Assembly: GCA_903916735.1 (NCBI GenBank)
Contig: CAIWXX010000111.1
Coordinates: forward strand, 1 to 51,885
Reading direction: 5' to 3'
Length of the DNA: 51,885 nucleotides
Source of the DNA: an uncultured Acidobacteriota bacterium
GTDB lineage: Bacteria; Acidobacteriota; CAIWXX01
In this document: in pieces, positions 1-51,885 of the stretch
Position numbering within the stretch: the stretch's first letter is position 1
How the letters are laid out: every line of letters starts with the position of its first letter
Notes under the pieces: model-generated
What the model saw: only the letters and a program-made list of their open reading frames with translations
The model's database searches: none
What the model was told of the DNA's origin: nothing
Translations under genes and position numbers: made by a program

Positions 1-718
1 TCGGCCCGAAGAATCGTTTGACAGGCTCAGTGATCGCTCCTTCATGATTGTCCGGTTTGATCGAATAGTGCTGCCCAACCAGAGCGGCGATCACCCCACC
101 ATTGTTGCCGGCGGCATTGACGATGTATCGGCTGCAGTAAGTCCCCTGATTGGTAACAACATCAAAGCCACGGCCACTGTGCGATCGAATGGCGATGACA
201 TTTTCATGGAAATTGAATTGAGCGCCTCTTTCAAGACTCTTGAAATAGAATGCATTGAGTGCCAGCAGAGGTGATGCGCTGCCATCGCCGGGCGAATAGG
301 TCGCTCCTCGCAGGCCGTCCATGTTGATGCCCGGTACGAGCTCATTGTACTCCTGCGGAGAAACCCACCCAATATCGAGGCCATAGGAGTGCTGGATATT
401 CATCAAATCCTTCAGCTTTTTCTCGTCCGCATCCGAGTAGGCCGGGAAGCTGTAGCCATGCTTCAGCCATCCGAGATCAACTCCGGTCTTCTCTTCCCAT
501 TCCGAGAATATCTGGATGCTACGCAAGCAAATCTGAATCTTTCCAAAATCCGAGTGAGTCGCCCTGATGCCTCCTATGGCTTTCTTATTGTTCATCTGTC
601 CTGGTGATGGACATGATTCGAGCACCAGTGTTGAAAGCTTCTTCTCTGCGAGCGCCATCGCAGCCGGGACGCCCGTGGAACCTGCGCCGATGACGATCAC
701 ATCATAAGTCCTAGCCAT
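1..718 (-). CDS. FAD-dependent amine/amino-acid oxidoreductase (DAO family), C-terminus outside window
   Basis: The minus-strand frame opens with ATG at 718 and stays open to base 1, giving about 239 residues of a truncated protein. The N-terminus begins MARTYDVIVIGAGSTGVPAA, a classic FAD-binding Rossmann motif (GxGxxG) of the D-amino-acid oxidase/sarcosine oxidase beta family. Family members oxidise the C-N bond of amino acids or secondary amines such as proline, hydroxyproline, sarcosine or opines. The start overlaps the end of the upstream gene in the string ATGGCTAG, so the two are translationally coupled and very likely form one enzyme complex, with this chain as catalytic beta subunit. 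The substrate cannot be read from the sequence. The adjacent Lrp-type regulator favours an amino acid. Confidence 0.85.
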   Translation of the reverse strand, partial: MARTYDVIVIGAGSTGVPAAMALAEKKLSTLVLESCPSPGQMNNKKAIGGIRATHSDFGKIQICLRSIQIFSEWEEKTGVDLGWLKHGYSFPAYSDADEKKLKDLMNIQHSYGLDIGWVSPQEYNELVPGINMDGLRGATYSPGDGSASPLLALNAFYFKSLERGAQFNFHENVIAIRSHSGRGFDVVTNQGTYCSRYIVNAAGNNGGVIAALVGQHYSIKPDNHEGAITEPVKRFFGP

Positions 719-2795
719 TGTTGCTTCCTCCATTCCGGCCGGCCAGGATTCCAAGAGGCACCTCGATGAAAACCGGCCGCTTCGTATTCGACGTCACCTT
801 CTGCAGCGGAATGCCTTCCTGGCGGAAAATACCCTTGATGATCGTCTCACACGTTTTGCTCCCACATGCACCCATCCCGGCGCGCGTGATAGCCTTGATC
901 TGATTGATATCCGTGATGCCTTTCCTGACAAGAGCTCTGACATCGCCGACACTCACGCGTTCGCACAAACAGAGCTTCGCCGAGTCCGCATCCTGATCGG
1001 GGATGATCGCTTTCGGCAAAGGCCGGCTCACCGATTCATCCTGAATGCGGAATGAGACCACGCGCTTGGCCTGATCTTTGGGGACTCGGATTCTGACAAG
1101 CTGGGTTTTGTTCTTTTTATTATCGACGACACCGGTCACTTCCATTTCGCCGATCAGATCCCCGTTGATGTCGACAGCCTTGACCTTCTCACCTTTCTTG
1201 ACGCGGTAGTTGAAAACTTCGTATGGCACCGTGACTTCCGGGAATTCCTTATTCTTCCTGAAATCGACTAGCGTGATGGCCAGTCCCGGGCAGATCGAGA
1301 CGCACTTGAGGCAGCCGGTGCAGCTGCCGCTATAATCGGGTAGTCCCATCAGGGGGTCGCCGCAGATAGTGATCGATTTGGTGGGGCAGACCGTGATGCA
1401 TGGATTGCAGGGGATTTCCTGGAGGCAGTGGATCAGCGGCATGACTCCCTCCTCGCCCGCCGGGAACTTCTGTTCAGAAATCGGCCCTGGATGCGACTTG
1501 AGAATTTCCGCCTTTGCATGCCAGCTTTCGGGAATCTCGGCGACATCAGCACCGAGTTCTTTGGCGATCGTCAGGCCCGCGATCTTCCCGTTGAACATCG
1601 CCGAAGAGGCTTCGGCAATTTCCAGTGCATCGCCTGCGGCGAAGATTGGGATTCCAGCTCCCTGTGCTTCCTGTGTGAACTCATCAATCGAGTTCAAGCC
1701 GACGGCAATCAAAATAGTGTCGCACGCAAACGATTTTTCAGTCCCTGCAATCGGCACGAAGTTGCGATCGACCTGAGCGATCGTCACCGATTCCACCCTG
1801 TCCTTGCCATTGGCTGAGAGAACGGTATGCGACGTGTAGATCGGGACGCCGAGTCTCTTCAGCTTATCGGCATGCACCTTATAGCCGCCGCACACGGGGA
1901 GAGCTTCGGCGAGGCCGACGACACCGATGCCCGCCTGCAGGGCATGATAGCCGGCGATTAATCCGACGTTGCCGCCGCCGACGATAAAGAGCTTTGTTGA
2001 TGGACGGATGAGATCGCGGTTGGCGAGAGTCTGAAAGGCGCCGGCGCCGTAAATTCCAACCAGGCTGTTACCGGCGAAGCTCAGGAATTTCTCACGTGCT
2101 CCGGCGGCATTGAGGATGACTCTGGGAACCACGAGCTTATACGTTCCATCCTTGAGGATCCCGACCTTCTTATCCTTGAAGATGAAAATGGCCGTGCTAT
2201 TCAGCCAGACGGTGATGTGAGGATTCGTGGTGACGGTTTCAGCGAGCATTCGGCCGATCTGATTGCCGCGCGTGCCGGCTTGCGAATCTTCGACGGAACC
2301 GAAGAATTTGTGAGTCTGCAGCACGAGCTTGCCGCCAAGCTCGTTCTTGTCATCGATGACCAGAGTCCTGATCCCCTTCTGCCCGAGCTCAATGGCCGCA
2401 GACGCCCCAGCAGGTCCTCCCCCAATGATCAGGACATCGGTATGGGTTTCTTCGATGTCTATCAGCGCAGGCACCTCGTTGATGGGCGGCAACACAGGTA
2501 AGCCGTCGACACTTTCCACAAACATGTTCTCCCGCACGGCCGTCATGCACGATTTCACCGGCACACCATTGGCAATCACCATGCACTTTGAACACTGGCC
2601 ATTGGCGCAGAAAATTCCTTGCGCCGTGTCATCTCGATGATGGCGGCCAAAGGCCATGACTCCATTGGCGATGAGCGCCGATGAGATCATTTCGTTCGCT
2701 TTGGCTGAAAGAGGGCTCTTATTCCAGTAAAATCGAATATCCTCCCTTTCTTCCACCGGGAGAATCGGGTGCTCACTGATTCGGTTATTCTCCAT
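711..2795 (-). CDS. Multi-cofactor FAD/Fe-S oxidoreductase, alpha subunit of an HcnAB/OoxA/proline-dehydrogenase-like complex
   Basis: This 694-residue protein combines four redox modules. An N-terminal [2Fe-2S] domain has Cys63, 68, 71 and 83. A two-dinucleotide-binding disulfide-reductase-like core has GGGPAG near 125 and VGGGNVG near 272. A two-[4Fe-4S] ferredoxin insert has Cys463/466/470 and Cys492/495/498/502. A C-terminal BFD-like [2Fe-2S] domain has Cys609, 611, 644 and 649. In known complexes (HCN synthase, opine oxidase, hydroxyproline and dye-linked proline dehydrogenases) the HcnA-like and HcnB-like parts are often separate chains; here they are fused and carry the extra ferredoxin. 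The likely role is to pass electrons from the beta subunit to a carrier. An AAGGAG site precedes the ATG. The gene overlaps the downstream beta-subunit start. Confidence 0.88.
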   Translation of the reverse strand: MENNRISEHPILPVEEREDIRFYWNKSPLSAKANEMISSALIANGVMAFGRHHRDDTAQGIFCANGQCSKCMVIANGVPVKSCMTAVRENMFVESVDGLPVLPPINEVPALIDIEETHTDVLIIGGGPAGASAAIELGQKGIRTLVIDDKNELGGKLVLQTHKFFGSVEDSQAGTRGNQIGRMLAETVTTNPHITVWLNSTAIFIFKDKKVGILKDGTYKLVVPRVILNAAGAREKFLSFAGNSLVGIYGAGAFQTLANRDLIRPSTKLFIVGGGNVGLIAGYHALQAGIGVVGLAEALPVCGGYKVHADKLKRLGVPIYTSHTVLSANGKDRVESVTIAQVDRNFVPIAGTEKSFACDTILIAVGLNSIDEFTQEAQGAGIPIFAAGDALEIAEASSAMFNGKIAGLTIAKELGADVAEIPESWHAKAEILKSHPGPISEQKFPAGEEGVMPLIHCLQEIPCNPCITVCPTKSITICGDPLMGLPDYSGSCTGCLKCVSICPGLAITLVDFRKNKEFPEVTVPYEVFNYRVKKGEKVKAVDINGDLIGEMEVTGVVDNKKNKTQLVRIRVPKDQAKRVVSFRIQDESVSRPLPKAIIPDQDADSAKLCLCERVSVGDVRALVRKGITDINQIKAITRAGMGACGSKTCETIIKGIFRQEGIPLQKVTSNTKRPVFIEVPLGILAGRNGGSNNG

Positions 2796-2853
2796 GTCGA
2801 CTCCTTACAGGGCCCTGATTGTCATTCATCTGCTTCCAGTCAATAGACCTCTG

Positions 2854-2882
2854 ATATATCACAGAGCAGCCCATCGGGTCAA
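2854..2882 (-). promoter_or_regulatory. Candidate sigma70 promoter of the oxidoreductase operon
   Basis: On the minus strand TTGACC (2877-2882) is followed after 17 bases by ATATAT (2854-2859), some 60 bases before the ATG at 2795. The -35 matches five of six consensus bases; the -10 is weaker. Confidence 0.45.
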
Positions 2883-2911
2883 TGCTTTGTAAAAAAAATA
2901 ACATAAAATCC

Positions 2912-2956
2912 TTGACAAAATCATATATGAGTCTTAAATTTGACAAAAATGTCAAA
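2912..2956 (+). promoter_or_regulatory. Promoter and dyad operator candidate of the double Lrp regulator
   Basis: TTGACA (2912-2917) is followed by TTAAAT (2934-2939) with a 16-base spacer, resembling a sigma70 promoter. The TTGACAAAA string recurs at 2940, where it forms an interrupted palindrome, TTGACAAAAATGTCAA (2940-2955), with arms TTGACA/TGTCAA. The dyad overlaps the expected transcription start and the candidate start codons. This layout suits autorepression by the adjacent Lrp-type protein, which is inference. Confidence 0.45.
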
Positions 2957-4004
2957 AATGATCCGAAGAAAAGATCGTTCCAAAGATCCTCGGCCAGACC
3001 AATCCGGAGCTCGACGAGTCAGCCCTCCAGCGGCCTCATCGGCAAAACTCGGCCTTTCCATCAAAGACAAGGCCATCCTGGCTGAACTGGGACTGAAGGC
3101 CCGACAGAACCTGACGGAGCTGGCCCGCAAAGTCCGGCTGTCGAAACAGGTGGTGAGCTACCGCATCAAGCAGCTTGAAAAGATGAACATCATCCGCGGC
3201 TACCACGCCATCCCGGACATCTACCGACTCGGAAAAACTCACTTCCGGGTTTTCGTCAAGTACCAGCAGCTCAATCGTGAAAACGAAGCGCGACTCGTAA
3301 AGGAACTGGTTCGCTGCCCTGAGATCTCATGGTTGACTCTGCTGGATGGGGATTTTGATCTTGAATTCGTGATCTGGTCCGACCATATCATGAAATTTGA
3401 AAAGATATATGACGAGATTCTCGGGCGATTCGGCAGATATTTTCAAGAAAAATACTTTTCCATCGCCACTCGCGTCGAATACCTTCCTTTCCGATTTTTA
3501 AATCCCGGCCATGGCAATGGCGAAGGGCTTGTTTTCGGCGCGGGTCATGATCAGCTACCGTTGGATGATATCGACAAGAATATCCTTCACGAAACCAATC
3601 GCAACGGCCGAATTTCTCTGGCGGATCTCGCAAAAAAGCTGGGCATCTCTGTCACCATCGCCAAAGGCCGGCTTCAACATCTTATCGAAACCCGGGTCAT
3701 CATCGGGTTCGGCATGAAAATCGATCATCACCGCCTGGGGCTCACCTACCGCAAGGTCCTGCTGAAACTGAACACTCCAGCTCGAGACAGGATTGACCGG
3801 ATCGCCGATTATCTTCGCCGGCAGGATAGCGTCATCTTCCTGGTAAAGACGATCGGCGCGTATGATTTTGAATTTGAGCTTCTGACAGAATCGAACGAGG
3901 AGTTTTACCACCTCATCAAGTCCTTCCGGTCGCACTTTGCTGCCGACATCAAGTTCCACAGCACGGTTATCGTTTACGATGAATTGAAATACGGCCAACT
4001 CTAA
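2949..4004 (+). CDS. Double-length Lrp/AsnC-type transcriptional regulator (HTH-RAM-HTH-RAM)
   Basis: About 351 residues contain two successive Lrp-like units. The first winged HTH lies near residues 38-90 (NLTELARKVRLSKQVVSYRI) with a RAM-like ligand domain to about 185. The second HTH lies near 205-255 (RISLADLAKKLGISVTIAKG) with another RAM-like domain to the end. Ordinary Lrp/AsnC proteins have one unit of about 150-160 residues; tandem forms are better known from archaea and a minority of bacteria. An upstream in-frame TTG at 2940 and a second ATG at 2958 are alternatives, and no strong ribosome-binding site decides between them. It diverges from the oxidoreductase operon and probably controls it in response to an amino acid. 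Confidence 0.85.
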   Translation: MSKMIRRKDRSKDPRPDQSGARRVSPPAASSAKLGLSIKDKAILAELGLKARQNLTELARKVRLSKQVVSYRIKQLEKMNIIRGYHAIPDIYRLGKTHFRVFVKYQQLNRENEARLVKELVRCPEISWLTLLDGDFDLEFVIWSDHIMKFEKIYDEILGRFGRYFQEKYFSIATRVEYLPFRFLNPGHGNGEGLVFGAGHDQLPLDDIDKNILHETNRNGRISLADLAKKLGISVTIAKGRLQHLIETRVIIGFGMKIDHHRLGLTYRKVLLKLNTPARDRIDRIADYLRRQDSVIFLVKTIGAYDFEFELLTESNEEFYHLIKSFRSHFAADIKFHSTVIVYDELKYGQL

Positions 4005-4320
4005 TGACGCACGCTCTGGAGCCATGCTCTGCACATCACCTCACCATCTCTTAAAAAAACTGAGCCCACACCGAAATAACGCGAGAGAATTCCCATTGGC
4101 GCTCAACAGGAATGCATATCAGCCGTCAGTGATTTTGTGTCTTTCGTTGTTTTCCTGCTGATCCCCTGTACGTGCAAGCGTGCTCGGTCCCATCCTCTCG
4201 ATGGCAGTTTTGTCGACCACCAACCTTTCGTATCGGGCGGCCTTTGCCAAAGAACAGCATGTGTCCTTTTCCGGTAACAGCAGCCACAAGCATCCTCCAG
4301 AATTTCAACGCGTTATCGAA
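4005..4320 (+). other. Intergenic region without a recognised gene
   Basis: Open frames run through this stretch into the downstream gene, but composition and lack of start signals argue against coding. No repeat or strong hairpin was seen. Confidence 0.4.
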
Positions 4321-4337
4321 TGGCACGGGTTTCGCAT
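4321..4337 (+). promoter_or_regulatory. Sigma54-type (-24/-12) promoter candidate
   Basis: TGGCACGGGTTTCGCAT has the GG-N10-GC spacing of a sigma54 promoter and differs from TGGCAC-N5-TTGCA at one core position. A transcript from here would begin near 4346, leaving a short leader that holds the AAGGAGG site at 4354-4360. No sigma54 activator is encoded in the window, so this rests on the motif alone. Confidence 0.4.
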
Positions 4338-4368
4338 AATCAATAAGAAGGTGAAGGAGGTAAATATC

Positions 4369-4941
4369 ATGCATAGGAAAGTTCTGGATTCAATGATCAG
4401 GGTATCTGTCAAATGGATAGCCATGTGTGGGGCGCTCTTTCTGATCGGAACGCTGAACGCGCAAGCGCAGGAAACCAAGGTCAACAACGATGCATTGGAC
4501 GATTTGCTGGCCAAAGCGATTATCGCCCCGAATTCATCAATCTCGGCAGATCCACTCACCGACGGATGCCGGACGATGGTTGGAGACACAGGGCTCGTCC
4601 ATGTGAATCGAGTTGATAAATCATTGACGGAATTGAAAGCCATCGCAGGCCCATCTGATACCAGGCCCGCCTACGGATTTGTTGTCCCCGCAAAGGGGAC
4701 TGTCAGAGTGCGAGTTGAACATCCCCGGCAAGAGGATTTTGAGTTGGTGATGGTGGATCGCAGAGGACGGATTCAAGCCGGCATGCTCCAAAACTTGATT
4801 GCAAAGGGGTATCCAATCGTCAGCTATACAAATCCAACGAATCAGGCCAAAGACGTTTACGTGGTCGTTTACTACGGCGATCTCGTTCGACCGGAAGACA
4901 GTACTTACAAACTGCTCATTAACTATGGACAGGCACGGTAG
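4369..4941 (+). CDS. Small secreted protein of unknown function
   Basis: The 190-residue product starts at an ATG eight bases after a strong AAGGAGG. Residues about 1-33 look like a Sec signal: a basic N-terminus, the hydrophobic stretch IAMCGALFLIGTL, and an AQA-Q cleavage site. The mature part has no family I recognise. It ends in a beta-rich stretch (YVVVYYGDL, STYKLLINYG) that looks like an edge-strand pair of a small beta-sandwich. A hairpin terminator follows 42 bases after the stop, so the gene is probably monocistronic. A decayed copy of its last 25 codons lies just beyond, showing local duplication. Longer in-frame upstream starts exist but would destroy the signal peptide. Confidence 0.7.
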   Translation: MHRKVLDSMIRVSVKWIAMCGALFLIGTLNAQAQETKVNNDALDDLLAKAIIAPNSSISADPLTDGCRTMVGDTGLVHVNRVDKSLTELKAIAGPSDTRPAYGFVVPAKGTVRVRVEHPRQEDFELVMVDRRGRIQAGMLQNLIAKGYPIVSYTNPTNQAKDVYVVVYYGDLVRPEDSTYKLLINYGQAR

Positions 4942-4982
4942 CTGACCGCGTTTGAGCGTCGATTCACCGGCAGTTTCATCAA

Positions 4983-5017
4983 CCCCTGAGTGGCTTAGAA
5001 ACACTCGGGGGTTGTTT
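4983..5017 (+). terminator. Rho-independent terminator of the secreted-protein gene
   Basis: CCCCTGAGTG (4983-4992) pairs with CACTCGGGGG (5002-5011) over ten base pairs with one G-T wobble and a nine-base loop. A T-rich TTGTTTG tail follows. Confidence 0.7.
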
Positions 5018-5061
5018 GCGTCTCCCTATTTCCACCTGATCGTCAATGACGGAAAACTGGG

Positions 5062-5244
5062 TTCTTTGTTTACTACGGATACCTTGTTCGATCGATAAAT
5101 AGCACCTACAAGCTCCTGATCAGTCATGGCAGCCTCAAGAAATATTCGCAGAAGCAGGCCCTTCACTTTCGAAAGAGCATTTGCACCCGAAAAATTCCCG
5201 GCGGCCGCAGTTACGCTGTCATCACTGTGGGGCCGTTCGTTTGA
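5062..5244 (+). pseudogene. Decayed tail copy of the upstream secreted-protein gene
   Basis: Reading from 5062, the frame gives FFVYYGYLVRSINSTYKLLI, a clear match to VVYYGDLVRPEDSTYKLLIN at the C-terminus of the 4369-4941 product. It continues for about 40 unrelated codons to a TGA. No start, signal peptide or N-terminal half remains. This looks like a tandem duplicate reduced to its last exposed strands. Confidence 0.65.
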
Positions 5245-5279
5245 AAATGCATCAGGAACTGGGAACCGGCAACTGCGAA

Positions 5280-6347
5280 CTAAGATTGCCGTCCGTAATG
5301 CAATGTGAAGAAGCTCATGAAATCATCGCTGTAGGCAGCGGAATCGGCCCAGCAGGAGAAATCCTCGCTAAGTGTCTCCTGAAAAAGCAGGTGCCATTGT
5401 GTTCGCAGCATATGGTAATCGGTTCGGATGCCTCTTGGTTGACTGAGGATGGAAACGGCTTCAGTCATCAGGAATCGGTCGACGCACGCGTTGGCGAGTT
5501 CGAGTGGCGCATCATGTGCGAAGACGGCGTCGATCATGCGCCCATACGATTGATAGACAGAGAGCGCAAGCTCCGGCGAATGTAGCTCCGGCAGGTCGTT
5601 ATTGGCATCGAGCTCGAAAACGAGGAAATGATCGGCCTTTGACTTCAATTCATGCATGTGCCGGACTTTTTTTTCCCAGGGCATGTGATGATAACAAAGT
5701 GACATCAGAGCGACATCATATAGGCCCTCGATCTGCCGTGCCACATCCTGAATTTTTCCGATGATGGTTCCGATGACAGATCGCGGAAATGCAGCCACCA
5801 CTATTTTTCTGGCCAGCTCAATCATCGCTGGTGATGCATCGACGAGGAGGATTTCACCAATGTCTCCGACCTTTCTCACCTCCAGCAGATGCTTCAGGAA
5901 ATCTACGAGCAGCCCTCCGTCGCCGCACCCGACATCGATGATCCGGAGTGGGTGCGCGACATCAGGCAAGGACTCCCCACATTGCCGGATGAAATTTTGC
6001 CTGGCACTCTTGATTGTCGGAACTCCGGTGAAATGCACATAAGGCGCCGGATCTACGAAAGCCACATCCGGCATGATGAATCGACCACGCTGCCTTTTCA
6101 GGAAACTGACGGCGAATGCATTCAACAGGAGAGACGTGTTCTCTTCCTGGGCTCCGGTCACAAACCATTCCATGGCCCTTTCCTCGGAGCTCCCGGCCGC
6201 CAGGAGAGCGCCGACATAGAATCTGAATGCAGGTCGCAGATTCGTTCGGATGTCGAGATCGGAATCACGGGGCGCCATGTGTTCATTGATGGCCTTCTGT
6301 GCCGATATCGTCCATTGGTGCTTTTCCTGTGGGGATAAAAACAGCAT
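5280..6347 (-). CDS. Class I SAM-dependent methyltransferase
   Basis: The ATG at 6347 follows GGAGGAG by seven bases and gives 355 residues; longer in-frame starts lack a binding site. The SAM-binding motif I is IIDVGCGDGGLLVDF (about 136-150), followed by the acidic ribose-binding loop LLVDASPAMIELARK (about 168-181) and a post-II region with SLCYHHMPWE. The first 130 residues form a separate mostly helical N-terminal domain that may help recognise the substrate. The substrate is unknown; the fold suits small molecules or lipids. It diverges from a multi-spanning MOP-type transporter, and the two may serve one pathway. No downstream partner on the same strand is apparent. Confidence 0.75.
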   Translation of the reverse strand: MLFLSPQEKHQWTISAQKAINEHMAPRDSDLDIRTNLRPAFRFYVGALLAAGSSEERAMEWFVTGAQEENTSLLLNAFAVSFLKRQRGRFIMPDVAFVDPAPYVHFTGVPTIKSARQNFIRQCGESLPDVAHPLRIIDVGCGDGGLLVDFLKHLLEVRKVGDIGEILLVDASPAMIELARKIVVAAFPRSVIGTIIGKIQDVARQIEGLYDVALMSLCYHHMPWEKKVRHMHELKSKADHFLVFELDANNDLPELHSPELALSVYQSYGRMIDAVFAHDAPLELANACVDRFLMTEAVSILSQPRGIRTDYHMLRTQWHLLFQETLSEDFSCWADSAAYSDDFMSFFTLHYGRQS

Positions 6348-6476
6348 AATTAAACTCCTCCCCGATTTCTCATCATAGCGCAAAATGGGAGCCGATGCTT
6401 CTTGATCAAGTAGTTTTTGAGGTTGACATAGTGCATCCGGCGTCATTTCGAGTATTATTGCGCGGCAGAATTTTTT

Positions 6477-7865
6477 GTGGAGAAATCGAGTCACACAGAA
6501 CAGATGATAATAGGCGGCCGGTCTCAGCCGATGAGTGTCCTTAGAGTTTTCAACTTTTGGATGCCGCTTGCCGCTACATGGCTGATGATGTCGGTGGAAG
6601 GCCCCTTTGTGGCGGCGATCATCGCACGGATTCATGATCCCATGTTCAACCTCGCTGCCTACGGTGTGGCCTTCTCATTTGCGCTGATTGTGGAAGCTCC
6701 CATCATCATGATGATGAGCGCATCGACGGCGTTGGTCGCGGATCGCAGCTCGTTTTTCCAACTGAGGAGATTCGCATACACGCTGAACATGATCATTACG
6801 GGTCTAATGGTGCTTCTGTTAACTCCACCGATTTTTTCACTCATCGCAGAACGACTGATCGGGCTTCCTCATGGCATCGTCCTCCTGACCCACAGAGCCA
6901 CAATGATTCTGCTGCCGTGGCCGGCGGCGATCGGCTATCGACGTTTCTATCAGGGAATTCTTATCAGGAATAACCTCACCCGCCGCGTCGCCTACGGCAC
7001 CATCGTTCGGGTTGTCACCATGGGACTGACGGCGACGGCCTTCTTTTTCTTCGTAAACATCCCTGGGGCCTATATTGGAGCGGCGGCGCTATCAATGGGA
7101 GTGACAATGGAGGCCATAGCGAGCCGATGGATGGCCCGGCACATCGTCAGACAAATTATCGGGGATCGTTCAGAGTGCTCAGCGTCAACACTCCTGACGA
7201 CGCGGGCACTCATCCACTTTTACTATCCGTTGGCCCTGACATCACTCCTCACCGTCGGAGTCAATCCGCTTGTGACATTTTTTCTGGGTCGCAGCCCGTA
7301 TCCACTCGAATCGTTGGCCATCTGGCCGGTCGTGCACTCTTTCGTTTTCGCCTTCCGAAGCGGCGGAGTCGCCTATCAGGAGGTCGGAATCGCACTGCTC
7401 GGAGAAGACGGCCAGGGCTTCCGCCCACTCAAGAGTTTTGCAGGAATCCTCGCCGCTATCACGAGCGGGGCTCTGACGATCGTTGCCTTCAGTTCGCTCG
7501 CTTCAGGCTGGTTCCATGCGATCTCCGGGCTTCCCCAGGCGCTGACATCTTTCGCCATCATTCCGTTGCGGTGTTTGGTCGCCATGCCGGCGCTGGAAGT
7601 GCTGCTCTCCTTCCAGCGATCACTGCTCGTTCAAACACGCCGCACGCCTCTCATCACATGGGCGACAACCATTGAAGTGAGCGGCATCGCCATCATGCTC
7701 GCAATCGGCATCGGCCTGATCAGCCTGCCCGGCGCTCTGGCGGCTGCCATCAGCATTGTCGTCGGCCGAGTATGCGCCAACGGGTTTCTTATCGGCCGAT
7801 GCCCACGATTCGCTGATCACTCAGAAGAAACATCAACGATCTCGGCGAACAGCCTTTGTAAATAA
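6477..7865 (+). CDS. Multidrug/oligosaccharidyl-lipid/polysaccharide (MOP)-type or ANKH-like membrane transporter
   Basis: The product of about 462 residues is almost entirely hydrophobic, with roughly twelve membrane segments in two halves. The first starts VFNFWMPLAATWLMMSVEGP, as in MATE and ANKH-like members of the MOP superfamily. The second half begins near the IHFYYPLALTSLLTVGVNPL segment, which echoes the first, as expected of an internal duplication. Such proteins export drugs, lipid-linked glycans or small anions; the cargo cannot be told here. The start is uncertain: GTG 6477, ATG 6504 and ATG 6531 are in frame, none with a strong binding site. It is divergently paired with the SAM methyltransferase across about 130 bases. 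Confidence 0.65.
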   Translation: MEKSSHTEQMIIGGRSQPMSVLRVFNFWMPLAATWLMMSVEGPFVAAIIARIHDPMFNLAAYGVAFSFALIVEAPIIMMMSASTALVADRSSFFQLRRFAYTLNMIITGLMVLLLTPPIFSLIAERLIGLPHGIVLLTHRATMILLPWPAAIGYRRFYQGILIRNNLTRRVAYGTIVRVVTMGLTATAFFFFVNIPGAYIGAAALSMGVTMEAIASRWMARHIVRQIIGDRSECSASTLLTTRALIHFYYPLALTSLLTVGVNPLVTFFLGRSPYPLESLAIWPVVHSFVFAFRSGGVAYQEVGIALLGEDGQGFRPLKSFAGILAAITSGALTIVAFSSLASGWFHAISGLPQALTSFAIIPLRCLVAMPALEVLLSFQRSLLVQTRRTPLITWATTIEVSGIAIMLAIGIGLISLPGALAAAISIVVGRVCANGFLIGRCPRFADHSEETSTISANSLCK

Positions 7866-8011
7866 GTGATTGTCATGTCACCCGCCGGGCCATGCAACAT
7901 TTTGATCGTCCGCCAGAATGGGGCATGTGATGCCGTAGGGTTTCGCCCACAGTTACTGATCTTGTTGTGTGATTGGATCCTTACTCGCGGATCAGGGATG
8001 CATTTTCAGGG

Positions 8012-8038
8012 TTGACATGTCGTTCAGCCAGATGTCAA
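8012..8038. promoter_or_regulatory. TTGACAT/ATGTCAA inverted repeat
   Basis: Perfect seven-base arms TTGACAT (8012-8018) and ATGTCAA (8032-8038) are separated by 13 bases, inside the otherwise featureless 7866-8154 gap. The arms resemble the dyad in front of the double Lrp gene. It may be an operator or chance. Confidence 0.3.
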
Positions 8039-8154
8039 ACTGTCGCCTTGATTATGGAATCGGACTGTCGACGCGAACTTCATTTCCCGGCCCAGCTCCC
8101 GGGATCAGAAATAAACTCCCACGATCACTCTCGCTCATGTGCCATGACCGCACC

Positions 8155-8379
8155 CTTAGTATCTGATCGGTGAAATCTGTGCACAAAATGGCAAAGGTTG
8201 TGATCAGGCAGAATCGTGAATTACTCTCAGGAAGAAAGGAATGCAGGAATGGTTAATGAAACCACCGCTGGTCTAAATATAAATCCGTTCATGCTTTCAT
8301 TTCTTCCTGCATTCCTAAGTGGTTCGGGTGCGATGGTTGTAGAAGCCATCTTGTTTGGTTGCGGCTATGCCGCGTTAGG
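8155..8379 (+). repeat. Dispersed repeat family 1, copy A (near full length)
   Basis: This copy matches copy D (50274-50510) along its length: a left flank with ATCGGTGAAATCTGTGCACA, an imperfect long hairpin with arms containing GGAATGCAGGAA and TTCCTGCATTCC, and a right flank containing TTGTTTGGTTGCGGCTATGC. The right flank ends in GCGGC-TAT-GCCGC. Copies disagree by short indels that shift any reading frame, so it is unlikely to be coding. It ends ten bases before the cysteine desulfurase start, and its last bases adjoin that gene's ribosome-binding site. Confidence 0.85.
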
Positions 8380-8388
8380 AGGATTCTA

Positions 8389-9567
8389 GTGGACGGTATC
8401 ATCTACCTTGACAATGCAGCCACATCATTTCCAAAACCTGATGATGTCCATGAGAAGATGGGCTCTTTCTACCGAACGTGTGGCGTTAACCCTGGTCGAT
8501 CCGGATGCGATATGGCGCTGCAGGCCGAGGAAATGGTGAGCGGCACACGAAAATCATTAACGCGTTTCTTCAACGCCAGCCTGGTGCAGAAAGGCATCAG
8601 CAAGGATTTCAATCGCCTAGTCTTCACATCCAATGCGACCCACAGCTTGAACATCATCCTGAAAGGCACGATCCATCCTGGTGATCATGTTGTGACAACC
8701 TGGCTGGAACATAATTCGGTCATTCGCCCTGTCAATCATCTGGTGAAGCTTGGGGCTGAGGCCACTTTTGTGAAGCCGGATGCAGACGGATATGTCGATC
8801 CCGAAGAGATCCGGAAAGCTATCAAGAGGAATACTAAACTCGTCATCGTCAATCATGGATCCAATGTTATTGGAGTCGTCCAGGACATAAAGGCCATCGG
8901 CGCTGTCTGCAAAGCGGCCGGCGTCCCCTTCGCCGTTGATACCGCTCAGACAGCCGGCGTTATACCGATCGACATGGCTGAGTCCAACATCAGTTTCCTG
9001 GCCTTCACCGGCCACAAGAGCCTCTTCGGCCCAACCGGCACGGGGGGAATCTGTGTGGCGGACGATGCCACAATCGAGGCGACGATGTGGGGCGGAACCG
9101 GAGTGAAATCCGCCTACCCTTATCACCTCGAGGAATATCCATACCGACTGGAAGCGGGAACGAGCAATATTCTTGGTATTGCCGGGCTCTCAGCAGGCCA
9201 TGAGTGGATCTCGAAAAGGGGAGTTGAGAATATTTATCGCCACGAAATGGAGCTTATGTCTCTGCTTGAAGACGGCCTTCGGGAAATCCGCGGTGTCAAA
9301 GTTTACGCCGCTCCAAATAAGTCATTACGCGTGCCGACCCTATCAGCCACAGTCAATGGATTCGATCCGTCGGATGTCGGGACGATGCTTGACGTCGATT
9401 ACAATGTTCTCACACGAACCGGATTGCAGTGTGCCCCGCTCATCCATGAGCATATCGGCACGGCCCCTCACGGCACAATCCGATTCTCAATAGGGCCATT
9501 CAATACGAAGGAGCATGTCGAAACGGCAATCCGCGCGATGGGCGAAATTGCAGCGCAGCGGAATTGA
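8389..9567 (+). CDS. Cysteine desulfurase family protein (class V aminotransferase fold)
   Basis: The GTG at 8389 follows AGGAGG (8378-8383) and gives 392 residues starting MDGIIYLDNAATSFPKP, typical of the family. PLP-binding features are visible: EHNS near 107-110, the DTAQ motif at 184-187 and the Schiff-base lysine in FTGHKS (Lys210). Cys348 in TRTGLQCAPLIHEH aligns with the persulfide-forming cysteine of desulfurases, so activity on cysteine is likely: alanine plus enzyme-bound sulfur for Fe-S clusters, thio-nucleosides or similar. No scaffold (IscU/SufU) or SufBCD genes are adjacent. Its leader abuts repeat copy A, which may have replaced the original promoter region. Confidence 0.88.
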   Translation: MDGIIYLDNAATSFPKPDDVHEKMGSFYRTCGVNPGRSGCDMALQAEEMVSGTRKSLTRFFNASLVQKGISKDFNRLVFTSNATHSLNIILKGTIHPGDHVVTTWLEHNSVIRPVNHLVKLGAEATFVKPDADGYVDPEEIRKAIKRNTKLVIVNHGSNVIGVVQDIKAIGAVCKAAGVPFAVDTAQTAGVIPIDMAESNISFLAFTGHKSLFGPTGTGGICVADDATIEATMWGGTGVKSAYPYHLEEYPYRLEAGTSNILGIAGLSAGHEWISKRGVENIYRHEMELMSLLEDGLREIRGVKVYAAPNKSLRVPTLSATVNGFDPSDVGTMLDVDYNVLTRTGLQCAPLIHEHIGTAPHGTIRFSIGPFNTKEHVETAIRAMGEIAAQRN

Positions 9568-9675
9568 CTCTGATCCAGTTGCAGCTCACGGTGGAATACA
9601 AGATTATCAGCTGAACCGAGGCCCAAGTGTGTCGGAGCTTCCGGCATCAATCCAGCATCCCCGGCTGTTCACGAT

Positions 9676-10158
9676 TCACCTTTCGGCCGGCACTTCCTCG
9701 TCCGTAGCAATCGCCTGCCCGTGACGTTCCAGAGGCGTCGTCAGGCAGACTTCGGTGGCCGAGCGGACGAAACCGGTGACGCGATGCACATGATTAATCA
9801 GCAGAGACTGCAGGTGTGCCGTATCGCGTGCACGCACCTTGATCCATAGATCGTATTCTCCCGTCACGACATGAATCTCTTCCACCTCCGGGATCGCGCT
9901 CAGGTCCGCCACCGTCCGTTCGACATTTTCAGCCAACTCAGTTCGGAGATGCACGAAAGCAGTGACGGTATACCCGAGGGCTTTCTGGTTCAGTCTCACA
10001 GAAAATCCCTGTATGATCCCGGACCGTCGAAGCCGGTTGACCCTTTCGTGAATCGTCGCCGGTGCCACGTTCGCCCGGCGAGCGATTTCAGAGAAGGGCA
10101 TTCGACCGTCTTCCAGGAGCGATGTGAGAATGCAGCGATCGATGGCGTCGAGATTCAT
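9676..10158 (-). CDS. Lrp/AsnC family transcriptional regulator
   Basis: The 160-residue protein has the standard single-unit architecture. An N-terminal winged HTH (residues about 1-60, with PFSEIARRANVAPATIHERV) is followed by a RAM ligand-binding domain (about 65-150, with VTGEYDLWIKVRARD). These proteins form octamers that bind amino acids and control their synthesis or breakdown. The ATG follows AAGGAAT. It is the third gene on the same strand after hom and a PLP-dependent sulfur enzyme, with a 133-base gap. It is a natural candidate to sense a product of that operon, for example methionine or homocysteine, and to act on the motif cluster upstream of hom. That role is inferred from position. 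Confidence 0.88.
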   Translation of the reverse strand: MNLDAIDRCILTSLLEDGRMPFSEIARRANVAPATIHERVNRLRRSGIIQGFSVRLNQKALGYTVTAFVHLRTELAENVERTVADLSAIPEVEEIHVVTGEYDLWIKVRARDTAHLQSLLINHVHRVTGFVRSATEVCLTTPLERHGQAIATDEEVPAER

Positions 10159-10291
10159 GACTATTCCTTATCAACTGCTGATTTGCAATAGACGGCCCCT
10201 CCTCGGTTGGACCGGTTTCTTCACGCGGCGCAAGAAGAAAACGGGCCGGGATTGGAAGTTTTCACCGCCATGCCGGCCCTACATTATCGGA

Positions 10292-11713
10292 CTATTTCGC
10301 CAGATGCAATGCCTGATCAAGATCGGCGATCACATCATCGGGATGTTCCCCGCCGACGCACAGGCGCACGAGGTTCGGGGGGATGTGAGCCAGTTTCCGC
10401 CCGGCTTCGCCCTGCTGCTGGTGAGTTGAGATCGCCGGAATCGTGGCAACGCTCTTGATCCGCCCAAGATCGGTCGCTCGCCAGATTCGCATGAGGCCGT
10501 CAAAAAACGTTCGCGCTTTCTCCGCTCCGCCTTTCACGCAGAATGACATCAGATGCCCGTAGCGGTTGATCGGTTTCTTATACTGCTCGTCATGCTCCGC
10601 ATCGACAAGCCACAGATATTTGCTGGCCAACCCGTGCAGCGGGTGATCAGGCAACCCGAGATACTGTACCGATTCCACCCGCGGATGATGGCTGAGGTAC
10701 TGTGCCACAGTCATCGTGCTTCGGCTCAACATGTCCATCTTCGATCGCAATGTTCGCAGATCGTTCAGCGTCAGAATTGCTTGCACCGGATGGAGGTTTG
10801 GACCGTAGTCGCGATTGGGAAGATACTTGATGTACAGTGCGAAATCATTCTTCAAACCTTCATTCGGCACGTTGGTCACGAGGCCTTTGCGAGCGATGAC
10901 AGCGCCGCAAATTCCGAAACCGCTGCTCGTAATGCTCTTCGACGCCGACTGGACGACGATGTCCGCTCCGTGGCAGATGGGCCGAAGCAAAGCCGGCGTG
11001 GCGACCGTGCTGTCGACGATGAGAGGAAGGTTGTGATTGTGCGCCAAATCGGCCACGGCCTTGATATCAAAGAAGCCTTGCGACGGGTTACTTGGCAGTT
11101 CGCCATAGAGGAACCGTGTGTTCTGATCGATGTTTCGGGCCCATTCATCAAGATTCGTGGGGTCTTCAACCCAGCGGCACTCGATATCCCGTTCCTGCAT
11201 GAGCCGGACACTGAATTGCTGGAATGTGCCGCCGTAACATTGAGCCGTCGCGACGATATTCCTAGGTTCGTTGACATGATGCCGGATGTGCACTAGGAAC
11301 GGCTGGATCGCCGTCATAATCGCTGACATCCCCGAGGATGTCGAACAACAGGATGTTTCACCATTGAATCCATAGCCTTCGAGCAGAGCCAGCGCCCACT
11401 CGTAGTAATACGTCGATGGGTTCGCGATTCGGGAATAGCACCATGTCGGGATTTTATAGGCCAGCGCAGCGGCCATCTCATCGGAATCGCGATAGGCTTG
11501 CGACGTACTGACGAACATCGGTTCGATGATCGACCCCTGATAATCCTCGATGGCCTCTTCCACCGAATACAACCCGTGCACGGCGATCGTATCGAATTTC
11601 CATTTCTTGACGACATCACGAATATATCTGGATCGCTTTGCCAGATATTCATTATTGCGGTCAATGTACCGCTGCATCCCGGGGGTGATGAGAACGTCGT
11701 CCTGATTGCTCAT
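10292..11713 (-). CDS. Cys/Met-metabolism PLP-dependent enzyme (trans-sulfuration / sulfhydrylase type)
   Basis: The 473-residue protein belongs to the gamma-family of PLP enzymes (cystathionine gamma-synthase, O-acetylhomoserine sulfhydrylase, methionine gamma-lyase). Visible family marks are YSRIANPS near 93-100, the glycine/serine loop STSSGMSA near 124-131, DSTVATPAL near 234 and the PLP lysine in QSASKSITSSG (Lys259). A 55-residue N-terminal extension precedes the usual start of the fold. The ATG follows AAAGGAGAT. It lies 18 bases after hom, so a role in turning activated homoserine into cystathionine or homocysteine is likely, but the exact sulfur donor and acyl group cannot be read. 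Confidence 0.85.
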   Translation of the reverse strand: MSNQDDVLITPGMQRYIDRNNEYLAKRSRYIRDVVKKWKFDTIAVHGLYSVEEAIEDYQGSIIEPMFVSTSQAYRDSDEMAAALAYKIPTWCYSRIANPSTYYYEWALALLEGYGFNGETSCCSTSSGMSAIMTAIQPFLVHIRHHVNEPRNIVATAQCYGGTFQQFSVRLMQERDIECRWVEDPTNLDEWARNIDQNTRFLYGELPSNPSQGFFDIKAVADLAHNHNLPLIVDSTVATPALLRPICHGADIVVQSASKSITSSGFGICGAVIARKGLVTNVPNEGLKNDFALYIKYLPNRDYGPNLHPVQAILTLNDLRTLRSKMDMLSRSTMTVAQYLSHHPRVESVQYLGLPDHPLHGLASKYLWLVDAEHDEQYKKPINRYGHLMSFCVKGGAEKARTFFDGLMRIWRATDLGRIKSVATIPAISTHQQQGEAGRKLAHIPPNLVRLCVGGEHPDDVIADLDQALHLAK

Positions 11714-11731
11714 GATTATCTCCTTTCGCTG

Positions 11732-12745
11732 TTAGCCGATCATTCTGTGGATATCGAGCAGATCGGACAGAATGGCGAAGCCTGTTTCCTTCCGACCGGC
11801 CCCGGCGCCGACAATTGTGATTTCGCCCAACAGATCAGTCATGAATTGAGCCGCATTCGTCGCGCCGTAAACCGAAGAGAGCGGGTTCGAGAGCGGTAGC
11901 GCTTCGGGAGTGACCGAGCCAATGACGCGATCTCCGTCGCGCCGCAACCGCCCGATCAGCTTCCATCTCTTCCCGTCTGCAGCCGCACGCTTGATGTCAT
12001 CAACTGCTATCGCCGTGATGCCTGTGCGTGCTATATCCTCTTTCTTCAATTTGCCGTCCATAAAGACGTTGGCGAGAATCATGACCTTGCCCATTGTATC
12101 GAAGCCTTCAACATCGCCTGTCGGGTCCGCTTCGGCATAGCCCAATTCCTGCGCTTTCTTCAACGCATCCCCATAGGAAGCTCCATCGCCCATTTGCGTC
12201 AGGATGTAATTAGTCGTCCCATTGAAAATGCCGCGTATTTCCGAGAAATTGCAGCCCGCAAGATTCTGCATTCCGAAGGAGATGAGCGGGGTTCCGGACA
12301 TGACAGTGCCTTCAAATTTGAAGTACAATTTTTTCTTGGCGGCCATCGAGAGGAGCTCGGCGTAGTGAAGAGCCAGCGGGCCTTTATTCGTCGTGACAAC
12401 ATGTTTGCCCGTTTCGAAAGCGGCCTTGACATGCGACGTCGCAGGTTCACCGGTCTTCAAATCCGTGTAGGTTGCCTCGACGACAACCGTTGCATCGCAT
12501 TCACGGATGATGCCGAGCGCGTCTTTGGATTCTTTGGTCGAAAGGAGATCGCCAGGCCGGCTGAGCAAGATGTGGGGATCCAGGCCTTTCGGAGCCACAA
12601 CCGATCCTTTCGCCATGTCTGAAATCGCAACGATCTCGCATTCGAATCCATACTTCCGAGCAAGAAATTCCTTCTTCTCAGCGAGAATCGCCGTGAATCC
12701 TTGCCCGACGTTACCAAAACCGATAAGTGCCAAACGATGTTTCAT
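11732..12745 (-). CDS. hom: Homoserine dehydrogenase
   Basis: The 337-residue protein begins with the NAD(P)-binding motif LIGFGNVGQGF and carries the family signature GYAEADPTGDVEGFDTMGK, which includes the catalytic lysine region. It reduces aspartate semialdehyde to homoserine, the branch point to methionine and threonine. Length matches the short form that ends after the catalytic domain; the regulatory ACT domain of many bacterial enzymes (about 430 residues) is absent, so feedback control is probably transcriptional. The ATG follows AAGGAGAT. It is the first gene of a three-gene operon with the PLP enzyme and an Lrp regulator, behind a good sigma70 promoter about 105 bases upstream. Confidence 0.93.
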   Translation of the reverse strand: MKHRLALIGFGNVGQGFTAILAEKKEFLARKYGFECEIVAISDMAKGSVVAPKGLDPHILLSRPGDLLSTKESKDALGIIRECDATVVVEATYTDLKTGEPATSHVKAAFETGKHVVTTNKGPLALHYAELLSMAAKKKLYFKFEGTVMSGTPLISFGMQNLAGCNFSEIRGIFNGTTNYILTQMGDGASYGDALKKAQELGYAEADPTGDVEGFDTMGKVMILANVFMDGKLKKEDIARTGITAIAVDDIKRAAADGKRWKLIGRLRRDGDRVIGSVTPEALPLSNPLSSVYGATNAAQFMTDLLGEITIVGAGAGRKETGFAILSDLLDIHRMIG

Positions 12746-12849
12746 ATCATCTCCTTCTGAAAAATGCGGCGCTGAAGAAAAGTGCTCATAAGCGTCTTCG
12801 CAACATGATATTATCGAACATGGTGATCTTCTGTATCGCCATGGATTTC

Positions 12850-12878
12850 AATTTAGCCCTAAAAGAAATAAGTGTCAA
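12850..12878 (-). promoter_or_regulatory. Sigma70 promoter of the hom operon
   Basis: On the minus strand TTGACA (12873-12878) and TAAATT (12850-12855) are separated by exactly 17 bases. The leader of about 100 bases shows no SAM- or T-box-like riboswitch that I can recognise. Confidence 0.65.
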
Positions 12879-12880
12879 GA

Positions 12881-12987
12881 AAAATATCGGAAATATCGGC
12901 TAAATGGCTCACAATTTCCGAAAAGATTGTGGCCATCCCGATAAATTTTCGGAATATTTCCGCATTAGCTTATCAATTTTCGGAAAG
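12881..12987. promoter_or_regulatory. Cluster of CGGAA/TTCCG motifs upstream of the hom promoter
   Basis: Within 107 bases directly upstream of the -35 there are repeated related motifs: ATATCGG twice in tandem (12884-12899), ATTTCCGAAAA (12914-12924), TTTTCGGAATATTTCCG (12946-12962) and TTTTCGGAAAG (12977-12987). ACAATTTCCGAAAAGATTGT (12911-12930) has dyad ends. The repetition and position suggest an array of regulator half-sites, plausibly for the operon's Lrp protein. Confidence 0.5.
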
Positions 12988-13180
12988 ACCAAATTTGGAT
13001 TGACGCGACCTGATTCAGGCTGTCCAGCTGGCACGGCCCAATTAGAATTTGCCTGTTGATCATCAAAAAACCTCTCTACCGACTGTTCCTGCTCGGGCAA
13101 ACAGGATCAGCAAGAATGAAAAGGGCTTCCCCTGCTTCTCTTTTGTGCGCTGATATATTGACTGGCTTTTTAAATGATTT

Positions 13181-13281
13181 TTAGTATCTGACCGGTCTAC
13201 ACTGTGCACAAAACGGCAAGACCTGTGACAGGGCATAATCTTGAATTCCTCTCAGGAAACCAGGAAGAGAGGAATGCAGGA
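13181..13281 (+). repeat. Dispersed repeat family 1, copy B (left half only)
   Basis: TTAGTATCTGACCGG, CTGTGCACAAAACGGCAAGA and the left arm GGAATGCAGGA match copies A and D. The match stops right after the left hairpin arm; the loop, right arm and right flank are missing. It borders a zone of gene remnants. Confidence 0.8.
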
Positions 13282-13504
13282 GGTTTCTGCATCGGAATCC
13301 GGTTTCGGGATCATCGATGGAAGATGTGAAATCGAGGTAGCGATGATGACAGGCGGCAAGAATTTCACGAAGTGAGGCAAGGCTGTAAATCGATTTTTTC
13401 GATGGAGCCGGTTTGCGAAAACGATCGCCGTTTCGCTGTTCTACCTGTCGCTCGTGTTCAAAAAAGGACACGTCATTGTGATATTTTGGGAATCGTTTTG
13501 AAAA
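13280..13504 (-). pseudogene. Possible coding remnant, minus strand, origin uncertain
   Basis: The minus frame includes FSKRFPKYHNDVSFF, QRNGDRFRKPAP and LREILAACHHRYLDFTSSID, which look more protein-like than the surrounding frames. From memory the last piece resembles the N-terminal region of a widespread transposase-like family, but no catalytic part is present and there is no sensible start. Repeat copy B begins where the resemblance ends. Confidence 0.25.
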
Positions 13505-13516
13505 CGTTGCGTCCTT

Positions 13517-13705
13517 CTTTCCATCAGCCTGCGCACAGCTGAGATTCATCTGACAAGCCTCATGCGCAAGCTCGGTCTCCACTCTCAGACCGAGCTCGTC
13601 CGCCATGCACTCTGCCGCGCTATTCTGACGAAAGAGAAAACCGCGGCCGCACCAAAAAGCGATGTGGCGAACAGGAAGGCGGGACAGATTGAACACCGGA
13701 GCTGA
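13517..13705 (+). pseudogene. Remnant of a LuxR/NarL-type response regulator (HTH tail)
   Basis: The frame from 13517 reads LSISLRTAEIHLTSLMRKLG then LHSQTELVRHAL, nearly identical to the HTH tail of the response regulator at 16967-17629 (LSISPRTAEIHRANLMRKLG, IHSQTELVRYAL). It runs on to a TGA at 13703. The receiver domain and first half of the HTH are missing, so this is a truncated paralogue. Confidence 0.75.
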
Positions 13706-14047
13706 ATTCCTCTCGAACGAGACGGAATTGGGTGTGTTCGTTTTGCCCTGATGAGGCCGGTTCTGGGTTGATTGGGATTCTTTCGAAATAAAATTCGTGC
13801 GCGCGATCGAGATGTGGAGGATTGCAATACGCATCTCGACGATCCTACCCCTATCAGTTAGAATAAAGCTTACTATTCAATTGTGATGGACACTTCGGAA
13901 GGCACGAAATCGCAACATTCACACCTTTATTTTCTGCAAAGGGGGCGCGCGCATCGTGAGCCCTGAATTTCGTCAAAGAAGATCCGGCCCGGGCCGAGCT
14001 TCCTTCAATCGCGACCGACGAGTTTCCAATTTCATTGGAGGGACATC

Positions 14048-16912
14048 ATGCCGATTCCTCTGCGCGTTCTGATCATCGAGAATTCGGAGGAAGACGCGGA
14101 GCTCATCGAATTGGAGTTACGCCGCGGCGACTATGAGCTTTTTCTGAAACGCGTCGAGTCCGCAGAAGAGACTCGCCGAAATCTCAATGAAGGCACGTGG
14201 GACATCATCATCTCCGATTACGCCATGCCGCATTTCAGCGGTATCGAGGCGCTCAAGATATGCAAATCCACGGGACTCGACATCCCCTTCATCCTGCTTT
14301 CAGGTGCCACCAGAGAAGACGCCGCCATCGAAGCGATGGTGCACGGGGCGCACGATTACATCATGAAAGACAATATGGCGCGTCTTGTCCCGGCCATCGA
14401 GCGGGGGCTACGCGAAACCCGGGCGCGATGCGAAAAAAGGGAGACCGAAGACAGGCTCTTGACTCTGTGTAAAACAATGGCTCAGGGGGTCATCTACCGG
14501 GATTCCGACGGACGGATCGTCTTCCTCAACCCCGCTGCCCGGCGCATCCTGGGAATCCCGCTCGATAGAGTGAAAGATGATCTCCCTCCTTCTCCCTTCC
14601 TGAAATTTATCCGCGAAGACGGGTCTGAGTTGAAGCATGAGGAGTTGCCGTCGATGGTCGCATTGCGCACGCGGCAGCCACTCACCAACTTTCTGTTGGG
14701 CGTTTATCCTCCAGGGCAGTTGCAATGTCGCTGGCTCATAGTCGATACCGCTCTTCAGTTTCGTCCCGGTGAGCCGGCTCCGATCGGATCTTATTCGATC
14801 TTCGCCGACATCACGGAACGCAAGCGCGCCGAGGATGCGCTGCGGAAAAGCTCATCCGATCTGGAAGAGTCCAACCGTCTCCTTCAGGAGTCATTGATCA
14901 GCGCCAAGGAGCTGGCGGTGCAGGCTCAAAGAGCCAACGCTGTCAAAAGCGAATTCGTGGCCAACATGAGTCACGAGCTCCGAACACCGCTGAATGGAGT
15001 GATTGGAATGACCGGTTTGCTCCGCGATACGACTCTCACACCCGAGCAATCACAATATGCCAATATCATTCGCACATGCAGCGAGGCACTTCTCTCTTTC
15101 GTCAACGATATTCTGGATTTCTCGAAAATGGAGGCGCAGAAGCTGAAATTGGTGACACTCGACTTCGACCTCCGCACAACCCTGGAGGACACCACGGAAA
15201 TGCTCGCGATGGAGGCTCGCGAAAAAGGCCTCGAACTGACCTGCCTGGTGGATCCGGATGTGCAGTCAATGCTGAGGGGTGATCCAAGCCGGATCCGGCA
15301 GGTTATCATGAACCTGGTTAGAAACGCCGTGAAGTTTACGAATGAGGGTGAAGTCGCCATCAGGGTCAGTCTCGAAGAGGAAACCCAAACGTCGGTGACG
15401 ATCCGGTGTGCGGTGAGAGACACGGGCATCGGCATCTCAAAGCAACGGATCGGCGCGCTGTTTATCCCGTTCGTCCAGGTGGATGGTTCCACCACACGAA
15501 AATACGGCGGCGCCGGCCTGGGTCTGGCCATCTCACGGCAGCTGGCGGAATTGATGGGAGGCCGGATCGGCGCCGAGAGCGAGGAAGGCCGAGGCTCCAC
15601 TTTCTGGTTTACCGCCGTGCTGGAGAAAAGGCCTGAGGAAAAAGCATCGACGATCGAAGTTTCAGCCGATTTACATGGCATCAAAATCCTGGTTGTGGAT
15701 GATCATGCCACAAACCGGTCCCTCCTCACCGCCCTACTGAAATCCTGGGGATGTCGTTTCGATGAAGCCTCGGAAGCAAACAGCGCTCTGCAGAAGCTGC
15801 GCGAAAGCGCACATGCGGAGGATCCTTTCTGCGTGGCCTTGCTGGATTTCGCCATGCCCGGCATGACCGGAGAAACCCTCGGCGCACAGATCAAGGCCGA
15901 CCCTTCATTGAAAGAAACCCTGCTGATCTTGATGACATTCATGGGTCAGCGCGGCGACGCCTTACGGTTCAAGGAGATTGGTTTCTCGGGATATCTCATC
16001 AAGCCTGTCCGACATTCGGTCCTGCGTGATGCTTTGGCTATGGCCCTGAACCAGCAAAAGGGCGCCAAAACTGATTCGGCCATGCCCCTCATCACACGCC
16101 ATACAATCGCGGAAGCCCGCAAGAGTCAACTTCGCATACTAATTGCTGAGGATAGTGCCACCAACCGTATCGTTGCCACATCGGTCCTCAAAAAGCTTGG
16201 CTACCATGCGGATACGGTGGTAAATGGTTCTGAAGTGCTCAAAGTGCTGCAGGCCTCCACTTACGATCTCATTCTCATGGACTGCCAGATGCCCGTCATG
16301 GATGGCTACGAAGCCGCACGATTGATCAGGCAACCCGGCACTGATGTGCTCAATCACGAGATCCCTATCATTGCCTTGACGGCGCATGCCATGGAGGAAA
16401 ACCGCGATAAGTGCCTGCAGGCCGGCATGAACGACTACATCACCAAACCAATCGAACCGATAAAACTAGCCGAGACTCTGGCCCGATGGCTCTCTCTCAC
16501 CGCTCCCAAGGATGCCATGAAATCCTCCACAATCAACAATACTCCGGCTGCCGCCCAGGCTCCAATGAAGGAAAAAGCCATTTTCGATGAAAAGGAATTC
16601 TTGGAACGGCTCATGGGAGATAAGGATCTGGCACGCCTCATGATTTCCGGATTCCTGATTGACACTCCCGAGCAGATACGGAGTTTCAAAGAGAAGCTGA
16701 GAGACAAGAATGCGGCCGGAGTCAAGCTGCTGTCGCATACGATCAAGGGGGCGGCAGCGACACTCTCGGCGAGGGCTCTGAGTCAAAAGGCCGCTGAAAT
16801 TGAAAAGGCGGCCAAGAGCAACGACTTTGACCATGCCGCTCTGTTGGCGCCGCAGCTTGAAGAAGAGCTCGAAAGATTACGATTGATGCTGCAACAAACC
16901 GGCTGGGGTTGA
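14048..16912 (+). CDS. Hybrid sensor histidine kinase (REC-PAS-HisKA-HATPase-REC-REC-HPt)
   Basis: The 954-residue cytoplasmic protein has seven modules in order. An N-terminal receiver (Asp57 in SDYAMP), a PAS domain (about 135-255) and a short coiled coil come first. The HisKA domain follows (His309 in SHELRTPLNG), then the HATPase (DTGIGIS and GGAGLGLAIS). A second receiver (Asp600 in LLDFAMPG), a third receiver (Asp745 in LMDCQMPVMDG) and a C-terminal HPt (His897 in LLSHTIKGAA) close it. Nothing suggests a membrane segment. The order resembles BarA/ArcB-type phosphorelays with an added input receiver. The ATG follows TTGGAGGGA. It converges with a NarL-type regulator 54 bases away, which could receive its phosphoryl group; this pairing is inferred from proximity. 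Confidence 0.92.
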   Translation: MPIPLRVLIIENSEEDAELIELELRRGDYELFLKRVESAEETRRNLNEGTWDIIISDYAMPHFSGIEALKICKSTGLDIPFILLSGATREDAAIEAMVHGAHDYIMKDNMARLVPAIERGLRETRARCEKRETEDRLLTLCKTMAQGVIYRDSDGRIVFLNPAARRILGIPLDRVKDDLPPSPFLKFIREDGSELKHEELPSMVALRTRQPLTNFLLGVYPPGQLQCRWLIVDTALQFRPGEPAPIGSYSIFADITERKRAEDALRKSSSDLEESNRLLQESLISAKELAVQAQRANAVKSEFVANMSHELRTPLNGVIGMTGLLRDTTLTPEQSQYANIIRTCSEALLSFVNDILDFSKMEAQKLKLVTLDFDLRTTLEDTTEMLAMEAREKGLELTCLVDPDVQSMLRGDPSRIRQVIMNLVRNAVKFTNEGEVAIRVSLEEETQTSVTIRCAVRDTGIGISKQRIGALFIPFVQVDGSTTRKYGGAGLGLAISRQLAELMGGRIGAESEEGRGSTFWFTAVLEKRPEEKASTIEVSADLHGIKILVVDDHATNRSLLTALLKSWGCRFDEASEANSALQKLRESAHAEDPFCVALLDFAMPGMTGETLGAQIKADPSLKETLLILMTFMGQRGDALRFKEIGFSGYLIKPVRHSVLRDALAMALNQQKGAKTDSAMPLITRHTIAEARKSQLRILIAEDSATNRIVATSVLKKLGYHADTVVNGSEVLKVLQASTYDLILMDCQMPVMDGYEAARLIRQPGTDVLNHEIPIIALTAHAMEENRDKCLQAGMNDYITKPIEPIKLAETLARWLSLTAPKDAMKSSTINNTPAAAQAPMKEKAIFDEKEFLERLMGDKDLARLMISGFLIDTPEQIRSFKEKLRDKNAAGVKLLSHTIKGAAATLSARALSQKAAEIEKAAKSNDFDHAALLAPQLEEELERLRLMLQQTGWG

Positions 16913-16966
16913 GGAGCTCATGAAAAGCAATGGGATGCAGGATCAATGAAGGAAAAAGTCTTTCGA

Positions 16967-17629
16967 TCAGGGCTTGGGAATATCTTCCTTCGGCAAGATG
17001 CCGCGGCGGAGTGCATAACGGACGAGTTCGGTCTGTGAATGAATCCCGAGTTTCCGCATCAGATTCGCGCGATGAATTTCCGCGGTGCGCGGGCTGATGG
17101 AAAGGCGAGCAGCGATCTGCTTCATGAGGAGTCCCATGGCGGAAAGGTGCAGGACTTCCCTTTCGCGCGTCGTCAATCCGTCATATGGATCAGGGGATGG
17201 TCCCCTGGCAGTGGCCAAATACTCCTCGACGGAAGCGCGGCTGATGGAAGGGCTCAGATACCGTTCACTCTTCATGACGCTCCGCACAGCTTTCTCAAGA
17301 TCAGTGACGCTAGCCTCCTTCAGCACATAAGCCATCGCACCGTTTCTAAGCGATTCTCCGATGTAGGCCACATCCGCGTATCCCGAAAGCATGACGATCT
17401 TTGTCTCAGGCGCATCCCGGCTCAACCGTTTGGCGACATCGATACCGTTCATGCCGGGCATCACCAGGTCAAGCACCAGCACATCGGGCCTTAGCTCCAG
17501 GACGAGATCACAAACCGAAAGGCCATCCCCGGTTTCGCCCACGATTTTGAATTCAGAAACGGCATTGAGCAACATTCCCAGACTTTGCCGGACAAGATTG
17601 TGGTCGTCAGCAAGCAGAATCGTGATCAT
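16967..17629 (-). CDS. NarL/FixJ-type response regulator (REC + LuxR HTH)
   Basis: The ATG at 17629 gives 220 residues and follows CGGAGAA; the longer TTG start at 17659 is less likely. The receiver begins ITILLADDHNLVRQSLGML with phospho-acceptor Asp54 in VLDLVMPGMNG. The C-terminal LuxR HTH contains LTTREREVLHLSAMGLLMKQ and SPRTAEIHRANLMRKLGIHS. It should bind DNA as a phosphorylation-dependent dimer. Its gene faces the hybrid kinase tail to tail. A truncated paralogue of its HTH lies at 13517-13705, on the other side of the kinase gene, so the locus once held a second regulator. Confidence 0.92.
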   Translation of the reverse strand: MITILLADDHNLVRQSLGMLLNAVSEFKIVGETGDGLSVCDLVLELRPDVLVLDLVMPGMNGIDVAKRLSRDAPETKIVMLSGYADVAYIGESLRNGAMAYVLKEASVTDLEKAVRSVMKSERYLSPSISRASVEEYLATARGPSPDPYDGLTTREREVLHLSAMGLLMKQIAARLSISPRTAEIHRANLMRKLGIHSQTELVRYALRRGILPKEDIPKP

Positions 17630-17795
17630 ATCGAGTATTCTCCGATTGCCGGTACACAAGAGACTCTCATCGGACCGCTACCTTTAGGATTACTTTGCAA
17701 TTGAAACGCAACGACATCAATGCTCCATGATTCTATCATTAGACCAACCAATCAGGTCAAGGACGAGGACTGCCTGGGCCAGCGTGACGTCAGAG

Positions 17796-17914
17796 CCATT
17801 CCGGAGCATCATCAGGAAATTTGGAATTAGTGAAGACTCAGCAAAAAGTCGGAAGGAAAACCTTAACTAAAACGCTTCCGGATATTTTCACATTTTGCTT
17901 CGCAAAATCAGCGC
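17796..17914 (-). repeat. Dispersed repeat family 2, copy a
   Basis: On the minus strand it reads GCGCTGATTTTGCGAAGC, then CCGGAAGCGTTTTAGTTAAG, GGTTTTCC and TCACTAATTCCAAAT. These blocks recur in the same order at 31920-32042 and 44059-44190. The first block forms a tight hairpin, ATTTTGC-GAA-GCAAAAT. Confidence 0.8.
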
Positions 17915-17936
17915 ATGATTGCCGCCTATGACCTTG

Positions 17937-18029
17937 GCCTTGCTGCTTGGGCAAGGCGGCAACAGAGGAGCCTCTGCCTCTCCTTCAGGGCTTCATCTCT
18001 CTTGCATGCATCCGGGAATTGAATTCCCG
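17937..18029 (-). other. Run of stem-loops downstream of rplQ
   Basis: Three short hairpins follow the rplQ stop: CGGGAA/TTCCCG (18013-18029), CAGAGG/CCTCTG (about 17963-17976) and GCCTTGC/GCAAGGC (17937-17957, seven pairs, seven-base loop). None has a clear U tract. They may mark the 3' end of the long ribosomal-protein transcript. Confidence 0.35.
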
Positions 18030-18055
18030 AGACGCCATCGGCGGTTGTCTTCCTG

Positions 18056-18637
18056 CTACTGTCCGGATGAGGGGGCCTTGATGTGTTGTTTCTGCTGCCT
18101 GGTTTTGGCGTGCTTTTCGACCTTGTCCGAGGGGCCCCATTTCCCGAATATTTTTCTCCTCGGTTCCTTGACTTCTTCGTGCGTCTCTTCCTTTTTGGTT
18201 TCCTTGGATTCGGCTTCCTTTTCGGTGGTCTTTTCGCCCTTCTTCGCTTTGCCCTTGTCCTTCTTGACCTTCGGCACAAATTCGCTGCCGATCAGCTCAA
18301 GATAAGCCGTATCGGCGCCATCGCCATGCCGCGGCCCGATTTTGATGAGCCTCGTATAGCCGCCGTCGCGAGCTGCGAAGCGCGGCGCGATTTTATCGAA
18401 AAGCTTTTTCACTGTGCTCTTCCGGCTGACAATCCGGAGAACTTGCCTTCTGTGATGCAGCTCGCCCCGCTTGGCGAGCGTGATCATTTTTTCAGCCAAG
18501 GATCGTAACTCTCTCGCCCGCGGAAGCGTCGTCCGAATCCGCTCTCTTTCGAAAAAACAAGTAACCAGATTTCTGAGCATGCTCATCCGGTGTCCGGTTG
18601 GCCTGCCCAACTTCCCGCCATCAACAAGGTGTCTCAT
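18056..18637 (-). CDS. rplQ: Large ribosomal subunit protein bL17 with long charged tail
   Basis: The ATG at 18637 gives 193 residues beginning [20 protein letters not shown], the bL17 signature. The core ends near residue 121. A tail of about 70 residues follows, dominated by Lys and Glu (for example [15 protein letters not shown]); most bL17 proteins end near residue 120. The protein sits at the nascent-peptide exit side of the 50S subunit, so the tail could reach the ribosome surface. It is the last gene of the alpha operon, 73 bases after rpoA. An upstream in-frame start at 18664 is rejected because the known N-terminus is MRH. Confidence 0.97.
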
Positions 18638-18710
18638 TCCTGCTCCTGCTTCGGCTCGGTCCAAGACCCGCTCCCGGCGGGCCTCATGCCGGCAGCCTTC
18701 TGCCTGTTAT

Positions 18711-19754
18711 CTATTCGCTTTCGTCCTCGTCAATAATATCGTCTTCATTCAGAACGGGCGCATGTTCCATCGGCATATCGACCTTGTGCGCCACGCCACC
18801 CTCGATCCTCATCCCGAAGCTGAGGCCCATCGTCACCAATATCTCCTTGATTTCGGCAAGGGACTTGCGGCCGAAGTTTTTTGTCTGCAGCATTTCCAGT
18901 TCGGATTTCTGAGCGAGCTCTCCGACAGTCTGGATGTTGGCGTTCTTAAGGCAGTTGTAGCTACGGACTGAGAGCTCCATTTCATCCACTCGTTTGGAAA
19001 GAAGATCGCCAATTTTCTCGATTCTCTTCTCATCCGCCTGCATATCGGCGACCGGCTCTTCTTCAAAATTCATGAAGATCGTCAGATGGTCTTTCAGGAG
19101 CTTGGCGGCAAGGCTGACGGCATCGGCAGCAGTGATGCTGCCATTGGTCCAGATGTCCATGATCAGCTTTTCATAGTCGGTCGTTTGGCCAAGACGCGCC
19201 ATTTCAACTTCGTACTTAACTTTCCGAACAGGTGAGTGAACCGAGTCGATGGGGATGTATCCGACAACGAGGTCTTCTTCGAAGTTTTTCTCGGCAGCAA
19301 CATACCCGCGTCCATATTTCAGCCTCATCTCCATCTGCAGTGAACCGTTTTCGGAGATGGTGGCAATATGAGATTCCGGGTTCAGGATCTGGACGTCCCC
19401 ATCAATTTGGATATCCTTGGCCTTGATCTCACAGGGGCCGGTGGCCTTGATGGTGAGGGTCTTTGGTTGCTGCGTGTTCACTTTAAAGAAGATCTGTTTC
19501 AGGTTCAGGATAATATCGGTTGTGTCTTCGACCACACCGGGGATCGCGGAGAACTCGTGAAGGACTCCTTCGATTTTGACGGCCGTGATCGCCGGTCCCT
19601 CGATTGATGACAGCAATGTGCGCCGCAGAGCATTGCCGATGGTCGTCGCAAACCCGCGTTCAAAAGGCTGAGCCGTGAATTGCCCGTGTTCGGCGGTCTG
19701 CATTTCCGAGTTCCATTCCATCCTCTTCGGCTTCTGAAACCCTTTCCAAAGCAT
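18711..19754 (-). CDS. rpoA: DNA-directed RNA polymerase alpha subunit
   Basis: The ATG at 19754 follows AAGGAGAA and gives 347 residues. The N-terminal assembly domain contains [19 protein letters not shown], the dimerisation and beta-binding signature. The C-terminal domain (about 245-315) has [20 protein letters not shown] and [15 protein letters not shown], which contact UP elements and activators. A short acidic tail ([12 protein letters not shown]) extends past the alpha-CTD. It lies 31 bases after rpsD and before rplQ, the usual bacterial order. The ORF extends upstream to 19811 but that part overlaps the end of rpsD and has no homology. Confidence 0.98.
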
Positions 19755-19785
19755 ATTCTTCTCCTTAAATGATCCGGGGGTGCGC

Positions 19786-20421
19786 TTACACCTTGCTGTA
19801 CAACTCGACAATCAGATGCTCGGAGACCGGGTATTTAATGTCTTCGCGTTTTGGCATCGCGAGCACCTTGCCGGACATAGTCTCCCAGTTCATTTCGAGC
19901 CACGGTAGGAGGCCGCCCTTACCGCGAGCCGATTCGAGGGCATTCTGTACGTGCACGTTCTTGAGATATTTCTCATCGAGAGTGATGCTATCACCACCCG
20001 TCACGAGATAGGACGGGATGTCGACTTTTTTCCCATTGACGCGGATGTGACCATGCAGGATCGCCTGGCGCGCATTGGACATGGAAGAGCCGAATCCTAA
20101 GCGATGGACGATGTTATCGAGCCTGCGTTCTAATAGAAGCAGCAGGTTTTCGCCCGTCACGCCCTTCATTTTTTCGGCCTTCGCGAAGTAATTTTTGAAT
20201 TGCAGCTCTAACAAGCCGAACATTCTCTTCAGCTTTTGCTTCTCACGCAGCTGCAGGCCGTAGCCGACGACCTTACCCCGCCGCGCCGTGCCATGCTGAC
20301 CCGGGGGGAAATTACGTTTTTCGATCGCGCATGAATCTTTGAAACACCTCTCCCCCTTGAGGAAGAGTTTTGTGCCTTCCTTGCGACAAAGCCTGCAGAC
20401 CGCTCCAGTGTATCGCGCCAC
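19786..20421 (-). CDS. rpsD: Small ribosomal subunit protein uS4 (zinc-binding form)
   Basis: The start is GTG at 20421, giving [16 protein letters not shown], with AGGAGGA just upstream; an in-frame ATG six codons earlier would place the binding site inside the gene. Length is 211 residues. Four cysteines (CRLC and CFKDSC) form the zinc-binding N-terminal motif seen in C+ paralogues of uS4. The S4 RNA-binding domain follows ([28 protein letters not shown]). The protein nucleates 16S rRNA folding and in many bacteria represses its own operon. A 204-base gap with a hairpin and a good -10 separates it from rpsK, more than is usual inside this operon. Confidence 0.97.
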
Positions 20422-20527
20422 AGTTCCTCCTACCAACATCCGGCGAGTTCCGGTCTCGTTCTCATGAGACCCGCCCCGCCAAGACTCAGCATGCGAGACA
20501 CGGGGACGTGGATCTGGAGCCGGCCAA

Positions 20528-20616
20528 CCGGGAGAGTTCCCGGCATCCACTCCTTCGAACAATCCAATTGCGCCGTCACCCTGACTCTCGCTCCTTTTTT
20601 CCTCTTACTTATTATA
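20528..20616 (-). promoter_or_regulatory. Possible internal promoter and hairpin before rpsD
   Basis: On the minus strand a perfect TATAAT (20611-20616) sits just after the rpsK stop, but no convincing -35 is present at 16-18 bases. Downstream, CCGGGA (20528-20533) pairs with TCCCGG (20538-20543) around a four-base loop. The 204-base spacer could hold a secondary promoter or a uS4-type control site. Confidence 0.3.
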
Positions 20617-20625
20617 TTAACGTTC

Positions 20626-21045
20626 TTACACTCGGCGCTTCTTCGGCGGCCGGCAACCGTTGTGTGGGATCGGCGTGACATCGCGGATGGATTTCACATC
20701 GAGCCCAGTGGCCTGCAGAGAGCGAATCGCACTCTCCCGGCCGGCGCCAGGTCCCTTGATTCTGACTTCAACCTGACGCATTCCATGATCTTTGGCCCCG
20801 TTTCCAGCAGCCGTGGCAGCCACTTGCGCGGCAAACGGCGTGCCCTTCCGGGACCCCTTGAATCCCTGGCTCCCGGAACTCGCCTGACACACCAGATCGC
20901 CTTCCATGTCCGTGATCGAAATGATGGTATTGTTGAAGGTCGCCTGAATGTAGGCTATCCCATTGAAGACGTTTTTCTTTTCCTTCTTTTTCTTAAAGAC
21001 CTTGGCCTTGCCGGCCTTGGCTGATCCGGCCGCTTTTTGTGCCAT
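20626..21045 (-). CDS. rpsK: Small ribosomal subunit protein uS11
   Basis: The 139-residue product has the uS11 core: [35 protein letters not shown] and the C-terminal [18 protein letters not shown]. The N-terminal 25 residues are Lys/Ala-rich and longer than usual. It forms part of the 30S platform near the mRNA exit. It lies 17 bases after rpsM in the standard order, and the ATG follows AAGGGAACTT. Confidence 0.98.
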
Positions 21046-21062
21046 TCTAAGTTCCCTTCTTG

Positions 21063-21449
21063 CTACTTCCTGGGCGGCGTCTTCTTGGCCTTGACAATTG
21101 CGCCCTTGCGTGGACCCTTCCGAGTACGGGCATTCGTTTTGGTTCGTTGCCCGCGCACCGGAAGATTGCGGCGATGGCGTATGCCTGCATAGGAGCCGAT
21201 TTCCATGAGCCGTTTGATGTTCATGGAAACTTCCTTGCGGAGATCGCCTTCGACACTCCCCTCGCGTTCAATGATCTGCCGGATACGGTTGACCTCTTCT
21301 TCGGTCAAATCCTTCACGCGCTTGTCTCTGTTGACCCGCGCTTCATCGAGAATCCGGTTCGACCGGCTCCGGCCGATACCGAAAATATAGGTCAACCCGA
21401 TTTCGACTCGCTTCTCCCGCGGTAAATCGACACCAGCAATTCGTGCCAA
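21063..21449 (-). CDS. rpsM: Small ribosomal subunit protein uS13, TTG start
   Basis: The 128-residue product reads [20 protein letters not shown], the invariant uS13 N-terminus, but the start codon is TTG. AAAGGAGG lies upstream at suitable distance. Other signatures are [17 protein letters not shown] and the C-terminal [17 protein letters not shown], which reaches to the P-site tRNA. It makes bridges to the 50S subunit. It follows rpmJ by 12 bases. No in-frame ATG fits, so the TTG start is firm. Confidence 0.97.
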
Positions 21450-21461
21450 CGACGACCTCCT

Positions 21462-21575
21462 TTATCCCTGCCGCTGCTTATGCTTCGAGTTTTTGCAGAT
21501 AACGCGGATCACACCCTTGCGGCGGACAATCTTGCATTTGTCGCAAATAACCTTGACCGAGCTTCTTACCTTCAT
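21462..21575 (-). CDS. rpmJ: Large ribosomal subunit protein bL36
   Basis: This 37-residue gene reads [20 protein letters not shown] and ends [12 protein letters not shown]. The zinc ligands are CDKC, a third Cys (ICK) and His, the C+ form. It lies between infA and rpsM as in most bacteria. Its start is 31 bases after infA. Confidence 0.97.
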
Positions 21576-21606
21576 ACGGATACTCCCGGCTCTTCCCTCA
21601 TAGCTG

Positions 21607-21825
21607 CTATTTCAAACGATACGTGATCCGGCCCCGTGTCAGGTCATAGGGCGATAGTTCCACCATGACTTTGTCACCGGGCAGGATACGGATAAAATTC
21701 TTTCTCATTTTTCCAGAGATGTGAGCAAGCACCTGGTGCTTGTTTTCGAGCTGAACCTTGAACATGGCATTGGGCAGCGGTTCGATCACGACGCCTTCAA
21801 CTTCGATCGCATCTTCCTTCGGCAT
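21607..21825 (-). CDS. infA: Translation initiation factor IF-1
   Basis: The ATG at 21825 gives the standard 72 residues. The OB-fold is recognisable in [20 protein letters not shown] and the end [19 protein letters not shown]. It binds the ribosomal A site during initiation. The start lies one base after the map stop codon, so the two are probably coupled. Longer in-frame starts overlap map and are rejected. Confidence 0.98.
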
Positions 21826-21826
21826 C

Positions 21827-22582
21827 TCACTCACCTTCCAGTTTCGAGAGGATGTCAGCCCCATTTTTCGTGATAGCGATCGTGTGCTCCCAGTGAGCGG
21901 AGAGCCGGCCATCTAGAGTTTCGGCCGTCCAATTGTCGGCCAATACCTTGACTTCGTGGGTTCCCTCGTTGACCATCGGCTCGATCGCCAGCACCATGCC
22001 CTCTTTGAGCCGAGGGCCTTTTCCGCGAGTGCCGTAATTTGGAACCTGCGGATCCTCGTGCAAATTCGTGCCGATCCCGTGCCCTACGTAACTTCTGACG
22101 ACCGCGTATCCTTGCGATTCGACGGCTTCCTGTATGGCGCACGAAATATCGGAAATCCTATTTCCAACAACTGCCTGCTGAATTCCAAGATACAGCGATT
22201 CTCGTGTGACGCTGATCAGGCGCGCAGCGCGAACCGTGGCATTGCCGGCCACCGCTGTGACAGCTGCATCACCGTAATAGCCATCGAGCAAAACTCCCAA
22301 ATCGAGAGAGACGAGATCGCCGTTATTCAGCCGGCGGCTATTGGGGATGCCATGGATGACCTGGCTGTTGACAGAAGCGCAAAGCGCCGCTGGATAGCCG
22401 CGGTAGCCCTTGAATGCGGGCTTCGCCCCAGCTTCCCGGATGCTCGCCTCCGCGATCTCATCCAGTTCTTTGGTTGTTCCCCCGACCACCACAGCTTTCT
22501 CCATTTTTTTCAGAATCTTTGCCACCAGCCGGCAGCTTGTTCGAATTTTCTCAATTTCTTTCTCCGACCTGCAGATGATCAT
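21827..22582 (-). CDS. map: Type I methionine aminopeptidase
   Basis: The 251-residue enzyme starts [20 protein letters not shown]. The five metal ligands of the pita-bread fold are visible in context: two Asp in [18 protein letters not shown], His in [10 protein letters not shown], Glu in IEPMVNEG and Glu in HWEHTIAI. It removes initiator methionine from nascent proteins. It follows secY by 34 bases. In most bacteria adk lies between secY and map; here there is no room for it. Confidence 0.96.
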
Positions 22583-22616
22583 CTGACCAGCGCAGCGGCG
22601 TACCATACGACCATGA

Positions 22617-23996
22617 TCATCTCCTGCCCCGCAGGCGGCTGCTCTTCATGAAGCCGTCGTAGTGCCTCATGATGAGTTGCGATTCGAGCTGCTGCATGGT
22701 GTCCATGGCGACTCCGACGACGATCAACAGAGATGTTCCGCCGAAGTAAAAGTTGATGCCCAGACCATTGATGATGAATTCAGGCAGGTTTCGATCCAGC
22801 CAGGGGCCAACGAACGGTATGGGAGCGACCTTGAACCCGGCCATGAGGAATTCCGGGAGAAGCGCAACAGCAGCCAGGTAGATGGCGCCGCCAAGCGTGA
22901 TACGCGTCAGTATCTTGTCGATATACTCGGCCGTCCGTTTTCCCGGCCTGATCCCGGGTATGAATCCACCATATTTCTGTAAATTGTCCGCGACATCATT
23001 TGGGTTGAAAATGATGGCGACATAGAAGTAACAGAAAAAGATGATCGCCGTTATATACAGGAGATTGTAGAGCGGCATGCCCCATTCAAGCTGCTTCGCA
23101 AAGCCTTTCGTGATGGGATGATCAATAAGTTTGGCGATTGTCGCCGGCAGGACTATGACCGACGATGCGAAGATGATCGGAATGACGCCGCCTGTATTGA
23201 CGCGGAGCGGGAGATGAGTCGATTGACCGCCCATCATGCGACGACCGACCACGCGCTTCGCATATTGAACCGTGATCCGCCGCTGACCTCGCTCGACAAA
23301 CACAATCGCAGCAACGACGACAACCATCATGGCGAACATCGGTATCAGCTGGAGAATCGACAGGCGCCCCGATCGGAAACTCGTAAAGAGATCAAACATC
23401 GCTCGCGGCAGCCCAACGACGATACCGGCGAAGATGATGAGTGAAATTCCATTGCCGATTCCGCGCTCAGTGATCTGTTCACCCAGCCACATGATGAAGG
23501 CCGTGCCGGTTGTGAGTGTCAGAACCGACATCAAACGAAATCCCCAGCCCGGATGAGTGATGATCGGCGCGCCGCCCGGCGCTGTGAGGTTTTCAAGCCC
23601 GATGCCGATACCGAGTGACTGGATGATGCTGAGGACGACCGTGCCATATCGCGTGTACTGCGTAATTTTTTTCCGGCCGGTCTCGCCTTCCTTCGACAGC
23701 TTTTCCATGTACGGCCAGACGACCGTCAATAGCTGGAGGATGATCGATGCGCTGATGTACGGCATGATGTTCAGCGCGAAGATCGTCATGCGAGAAAGGT
23801 TCCGCCCGGAGAAAAGATCTACGAAGCCGATGATCGAACCCTTGGCGGCTTCAAAAAGAGCCTGCAGAGCTTCGGCGTTGATGCCCGGGCTCGGAATTTG
23901 AGACCCAAGCCGGTAGACGGCCAGCAAGCCAAGTGTAAACAGGACCCGCTTTCGCAGGTCCGGGATATTAAAGATGTTGCGTATGGAGTCGATCAA
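22617..23996 (-). CDS. secY: Protein translocase subunit SecY, TTG start
   Basis: The 459-residue membrane protein starts [20 protein letters not shown], matching the SecY N-terminus, with TTG as start codon. GGGAGGT lies upstream inside rplO, and the start overlaps the rplO stop in TTGA. About ten membrane segments are present, with the plug-region features after the first and the cytosolic loop signatures [11 protein letters not shown] and [10 protein letters not shown]. It forms the Sec channel with SecE and SecG, which exports the signal-peptide proteins seen elsewhere in the window. No ATG near the N-terminus is a better start. Confidence 0.97.
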
Positions 23997-24433
23997 GATG
24001 CGATCACCTCCCAGCTCCCGCCGGCAGCCTCTATCTTCAGGCCTGCTTCATGCGAGAACTTGTGAGCTCGAATCTTGACAGCCCGCTTCAACTCGCCGTC
24101 TCCCAGAACCTTGATCTGGGAACCGGGCCGAGCCAAACCAAGGGCGACCAATTCTTCAGGTCCGAACTCAGATCCTTCCAACTTCTCAAATTTCCATATA
24201 TTGATAACGTGATACTCTTTTTTGAAGATGTTCGTAAAGCCGCGCTTTGGGACACGTCTGTGGAGCGGCATCTGGCCGCCTTCGAATCCCCGCTTCTGAG
24301 ATGTACCGGCTCGGCTCCACTGCCCCTTCGATCCTCGTCCGGCGGTCTTGCCGTTGCCGCTGCCGGGCCCGCGTCCGCGACGCTTGCTGTTCTTTGTCGA
24401 TCCTGGTGATTTTTTTAATGTGGAGAGATTCAT
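23993..24433 (-). CDS. rplO: Large ribosomal subunit protein uL15
   Basis: The ATG at 24433 gives 146 residues. The glycine- and basic-rich N-terminus ([20 protein letters not shown]) and [19 protein letters not shown] are diagnostic of uL15. The C-terminal domain ends [16 protein letters not shown]. It binds 23S rRNA late in 50S assembly. The stop overlaps the secY start by four bases. The ORF extends upstream into rpmD but that part is not conserved. Confidence 0.97.
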
Positions 24434-24452
24434 CGCACCTTGCTCCTGCTCG

Positions 24453-24650
24453 CTACCCGCGCGTGCTGATAATCTTGACGAGATGGGGTACCTTGGCCAC
24501 CATTCCCCGGATCGAGGGCGTATCATAGAGCTCGACTGTGCGATTCAATCGCCGGAGCCCCAGCCCTATAATGATCTCCTTCTGGCGATAGTCGAACCCG
24601 ATTCCGCTTTTCACCAGCTTCAACATAATTTTCTTCTCCGGCTTCGCCAC
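24453..24650 (-). CDS. rpmD: Large ribosomal subunit protein uL30, GTG start
   Basis: The start is GTG at 24650 after AAGGAGC, giving 65 residues. [20 protein letters not shown] and [20 protein letters not shown] match uL30. It is followed by rplO after 19 bases. The 253-base gap separating it from rpsE is unusual for this operon. Confidence 0.95.
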
Positions 24651-24861
24651 GTCGAACGCTCCTTGCAATCCCCGCAATTTACTCGCGGAAAATTCCGATC
24701 ATATAGAAATTGGCCTTCATAAGCAATACATGAGAGAAGAGTCCATTTGATCGTGTACGCCAGAACGGGCAAGACCCACCACAGGCGACGAATCCGGACC
24801 GGAATCTCTCATTTTAGTATCTGCACTCTTGTTCAGCTCCCGGCACAGCAGCCCATGATTC

Positions 24862-24879
24862 CGGCCTCATTCGAGGCCG
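24862..24879 (-). other. Stem-loop in the rpsE-rpmD gap
   Basis: CGGCCTC (24862-24868) and GAGGCCG (24873-24879) form a perfect seven-pair stem with a four-base loop, 24 bases after the rpsE stop. No U tract follows, so it may be a processing or partial-attenuation site. The rest of the gap holds no gene that I can see. Confidence 0.4.
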
Positions 24880-24903
24880 AAACGCCTGCGAGGGAGATGA
24901 GGT

Positions 24904-25479
24904 TTATTTTGTTGGTGGAGGCGGCGTTGGCTGCTGCTCCTGTGGATTCTCCGCGATCGGGGCTGGAGATGCCGGGCGCGCCGCCGGGATCTCTTTCCCG
25001 CGACGTTCGAGCAACTGATTCGGGCTTTTTAACCTCTGAAGCCCGTCGAATGCCGCTCGGATGACATTGTGCGGATTGGTTGTTCTGATTGATTTCGTCA
25101 GAATGTCACGGATTCCAACTGCCTGCAAAACGGCTCGCACGGGTCCGCCGGCGATGACGCCGGTGCCGGGTGCCGCGGGCTTGAGGAGAACACGCCCGGA
25201 TGAGTACATCCCGATGATAGTATGGGGAATCGTCGATCCCGCTAAAGAAACCTTAATGAGGTGATTGCGCGCCTTTTCAACCGCCTTCTTGATGGCCAGC
25301 GGAACTTCGCGAGCCTTGCCTTTGGCAAAGCCGACATGCCCGGCGCCGTCACCAACAACGACCAGCGCCGAAAAACTCAAATTCTTGCCGCCCTTGACAA
25401 CCTTCGTGACGCGGTTGATGGCAACCACGTGGTCCTTCAGCTCGAGCTGGCTTGGATCGATTTTCTCTAATTTGCGCAA
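24904..25479 (-). CDS. rpsE: Small ribosomal subunit protein uS5, TTG start
   Basis: The 191-residue protein starts at TTG 25479 after AGGAGG. The double-stranded RNA-binding domain ([40 protein letters not shown]) and the C-terminal domain ([20 protein letters not shown]) are typical. A tail of about 30 residues after [15 protein letters not shown] is rich in Pro and Ala and ends PTPPPPTK; it is not part of the usual core. uS5 helps decoding accuracy and mRNA unwinding at the 30S entry site. The gene is 23 bases after rplR. Confidence 0.97.
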
Positions 25480-25502
25480 AAATTCCTCCTCTTTGCCGGG
25501 CT

Positions 25503-26045
25503 CTAGAAATCCAATCCTGCGTCCCGGGCGCCATCAGCAAATGCTTTCACTCTGCCGTGGTACAGGAAGCCACCCCGGTCGAAGACAACGTGTTTGATCC
25601 CCTTCGCCGCCACCTTACGCGCCATATATTTTCCGAGAAGTATCGCGGTGAGGACACTCTTCCCGATCTGCTGGAGCTTCTCCTCAGGCTTTTCGGCCTT
25701 CTCCGATTTCTCCGGCTTCTCAGCACCTTTCTTGTCCTGGCCCTTCTTCTCAACCTTTTTCTCAGGCTTTTCCTGCTTAAGCGCTTTCTCTTGAGACTTC
25801 CCCTTCTTGGTCACCTTTTCAATGTACTCTTTTTCAAGAGCCGGAAAAGCATCCTTGAACTCCTTCTCGAGGGTGGACACAGAGGCGAGTGTGATCCCCT
25901 TGAGATCGTCAATGGCCTGCGCGTAAAAATGTTTGTTGCTTCTGTACACCGCCACCCGCGGCCGATCAGGTGTGCCGAGAACTTTTTTCCGGACACGCAG
26001 GTGAATCCGACCCCGGCGATACTGCCTCACAATGCTCTTGTCCAT
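25503..26045 (-). CDS. rplR: Large ribosomal subunit protein uL18 with a large charged insertion
   Basis: The N-terminal part ([37 protein letters not shown]) and the C-terminal part ([30 protein letters not shown]) are standard uL18. Between them, residues about 60-125 hold a Lys/Glu/Pro-rich low-complexity segment (such as [20 protein letters not shown]). The total is 180 residues instead of about 120. uL18 binds 5S rRNA in the central protuberance. The insertion falls where the core has a variable loop before the [17 protein letters not shown] helix, so the fold can survive. It is the first gene of this cluster, with a promoter about 75 bases upstream. Confidence 0.95.
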
Positions 26046-26083
26046 TCCTTACCTCAAAACTGCTCGCTTCCGAACACAATACA

Positions 26084-26099
26084 CGCCTTTAAAAAGGCG
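26084..26099 (-). promoter_or_regulatory. Stem-loop in the rplR leader
   Basis: CGCCTTT (26084-26090) pairs with AAAGGCG (26093-26099) within the first 20 bases of the predicted transcript. It could be a short control element or a stability hairpin. Confidence 0.4.
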
Positions 26100-26105
26100 A
26101 AGAGC

Positions 26106-26133
26106 ATTATACGCAAAAACGGCATAGATTCAA
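26106..26133 (-). promoter_or_regulatory. Sigma70 promoter of the rplR-rplQ cluster
   Basis: On the minus strand TTGAAT (26128-26133) and a perfect TATAAT (26106-26111) are 16 bases apart. It is the only good promoter in the 319-base gap before rplR and indicates that transcription of this part of the spc operon starts here. Confidence 0.7.
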
Positions 26134-26364
26134 GGAAAAAATTTGAAGACCTCAAGACAGTAGTATGAGATATGTGTCCGGGCGGCGCTCGGAGGACGTA
26201 TCTGAATCATAGTCCAAATCAACGCCTATGCCCTCTCACGGCCTTCGGAACTACTATTCGCATCCCCGACACGATCTCTGAATTGTGAGAGGGATGTTCA
26301 CTCTGACCGAAGGAGTCGCCTCAAAATTCCAAGCCATATGGAAGAGCGAGTGCCTGATCCTCAC
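26134..26364. other. Intergenic region with a nine-base perfect inverted repeat
   Basis: CCCTCTCAC (26231-26239) and GTGAGAGGG (26285-26293) are perfect complements separated by 45 bases, between the tsaC-type gene end and the rplR promoter. It may form a long-range stem in the tsaC 3' end. Nothing else is seen. Confidence 0.35.
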
Positions 26365-27003
26365 TCAGACTTCTGAATTCGAGTTGTTGACTTTTCGCCG
26401 GATCCTTGCCAATACCGATTCGAAGGAAACAGCGCCCGGCCGAACAAGCACCGGATCGGGTCCGGTCAGATCGACGATCGTGGAAGGAAGAGTGGCCGAA
26501 AGTCTCCCGCCATCGATCACGGCGTCGATATCTCCGGCGAAGCCGGACATATCCTCGATGCACGTCGCAGGCACTGTGCCGCTCCTGTTGGCGCTCGTTC
26601 CAGTGATGGCGTGCCCGAGATGATTGCACAGTTGATTCACAACCGGGGCGTCCGGAGTCCGTATGCCGATTTTTTCCGATCCACCGGTCAATACGAGCGG
26701 CAGCCCGGGGCGAGCCGGGAGCAGGAACGTGACAGCGCACGGCCAGAGATCCCATTGCTCAAAGTCAGCTGGGAGGTATGACACAAACGGCTTCATCATG
26801 AATGCTTGTGAAAGAAGCAGCAGAATGCCATGCCCTTCATCCCGGCCTTTGGCTGCGAGGAGTCGCACAAGCGCACCGATGTTGAGAGGATCAACAGCCA
26901 GCCCATAGAACGTGTCTGTCGGCACTGCCACCACACCCCCATGATGGATAACATCGGCAGCCTCCTTGATCGAGCTCTCATCGTGGCACGGAAGTATTTT
27001 CAT
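26365..27003 (-). CDS. L-threonylcarbamoyladenylate synthase (TsaC/Sua5/YwlC family)
   Basis: The 212-residue protein has the YrdC fold signatures: GGVVAVPTDTFYGLAVDPLN near the N-terminus, the Lys/Arg pair in AAKGRDEGHG, and GTSANRSG near residue 135. The family makes threonylcarbamoyl-AMP from threonine, bicarbonate and ATP for the t6A modification at tRNA position 37. The length fits the single-domain TsaC form without the Sua5 C-terminal domain. In many proteins the first motif is followed by KxR in the form KGR, as here. No other t6A genes are adjacent. No Shine-Dalgarno precedes the ATG, so the message may be nearly leaderless. Confidence 0.88.
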   Translation of the reverse strand: MKILPCHDESSIKEAADVIHHGGVVAVPTDTFYGLAVDPLNIGALVRLLAAKGRDEGHGILLLLSQAFMMKPFVSYLPADFEQWDLWPCAVTFLLPARPGLPLVLTGGSEKIGIRTPDAPVVNQLCNHLGHAITGTSANRSGTVPATCIEDMSGFAGDIDAVIDGGRLSATLPSTIVDLTGPDPVLVRPGAVSFESVLARIRRKVNNSNSEV

Positions 27004-27337
27004 ATGTGGATATTATTATCACACGTGTTGGGAATTCCACAAAAAGAATGGCCCTGCATCGACGACGTGCAGAGCCGGGACGACAAGGGGCAACAAAACG
27101 GAGCGAGGAATCGATTTTTCGAGGCTCCAGCACTGACGCATCGGAGATCGCTCCAGGCCGCGTTGGAATTGATATTTTATTTATGGCTTATTGCTCTCTA
27201 CGTTAACTCAACCAATTCAACCCATCTGCCGTCGCAAGACGAGAAGTATTTCCTATTCATTCTTAGTGCCGCGGGGTTCAAAAGGACCATGTATTGTTGA
27301 CAACAACCGGGCCATACTTCAAGATCCAGCTGGAAAA
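27004..27337. other. Divergent intergenic region between tsaC-type and EAL-HDOD genes
   Basis: Palindromic ACACGTGT occurs near 27020. TTGACA near 27296 is a possible -35 for the plus-strand gene but the -10 is poor. An open frame from 27191 runs into the EAL-HDOD gene without protein-like character. Confidence 0.3.
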
Positions 27338-28558
27338 ATGAACATCTTCGTCGCGCGTCAGCCGATTTTCGACAGAAAGCAAGCTGTTGTCGCGTACGAA
27401 CTGCTCTTCCGATCGGGGCTGGAAAACTTCTTCAGAGGCGGCGATATCGATCATGCCAGCTCCCGGGTCATCAGCGACACGTTTCTCTCCTTCGGCATGG
27501 AGGCAATGACCGGCAGCAAGCGCGCCTATATCAACATCAGCCGCGAGGTCCTTGTCTCTGATTGCGCGTCTCTTTTGCCAAAAGACAATGTCGTTATTGA
27601 ACTTCTGGAATCGATTGCGCCGGATGAGACCGTCATGAACGCGTGCCGCCTATTGAAGCGGGCCGGCTACCAGATTGCACTCGATGACTTTGAGTTCAGC
27701 GAAGAAATGCTGCAACTTCTGCAACTCGCCGATATCGTCAAGGTGGATTTCATAGCAACTCCCATCGAACAACGGACGGCCCTCTCACAACGCCTTCGCT
27801 CCATGCCGATTGAGCTCCTGGCCGAAAAAGTCGAAACAGTTGAAGACTTCGACTGGGCCTTGAAGGCGGGCTACGGGCTTTTCCAGGGCTATTTCTTCAG
27901 CAAGCCGGTCATCATCATCGGCAAGGATGTCCCGGGATTCAAACTGAATTACATCCGCCTGCTGAGCGAAATCAACGATCCCAATTTCGATTTCTCGCGA
28001 CTCGAAAGCGTCATCAAAACCGACGTCTCGATTTCCTACAAGCTTCTTCGCTACATCAATTCCGCGGCTTTCGGCTTCCGTGACGAGATTCGTTCCATTC
28101 GCGACGCACTCGTCCTGCTCGGAGAGATGAATATTCGCAAATTGGCCTCACTCTGGCTTCTCGCGGGGCTGGGCCAAGACAAGCCCGAAGAGTTGGTGGT
28201 CTGTTCGGTTCTCCGTGCCCGATTTTGCGAATCACTCGCGCCGTTGGTCGGACAGAAAAGTCGCCAGCCGGAACTGTTTCTCCTGGGGATGTTCTCCCTC
28301 ATCGACGCCATCGTCGATCGACCCATGCCCGAAATCCTCGCCCAGCTTCCCATTTCCGAAGATATCAACGATGCCCTTCTGGGGAAACCAAATGCGTTGC
28401 GAACCGTCCTGGATTCGGTGATCGCCTATGAGAAGGGAGAATGGGACAGCCTCTCAGAAGCCGCGGGAATTCTCGGCCTGGATGAAGAAGTCATTCCGGA
28501 GATTTATCTCAAGTCCATCGAATGGACCGGACATATTTTCCAGCAGGGAAAAAGCTAG
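27338..28558 (+). CDS. EAL-HDOD signalling protein (YuxH/CdgJ-like)
   Basis: The ATG at 27338 gives 406 residues starting MNIFVARQPIFDRKQAVVAY, the usual start of this family. Residues 1-200 form a divergent EAL domain: the signature is ELL rather than EAL (residue 21), although DD at 116-117 and KVDF near 135 persist, so catalysis on c-di-GMP is doubtful. Residues about 205-395 form an HDOD domain (SVIKTDVSISYKLLRYINSA). Such proteins act as non-catalytic signalling adaptors, for example in motility or biofilm control. The gene stands alone, with repeat family 1 copy C downstream. The ribosome-binding site is weak (CTGGAAAA). Confidence 0.88.
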   Translation: MNIFVARQPIFDRKQAVVAYELLFRSGLENFFRGGDIDHASSRVISDTFLSFGMEAMTGSKRAYINISREVLVSDCASLLPKDNVVIELLESIAPDETVMNACRLLKRAGYQIALDDFEFSEEMLQLLQLADIVKVDFIATPIEQRTALSQRLRSMPIELLAEKVETVEDFDWALKAGYGLFQGYFFSKPVIIIGKDVPGFKLNYIRLLSEINDPNFDFSRLESVIKTDVSISYKLLRYINSAAFGFRDEIRSIRDALVLLGEMNIRKLASLWLLAGLGQDKPEELVVCSVLRARFCESLAPLVGQKSRQPELFLLGMFSLIDAIVDRPMPEILAQLPISEDINDALLGKPNALRTVLDSVIAYEKGEWDSLSEAAGILGLDEEVIPEIYLKSIEWTGHIFQQGKS

Positions 28559-28710
28559 CTCAGTTCGCGTGCGATGAAAAAGGGTGCCGACACTGAAAAG
28601 GCAGAATCGTCATAGCGATCGAAGAACGATGTATCTCCCAACACATGTGGCCGCACCTAACCTGGCGGAGCCAGAACCAAAGACGGTGGGCGCATCACAG
28701 AGGGACTCCG

Positions 28711-28823
28711 GACCTCTCAGGAAGCCAGGAAGGGAGGAATGCAGGAACGGAAGGCGGGGGTGTGCCGGCAATGGTCGGGGTCGTTCCTGGTTTCCTTGCT
28801 TCCTGCATTCCTAAGAGGTTCGG
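28711..28823 (+). repeat. Dispersed repeat family 1, copy C (hairpin core only)
   Basis: The left arm ACCTCTCAGGAAGCCAGGAA plus GGAATGCAGGAACG and the right arm CGTTCCTGGTTTCC plus TTCCTGCATTCCTAAGAGG pair imperfectly over about 38 bases. The outer flanks of copies A and D are absent, so the hairpin alone behaves as a unit. Confidence 0.8.
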
Positions 28824-28904
28824 ATTGGATCTTGCATGTTCCGAAGATCCTGCCATTTCGTGTCGACATTTCGCCGTTTAGACACTAAGAATACTCCGTC
28901 CCAG

Positions 28905-30347
28905 CTATGACAACCGCACGGCCTGCTTCGCTTGGGCGAAGAGCTTCCTCTGGAGCCGCGCCTGTTCCAGCAGGAGTCTTTTGCCATCGATGATGCGACA
29001 GCCGGCTTTGCGGCCTGCGCGCACAAAATCCGTATCCCCATCGCCATAAGGGAAATCGATGATGATATGGCCGGAGAATAATCGTGACCCCGGATAAGGC
29101 AGCCCTCTCCAGCCTGCATGACCGATCGGAGTGGCGTTGATGATTACCCCGGCATCGGCCTGGATGCGCCGATTCCACGGTATGAATTCGACGCCTATTT
29201 CCTGCGCCACATTCCGCCTTTCTAACCGCCTCGCCGTCATCACGACATCAGCGCCGTGCTGCCTTAAAGCGCGACACACGGCTATTGCGGTGCCCCCAGC
29301 GCCGATGATCAAGACACGGCCTCGGTACACGATTCCCGATGTCGTCCTCCTGATCCTGAATGCAGGATTTCCACCCGTCTCATTGAGCAGGTGAATCAGA
29401 GCTCGAATATCAGTGTTATAGCCTATGAGCTTCCGGCCATGCGCAATGACGGTGTTGACGGACCCGGCGAGTCGTGCCGACGGCGCCAGGCGATCAACGC
29501 GCCGTGCCATCTCCAACTTGAACGGCGCCGTCACACTCCAGCCGGCCATCGGCAACGAAAGCGACAGAGCGAGGAAATCATCAATACCCTTCGTATCAAA
29601 CGGCAGATAAACACACGGCTCACGCCGCCGCTTAAACCAGCCATTGTGCAGCCGCGGGGAGAGGCTGTGGGAGATGCCTGTGCCCAGCAGTCCAAAGACA
29701 CGCGGTCGCCGGCCGAGATCGGGGACTCGATAGAGATGAAGCATCTCATCCAGAGTCGGTTGTCCAGGGGCAGTCGGCGAGTCGGCGGCCGCGGCGCAAT
29801 ACGTCAAGAAATTGCCGGCGGACTCAGAGAGCACCCTCGTGCAAAGACTGAACGGTCCCATGGCCATCAAGGCAATTTTTTTTCGCGGCGCACGATCGAA
29901 CGTCAGAATTCGCAGGGCATCCGCATAACGATGTGGTGTCACGGCGAGCTTCACCACTTCCCCGCGCCGATCCTGGAGAGCCCCAATGAGTCCTGCCAGA
30001 TCAGACGGCATGCCGGTCATGTCATGATAGGACCTGATAATTCCTTTTCCAGAACCTGCTTCATCGTCATCAACATCCATTTCGAGATCAATGAATCCGG
30101 CACCGGCAGCTCTGGCTCGTCGCAACAGCCCGAGGCGAACAGCTTCATTCCCCGAGAATTCCCCGCCATCCGACTTCCGCCGGCACGTAAAGATCAGCCG
30201 GTCCACCGCATTTTGGCAAAAAGGCTCGGGGGATGGATCATCGAGCCGATCAAGACGAATTTCAACGAAATGCGCTTGAGGCGGCAGACGCCGTAATACA
30301 CGAAGCGCATCCACAGGATCACGTAATCCAATGCTGGCGCAGAGCAT
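28905..30347 (-). CDS. aroDE: Bifunctional 3-dehydroquinate dehydratase (type I) / shikimate dehydrogenase
   Basis: This 480-residue fusion catalyses two consecutive steps to shikimate. The type I dehydratase (about 1-210) shows Glu29 in VEIRLDRL, the catalytic His108 in RSYHDMTG and the Schiff-base Lys133 in VVKLAVTP. The dehydrogenase (about 215-480) shows SHSLSP, Lys277 in SVTAPFKLEM, Asp313 in YNTDIRAL and the NADP-binding GAGGTA near 349. The dehydratase half is slightly short. This fusion is standard in plants and occurs in Chlamydiae, Planctomycetes and some others; most bacteria use separate genes. No neighbouring aro genes are present. Confidence 0.92.
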   Translation of the reverse strand: MLCASIGLRDPVDALRVLRRLPPQAHFVEIRLDRLDDPSPEPFCQNAVDRLIFTCRRKSDGGEFSGNEAVRLGLLRRARAAGAGFIDLEMDVDDDEAGSGKGIIRSYHDMTGMPSDLAGLIGALQDRRGEVVKLAVTPHRYADALRILTFDRAPRKKIALMAMGPFSLCTRVLSESAGNFLTYCAAAADSPTAPGQPTLDEMLHLYRVPDLGRRPRVFGLLGTGISHSLSPRLHNGWFKRRREPCVYLPFDTKGIDDFLALSLSLPMAGWSVTAPFKLEMARRVDRLAPSARLAGSVNTVIAHGRKLIGYNTDIRALIHLLNETGGNPAFRIRRTTSGIVYRGRVLIIGAGGTAIAVCRALRQHGADVVMTARRLERRNVAQEIGVEFIPWNRRIQADAGVIINATPIGHAGWRGLPYPGSRLFSGHIIIDFPYGDGDTDFVRAGRKAGCRIIDGKRLLLEQARLQRKLFAQAKQAVRLS

Positions 30348-30559
30348 TTTAGTTCAGAGCCCGGCGTTCCGAGAGACCCGCGTTCATTCCCATGGTGGCC
30401 ACATAAATAACAAAAACGACGGAAAATGGAAAATTGGGATCATGTTCTATCTTGAGATCTATTCCGAATGCTCTTGAAAGGAGTTAACGCAAAGGGAAGA
30501 TTGAAATCTCCGGTTTTTCCGTGCGGCTTGGATTTCCAGCTAATGAAACCATCCCTCTT

Positions 30560-31804
30560 CTACCGGTGCCATCGAGGCGCAACCGGCAGAAAGATGGAAA
30601 ACGAGGCGCCCGCCTGCGGATTGGATTCGACAGAAATCCACCCGGCGTGATCCCGCACAATGTTGGCGCTGACAGAAAGGCCAAGCCCTGTGCCTCGCCC
30701 GGCAGGCTTCGTTGTAAAAAAGGGTTCGAATATGCGGCTGATATGCTCCGGCGAAATTCCGCAGCCATTGTCGATGAAATCAATCACGACATAGCCACGG
30801 CGATTGATGGGAGTGCGAATTTGCTTCGGAGCCTTCGCATGGGCCTCCCGAATGTCCTCGGGGCGGCTCATCAACCTTGTCCGCACGCGGAGAGTTGGTG
30901 ATTGCTTTCCGTCGAGGGCATCCCGCGCGTTCAGAATCAGGTTCAGGAAGACCTGCTCGATTTGCGTCCGGTTAGCCATTACCCCGGTGAGCTTGTCCGC
31001 TAATTCGAAGATGACGGCGATGCCTCGTTTTGCGAGTTGCTGATGAACAAAGGCTAATGCATCATGCACAGTTCGGTTGATATCGACAACGGTTCGTTCA
31101 TCCTGCCCTCGACGCGAAAAATCCATGAGATGATCGATGATTTTCGACATCTTCCCGCTCTGCAGGAGAACGGTTTCCAGATCCGTATTGCACGATTCGT
31201 TGTGATGTTTTTCCAGAAGCATCATCTGGGTTGTTCCACGAATCACGGCAAGCGGCTGGTTCAATTCATGAGCGACACTCGCAGCCAACGTGCCGATCGC
31301 TGCAAGCTTGGCACTCTGGATGAGGTGGGATTCCTTCTGCTTCAAATCCTGACGAGCCTTTTGGAGCTCTTCACTTCGGCGCGCGAGCTCGCATTCGAGA
31401 TCGTATTTCCGGAACACGGATGTCACTCGGGAAAGCAGTTCAATACCATCAACCGGCTTGATCAGATAATCATCAAAATTCACATCGATGGCCTTAACCA
31501 GGATCGGTCGAAGATTGATGTTGACGGCAATAATGATGGGCAGTGACGGGCCGGCGCTTTCCTTCCTGAAAGACTCCAGTATCGGCATCCCTTTCGAAGC
31601 AGCGACATCCATATCCAGAATCACCATATCGCAGCCACCCGCCGAGACTCGCTCAAGCGCATCGGGGATTGCCGTCACCGAATCAGCCTGATAGCCGTTT
31701 TGAGCAAGAATAGACCGCCACTCACGAGCGACATCATCATCGCTCTCAACGACCAGTATCCGTCTGTTGTTCTTCGTCTCCACGAATTTCTCGCCCGCGC
31801 ACAT
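30560..31804 (-). CDS. Receiver-histidine kinase fusion (REC-HisKA-HATPase)
   Basis: The ATG at 31804 gives 414 residues. An N-terminal receiver (RRILVVESDDDVAREWRSIL, Asp64 in VILDMD, Lys in YLIKPVDG) is followed by a coiled coil (about 133-165). A kinase core follows, with His179 in SVAHELNQPLAVIRG and ATP-binding motifs NLILNARDAL, DNGCGI and GRGTGLGLSV. With no membrane segment or PAS, the receiver is the only input, so this kinase probably sits inside a phosphorelay. The start is uncertain: GTG 31783 is a plausible alternative, since the ATG lacks a clear binding site. The HTH-receiver gene upstream on the same strand could be a partner, although a repeat and a strong hairpin lie between. 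Confidence 0.88.
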   Translation of the reverse strand: MCAGEKFVETKNNRRILVVESDDDVAREWRSILAQNGYQADSVTAIPDALERVSAGGCDMVILDMDVAASKGMPILESFRKESAGPSLPIIIAVNINLRPILVKAIDVNFDDYLIKPVDGIELLSRVTSVFRKYDLECELARRSEELQKARQDLKQKESHLIQSAKLAAIGTLAASVAHELNQPLAVIRGTTQMMLLEKHHNESCNTDLETVLLQSGKMSKIIDHLMDFSRRGQDERTVVDINRTVHDALAFVHQQLAKRGIAVIFELADKLTGVMANRTQIEQVFLNLILNARDALDGKQSPTLRVRTRLMSRPEDIREAHAKAPKQIRTPINRRGYVVIDFIDNGCGISPEHISRIFEPFFTTKPAGRGTGLGLSVSANIVRDHAGWISVESNPQAGASFSIFLPVAPRWHR

Positions 31805-31919
31805 TCTGCGCGCCTGCCACCACCGGCCACATAACTTTACAATGAGTATACAATATCCAATAGGGTAAAGACTATATTCGGATTCAGGCCTTCGAAACCA
31901 GGTCAAAGTCGGTAATAAT

Positions 31920-32042
31920 GCGCTGATTTTGCGAAATAAAATGCAAAAATTTCTGGAAGCGTATTAATTGAGGTTTTCCAATTAACTAATACTTAGACGT
32001 CACCAATTCAAAATCCCTTGATAAGACACCGGCTTGAAATGG
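31920..32042 (+). repeat. Dispersed repeat family 2, copy b
   Basis: It reads GCGCTGATTTTGCGAAATAA, CTGGAAGCGTATTAATTGAG, GGTTTTCC, then CACCAATTCAAAATCCC and ACACCGGCTTGAAATGG, colinear with copies a and c. The core hairpin is partly spoiled here (TTTTGCGAAATAAAA). It lies between two signalling genes. Confidence 0.8.
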
Positions 32043-32200
32043 ACCTGGATCGAGCCACAGAAGAGTCAACCAGAAAGTGCTTCCTCACTTAATCTCTGAG
32101 CTGACATTGACTCTATCGCCTGCATCACCGGCGATGAATGACTCGCTTCCCGCCGCCACTGAAATTCAGCACACGTGGGAATTGTCATCGGATCGAGGGA

Positions 32201-32226
32201 GTGCGATCCAGCAAGCTGGATCGCAC
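32201..32226 (-). terminator. Perfect 11-bp stem-loop after the HTH-receiver gene
   Basis: GTGCGATCCAG (32201-32211) and CTGGATCGCAC (32216-32226) are exact complements with a CAAG loop, 12 bases beyond the stop at 32238. There is no U tract, so it may act as a 3'-end stabiliser or Rho-linked terminator rather than a classical one. Confidence 0.5.
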
Positions 32227-32237
32227 CCATAGAGAAG

Positions 32238-32804
32238 CTACAGTCTGGAAGAAACTCGGATGGCGTTGTTCACAGCGGTTACAACTTCATTGATATCAGT
32301 GAGAGGTTTCTGCAGATAAGCGGCACATTGGAGGTTCACAGCATCGATTGCTGTCTCCATCGAAGGAAATCCTGTGAGAACGATGGCTTGGATGTCGGGA
32401 TGGAGCTTCCGCGCTTCCTCGACCAGCTCAATCCCAGTGATGCCGGGCATTTTCAAATCGGTGAAAAGCACATGGTAGTAATTGCGTTGGAGCATTTCCA
32501 GGGCGCCTTCACCATCCGCAGCGACTTCGATTTCGTAGCCGGCGCGTGACAAAGCTCGCGATATCAAATTGCGGACATCTTCTTCGTCATCGACGACAAG
32601 GATTTTCCGTTTTTGGATTTGGGGCTTGAGTGCCACGACTCTATGATCGTCCAGCCAAGCATCGATGTCCTTTTTGCGGAAGCGCCATTCACGGCCGATC
32701 TTAATCGCAGGAATTTTCTTATTCTTGATGAACCCATAGATAGTTCTAAGGTCAAGATTAAGGTACTTGACGAGGTCCTCAGTCGTCATCAATCTGTCCA
32801 GCAT
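32238..32804 (-). CDS. Excisionase-type HTH fused to a receiver domain
   Basis: The 188-residue protein starts at ATG 32804 after AGGAGG. Residues 5-55 are an excisionase/MerR-like HTH (TTEDLVKYLNLDLRTIYGFI, IPAIKIGREWRFRKKDIDAW), the small DNA-binding domain usual in Xis proteins. Residues about 66-188 are a receiver: VDDEED near 71-76, phospho-acceptor Asp116 in FTDLKMPG, Thr in VLTGF and Lys in YLQKPL. Response regulators normally place the receiver first and use OmpR-, LuxR- or Fis-type outputs, so this order and this DNA-binding domain are atypical. It should be a phosphorylation-controlled DNA-binding protein. A REC-kinase is encoded downstream. Confidence 0.9.
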   Translation of the reverse strand: MLDRLMTTEDLVKYLNLDLRTIYGFIKNKKIPAIKIGREWRFRKKDIDAWLDDHRVVALKPQIQKRKILVVDDEEDVRNLISRALSRAGYEIEVAADGEGALEMLQRNYYHVLFTDLKMPGITGIELVEEARKLHPDIQAIVLTGFPSMETAIDAVNLQCAAYLQKPLTDINEVVTAVNNAIRVSSRL

Positions 32805-33618
32805 ATTCCTCCTAAATGTTTTTCCCCAGAAATGGGAAATTATTGATAAATAAGATAAATGGAATAGTAGTGCACCCCATTCTCTCTTTTATTCCGGATT
32901 CAAACGGTTCTATATTCATGAACAATAGCAGAATTTATTAAATGTTAAAGTCATCTTCGGCTATCTCCGGTTAAACCGTACCATCTCCCCCCTCGAAAAA
33001 CCATGTTATCATAAACAGCATCACAGATGGTAGACACAAAAATTCCCCTTGTTTCAGGATTCGCCATCATCAGCTCGGGTATCGACGAAACAAACCAAAT
33101 GGTCTATGTCCACAATTTCTTCGATGAATATGCGCCATAGAGGCATCAGATAATTTAGGCGGAACCTCATCTCTATGGATTGTTGCGGGATTGATATTGC
33201 GGAGCAGTTTCACTGAGATAGAAAAAATGGGCATTGCATGTCATACAAAACACATTTATCCGATTCGAAGGCGGGAGGAGCGCTCCCGGCACAGATCGTC
33301 AAAGTGAGCGCAGGAAACCAAGGCTTATCGAGCCCAGGTGAAACTCGCTGCCTGTCGAATGCGTATCCATGAAGAGGGTATGATAATGTCAATTTCGCGG
33401 CGACCTGACCGAAGAACATACCATCAGACTGTTTCAGTTCAATTTGCACAACCTTTGTCGATGTCAAGATCGATGTCATGACGGAAGATCTTCGCGGTTC
33501 TCACCTCTATTTACGTCAATATGCACAACGGTGAAATATCGAGCATTGCTGCTGGATTGCGGTCTCAGCCATTGTTTTGCCTTGAACCGATTGTCAGTGT
33601 GATGTTTAATAGGTCCGA
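32805..33618. other. Long intergenic region, no gene recognised
   Basis: Some 810 bases, AT-richer than the surroundings, separate two divergent genes. TTTCCC/GGGAAA (about 32822-32839) could form a small stem in the HTH-receiver leader. A 89-codon minus-strand frame at 33210-33479 has no ribosome-binding site or protein-like pattern. Confidence 0.35.
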
Positions 33619-33635
33619 CTCTGTCGAAGACAGAG
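33619..33635 (+). promoter_or_regulatory. Hairpin just upstream of the S55 peptidase start
   Basis: CTCTGTC-GAA-GACAGAG is a perfect seven-pair stem ending seven bases before the ATG at 33643. It would occlude or lie beside the ribosome-binding region, so it may modulate translation. Confidence 0.4.
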
Positions 33636-33642
33636 CGGAAAG

Positions 33643-35445
33643 ATGGAGGCAGTTTTGAAGAGTGCGTTATGCTGGATCATTGTAGTGATTCTTTTTACGG
33701 CCGCCGTTAACGGCGATGAAATCATGCCGTTGGGCGAAGTGAAGAGAGGGATGACGGGTATCGGCCGTACCGTTTTCAAAGGGACGGAGATCGAGGAATT
33801 CAAGGTTGAAATACTTGGAGTAATACAGAGCGGCGGTCCGCGCCAGAACATGATACTCGCGAAACTGAGCGGGGGCCCGCTTGAAAAAACCGGGGTCATA
33901 CAGGGAATGAGCGGCAGTCCTGTGTATGTCGGGAACCGGCTCATCGGCGCCGTCAGCAGTTCCTTCCCCTTTTCTACCGAAGCCATTGCGGGCATTACTC
34001 CGATTGAAGAAATGATATCGACCACATCGTCGAACTCACCAACTCCGGCGGCATCGACTCAAACATCCGCGGCGCCGATCGCCGGGATTAAAAAAATGCT
34101 GACGTTTGAAGAACTGGGGGCGGCATTCAGGAGACCGGCCGAGGCAGGTTCGTCGGCTCTCACGTATGTGCAGACTCCGGTGGCCATTTCAGGCCTGAAC
34201 CAGGCGACAATCGACGCGTTTATGCCGATCTTCAGAAGCTGCAATGTCACTCCGATCGCCGGCGGCAATACGAACGGCACGTTCGAGAAGGCGATCAATC
34301 AGAGCCTCGAGCCGCTCAAGCCAGGCTCCGCAATTTCGGTACAGCTCATTCGTGGTGATATGGAATTCTCTTACATTGGAACTGTCACCTACATCGACAA
34401 AGACCGCGTCTATGCATTCGGGCATCCTGTCTTCAATATGGGACCGACCCAGTTTCCAATGGCACAAGCGGAAGTGATTGCGCTTCTGCCCAACTTGAAC
34501 TCTTCCTTCAAGATCGCTTCCACAACCACCGTCGTGGGTACGATCGAACAGGATCGATCCTCTGCGATCGCCGGGCGGATCGGGACTCGAGCCCGCATGA
34601 TCCCGATGAATATTCGCATCGAGACAAGCATGAACTCGAAGGAGCAGTATCGTTTTGAGATCGTCTCGGACAAGAACCTGACGCACATTCTGGCCCTGAT
34701 GGCAACCCTCTCAGCGATCACTTCTCGCGAACGTGCTCTCGGTCAGAACACACTCCGAATGTCGGCATCCATCAATCTCGACACCGGCACCCCGGTGATC
34801 GTCAGCGATCTGTTCGCCGGTGATAACACAGCGAATGGAGTAGCCTACACGCTCGCCACGGCGCTTTACTATATCCTCAATAATCCTTACAAGACCGTCA
34901 CGGTCAACAGCATCGATATGGAGGTGCATGCCGAGGAAACGCAGAAGAGCGCTCGCCTGGACCGGATCGATTTTGACAGGACCGCGTATCGACCCGGGCG
35001 CACGGTCAAGATGAAGGTTCACCTGCGTGGCTTGAACGACGAACCCATTGTGGAAGAGGCGTCATTCGAGATGCCTAAGAGCGCCAAGCCAGGGGAATTG
35101 ATTCTGTATATCGGCGATGGCCAGACTCTCACTTCCCTCGAATCATCCGATCTCCAAGGCGGGGATCTGTACCCACAAACCTACAGCCAGCTCATCCGGA
35201 CTCTCAACAATCAACGGCGAAACAACCACATCTATTTCCGCCTGCTCGACCGCCGACCCGGGCTTGTCATGAGAGGCGAAGATATGAGCGATCTCCCGCC
35301 TTCGGCGGCATCGATCATCACATCTCGCGGCAACACCCTCAGCTCCCGGCGGATGTACCTTTCACCGATTTTCGATGCAGAGCTGCCGACCGACTACTCT
35401 ATCGACGGATACCGGCTGCTTCAGATCAAGATCCAGGATTTTTAA
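33643..35445 (+). CDS. Secreted SpoIVB-type (S55) peptidase domain protein
   Basis: The 600-residue protein has an N-terminal signal (LCWIIVVILFTAAVNG). The next 75 residues match the S55 region: LGEVKRGMTGIGRTVFKGTE and VIQGMSGSPVYVGNRLIGAV, with the presumed nucleophile in GMSGSP (Ser92). A Ser/Thr/Pro-rich linker (about 127-150) follows, then YIDKDRVYAFGHPVFNMGPT, where His261 is a candidate catalytic His. The C-terminal 200 residues look like beta-sandwich folds. In B. subtilis SpoIVB the His precedes the Ser, so the order here is reversed. No sporulation genes are nearby. A secreted beta-propeller gene follows after 28 bases and is probably co-transcribed. Confidence 0.8.
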   Translation: MEAVLKSALCWIIVVILFTAAVNGDEIMPLGEVKRGMTGIGRTVFKGTEIEEFKVEILGVIQSGGPRQNMILAKLSGGPLEKTGVIQGMSGSPVYVGNRLIGAVSSSFPFSTEAIAGITPIEEMISTTSSNSPTPAASTQTSAAPIAGIKKMLTFEELGAAFRRPAEAGSSALTYVQTPVAISGLNQATIDAFMPIFRSCNVTPIAGGNTNGTFEKAINQSLEPLKPGSAISVQLIRGDMEFSYIGTVTYIDKDRVYAFGHPVFNMGPTQFPMAQAEVIALLPNLNSSFKIASTTTVVGTIEQDRSSAIAGRIGTRARMIPMNIRIETSMNSKEQYRFEIVSDKNLTHILALMATLSAITSRERALGQNTLRMSASINLDTGTPVIVSDLFAGDNTANGVAYTLATALYYILNNPYKTVTVNSIDMEVHAEETQKSARLDRIDFDRTAYRPGRTVKMKVHLRGLNDEPIVEEASFEMPKSAKPGELILYIGDGQTLTSLESSDLQGGDLYPQTYSQLIRTLNNQRRNNHIYFRLLDRRPGLVMRGEDMSDLPPSAASIITSRGNTLSSRRMYLSPIFDAELPTDYSIDGYRLLQIKIQDF

Positions 35446-35473
35446 TATCAACCAATAGATCGTAGGAGATCCC

Positions 35474-37681
35474 ATGAACAAGCGGGGCACCATTCTTCTG
35501 TGCGCACTCATCGCATTGGCGATTCCATCTCTTCTTCCAGCCGGACAGGTGAAGACGTTCACATCAGACAGCTACCAGGACTTCCTCAGGGGAGAAACCA
35601 CTAATGTATCGATAGACGCTGAGGGGGTTCTGCGCCTCTCGAACGCCGTGGTCGATGCCGGAACCATGCCCGAAGCGCTGATATGGTGCATGGTCACCGA
35701 CACCGCCGGCAATCTCTATGCCGGAACAGGATTCGAAGGGCGGGTCATCAAGATCACACCGGACGGCAAGTCATCCACATTCTTCGATTCCGATGAGACA
35801 CACGTCACGGCCCTCGCCTTTGACGCTGCCGGGGCGCTCTACGCTGCGACCTCTCCGAATGGAAAGATTTACCGGATCGATGCCGGCGGCAAGGGCGATG
35901 TCTACGCCACGACAGACGATAAATACATCTGGGCAATGGTTTTTGATACGGCACAGAATCTCTACGCCGGCACGGGCGATCGGGGAATTATCAGAAAGAT
36001 CAACAAGTCGAAGGAGGCGAGTCTTTTCTTTGCGAGCGGGGATGGCAACATCGTCAGTTTTGCCTTCGATTCATCAGGCAATCTGCTGGCTGGCGGTGAC
36101 ACGCGTGGAGCCCTTTACAGAATCACGCCTGCCGGAAAAGCTCTGGCCATCTGGAGCTCCGATCTGCGCGAGGTCAGAACGATTCTGCCACGGCCGGATG
36201 GTTCCATTCTGATCGCTGCAACAGATGCACGCCGGGAAGCTGAGCCCATGCCTCCTCCAGCTATGAAGAACCAGCCGATCACAACAACCAGCGCATCGAC
36301 GACGGGTGTCACACCGGTTGTCACCACAATGGTTGAAAGCGAGGCGATCGCGAGCGTTTCGGTCACAGCCGGACAGGCGAGGACGATTGTCAGTGAAAAG
36401 AAGGCACGGAGCGCCGTGACACTCCTGCTTCCCGACGGAAGCACGAAGGAGCTGTGGCGGAGCCTTGATGAGACTGTCTACGCCGTCGCCGACTGGACCG
36501 ATGGCAAACTCGTCGTGGGCACAGGCAACAAGGGACGATTGTACTGGGTGGATAGCAGTGGTGTTTCAGGGCTTGCCGCCGAGTTCGATGCGGAACAAGA
36601 CAGCGTTCTTGTACGCTATGGAAAAGACAGGGTGATCTGCGGTACCAACAACAAAGTAGCCCTTTATCGTCTCAGCGACGCGCCGGCCCGCGAAGGCAGT
36701 TTCCTCTCCGATGTGCTCGACGCCGTCGCTCCGTCCGTCTGGGGTGTGGCGCGATGGCATGCCCGCGGCACGGGCATCTCCATTTCAACTCGCTCAGGCA
36801 ATACAGCTCAGCCTGATGCCACGTGGTCGGATTGGTCGATCCCGCTCAAGAACACGGAGGGCGATCAGATATCGAGCCCTCCGGCACGCTATCTGCAGTG
36901 GAAGGCAGCCTTCACTTCAGCCGCCCAGGGGGAACCTGCCGAAATGGACACAATGGCTATCAGCTATAAACAGCGCAATTCACCGCCAATCGTTACATCC
37001 ACCACGCTTTGCGACCCCGGCCAGGTTTACCAAAAGAGCTTCAGCACGGGCGAGGGCGAATATCAAGGCGGCACTGATTTCGATCCGAATGACGGTTCGA
37101 ACAAAGACAGCCAGCAAACCACGCAGGCGGCGATTCAGGCCGGAGGAACTCCGACAGGGAGGCGGCTCTTCGTGAGAGGAATGCAGACCGTGCTTTGGAC
37201 TGCGGAAGATCCAAACAATGATGACCTTGTTTATCAGATCTCCTTCAAGCAGATTGACGAGAAAAACTGGAGGAGCCTGAAAAGCGCCTACCGCGATACC
37301 GCCCTTGTCATCGATACTACAACCCTGCCCGATGGCACCTACAGAATAAAAATCGATGTTAGCGATGAACGTTCGAATCCACCCAAACAAGCGATGACGG
37401 CGAGCCGCGAATCTTCGGTGCTGCTCATCGATAATACGCCGCCTCGTATCACTCCTCTCGGAGCCGGCAGCACATCGTTCGCGATCTCCGATTCGCTCAG
37501 CCCCATCCACGACATCCAGCTGTCTGTGAATGGAGGCAAATGGCAAATGCTGCCGCCAAAAGACGGCCTCATTGACGGAATCGACGAAACCGTTGAGGTG
37601 CCGAAGCAGCAACCAGGTCAGCTTGTTGTTATCAAGGCAACCGATGAGCGAGGGAATTTCGCGGTGTACAAGGTTCAATAG
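35474..37681 (+). CDS. Secreted beta-propeller protein with C-terminal beta-sandwich domains
   Basis: The 735-residue protein begins with a signal peptide (GTILLCALIALAIPSLLPAG) after GTAGGAGATCCC. Residues about 65-230 contain repeated blades with the pattern LYAGTG-x-G-x-IxKI: NLYAGTGFEGRVIKI, ALYAATSPNGKIYRID, NLYAGTGDRGIIRKI, NLLAGGDTRGALYRI. More blades appear at 315-405 after a Thr/Val-rich linker. The C-terminal 300 residues resemble carbohydrate-binding or fibronectin-like sandwiches (WSDWSIPLKN, VLWTAEDPNNDDLVYQISFK, DGTYRIKIDVSDE). It probably works at the cell surface or in the periplasm, perhaps as substrate or partner of the S55 peptidase directly upstream. No catalytic site was recognised. 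Confidence 0.78.
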   Translation: MNKRGTILLCALIALAIPSLLPAGQVKTFTSDSYQDFLRGETTNVSIDAEGVLRLSNAVVDAGTMPEALIWCMVTDTAGNLYAGTGFEGRVIKITPDGKSSTFFDSDETHVTALAFDAAGALYAATSPNGKIYRIDAGGKGDVYATTDDKYIWAMVFDTAQNLYAGTGDRGIIRKINKSKEASLFFASGDGNIVSFAFDSSGNLLAGGDTRGALYRITPAGKALAIWSSDLREVRTILPRPDGSILIAATDARREAEPMPPPAMKNQPITTTSASTTGVTPVVTTMVESEAIASVSVTAGQARTIVSEKKARSAVTLLLPDGSTKELWRSLDETVYAVADWTDGKLVVGTGNKGRLYWVDSSGVSGLAAEFDAEQDSVLVRYGKDRVICGTNNKVALYRLSDAPAREGSFLSDVLDAVAPSVWGVARWHARGTGISISTRSGNTAQPDATWSDWSIPLKNTEGDQISSPPARYLQWKAAFTSAAQGEPAEMDTMAISYKQRNSPPIVTSTTLCDPGQVYQKSFSTGEGEYQGGTDFDPNDGSNKDSQQTTQAAIQAGGTPTGRRLFVRGMQTVLWTAEDPNNDDLVYQISFKQIDEKNWRSLKSAYRDTALVIDTTTLPDGTYRIKIDVSDERSNPPKQAMTASRESSVLLIDNTPPRITPLGAGSTSFAISDSLSPIHDIQLSVNGGKWQMLPPKDGLIDGIDETVEVPKQQPGQLVVIKATDERGNFAVYKVQ

Positions 37682-37874
37682 AATAACGAGTTCGGAGTTG
37701 TAAGTTCCAGATCCGGCGAGAGGCAATAATCTCTATCGATCATCCTGGACAGTGCGATCGTTGAACGGTAAAGTTTCGGCTGCTGTGATCATAATATACG
37801 CGCCAAATGACGACGGATAGCGACTCCAACCATTATCGGATACAGCCGGCGCTCAAGCCCTGTTGATCAATCCT

Positions 37875-39071
37875 CTATTTCGCCCCATAAAACACCTGCT
37901 TCTTACAATGAACCTTGACGCCGCCTCTGGTCACATCGATTTCTATTTGATGCCATCCTGGAGCGATCGCTGAACCGTTGACGAGCTGAATGGAATCGGT
38001 TGCGGCCATTTCCGCCGCGATCTGTTTAAGCACGGTTGCGAGGTCCGGATTTTTATCGGCTTTTCTCGGATCTTTCATGACGAATGCGGCACCGCTTATC
38101 TTCGCGAGGTCCTCCAGGAAGGCCTTATCGATGGCGTTGCCGCTATCCTTTGATCCGGTTGGAGGTGCTGCAATACCAATCGTGTAGCAGGGAATATCGG
38201 TCGCTTCAACCTTTTGAAGCGCTACTGAAGAGACAATCGCACTTCCCGTATCGCTGCCGTCTGTAATGAGCAGTAGAGCCTCCTGGTCATGCGTCGCTTG
38301 ACCAACAGCCGCGGCAACGGCGTCGTAGAGGAGCGAGCCGCCTTTGAACTCCAGCTTATTGACCAACTCCGAGGGATTGGAAATGGATTCAAGGAGCTTC
38401 ACATCATCGTTGAAACAGAGGATCTGCACTTTGGTGCCGGGAGGCACGGCATGAAGAAAAGCATCCAGCCCGGATGTCAACTCTTTCATCCAGGATTTCA
38501 TCGAGAGGCTGGTGTCGAGGACCAGCGTGATCTTCCCCGGAACTGCTGCTGACACGGAGGCGACAGGGGTTTCAACCTCGTCAAGTTTGAACTTGATCTC
38601 GGTGGGACGCCATCCGGAAATGGGGGTCCCCTTTTTGTCGACGGCAAAAAAACGAAGGAGAGGCACACTGCCGGTGGCGGCCGCAGGAGAGGCATCGGCA
38701 GATTCACGCCCAATCGCGTCGAAACTCATCTTGGCAACCGGTTCCATCGACGCGATATCGGAACGATTGATGACTCGAGGACCGGTGATTGTTTCCACCT
38801 TGACCGACAGCGCGCTGTCTTCCGACAGAATTCCTTTCACAATCTCGCTGGAAGCGAGGCCGATTGTCACCATTGAGCCGCTAAAAACTATTGTCTCAAT
38901 CTCGCGCCTCGGAACCTGCAACTCACCGATGCTCGCTTTCAGAGTGATCGTCGTCATGCCGATGGAAAGCACCCGAGCATCGAGGTGATTTCCATTTTTG
39001 AAAACAACTCGATCTTGAGCGAAACCGATCGCAGCCGCCGAAACCAGCAATAGAAAGATAAACCGCTTCAT
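37875..39071 (-). CDS. Secreted von Willebrand factor A domain protein with Lsm-like N-terminus
   Basis: The 398-residue protein has a signal peptide (FIFLLLVSAAAIGFAQ). Residues about 20-112 form two small beta units of the type VVFKNGNHLDARVLSIGMTT and VPRREIETIVFSG, known from envelope proteins with Lsm-like folds. A VWA domain (about 180-375) has the metal-site motif LVLDTSLSMKS (Asp186, Ser188, Ser190) and LLLITDGSDTGSA. VWA domains bind metal ions and protein ligands. The end (GWHQIEIDVTRGGVKVHCKK) resembles VWFA-related proteins widespread in Acidobacteriota. It converges with the beta-propeller gene and seems monocistronic. Confidence 0.82.
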   Translation of the reverse strand: MKRFIFLLLVSAAAIGFAQDRVVFKNGNHLDARVLSIGMTTITLKASIGELQVPRREIETIVFSGSMVTIGLASSEIVKGILSEDSALSVKVETITGPRVINRSDIASMEPVAKMSFDAIGRESADASPAAATGSVPLLRFFAVDKKGTPISGWRPTEIKFKLDEVETPVASVSAAVPGKITLVLDTSLSMKSWMKELTSGLDAFLHAVPPGTKVQILCFNDDVKLLESISNPSELVNKLEFKGGSLLYDAVAAAVGQATHDQEALLLITDGSDTGSAIVSSVALQKVEATDIPCYTIGIAAPPTGSKDSGNAIDKAFLEDLAKISGAAFVMKDPRKADKNPDLATVLKQIAAEMAATDSIQLVNGSAIAPGWHQIEIDVTRGGVKVHCKKQVFYGAK

Positions 39072-39187
39072 TTTTCCGCCTCCCTTGAATCAGCCCTGTA
39101 GAAATCACACATCTCAATCAGACGGCAACTCTGGAGTGAAAACCACACACGCAAACGTTGGAATCTCTTTGTCTCACTCACCACCCG

Positions 39188-41035
39188 TCAGCCCCTCAGC
39201 CCACTCGCCAGTTCTATCGCCAATTCGTACCGCCCAAACGGTGCGCTGATTTGAAGCCCCTGCACCCAGGGACGGATGCATTCAATCATTTCCCTCGCCA
39301 CCGCCACACCTTCGCGGAGAGCGCGTTCCGGAGTCGGAGCGGATTTCATGCGTTCGAGGATACTCCGCGGCACGACGACACCCGGGATCTCGTTGTTCAT
39401 GAACTCCGCGTTGCGGTAGCTGACGAGCGGCCAGACGCCGGCGAGCACCGGTATCCGGCAATGCTGGATCCTCTTCAGGAATTTCTCCAGTGCCTCAACT
39501 TCGAAGATCGGCTGTGTGATTGCGAATTCGGCGCCTGCGTGTACCTTGGATTCGAATCTCCGTACCTCGTCTTCGATGTTGATGGCGCACGGATTGGCGG
39601 CCACACCGATGACGAACCCGGCAGGCTTACCGAAGAAAGTCCCACCAATATCGCGGCCGCGATTCAGGTTTTGAAGGACGTTGACGAGGCCGATGGAATC
39701 GATATCGAAAACAGCCGTCGCATCTGGGTACTCACCCATCTTCGGCGGATCTCCAGTGACGGCCAGAATATTCCGAATGCCAATCGCGCAGGCGCCGAAT
39801 AAATCAGACTGAATTCCCAAAATGTTCCGATCGCGGCATGTGTAGTGCAAGATCGCTTCGATGCCGGCCTGTGATTGGCAGAGCGCCGCCGTTAGAAGAG
39901 CGCTCATGCGCGCTGAGGCTCGGGGCCCATCAGGCACGTTAAATGAATCAATCTTGTTTTCCCGGAGATAGCGCGCAGCCGAAATGGTCTTCTCAGGATT
40001 GCAACCCTTTGGAGGAACGATTTCGACCGAGATGACGAATTCGCCGGAAGCAATTTTCTTGCCGATCAGAGATTTCTCGGCGAGAGGAATCGGAGCGATC
40101 TCCTTTTTGGCCTCGACCGGCGCAATAATCTCTACACGGCTCCGTCCCGGCTGCAGCGATCGCACCGCGGATGAGATCGCTTTGATGTGCTCAGGCGTCG
40201 TCCCGCAACAGCCTCCAACGAGTCTGACCCCGGCCTGCATGAAAAAGCGCGCATATGTGGCCATGTATTCGGGTGATGAAAGATACAGGGTTCGATTCTC
40301 GACAGTGCGTGGTTTGCCGGCGTTCGGCTGAGCGCTCAGGCGCTTCCGGGTGACCTGCGCCATGCGCTCGATGGATTCCAGCATGACGGCCGGTCCGACC
40401 GAACAGTTGCAGCCGACAACGTCCGCCCCCCACTCGTCAAGCGTCGAACAGAAGACCTCGGGCGTTGTCCCTTCGATGCTGTTGCCGTCGTCCTCGAGCG
40501 TCATTTGAGCCACGATCGGGAGATCGCAGAGATCACGAACAGCCAGAATGGCGGCGTGGATTTCGTTTAAATCCAAAAAGGTCTCCAGCATGAAGAGGTT
40601 GACGCCGCCTTCCAGAAGCGGCTTCACCTGTCTTTTGAAATACCCGATCGCCTCGTCGAATCGGATCCTCCCCCACGGCTCCACGCGCGCTCCCAGCGGG
40701 CCGATGCTTCCGGCAACGAAAGTTCTATCTCCTGCCGCTTCGGCGGCGAGCCGGGCGCCGGCTAGGTTGATATCATCGATCTTGTCTTCAAAACCATGCG
40801 TTCTCAGTTTCAACGGATTCGCCCCGAAAGTATTTGTCTCGATGACATCGGCGCCGGCCTGTATATATTCCTTGTGGATCTCTCGCACGATATGAGCTGC
40901 AGACAGGTTCAATTCATCGAAGCAGCGGTTGATGAAGATGCCCTTTAAGTAGAGCATCGTTCCCATCGCGCCGTCGCAGATGAGGACGCGATCTTCGAGC
41001 CTATCGAGAAAGTCGATCGCCGTTTTGTTATTCAT
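39188..41035 (-). CDS. Bifunctional homocysteine S-methyltransferase / methylenetetrahydrofolate reductase
   Basis: The 615-residue fusion resembles B. subtilis YitJ. The N-terminal homocysteine methyltransferase domain (about 1-300) has GAMGTMLYLKG, FGANPLKL and zinc-ligand cysteines in VVGCNCSVGP and GGCCGTTPEH. The C-terminal domain (about 325-610) is a MetF-type FAD barrel (VISVEIVPPKGCNPEKT, LHYTCRDRN, FAITQPIFEVEALEKFL). Together they would make 5-methyl-THF and help transfer a methyl group to homocysteine. The cobalamin-binding and activation domains of MetH are absent, so the methyl donor of the first domain (methyl-THF, S-methylmethionine or a separate corrinoid protein) is open. It may link functionally to the hom operon. 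Confidence 0.9.
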   Translation of the reverse strand: MNNKTAIDFLDRLEDRVLICDGAMGTMLYLKGIFINRCFDELNLSAAHIVREIHKEYIQAGADVIETNTFGANPLKLRTHGFEDKIDDINLAGARLAAEAAGDRTFVAGSIGPLGARVEPWGRIRFDEAIGYFKRQVKPLLEGGVNLFMLETFLDLNEIHAAILAVRDLCDLPIVAQMTLEDDGNSIEGTTPEVFCSTLDEWGADVVGCNCSVGPAVMLESIERMAQVTRKRLSAQPNAGKPRTVENRTLYLSSPEYMATYARFFMQAGVRLVGGCCGTTPEHIKAISSAVRSLQPGRSRVEIIAPVEAKKEIAPIPLAEKSLIGKKIASGEFVISVEIVPPKGCNPEKTISAARYLRENKIDSFNVPDGPRASARMSALLTAALCQSQAGIEAILHYTCRDRNILGIQSDLFGACAIGIRNILAVTGDPPKMGEYPDATAVFDIDSIGLVNVLQNLNRGRDIGGTFFGKPAGFVIGVAANPCAINIEDEVRRFESKVHAGAEFAITQPIFEVEALEKFLKRIQHCRIPVLAGVWPLVSYRNAEFMNNEIPGVVVPRSILERMKSAPTPERALREGVAVAREMIECIRPWVQGLQISAPFGRYELAIELASGLRG

Positions 41036-41111
41036 AGGTCATATTCAGCCTGAATATGCCACACTACTTTGAACGATGTCCAGAGCAGGAGAGCATCCGA
41101 AATCCGTGCCT

Positions 41112-41370
41112 AAGCCGCGGATTTCGAGAAGGCAAAAGGCAAAAGCAAAAAGTCAAAGGTAGATCCGTGCCCATTGAGAGGCGCTGGGCGCACATCCGCG
41201 CCGGCTTCCGGCCAAGGCGCAGGCTTTTCATCGCCCTCGCGATTCACTTGATATAACGAAATCATTCATCACCCCAATATGCCGCGCTCACTGACCTCTG
41301 AGGGACTCCCTCCTTCGTGGGTCGATTCCGCATTTGCTTTTTTACTTTTTACTTCCTCGATCCGCGAATT
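41112..41370. repeat. Long imperfect inverted repeat, purine-rich
   Basis: The left arm (41112-41154, containing CGCGGATTTCGAGAAGGC and AAAAGCAAAAAGTC) and the reverse complement of the right arm (41332-41370, CGCGGATCGAGGAAGT then AAAAAGTAAAAAAGC) align with a few gaps, about 175 bases apart. No frame between them looks coding. It explains most of the 379-base gap. Confidence 0.5.
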
Positions 41371-41414
41371 CTAATCGCGCGAATTGGGGAACACCCTTTG
41401 ACATTGACTTTCTT

Positions 41415-41930
41415 CTACGCTCCCTCGAGAGTGAATTCCATGAAATCAAACCAGTGACCAAGCCCGGCGAGAGCGTCGATTTCAGCCTGCACGATCAAAA
41501 CATGTCCCTGTTCGATTTCCAAGAAGCGCTCGAACATATGACGAAAGCGCGGCTCCAATTGATCAAAGAGCCCGCCATAAAAGGCAGACGTGGTGCGTTC
41601 CAATTCAAGTGCCTGTTTGAGAAATTCCATTTCCGGATTCGGAGCCGTCGGGACATGACCCGCTTTTAATTTCAGCTTCTTCACTTCGAGGTCAACCCGT
41701 GCTGCTGGAGGCAGGATTGTCGGCAATTCCGCGTCCTCAACCATTCCGGTCTTTTTCCATTCGCTCAACCGTGTTTCCAGATATGTGACATGCCCCTGTT
41801 CTTCTTTGGCGAGCGTTTCAAAAATCTTCCGCCCTTTCGGGTCGGCTATTTTCCGCATGCATTGCGCATAATGATCACGCACTTTGTGTTCAAACCCGAT
41901 TGCTGTGCTGAGTGCTTCCTGCAGATTCAT
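41415..41930 (-). CDS. Ferritin-like / rubrerythrin-type diiron protein
   Basis: The ATG at 41930 follows AAAGGAAC and gives 171 residues; the TTG one codon earlier is less likely. Two helical pairs carry diiron ligands: Glu in IGFEHKVRDHY, the E-x-x-H of LAKEEQGHVTYLE, Glu in ALELERTTSAFY and the second E-x-x-H in FLEIEQGHVLIVQ. There is no C-terminal rubredoxin [CxxC] domain. The family includes rubrerythrin-like peroxidases and iron-binding proteins; a role in oxidative stress is possible. It lies 36 bases after dacB on the same strand. Confidence 0.82.
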   Translation of the reverse strand: MNLQEALSTAIGFEHKVRDHYAQCMRKIADPKGRKIFETLAKEEQGHVTYLETRLSEWKKTGMVEDAELPTILPPAARVDLEVKKLKLKAGHVPTAPNPEMEFLKQALELERTTSAFYGGLFDQLEPRFRHMFERFLEIEQGHVLIVQAEIDALAGLGHWFDFMEFTLEGA

Positions 41931-41966
41931 CAATTGTTCCTTTCGATGTCGCGTTCATTAAGTACA

Positions 41967-43454
41967 TCACGGGCAATTTTTCGGCTCATCCTGATTTTCA
42001 ATCATCGCGGCCAGCTTGACAAGGGCCGCATCGATGGCCGCGGCAGCTTCCGGTCCCGATGCGGATCTTCCATTCACAATGATCGAAAACGCGATGTCAT
42101 GCGAAAAATGGAGATAACCGGACAGCGCGTTGACACCCTGCAAGAGTCCGGTTTTCGCCGAGACGCGGCCTTCCAGAGGAGTGCCGACGAACCGCCCCTT
42201 CAATGTGCCATCGACAGCCGATACAGGCAGGCTATCCATAAAATCCTTTGCATAAGGAGCTTTTCTTATGTCAAGAAGCAGCTTGACGACCGCCCGGCAT
42301 GTGACGGTGTTTGTTCGTGCCAACCCCGAGCCGTCGACAACTCCGAGCTCATTCTCGGTTATACCGATGTGCCGGGCAAACAGCGTAACGGCGTCGGCTC
42401 CGGCTTCGAACGAGCCCTCCCCCATCACTTCCAAGCCGAGCCTCTTAAAAATAAGTTCCGCCCAGAGATTACGACTTCTTTTATTGGTTTCGAAGACGAT
42501 CTCTCGAAGCGGAGGCGATTGCCAGAGGAACAGCAGCCGATCCTGAGGCTGGGGAATAACAACATCTGCATCGGCACTCCCAATGGGCGGCTGTGCCATT
42601 TCGCGCGCACTGCCTGAAACCCTGATGCCGTTTTTAATCAGAAATTCCCGAATCCGTTCCGCCCAGTAAGTCTCCGGTTGTGCAATCGGTATCGACCGGC
42701 CTTCAACTTTATCCGTCTCGATCCATCCGGTCAAAACCAGCGGGGAAACAGGGAAATTCCGATCATAGAAAATCTGAGAATGATCCGATGCCTGGAGATC
42801 GGCGGAGACCGGCGCAGGCCATGATGACCAGATATGTGCGCTTTTCTGTCCGGGAGAGCGCCACAGGAAGACCCGAACCGAATTATCATCGAAACAGATG
42901 GCAGATGCAGGAGCACCGAACGGCTGTCGGACATCTTCCAACTGCCAGGCCGGAGAATAATCATCATGCAGGAATGCAGAACTATCGCAAATGACGTCCC
43001 CGTCGATTTCACCAACATCGCTTCGACGGAGGGCTTCGACGATGGCGGAAAAAAATGCGTCGGGGCAAGCCCCGGAGAACCCATCGATCGATGGATCGCC
43101 GAAGCCGACGATGAGAAGGTCCATTCGTCCTGACCGTTCACGGAGGCGCACTTCCGTGGTGAAGCGAAAATCAGCACCGAGGGTTTCCAGCGCCGCCGCG
43201 GTCGTGAACAGCTTCTCGTTGGATGCAGGCGTCAACCGCCGGTTGGCGTCGTTCGAAAGGACATCATTTCCAGTTTCCGTATCGACGGCGAGGAATCCAA
43301 TGGTCGAACCGGGAAGTGATTTTTCGAGAGAGGCGATTGCTGCCGGCACGTGCGGTCGACTGGATCCGTCAGGTTGTCGCGGTGGTGCGGCGATCCGACA
43401 TGAGGTGATTGCACTGGAGACTATGAAAAGCCAAAAAGCAGATGCTCGCGTCAA
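41967..43454 (-). CDS. dacB: D-alanyl-D-alanine carboxypeptidase/endopeptidase, PBP4 (DacB) type
   Basis: The 495-residue protein has all three penicillin-binding motifs: SxxK as SNEK (Ser78-Lys81, in LTPASNEKLFTTAA), SxN in NKRSRNLWAEL, and KTG in RVSAKTGLLQG. The large inserted region between the first two is typical of the class C low-mass PBPs. It trims or cleaves peptidoglycan cross-links in the periplasm. The N-terminus WLFIVSSAITSC has a lipobox-like ITSC, so it may be a lipoprotein. The start appears to be TTG at 43454; no better in-frame ATG precedes the signal. It lies 32 bases after a cheY-like gene and 36 before a ferritin-like gene. Confidence 0.88.
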   Translation of the reverse strand: MTRASAFWLFIVSSAITSCRIAAPPRQPDGSSRPHVPAAIASLEKSLPGSTIGFLAVDTETGNDVLSNDANRRLTPASNEKLFTTAAALETLGADFRFTTEVRLRERSGRMDLLIVGFGDPSIDGFSGACPDAFFSAIVEALRRSDVGEIDGDVICDSSAFLHDDYSPAWQLEDVRQPFGAPASAICFDDNSVRVFLWRSPGQKSAHIWSSWPAPVSADLQASDHSQIFYDRNFPVSPLVLTGWIETDKVEGRSIPIAQPETYWAERIREFLIKNGIRVSGSAREMAQPPIGSADADVVIPQPQDRLLFLWQSPPLREIVFETNKRSRNLWAELIFKRLGLEVMGEGSFEAGADAVTLFARHIGITENELGVVDGSGLARTNTVTCRAVVKLLLDIRKAPYAKDFMDSLPVSAVDGTLKGRFVGTPLEGRVSAKTGLLQGVNALSGYLHFSHDIAFSIIVNGRSASGPEAAAAIDAALVKLAAMIENQDEPKNCP

Positions 43455-43486
43455 AGCCGGTCGCCTTATGATGACCCGCCTCCCGG

Positions 43487-43849
43487 CTACTTCAGGAGTG
43501 ATTCGATCTTGGCTTTGAGTGTGTCTGCCTGGAAAGGCTTGACGATGTAGTCAGTCACTCCCGCTTTCACAGCCTCCACAACTTCCTCTTGGACCGCGTT
43601 GGTTGTCACCATCAAAATCGGAATCTTCTGCCAGCTGGGATTGGCGCGGACGGCTTTGACGAAGTCGAGTCCGTTCATTTCAGGCATATTCCAATCAGTC
43701 AGAATAAACTCGATGCCCCCCTCCCCCATCTTCTCGATGGCTTCTCGCCCGTTTCCCGCTTCGACCACTTCGCTCTGGCCAATTTTTGTCAGGGCGTTGA
43801 TGATGATACGCCGCATCGTAGATGAGTCATCGACTACTAGAAACTTCAT
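43487..43849 (-). CDS. CheY-like single-domain response regulator
   Basis: The 120-residue protein is a bare receiver: MKFLVVDDSSTMRRIIINAL, phospho-acceptor Asp in FILTDWNMPEMNG (about residue 52), Thr in MVTTNA and Lys in YIVKPF. The sequence is very close to chemotaxis-type CheY, including the WNMP motif. It follows GAGGAGAGAGC. No motor, methyl-accepting or CheA genes are in the window; the linked genes are dacB and a ferritin-like protein, which is an unusual context. Confidence 0.92.
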   Translation of the reverse strand: MKFLVVDDSSTMRRIIINALTKIGQSEVVEAGNGREAIEKMGEGGIEFILTDWNMPEMNGLDFVKAVRANPSWQKIPILMVTTNAVQEEVVEAVKAGVTDYIVKPFQADTLKAKIESLLK

Positions 43850-44058
43850 GCTCTCTCCTCTTCCCGCCTATCTTATATGAAATTTTCATCCCATCTGCAA
43901 GATCTCTTTCTATTATGACCGGCCTGCGATTTTTTTCAGCCCCGGTTTCATTTCCGTCATGGGCGAAGTCCCGGGGAGGAAACCGAACTCACAGAGTGGT
44001 GGAGAATCTGAACGGATCATGACACTTAGCACGAGCGCGGGCGATCGGGGTTTAATGT
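43850..44058. other. Intergenic stretch before repeat copy c
   Basis: CGGTTTC and GAAACCG-like arms (about 43943-43985) make a weak inverted repeat with CCCCGG/CCGGGG inside. No gene is seen. Confidence 0.25.
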
Positions 44059-44190
44059 TCTGGTTTTGCGAAGCAAAAAGTAAAAACGGAAATTTATGGG
44101 AGCGTTTTGATTGAGGTTTTCCTTTTGACGTTTTGCTTTTTTCCTAGCCTTCACCAATTCAAAATGACCTGATGACTCACCGGCTTGACT
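44059..44190 (+). repeat. Dispersed repeat family 2, copy c
   Basis: It has GGTTTTGCGAAGCAAAAAG with the intact hairpin TTTTGC-GAA-GCAAAA, then GGGAGCGTTTTGATTGAG, GGTTTTCC, TCACCAATTCAAAATGACC and CACCGGCTTGACTG. It lies about 30 bases upstream of the tolQ promoter. An extra purine/pyrimidine tract (about 44123-44145) is specific to this copy. Confidence 0.8.
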
Positions 44191-44222
44191 GTAACGTTGC
44201 CCTGAGGGGAAGCCTCCCTGCA

Positions 44223-44251
44223 TTGACACTCTAAAAAAGAATGTGTTATTT
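44223..44251 (+). promoter_or_regulatory. Sigma70 promoter of the tol cluster
   Basis: TTGACA (44223-44228) and TTATTT (44246-44251) are 17 bases apart. The transcript would start near 44258, leaving a short leader with AGGGG before the tolQ ATG. Confidence 0.5.
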
Positions 44252-44274
44252 TCCGACATTATCCAGGGGTAAAC

Positions 44275-45063
44275 ATGGAAATTATTGCTACGGTGGTAGA
44301 AAACATGGGCCTGAGCGTGCAGGCGCTGCAGGAACCCGCATCCTCGGCATTCAATTGGCAGATTATTTCGATGATCCGCCACTCCGACCCAACAGCAAAA
44401 CTGGTGCTGCTGGTCCTTCTCTTTTTCTCCGTCGTCTCGTGGGCGATTTTTTTCAGTCGCTATCTTCTCTTCGCTCGAGCCAGGAGAGAAGGCGATTCCT
44501 TTCTTCGAATCTTCAGAAAGAGCCGCAAGTTTTCCGAAGTGACGGTCATCTGTGAGAAACTTCCCAACACGCCGCTAGTGGCCATCTTCCAAGCTGGGTT
44601 CTCCGAATTGAATTACCAGATCCAAGTGGCACAAACGAGCGCCGGGCAGGGTCTGTCACTCAATGCCGGGGAGACTCCAGCCAGTGGACGGATGCTGATC
44701 AGAAATCTGGAATCTGTCAATCGCGCGATGTTAAGGGCCGAGAGCGGTGAAATCAACCGCCTCGAAAAGCTCCTCGGGTTTCTTGCAACAACGGGCTCAG
44801 TGACGCCCTTTGTCGGGCTTTTCGGCACAGTGATGGGGATCATGGATGCTTTCCAGCAGATCGGCTTCCAGGGCTCGGCCAATCTTGCGACGGTGGCCCC
44901 CGGCATCTCAGCAGCTCTCATCACAACTGCAGCCGGACTTTTTACCGCCATCCCAGCGGTCATAGCTTATAATTATTTCCTGAATATCATCAAGAATATT
45001 TCCGCTGAAATGGACGACTTTTCGATGGAGTTTTTAAGTATCGTCGAAAAGAATTTCACATGA
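44275..45063 (+). CDS. tolQ: TolQ/ExbB-type proton channel subunit
   Basis: The 262-residue inner-membrane protein has three membrane segments: LVLLVLLFFSVVSWAIFF near 43-60, and two after the large cytoplasmic loop (FLATTGSVTPFVGLFGTVMG and AALITTAAGLFTAIPAVIAY). The last two carry the family's conserved TPFVGLFGTV and TAAGL motifs that line the proton path. With TolR it energises TolA to constrict the outer membrane at division. The first gene of the cluster, it sits behind a promoter. The name tolQ rather than exbB rests on the following tolB, pal and cpoB genes. Confidence 0.92.
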   Translation: MEIIATVVENMGLSVQALQEPASSAFNWQIISMIRHSDPTAKLVLLVLLFFSVVSWAIFFSRYLLFARARREGDSFLRIFRKSRKFSEVTVICEKLPNTPLVAIFQAGFSELNYQIQVAQTSAGQGLSLNAGETPASGRMLIRNLESVNRAMLRAESGEINRLEKLLGFLATTGSVTPFVGLFGTVMGIMDAFQQIGFQGSANLATVAPGISAALITTAAGLFTAIPAVIAYNYFLNIIKNISAEMDDFSMEFLSIVEKNFT

Positions 45064-45344
45064 GATCCGCGATGCACGAGTGCGGAGGCAATCTTGTCCA
45101 AGGCAAACGGCAAACGATCCGAGCAGCTTCCCGAGCAACCGAGGTGCATATTGATCAATCGAAAAGAGATGGCTTGGCTTACCGGATGGAACCACTGATG
45201 AATCCAGAAAGGCAAGAACACATTTTTTCGGGCCTGTGTTCACCGGTGGTTGCCTATTATTTCGTGACCTCTTCACCACTCCTGAAGATTTCATCATATG
45301 ATCGAACTGCAGTCTCACTTTGCCTTTTTAATTTTCATCTCTAA
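45060..45344 (+). CDS. Doubtful 94-codon ORF in the tolQ-tolR gap
   Basis: The ATG overlaps the tolQ stop as ATGA, which would permit translational coupling. The product has no recognisable domain, signal or membrane pattern. The 304-base gap that it fills is unusual, because tolQ and tolR are normally adjacent. It could be a small lineage-specific gene or non-coding spacer. Confidence 0.2.
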   Translation: MRSAMHECGGNLVQGKRQTIRAASRATEVHIDQSKRDGLAYRMEPLMNPERQEHIFSGLCSPVVAYYFVTSSPLLKISSYDRTAVSLCLFNFHL

Positions 45345-45367
45345 ATTTAAGTAGGGAGGAACGAAGG

Positions 45368-45799
45368 ATGGGCATGACGTTGCAGGATCGCCGGGGCCGC
45401 CGTGCGCATATGGCGGAAATCAACGTCACCCCCCTCGTGGATGTCGTCCTGGTGCTTCTCATCATCTTCATGGTCACGGCGCCGCTGATGCAATCGGGGA
45501 TCGACGTCAACCTTCCGAAAGCCGAGACCCGCGCGCAACTCGACGAGGAACGCGTCATCATCACGATCGATCGCGATCGTTACATCTACATTGGGCAGTC
45601 CAGCATCAACATCAATCTTCTCGAAGGGAGGCTTCGAGAGATGTTTCAAAATAGGAAAGACAAGGTTGTTTTTCTCAAAGCCGACAAAGATGTGCCCTAC
45701 GGGTATGTGATCACAGTCATGGATAAGGTAAAGAAATCCGGGATCGATACGCTCGGGATGATCACTGAGCCGATTCCCGGCAAGGAACGCGAAAGGTGA
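45368..45799 (+). CDS. tolR: TolR/ExbD-type periplasmic subunit
   Basis: The 143-residue protein starts after AGGGAGGAAC. A short cytoplasmic part precedes one membrane helix, INVTPLVDVVLVLLIIFMVT, with the essential Asp in LVDVVL that accepts protons. The periplasmic domain ends with VPYGYVITVMDKVKKSGIDT, typical of the family. It completes the TolQR motor and overlaps the next gene by four bases (GTGA). Confidence 0.93.
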   Translation: MGMTLQDRRGRRAHMAEINVTPLVDVVLVLLIIFMVTAPLMQSGIDVNLPKAETRAQLDEERVIITIDRDRYIYIGQSSININLLEGRLREMFQNRKDKVVFLKADKDVPYGYVITVMDKVKKSGIDTLGMITEPIPGKERER

Positions 45800-46560
45800 G
45801 CACCGCGCTGCAGTTTCCGGAACGCCCGCAGAGGCATCCCGACACCTTTCGGATGATGGTCATCGTTTCGCTGGGAGTTCACATCGGCCTTCTGGGCGCC
45901 GCTGTCACCTTGCCCGGTATGATGCGCCAGTCGACACCGCCAATTCTCGTCACAATGGTTTCTCTGCCCGGCGGTGGCGGCGGCGGACCTAAAGGAAAAT
46001 CGACATCGCCTGCCCCCGCGCAGAAAGGCCCACCGAAGGCCGAAGAACCGCCGGCCGAATCGGCCAAGCCCAAGTTGACCTATCCTGATAAGACTCGCCC
46101 GGCAAAGAAACCCGAACCCGCTAAGAAACCCACAGGCCAGGAGACTCGATCACAGCAGACGACGAAGCCGACGGCGGCAGCGGCGGGAAAACTTGAAAGC
46201 ACATTCGACGGCGCAGAATTCTCAACGGGCGTCGGTACGGGCGCCGGCTCAGGAGATGGCGGCCTCTCAGGCTTTCCCTTTGCTTTTTACTTGCAGAGAG
46301 TCCGCGATAAAATTTCATCCAACTGGTTCCAATCACTTGTCGTCGGGCAGGTCACCGGGCAGTTTCGCGTCACCATTTTTTTTCAGATCCTGAGGGATGG
46401 ACGTGTGACAAATGTGCAAGTGGAGGAATCGAGTGGCATCAGTTCATTGGACCTTTCAGCGCAGCGGGCTGTGTATGCTTCAAACCCGATGCCTCCGCTG
46501 CCTCAAGGTTACGCGGAAGACACGCTGAATGTGCATTTCAGATTTCATTATGAACAATAG
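45796..46560 (+). CDS. TolA/TonB-type energy transducer
   Basis: The 254-residue protein starts at GTG within the tolR stop. It has a short cytoplasmic N-terminus and one membrane anchor (MMVIVSLGVHIGLLGAAVTL). A periplasmic spacer follows, with Gly5, then Pro/Lys/Glu-rich repeats (AKKPEPAKKPTGQE). The C-terminal domain is TonB-like: YLQRVRDKISSNW, VTIFFQILRDGRVTNVQVEE, LPQGYAEDTLNVHFRFHY. Position between tolR and tolB supports TolA function, bridging the motor to Pal/TolB. The spacer of about 120 residues is shorter than the long helix of E. coli TolA, so it would be an extended rather than helical bridge. Confidence 0.88.
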   Translation: MSTALQFPERPQRHPDTFRMMVIVSLGVHIGLLGAAVTLPGMMRQSTPPILVTMVSLPGGGGGGPKGKSTSPAPAQKGPPKAEEPPAESAKPKLTYPDKTRPAKKPEPAKKPTGQETRSQQTTKPTAAAAGKLESTFDGAEFSTGVGTGAGSGDGGLSGFPFAFYLQRVRDKISSNWFQSLVVGQVTGQFRVTIFFQILRDGRVTNVQVEESSGISSLDLSAQRAVYASNPMPPLPQGYAEDTLNVHFRFHYEQ

Positions 46561-46671
46561 AAAAGGACGCGCGTGAGTGGGCAGGCCTGGGGAAAAAAAG
46601 CGGATGGACCGCCATTTCATCAGTACAATACTCACCGCGGAGAGAGAGAGAAAGAGGGAAAGGTGGTTCAC

Positions 46672-47958
46672 ATGAGACGGATAGCCGGAACGATTTTTCT
46701 GAGCTTGGCAGTCGCTGCGCTCGCCGTCGCCCAACAAGGGGTGATCATCGATACATCCACCGGTGTCCAGGTGCTTAATATTGCGATTCCGGATTTTAAG
46801 GTTACAGCCGGCGACGCAACACTTTACGATGCGTCCAAAACGATTCACGACACGATCTGGAACGACTTGATCTTCTCGGGCTATTTCAACATCATCCCGC
46901 ACGAGCACTATCGATTCATCCCGACGCTCGATGAAAAGCACATCAAGTTCAAAGACTGGGCTTCTCTCGAAGCCGATCTGCTCTTCATCGGCTCAGCGAC
47001 TCGCGCCGGCGATCGCCTGACATTCACCGGCAGCCTGCACGACGTCAAAGCCCAAAACTTCGTGATCGGAAAGAGCTACGGCGGCGATATGAAAGTGGCT
47101 CGCCTGATCGGACATCAGATGGCCAACGAAATTGTGAAACGGGTCATCGGGCTCGAAAAGAACCTCTTCACCTCCAAGATTGCATTCATATCGACTCGGG
47201 ACGGCAACCGTGAATTGTATGTGATGGACTACGATGGCTCCAATCAGACGCGGATCACTTTCAACAAGGTCCCGGACATGCTGCCGGCATGGTCGCCGGA
47301 CGGGCGTTACATCGCATTTACATCCTACAGGAGTAATAACCCGGACCTCTTCCTCTACTCGATCTATGAAGGCAAGCTGACCCCGGTCTCGACAAAAGGC
47401 CTCAACACATCGGGGTGCTTTTCTCCGGATGGTTCCAAGATCGCCTTTTCATCCAGCCGCGATGGAAATAGCGAAATTTACCTGTCCAACCCCGACGGCT
47501 CTTCAATGCGAAGGCTCACGAATAATGACGCCATCAATACAGCCCCCACATGGGCCCCCAACGGACGTATGCTGGCTTTCACCTCGGATCGTGGAGGAAT
47601 GCCGCAAATCTATATCATGGACGCGGAAGGAACTGACGCCCGAAAACTGGCTCCGCAAACCGGTGAATACAACGACTCGGCTACATGGTCACCTGATGGC
47701 GAGTACATAATCTACGTGTCGAGGCAGGGCAACGAATTCAATGTCATCAAAGTCGGGCTGACCAAGCAATCTCTCGTCAATCTGACGGCGGGACACGGCG
47801 CGAACGAGAACCCGTCGTGGAGCCCTGATGGACGGCATATCATCTTCGCCTCGAACCGAAGCGGCTCCTACCAGATCTACTGCGCGGATTTCGAAGGCGG
47901 GAATCTGCGGCCGCTGACAACTGACGGGCAGAATTTAATGCCGCGATGGAGCCGCTAG
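46672..47958 (+). CDS. tolB: TolB, periplasmic beta-propeller of the Tol-Pal system
   Basis: The ATG at 46672 after AAAGGTGG gives 428 residues with signal [20 protein letters not shown]; an upstream GTG at 46573 would lengthen it without homology. The N-terminal domain (residues about 23-160) contains [10 protein letters not shown] and [13 protein letters not shown]. The propeller carries repeated [60 protein letters not shown] and [20 protein letters not shown] blades. TolB binds Pal and TolA in the periplasm. It is 111 bases after the transducer gene. Confidence 0.95.
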
Positions 47959-48131
47959 CCGGGAAGAAGGTTTTACCGCGGGATTAGGGGGAGCGGAAAG
48001 ATATTGCACCCCACCGTCGCCTGATGTATTATGGCTCAATCGCGGGGCCGGGTTCCCTCAAGATGGTTGGCCTCAAGCGAATTCGATATCTATGTGCTAC
48101 ATAATGGACGTTCGAGAGGAGAGTGAAAAAA

Positions 48132-48686
48132 ATGCAAAGTAGGTTCACGGCACTATTCTTAGCTTTCATCTTTATCGGCTATCTTGGCGGCTGTAAGAAG
48201 CCGACCCCCCCGCCTTCGGCTCCACAGCAGCAAGAAAACGCGCAAGCTCCTTCTTCCACAGCGCCAACGGTTGAAACGCCGGTCATGAAACCGATCCAGG
48301 AAGAAGTGGCGGGTGAGATCTCGGGTGATCTCGATGCAATCAATCGAAGCGGCCTGCTGAAGAAAGTTTATTTCGACTTTGATAAAGCGATGTTGAGGTC
48401 CGACGCCATTGCCACGTTGGATGCGAACGCCGGCGTGCTCAAGAAGTATGCAACTCTGAGGATCCGGATCGAGGGACACTGCGATGAACGAGGTACCGAA
48501 GAGTACAACATCGGACTCGGTGATCGCCGCGCCAAAGCAGCGTACAGCTATCTCGTGAATCTGGGAATCAATCCCTCCCGGATGGAAACAGTCAGCTATG
48601 GCAAAAGCCAGCCTGAAGATCCCAGCCACAACGAAGATGCGTGGTCCAAGAACAGGCGAGACGTTTTTCTGGTGATCGCGAAGTAA
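48132..48686 (+). CDS. pal: Peptidoglycan-associated lipoprotein Pal
   Basis: The ATG at 48132 gives 184 residues; the GTG at 48123 is too close to AGGAG. A lipoprotein signal ends in the lipobox YLGGC, so the protein is anchored in the outer membrane. A Pro/Gln-rich linker (about 25-60) leads to the OmpA-like domain: VYFDFDKAMLRSDAIATLDA, RIEGHCDERGTEEYNIGLGD and RRAKAAYSYLVNLGI, with the peptidoglycan-binding Asp/Arg motif. The HCDERGTEEYN block is characteristic of Pal. It links the outer membrane to the wall and to TolB. Confidence 0.95.
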   Translation: MQSRFTALFLAFIFIGYLGGCKKPTPPPSAPQQQENAQAPSSTAPTVETPVMKPIQEEVAGEISGDLDAINRSGLLKKVYFDFDKAMLRSDAIATLDANAGVLKKYATLRIRIEGHCDERGTEEYNIGLGDRRAKAAYSYLVNLGINPSRMETVSYGKSQPEDPSHNEDAWSKNRRDVFLVIAK

Positions 48687-48697
48687 TCGAATACAAC

Positions 48698-48737
48698 GGG
48701 GCGGACCTCGGTGCCATGAGTTCCGCCTCCTTTTTTT
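48698..48737 (+). terminator. Rho-independent terminator or attenuator between pal and cpoB
   Basis: GGGCGGACCTC (48698-48709 region) pairs with GAGTTCCGCCTCC (48718-48730) over about ten pairs with one bulge, followed at once by seven T. It would reduce read-through into cpoB. Confidence 0.6.
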
Positions 48738-48755
48738 CCAGCGAGGAGAGGCGAC

Positions 48756-49580
48756 GTGAAGCGAGCCCTAATGATGGTCGTACTGATGGTATGGACGAGT
48801 ATCTTCTGTCATGCCAGCAAGGAAATGGATCAACTCCAGACCGATGTCAAAGACATCCAGAAACAGATGGCGGCACTCCAACAATCTATCAAGGATGTGA
48901 CATTGCAGATGGTCAATATTCAGGCGAATCTGCAACAGCAGATGTCCGGCATACAGAAAAATTCCGCCGACATCGCGCTCAAGGTGGATGATCTCTCGCA
49001 GCGGATGCAGGTCATGACTGAAAAAATACAGACGACCAACTCGCAACTCGATAAAATCTCTCTCCAGCTGGCGCAACCGGTGATGGCGCCGCCAACCGTT
49101 CAGCCGCCAACCGCGGGCGGCCCGGTGGCGGGCAGTTTCAGCAGCCTGCCGACTGCAACAACGCCGACACCGACCGCTTCCACCAGCGGCGTCCCTCCGC
49201 CTGAACAGATCTATAACACAGCCTATACCGATTACATCAAGGGCAACTTCGACCTCGCCATCGCAGGTTTCCGGCAGTACCTTACCTCCTATCCGACAAC
49301 CCAACTCTCCGATAACGCTCAATACTGGATCGGCGAATGCTTTTACAGCCAAAAGAAGTACGAACAAGCGGTTGAGGAATTCACGAAGTCGATCGTTAAT
49401 TTTCCACAAGGGGACAAGCTCCCAAGCGCCATGCTGAAAAAAGGATACGCTCTCCTGGAACTCTATAAAACATCTGATGCCGTCAATGTCCTCCAACTGC
49501 TGATCGATAAATATCCGACAACCGATGAGGCGCGGATCGCAAAGCAACGGTTGGCCGACCTCGGTCTAAGGCCTCGATAG
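48756..49580 (+). CDS. cpoB: Cell division coordinator CpoB/YbgF family protein
   Basis: The start is GTG at 48756 after GAGGAGAGG, giving 274 residues with a signal ending near CHAS. Residues about 22-110 form a long coiled coil ([20 protein letters not shown]), the trimerising part of the family. A Pro/Thr-rich linker (110-150) leads to TPR repeats ([60 protein letters not shown]). CpoB links Tol to peptidoglycan synthesis at the septum. A terminator-like hairpin separates it from pal. Confidence 0.92.
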
Positions 49581-49609
49581 GTTGCTCGTCTAAGAAGGAG
49601 TCAGAAACC

Positions 49610-50050
49610 ATGGCAAGCCTGAACAAGGTCATGCTGATTGGAAATCTCGGCAAAGCTCCCGTCGTGCGACAAACACAAAGCGGCTTGTCGGTGGCGAATT
49701 TCAGCCTGGCGACAACAGAGAATTTCACCGATAAGCAACAGCAGAGACAGGAACGCACCGAATGGCACAACATTGTCGTCTTCGGCAAGCTGGCGGAAAT
49801 TTGTGAAAAATACCTTGATAAGGGCAAGCAGGTCTTCATCGAAGGGAAGCTGCGAACGCGCAAATGGAAAGACAAAGAAGGACGAGATCGATATACGGTC
49901 GAGATCATCGCCAACAATATGGTCATGCTGGGACGCCGTGAAGGCGCCGCGCCGGGCGCCGCGATATCGGGTGAACCTATATCGAGTCCCTTCCAGGATC
50001 CTGTCTATGAAGCCGATCTGCCTCCAGAGGAAGATGAAACGCCCTTCTAA
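49610..50050 (+). CDS. ssb: Single-stranded DNA-binding protein
   Basis: The 146-residue protein starts after AAGAAGGAG. The OB-fold is clear: [57 protein letters not shown] and [20 protein letters not shown]. The C-terminal tail ends EEDETPF, the acidic tip that recruits repair and replication proteins. It lies 29 bases after cpoB and could be co-transcribed, although the pairing has no functional meaning known to me. Confidence 0.96.
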
Positions 50051-50273
50051 ACCTCGGTAACTCATGCGAGCGGGGCGCATACAGCTCTGGCGCAAAAACA
50101 ACCGGCGCATTCATATCGATGAACGAAGGGGCATCGACGCCCTAAACGCCTGGATGGGTCTATTGATCCTCCAGAACCAAGTGACAGAATAATGAAGGTG
50201 GTTCTGTGCTCTGTCCTGATCATAAGAAAGGGTTAATAGGTTCTCTTATGGATTTGCTCTCTCCAGACCGGAA

Positions 50274-50510
50274 CTTAGTTGTCTAATCGGTGAAATCTGT
50301 GCACAAAATGGCAAGACCTGTGATAGGGCATAATCGTGAATTCCTCTCAGGAAGCCTGGAAGAAAGGAATGCAGGAACGGTTTATGAAACCACTACCGCT
50401 GGTCGACATAAAAATCCGTTCCTGCTTTCTTCTCTTCCTGCATTCCTGAGAGGTTCGGGTGCGATGGTTGTCAATGCCGGCTTGTTTGGTTGCGGCTATG
50501 CAGCGCTAGG
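50274..50510 (+). repeat. Dispersed repeat family 1, copy D (best-preserved)
   Basis: Colinear with copy A over the full length. The left arm CCTCTCAGGAAGCCTGGAAG plus GGAATGCAGGAACGG and the right arm CCGTTCCTGCTTTC plus CTTCCTGCATTCCTGAGAGG form an imperfect stem of about 38 pairs around a 35-base loop. The flanks are GAAATCTGTGCACAAAATGG and TTGTTTGGTTGCGGCTATGC. A spurious 83-codon frame crosses it. Confidence 0.85.
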
Positions 50511-50807
50511 CCTCTCTTTTCTCCTATTATTGGCGGCATGATGTTGACGCTCAATTTTTCGACAGTAATAATTCAAGGTATGTTGATACTGAAGCGGATT
50601 CTAACCTGAAACAACGTCCAACAAATTCTGGTACACTCAATGAGGGATCGACGTATGAATGGTATGTTATGCTTTTTGGCATAGAGTCAACAAATGAGAC
50701 CATACACGATCCACTCGACAGTGATCCCTATCACCACCGATTTTCCAATGAAGAACCATTTTTGTGAGAGCAATCATTGTGATGGGAGGGGTTTGCGTGG
50801 TATTGTG

Positions 50808-50837
50808 CGATCGAATGCGTATGGGTGCATCCGATCG
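50808..50837 (+). promoter_or_regulatory. Eleven-base dyad upstream of the outer-membrane protein gene
   Basis: CGATCGAATGC (50808-50818) and GCATCCGATCG (50827-50837) pair at ten of eleven positions around an eight-base loop, 48 bases before the ATG. It could be an operator or leader hairpin. The rest of the 50511-50885 gap shows nothing clear. Confidence 0.45.
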
Positions 50838-50885
50838 AAAGAAGAATCGAGTCAATTAACGTCCTACACATAAGGAGAAGAAGTG

Positions 50886-51431
50886 ATGAAGAAACAAGCA
50901 TTGACAATCTTTCTGGTAACAGTGGCAGTATTGGGCATCACGGCAAGCGCCGGTGCAAATGATGTTCATCTCTATGGCAAAGTCGGTATCGTCGCTAACG
51001 GTGATTATAGCGATCCATTCGGCTTCGCGGATCGCCTCACATATCACGCCGGTTTGGACGTGGATGTCGTGCCGATGCTCCAGATTGGACCTGAATTCGT
51101 CTACCAGCGAATCAGCGCCAGCGAAGTAATTCCGGGAGGGACTGAAACACTTACTTTCAATCTCTACGAGTTCTTCGGAAATGTCACAATCAGACCGAAT
51201 ACCGAGAGTTCTCTCGTTCCTTATGGCGGCGCTGGAATCGGGATTGCACATGGGAGCATCACCGGCGACCTTGGAGATATCGATTTCACCGCCATTACCG
51301 ATAACAAGGCCGTCTTCCATGCATTCGGCGGAATCGAATTCGGCCACTTCCTGACAGAGGTTGAAATCTCGAAAATTTTCGAAGACGGATCCGATACCAG
51401 AGTCGGTATCAACTTCGGCGCGCGTTTCTGA
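50886..51431 (+). CDS. Outer-membrane beta-barrel protein (OmpA/OmpW-like porin fold)
   Basis: The ATG at 50886, eight bases after AAGGAG, gives 181 residues with signal peptide KKQALTIFLVTVAVLGITAS and cleavage near AGAN. The mature part is a series of amphipathic strands (LYGKVGIVANGDYSD, LTYHAGLDVDVVPMLQIGPE, LYEFFGNVTIRPN, VPYGGAGIGIAHGS) and ends GINFGARF with a C-terminal Phe, the outer-membrane assembly signal. About eight strands are expected. Function is unknown. A GTG one codon earlier is a less likely start. A dyad lies upstream and a terminator downstream. Confidence 0.82.
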   Translation: MKKQALTIFLVTVAVLGITASAGANDVHLYGKVGIVANGDYSDPFGFADRLTYHAGLDVDVVPMLQIGPEFVYQRISASEVIPGGTETLTFNLYEFFGNVTIRPNTESSLVPYGGAGIGIAHGSITGDLGDIDFTAITDNKAVFHAFGGIEFGHFLTEVEISKIFEDGSDTRVGINFGARF

Positions 51432-51465
51432 GAGAGAACGATCCGGATAACCTGTATTCAGCAAT

Positions 51466-51527
51466 AGAGGGCGAACGCTTTATCGGGGTGCCTCGTGCCG
51501 CTCGATAGGAGGCTTCGCCCTCTTTTT
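51466..51527 (+). terminator. Rho-independent terminator of the outer-membrane protein gene
   Basis: AGAGGGCGAA (51466-51475) and TTCGCCCTCT (51514-51523) are perfect complements followed by TTTTC. The 38-base loop probably folds further. Confidence 0.75.
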
Positions 51528-51885
51528 CATCAAACCCCGGAATTATTTTTCAGCTCCCGCAGGGAGGAGATTGATTTCCTGCGCCCCTGCGCGCCTCGAA
51601 TAGCTCGTCCCGATAATTCCGGCCTCCGGCAGAAGTCACGCGCCCTGACACAGCCGAAGACATCCATCCTCAGTCTCCAGGGACGGAGGATGGGCGCGGG
51701 TGAAAATCCTTGTCAAAATGTAGACATGAGGCAGACTGATGTCAAGGCAAATCTGGAATTGAACAGACCTGTCCTGGGATTTCGGGCAGTGGCGTTAGAA
51801 GTCACAAGAATCCGGGAAGCCCGGCTGAGGATTGGTGCGAAAAAGTGCTTCCGGCTTGAAGCAAATGAAAAAAGAAAACTAATAA
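51528..51885. other. Right end of window, possible partial ORF
   Basis: An ATG at 51726 opens a plus-strand frame that stays open to the end (53 codons, MRQTDVKANLELNRPVLGFR onward). It has no clear ribosome-binding site and no recognised motif. The rest of the stretch shows no feature. Confidence 0.2.

Follow-up and report, generated by a model that had tools for sequence, protein, structure and literature searches.

Response regulators normally carry their receiver in front and use few output families. At 32238–32804 of the window analysed here, a 51,885-nucleotide stretch of DNA from an uncultured Acidobacteriota bacterium, an earlier note had read the reverse order, with an excisionase-type helix-turn-helix (HTH) domain placed before a receiver (REC). 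Is this protein, hereafter HTH17-REC, a two-component regulator, an excisionase or an accidental fusion? The gene and its parts are as follows.

32238–32804, minus strand: coding sequence of the HTH17-REC response regulator, 188 aa (ATG start, Pfam, orthologues)
32643–32792, minus strand: HTH_17 domain, a BldC/Xis/MerR-like winged HTH (wHTH), residues 5–54 (Pfam; fold search, BldC 6ama best)
32604–32642, minus strand: flexible inter-domain linker, residues 55–67, variable in length and sequence in the alignment
32271–32603, minus strand: receiver domain, residues 68–178 (Pfam; fold search, CheY-like receivers)
32457–32459, minus strand: codon of the phospho-acceptor Asp116
32808–32813, minus strand: AGGAGG ribosome-binding site, just 5' of the ATG

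Pfam searches confirmed that the HTH precedes the receiver. HTH_17 (PF12728, E=3.9e-16) matched residues 5–54 and Response_reg (PF00072, E=6.8e-25) matched residues 68–178, both above the gathering score; the scan gave no further convincing domain and nothing C-terminal of REC. HTH_17 was the sole output domain found, in agreement with the claim that the output is not of the OmpR, NarL or NtrC kind. The receiver fold and catalytic residues are as in OmpR/PhoB, NarL/FixJ and NtrC regulators, whereas the order of those classes, REC first and then a winged-helix, LuxR-type or AAA+ output, is not seen in HTH17-REC. The catalytic set, which had been described as complete, is indeed intact (D72, D73 and E74, D116, T144, K166), and the protein has the fold, acidic pair, phospho-Asp, Thr/Ser and Lys of a response-regulator receiver. 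An AlphaFold model built from a nine-member alignment displayed two well-predicted domains (mean pLDDT 84) joined by a disordered linker at residues 56–64 (pLDDT <50). A sigma-70 promoter scan of the minus strand near 32805 returned no candidate.

Judged by its sequence conservation, HTH17-REC is a real family and no chance or frameshift fusion. The orthologue in a sister genus (an Acidobacteria bacterium MAG, L001) is 81% identical. When 396 genomes of the phylum were searched with a profile, 34 matched at E ≤ 1e-42, each with a single copy; most of these matches cover the whole profile and two cover part only. Among 30 aligned members the HTH core is conserved in all, D72, D73 and D116 are invariant (30/30), and 29 members retain T144 and K166. 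All 29 fusion receivers tested fell into one clade (support 95/91) when 79 receivers were placed in a tree, with 49 other receivers apart from it; the alignment has 117 columns, and many of the other forks are not resolved. The fusion therefore looks ancestral in the phylum, and a single ancient event would be the simplest reading of the tree.

Outside the phylum, full-length proteins of this order were almost absent from the genomes searched. Samples from other phyla, in which about 7–25 candidates were scored per genome so that the results are lower bounds, contained no full-length protein that passed the thresholds applied: 299 genomes from the phylum of Herbaspirillum (L024), 198 from that of Thermodesulfovibrionales (L003) and 132 from that of Zixiibacteriota (L011). 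A distant protein with both domains was found in Candidatus Tritonobacter (L105, 1498–2118); its receiver lies outside the clade on a long branch and may thus mark an independent fusion. Plasmid tblastn matches with at least 80% query coverage were not counted: three that were examined (H1, H3, H20) lie inside long 'response regulator' proteins, and other listed matches are annotated sensor kinases. In the openly accessible literature we found no characterised example of an HTH_17/excisionase head on a bacterial receiver or of an HTH-first bacterial regulator. The domain order is therefore uncommon, and no characterisation of it was found in the papers searched.

Neither domain is new, archaea already offer the HTH-first order, and an automatic annotation would pick up both domains. 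The archaeal regulator FilR1 binds promoter DNA better once its kinase has phosphorylated it (PMC3991700), and LtrR, whose architecture is described in PMC5847659, accepts phosphate from LtrK (PMC4823666). Like HTH17-REC, these proteins place a wHTH in front of a C-terminal receiver, and phosphotransfer has been demonstrated for the archaeal pair; unlike it, they are archaeal and use another HTH family (ArsR-related in FilR1, with DUF1724 in between). An excisionase/BldC-type head before a bacterial receiver is thus a rare, uncharacterised variant of the familiar two-component regulator.

The earlier assignment of the DNA-binding module to the Xis/MerR type was borne out by the HTH_17 match and by the fold, which is nearest to BldC, RdfS and Xis. 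For the isolated HTH model (pLDDT 89), the nearest solved structure was the BldC–DNA complex 6ama (E 0.02, probability 1.00, TM 0.72, 24% identity), followed by HiNmlR, the RdfS excisionase, Pukovnik Xis and RacA. A query of 56 residues can be expected to give weak E-values, and the best was 0.02; the probabilities are 1.00 and the TM scores 0.7–0.8. A sequence search of the HTH alone against the PDB found no relative, all matches coming from the fold search, and its PHROG matches are excisionases (phrog_66, E=2.7e-10). BldC/Xis-like DNA binding by the modelled head is supported at the fold and sequence level.

BldC of Streptomyces binds 9-bp direct repeats head-to-tail through a MerR-like wHTH that stands alone and is a monomer off DNA; the hydrophobic packing between its subunits is absent from classical MerR proteins, which are charged or polar at the Leu43 position (PMC5859096). 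HTH17-REC shares the fold and has hydrophobic residues at the packing positions (L15, L17, F25 and I36), which are L, V/L, L/F and V/I in the 30 members. These positions were matched through the BldC sequence, in which the residue numbers fit those given in the BldC study. The head is non-polar at the Leu43 position (Ile36) with a hydrophobic head-to-tail core, and a receiver replaces the coiled coil; both features set it apart from classical MerR proteins. It differs from BldC, a lone 68-aa wHTH without a receiver, in that the base-contacting Arg30 is Gly24 in the window and L001, although it is Arg in the other 28 of 30 members. The loss of this recognition-helix Arg makes DNA affinity less certain in the window lineage, where binding specificity has probably shifted alongside the changed neighbourhood.

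The same head also invites the reading that HTH17-REC serves a mobile element, as a true excisionase (recombination directionality factor) or an architectural protein, and that its receiver gates excision. The protein belongs to HTH_17, has the wHTH of the Xis/RdfS-type excisionases (8dgl, 4j2n) among its top fold matches and resembles phrog_66. However, the annotated genes between 24.9 and 41.0 kb are core chromosomal (S5, L18, Sua5, EAL-HDOD, aroDE, SpoIVB-type peptidase, MetH-MTHFR) with no integrase among them, gene order is partly preserved in the sister genus, and each genome holds a single, vertically clustering copy. Unlike Xis/RdfS-type excisionases, the protein is fused to a receiver and, among the annotated genes, lacks linkage to an integrase or mobile element; HTH_17 is also frequent in plain transcription factors. 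We therefore consider it very improbable that HTH17-REC is a mobile-element excisionase; with core chromosomal genes as all its annotated neighbours, the 'excisionase' label is no guide to its function.

If the protein is a response regulator, which kinase serves it? The earlier note had placed a REC-first histidine kinase beside the gene, and such a kinase is indeed next on the same strand.

30560–31804, minus strand: histidine kinase REC-HisKA-HATPase, probable partner (Pfam; equivalent at 6739–8001 in L001; the frame is also open from a TTG further upstream, at 31906)
31424–31759, minus strand: N-terminal receiver of the kinase (alignment; E-S as acidic pair, Val in place of Thr, Asp and Lys conserved)

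The linkage is kept in L001, which shares the gene order HTH17-REC, REC-first histidine kinase and aroDE; the regulator–kinase gap is 433 bp in the window versus about 172 bp in L001. Kinase adjacency was observed in both genomes of the window's family (L001 being the only other genome of this family and class in the comparison) and in 8 of the 28 relatives. Pfam recognised no sensor domain (no PAS/GAF) and no HPt domain in the kinase.

We consider it likely that HTH17-REC is an inverted-order two-component regulator, in which signal would pass from the kinase to Asp116, alter receiver pairing and thereby alter promoter binding by the HTH. The kinase is soluble and REC-first; since no sensor domain was recognised in it, it is probably driven by other proteins, and it would phosphorylate Asp116 of the C-terminal receiver. 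Phosphorylation would change receiver pairing, which in turn would alter the affinity or cooperativity of the N-terminal BldC/Xis-like wHTH on promoter DNA. The receiver would then serve as a phospho-controlled dimerisation module behind an otherwise monomeric DNA-binding domain. The domains, the catalytic residues, single-copy conservation in about 30 genomes, the kinase/ECF linkage and the BldC/Xis-like predicted fold support this mechanism. What we infer within it is the phosphotransfer from the adjoining kinase, how phosphorylation acts, which DNA is bound and in which direction the regulation goes.

A gene pair with two receivers and a REC-first kinase lacking a sensor domain could also form a phosphorelay, in which phosphate would travel via the kinase REC and/or the regulator receiver would chiefly be a sink for phosphate or a feedback brake on the kinase, DNA binding being secondary. 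Consistently, the kinase REC is intact in L001. In the window, however, it has lost Mg- and Thr-site residues (S at the second acidic position, V at the Thr position); moreover, the kinase lacks a detectable HPt domain, and the conserved HTH core also argues against a secondary role for DNA binding. We regard a phosphorelay as unlikely. Going by these substitutions, which the earlier note had not mentioned, the window kinase's receiver is partly degenerate and on its way to a pseudo-receiver, and with this decay the signalling input may have changed.

The search for genomic neighbours proposed in the earlier note, which gave kinase and aroDE in L001, yielded a different setting in 28 other genomes of the phylum. 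An ABC-F ATPase gene (two ABC domains, ABC_tran_Xtn and a C-terminal domain) lies downstream in 26 of them, and the upstream gene is a divergent ECF sigma factor in 20 and a same-strand GAF/PAS histidine kinase in the remaining 8. The ABC-F orthologue of the window genome (69% identity) lies on a different contig, where no neighbouring HTH_17 regulator was seen. With the kinase adjacent and ABC-F elsewhere, the window's class has kept its kinase neighbour, and a link to ABC-F was either lost or never present.

These neighbourhoods bear on whether the receiver is phosphorylated at all. A phosphorylation-independent pseudo-responder, its receiver mainly a protein–protein adaptor (in most lineages for the adjacent ABC-F or ECF protein), would fit the 20 relatives that have an ECF sigma gene and no adjacent kinase, the frequent ABC-F gene next door and the degenerate receiver of the window kinase itself. 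Against it, the Asp residues are invariant and Thr and Lys are retained in 29 of the 30 members, which points to purifying selection for phosphorylation chemistry. Furthermore, orphan regulators are usually phosphorylated by unlinked kinases. We thus hold the adaptor reading to be unlikely and favour the phosphorylated two-component regulator.

What DNA would this regulator bind? By analogy of fold, the head may bind direct repeats, and the earlier note had suggested a direct-repeat or AT-rich target. Upstream of the regulator and kinase genes in two genera, however, direct repeats did not exceed chance, 127–192 of 200 shuffles being equally good in the four regions; the target may lie elsewhere. 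Inspection by eye showed two ATTTATC copies at the promoter with a 9-bp spacing, which did not exceed chance either, and no promoter element conserved between the window genus and the L001 genus was found. The suggested link to a repeat family also failed, as no repeat family specific to the locus was detected.

The perfect hairpin reported beside the gene is real, with arms of 12 nt.

32201–32226, no strand assigned: perfect 12-nt inverted repeat/RNA hairpin with 2 nt between the arms, directly after the stop codon in the regulator–kinase gap, no T-run

This hairpin (RNA z −3.0) is the sole copy in the genome and was rejected as a dispersed repeat. It was also rejected as a classical intrinsic terminator, since it has no T-run and is absent from the terminator scan. 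The regulator–kinase gap of L001 (6568–6738) holds a very stable hairpin of about 20 bp (z −3.8) at the same place, with unrelated sequence. Conservation of position and not of sequence speaks less for an operator than for an RNA element that sets regulator-to-kinase expression by protecting the 3' end, by processing or by terminating part of the transcripts.

A more specific form of the favoured mechanism is a phosphorylation-gated, BldC-like nucleoprotein filament, in which receiver dimerisation would switch head-to-tail wHTH polymerisation on direct repeats. HTH17-REC proteins would then form a class of response regulators that bind DNA in a way of their own, which became fixed a single time in the phylum and perhaps arose anew in Tritonobacter; we put this forward as a tentative and somewhat doubtful extension. 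A conserved bacterial family with a BldC-like head in front would test the addition of phospho-control to DNA-binding domains that oligomerise on direct repeats. It would also give a working assignment for a set of proteins so far annotated by domain only, and the conserved ABC-F, ECF sigma and kinase neighbourhoods offer concrete regulon candidates.

Several further observations were made in these loci. In L077–L104 (28 loci), the relatives sit in a tight block with the ABC-F gene and the ECF sigma or GAF/PAS kinase gene. By eye, the region upstream of the regulator in L080–L104 contains a conserved element, the reverse complement of about GACTTTC-N13-CGTCTTA, which resembles a promoter through which the divergent ECF sigma gene would regulate itself. 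L088, L096 and L099 have a second HTH_17-like coding stretch shortly downstream of the HTH17-REC gene. In the window, 28905–30347 encodes a fused type I 3-dehydroquinase and shikimate dehydrogenase (aroD-aroE), also fused in L001; 39188–41035 encodes a fused homocysteine S-methyltransferase and methylenetetrahydrofolate reductase (MetH-MTHFR); and 33643–35445, divergent from the regulator, encodes a protein with an S55 peptidase domain of the SpoIVB type; sporulation is not known for this genome.

Matches of the Desulfobacterota type were rejected as fusions, the genes being split in L123 and L124 (phylum of L006, Desulfuromonadales). There, HTH_17 is encoded by a gene of its own that stops a few bases short of an in-frame REC-HisKA-HATPase gene; this is an independent link of the HTH_17 type with two-component receivers. 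These gene pairs lie around 1450–3250, and the L123 kinase also has a C-terminal GGDEF-like stretch.
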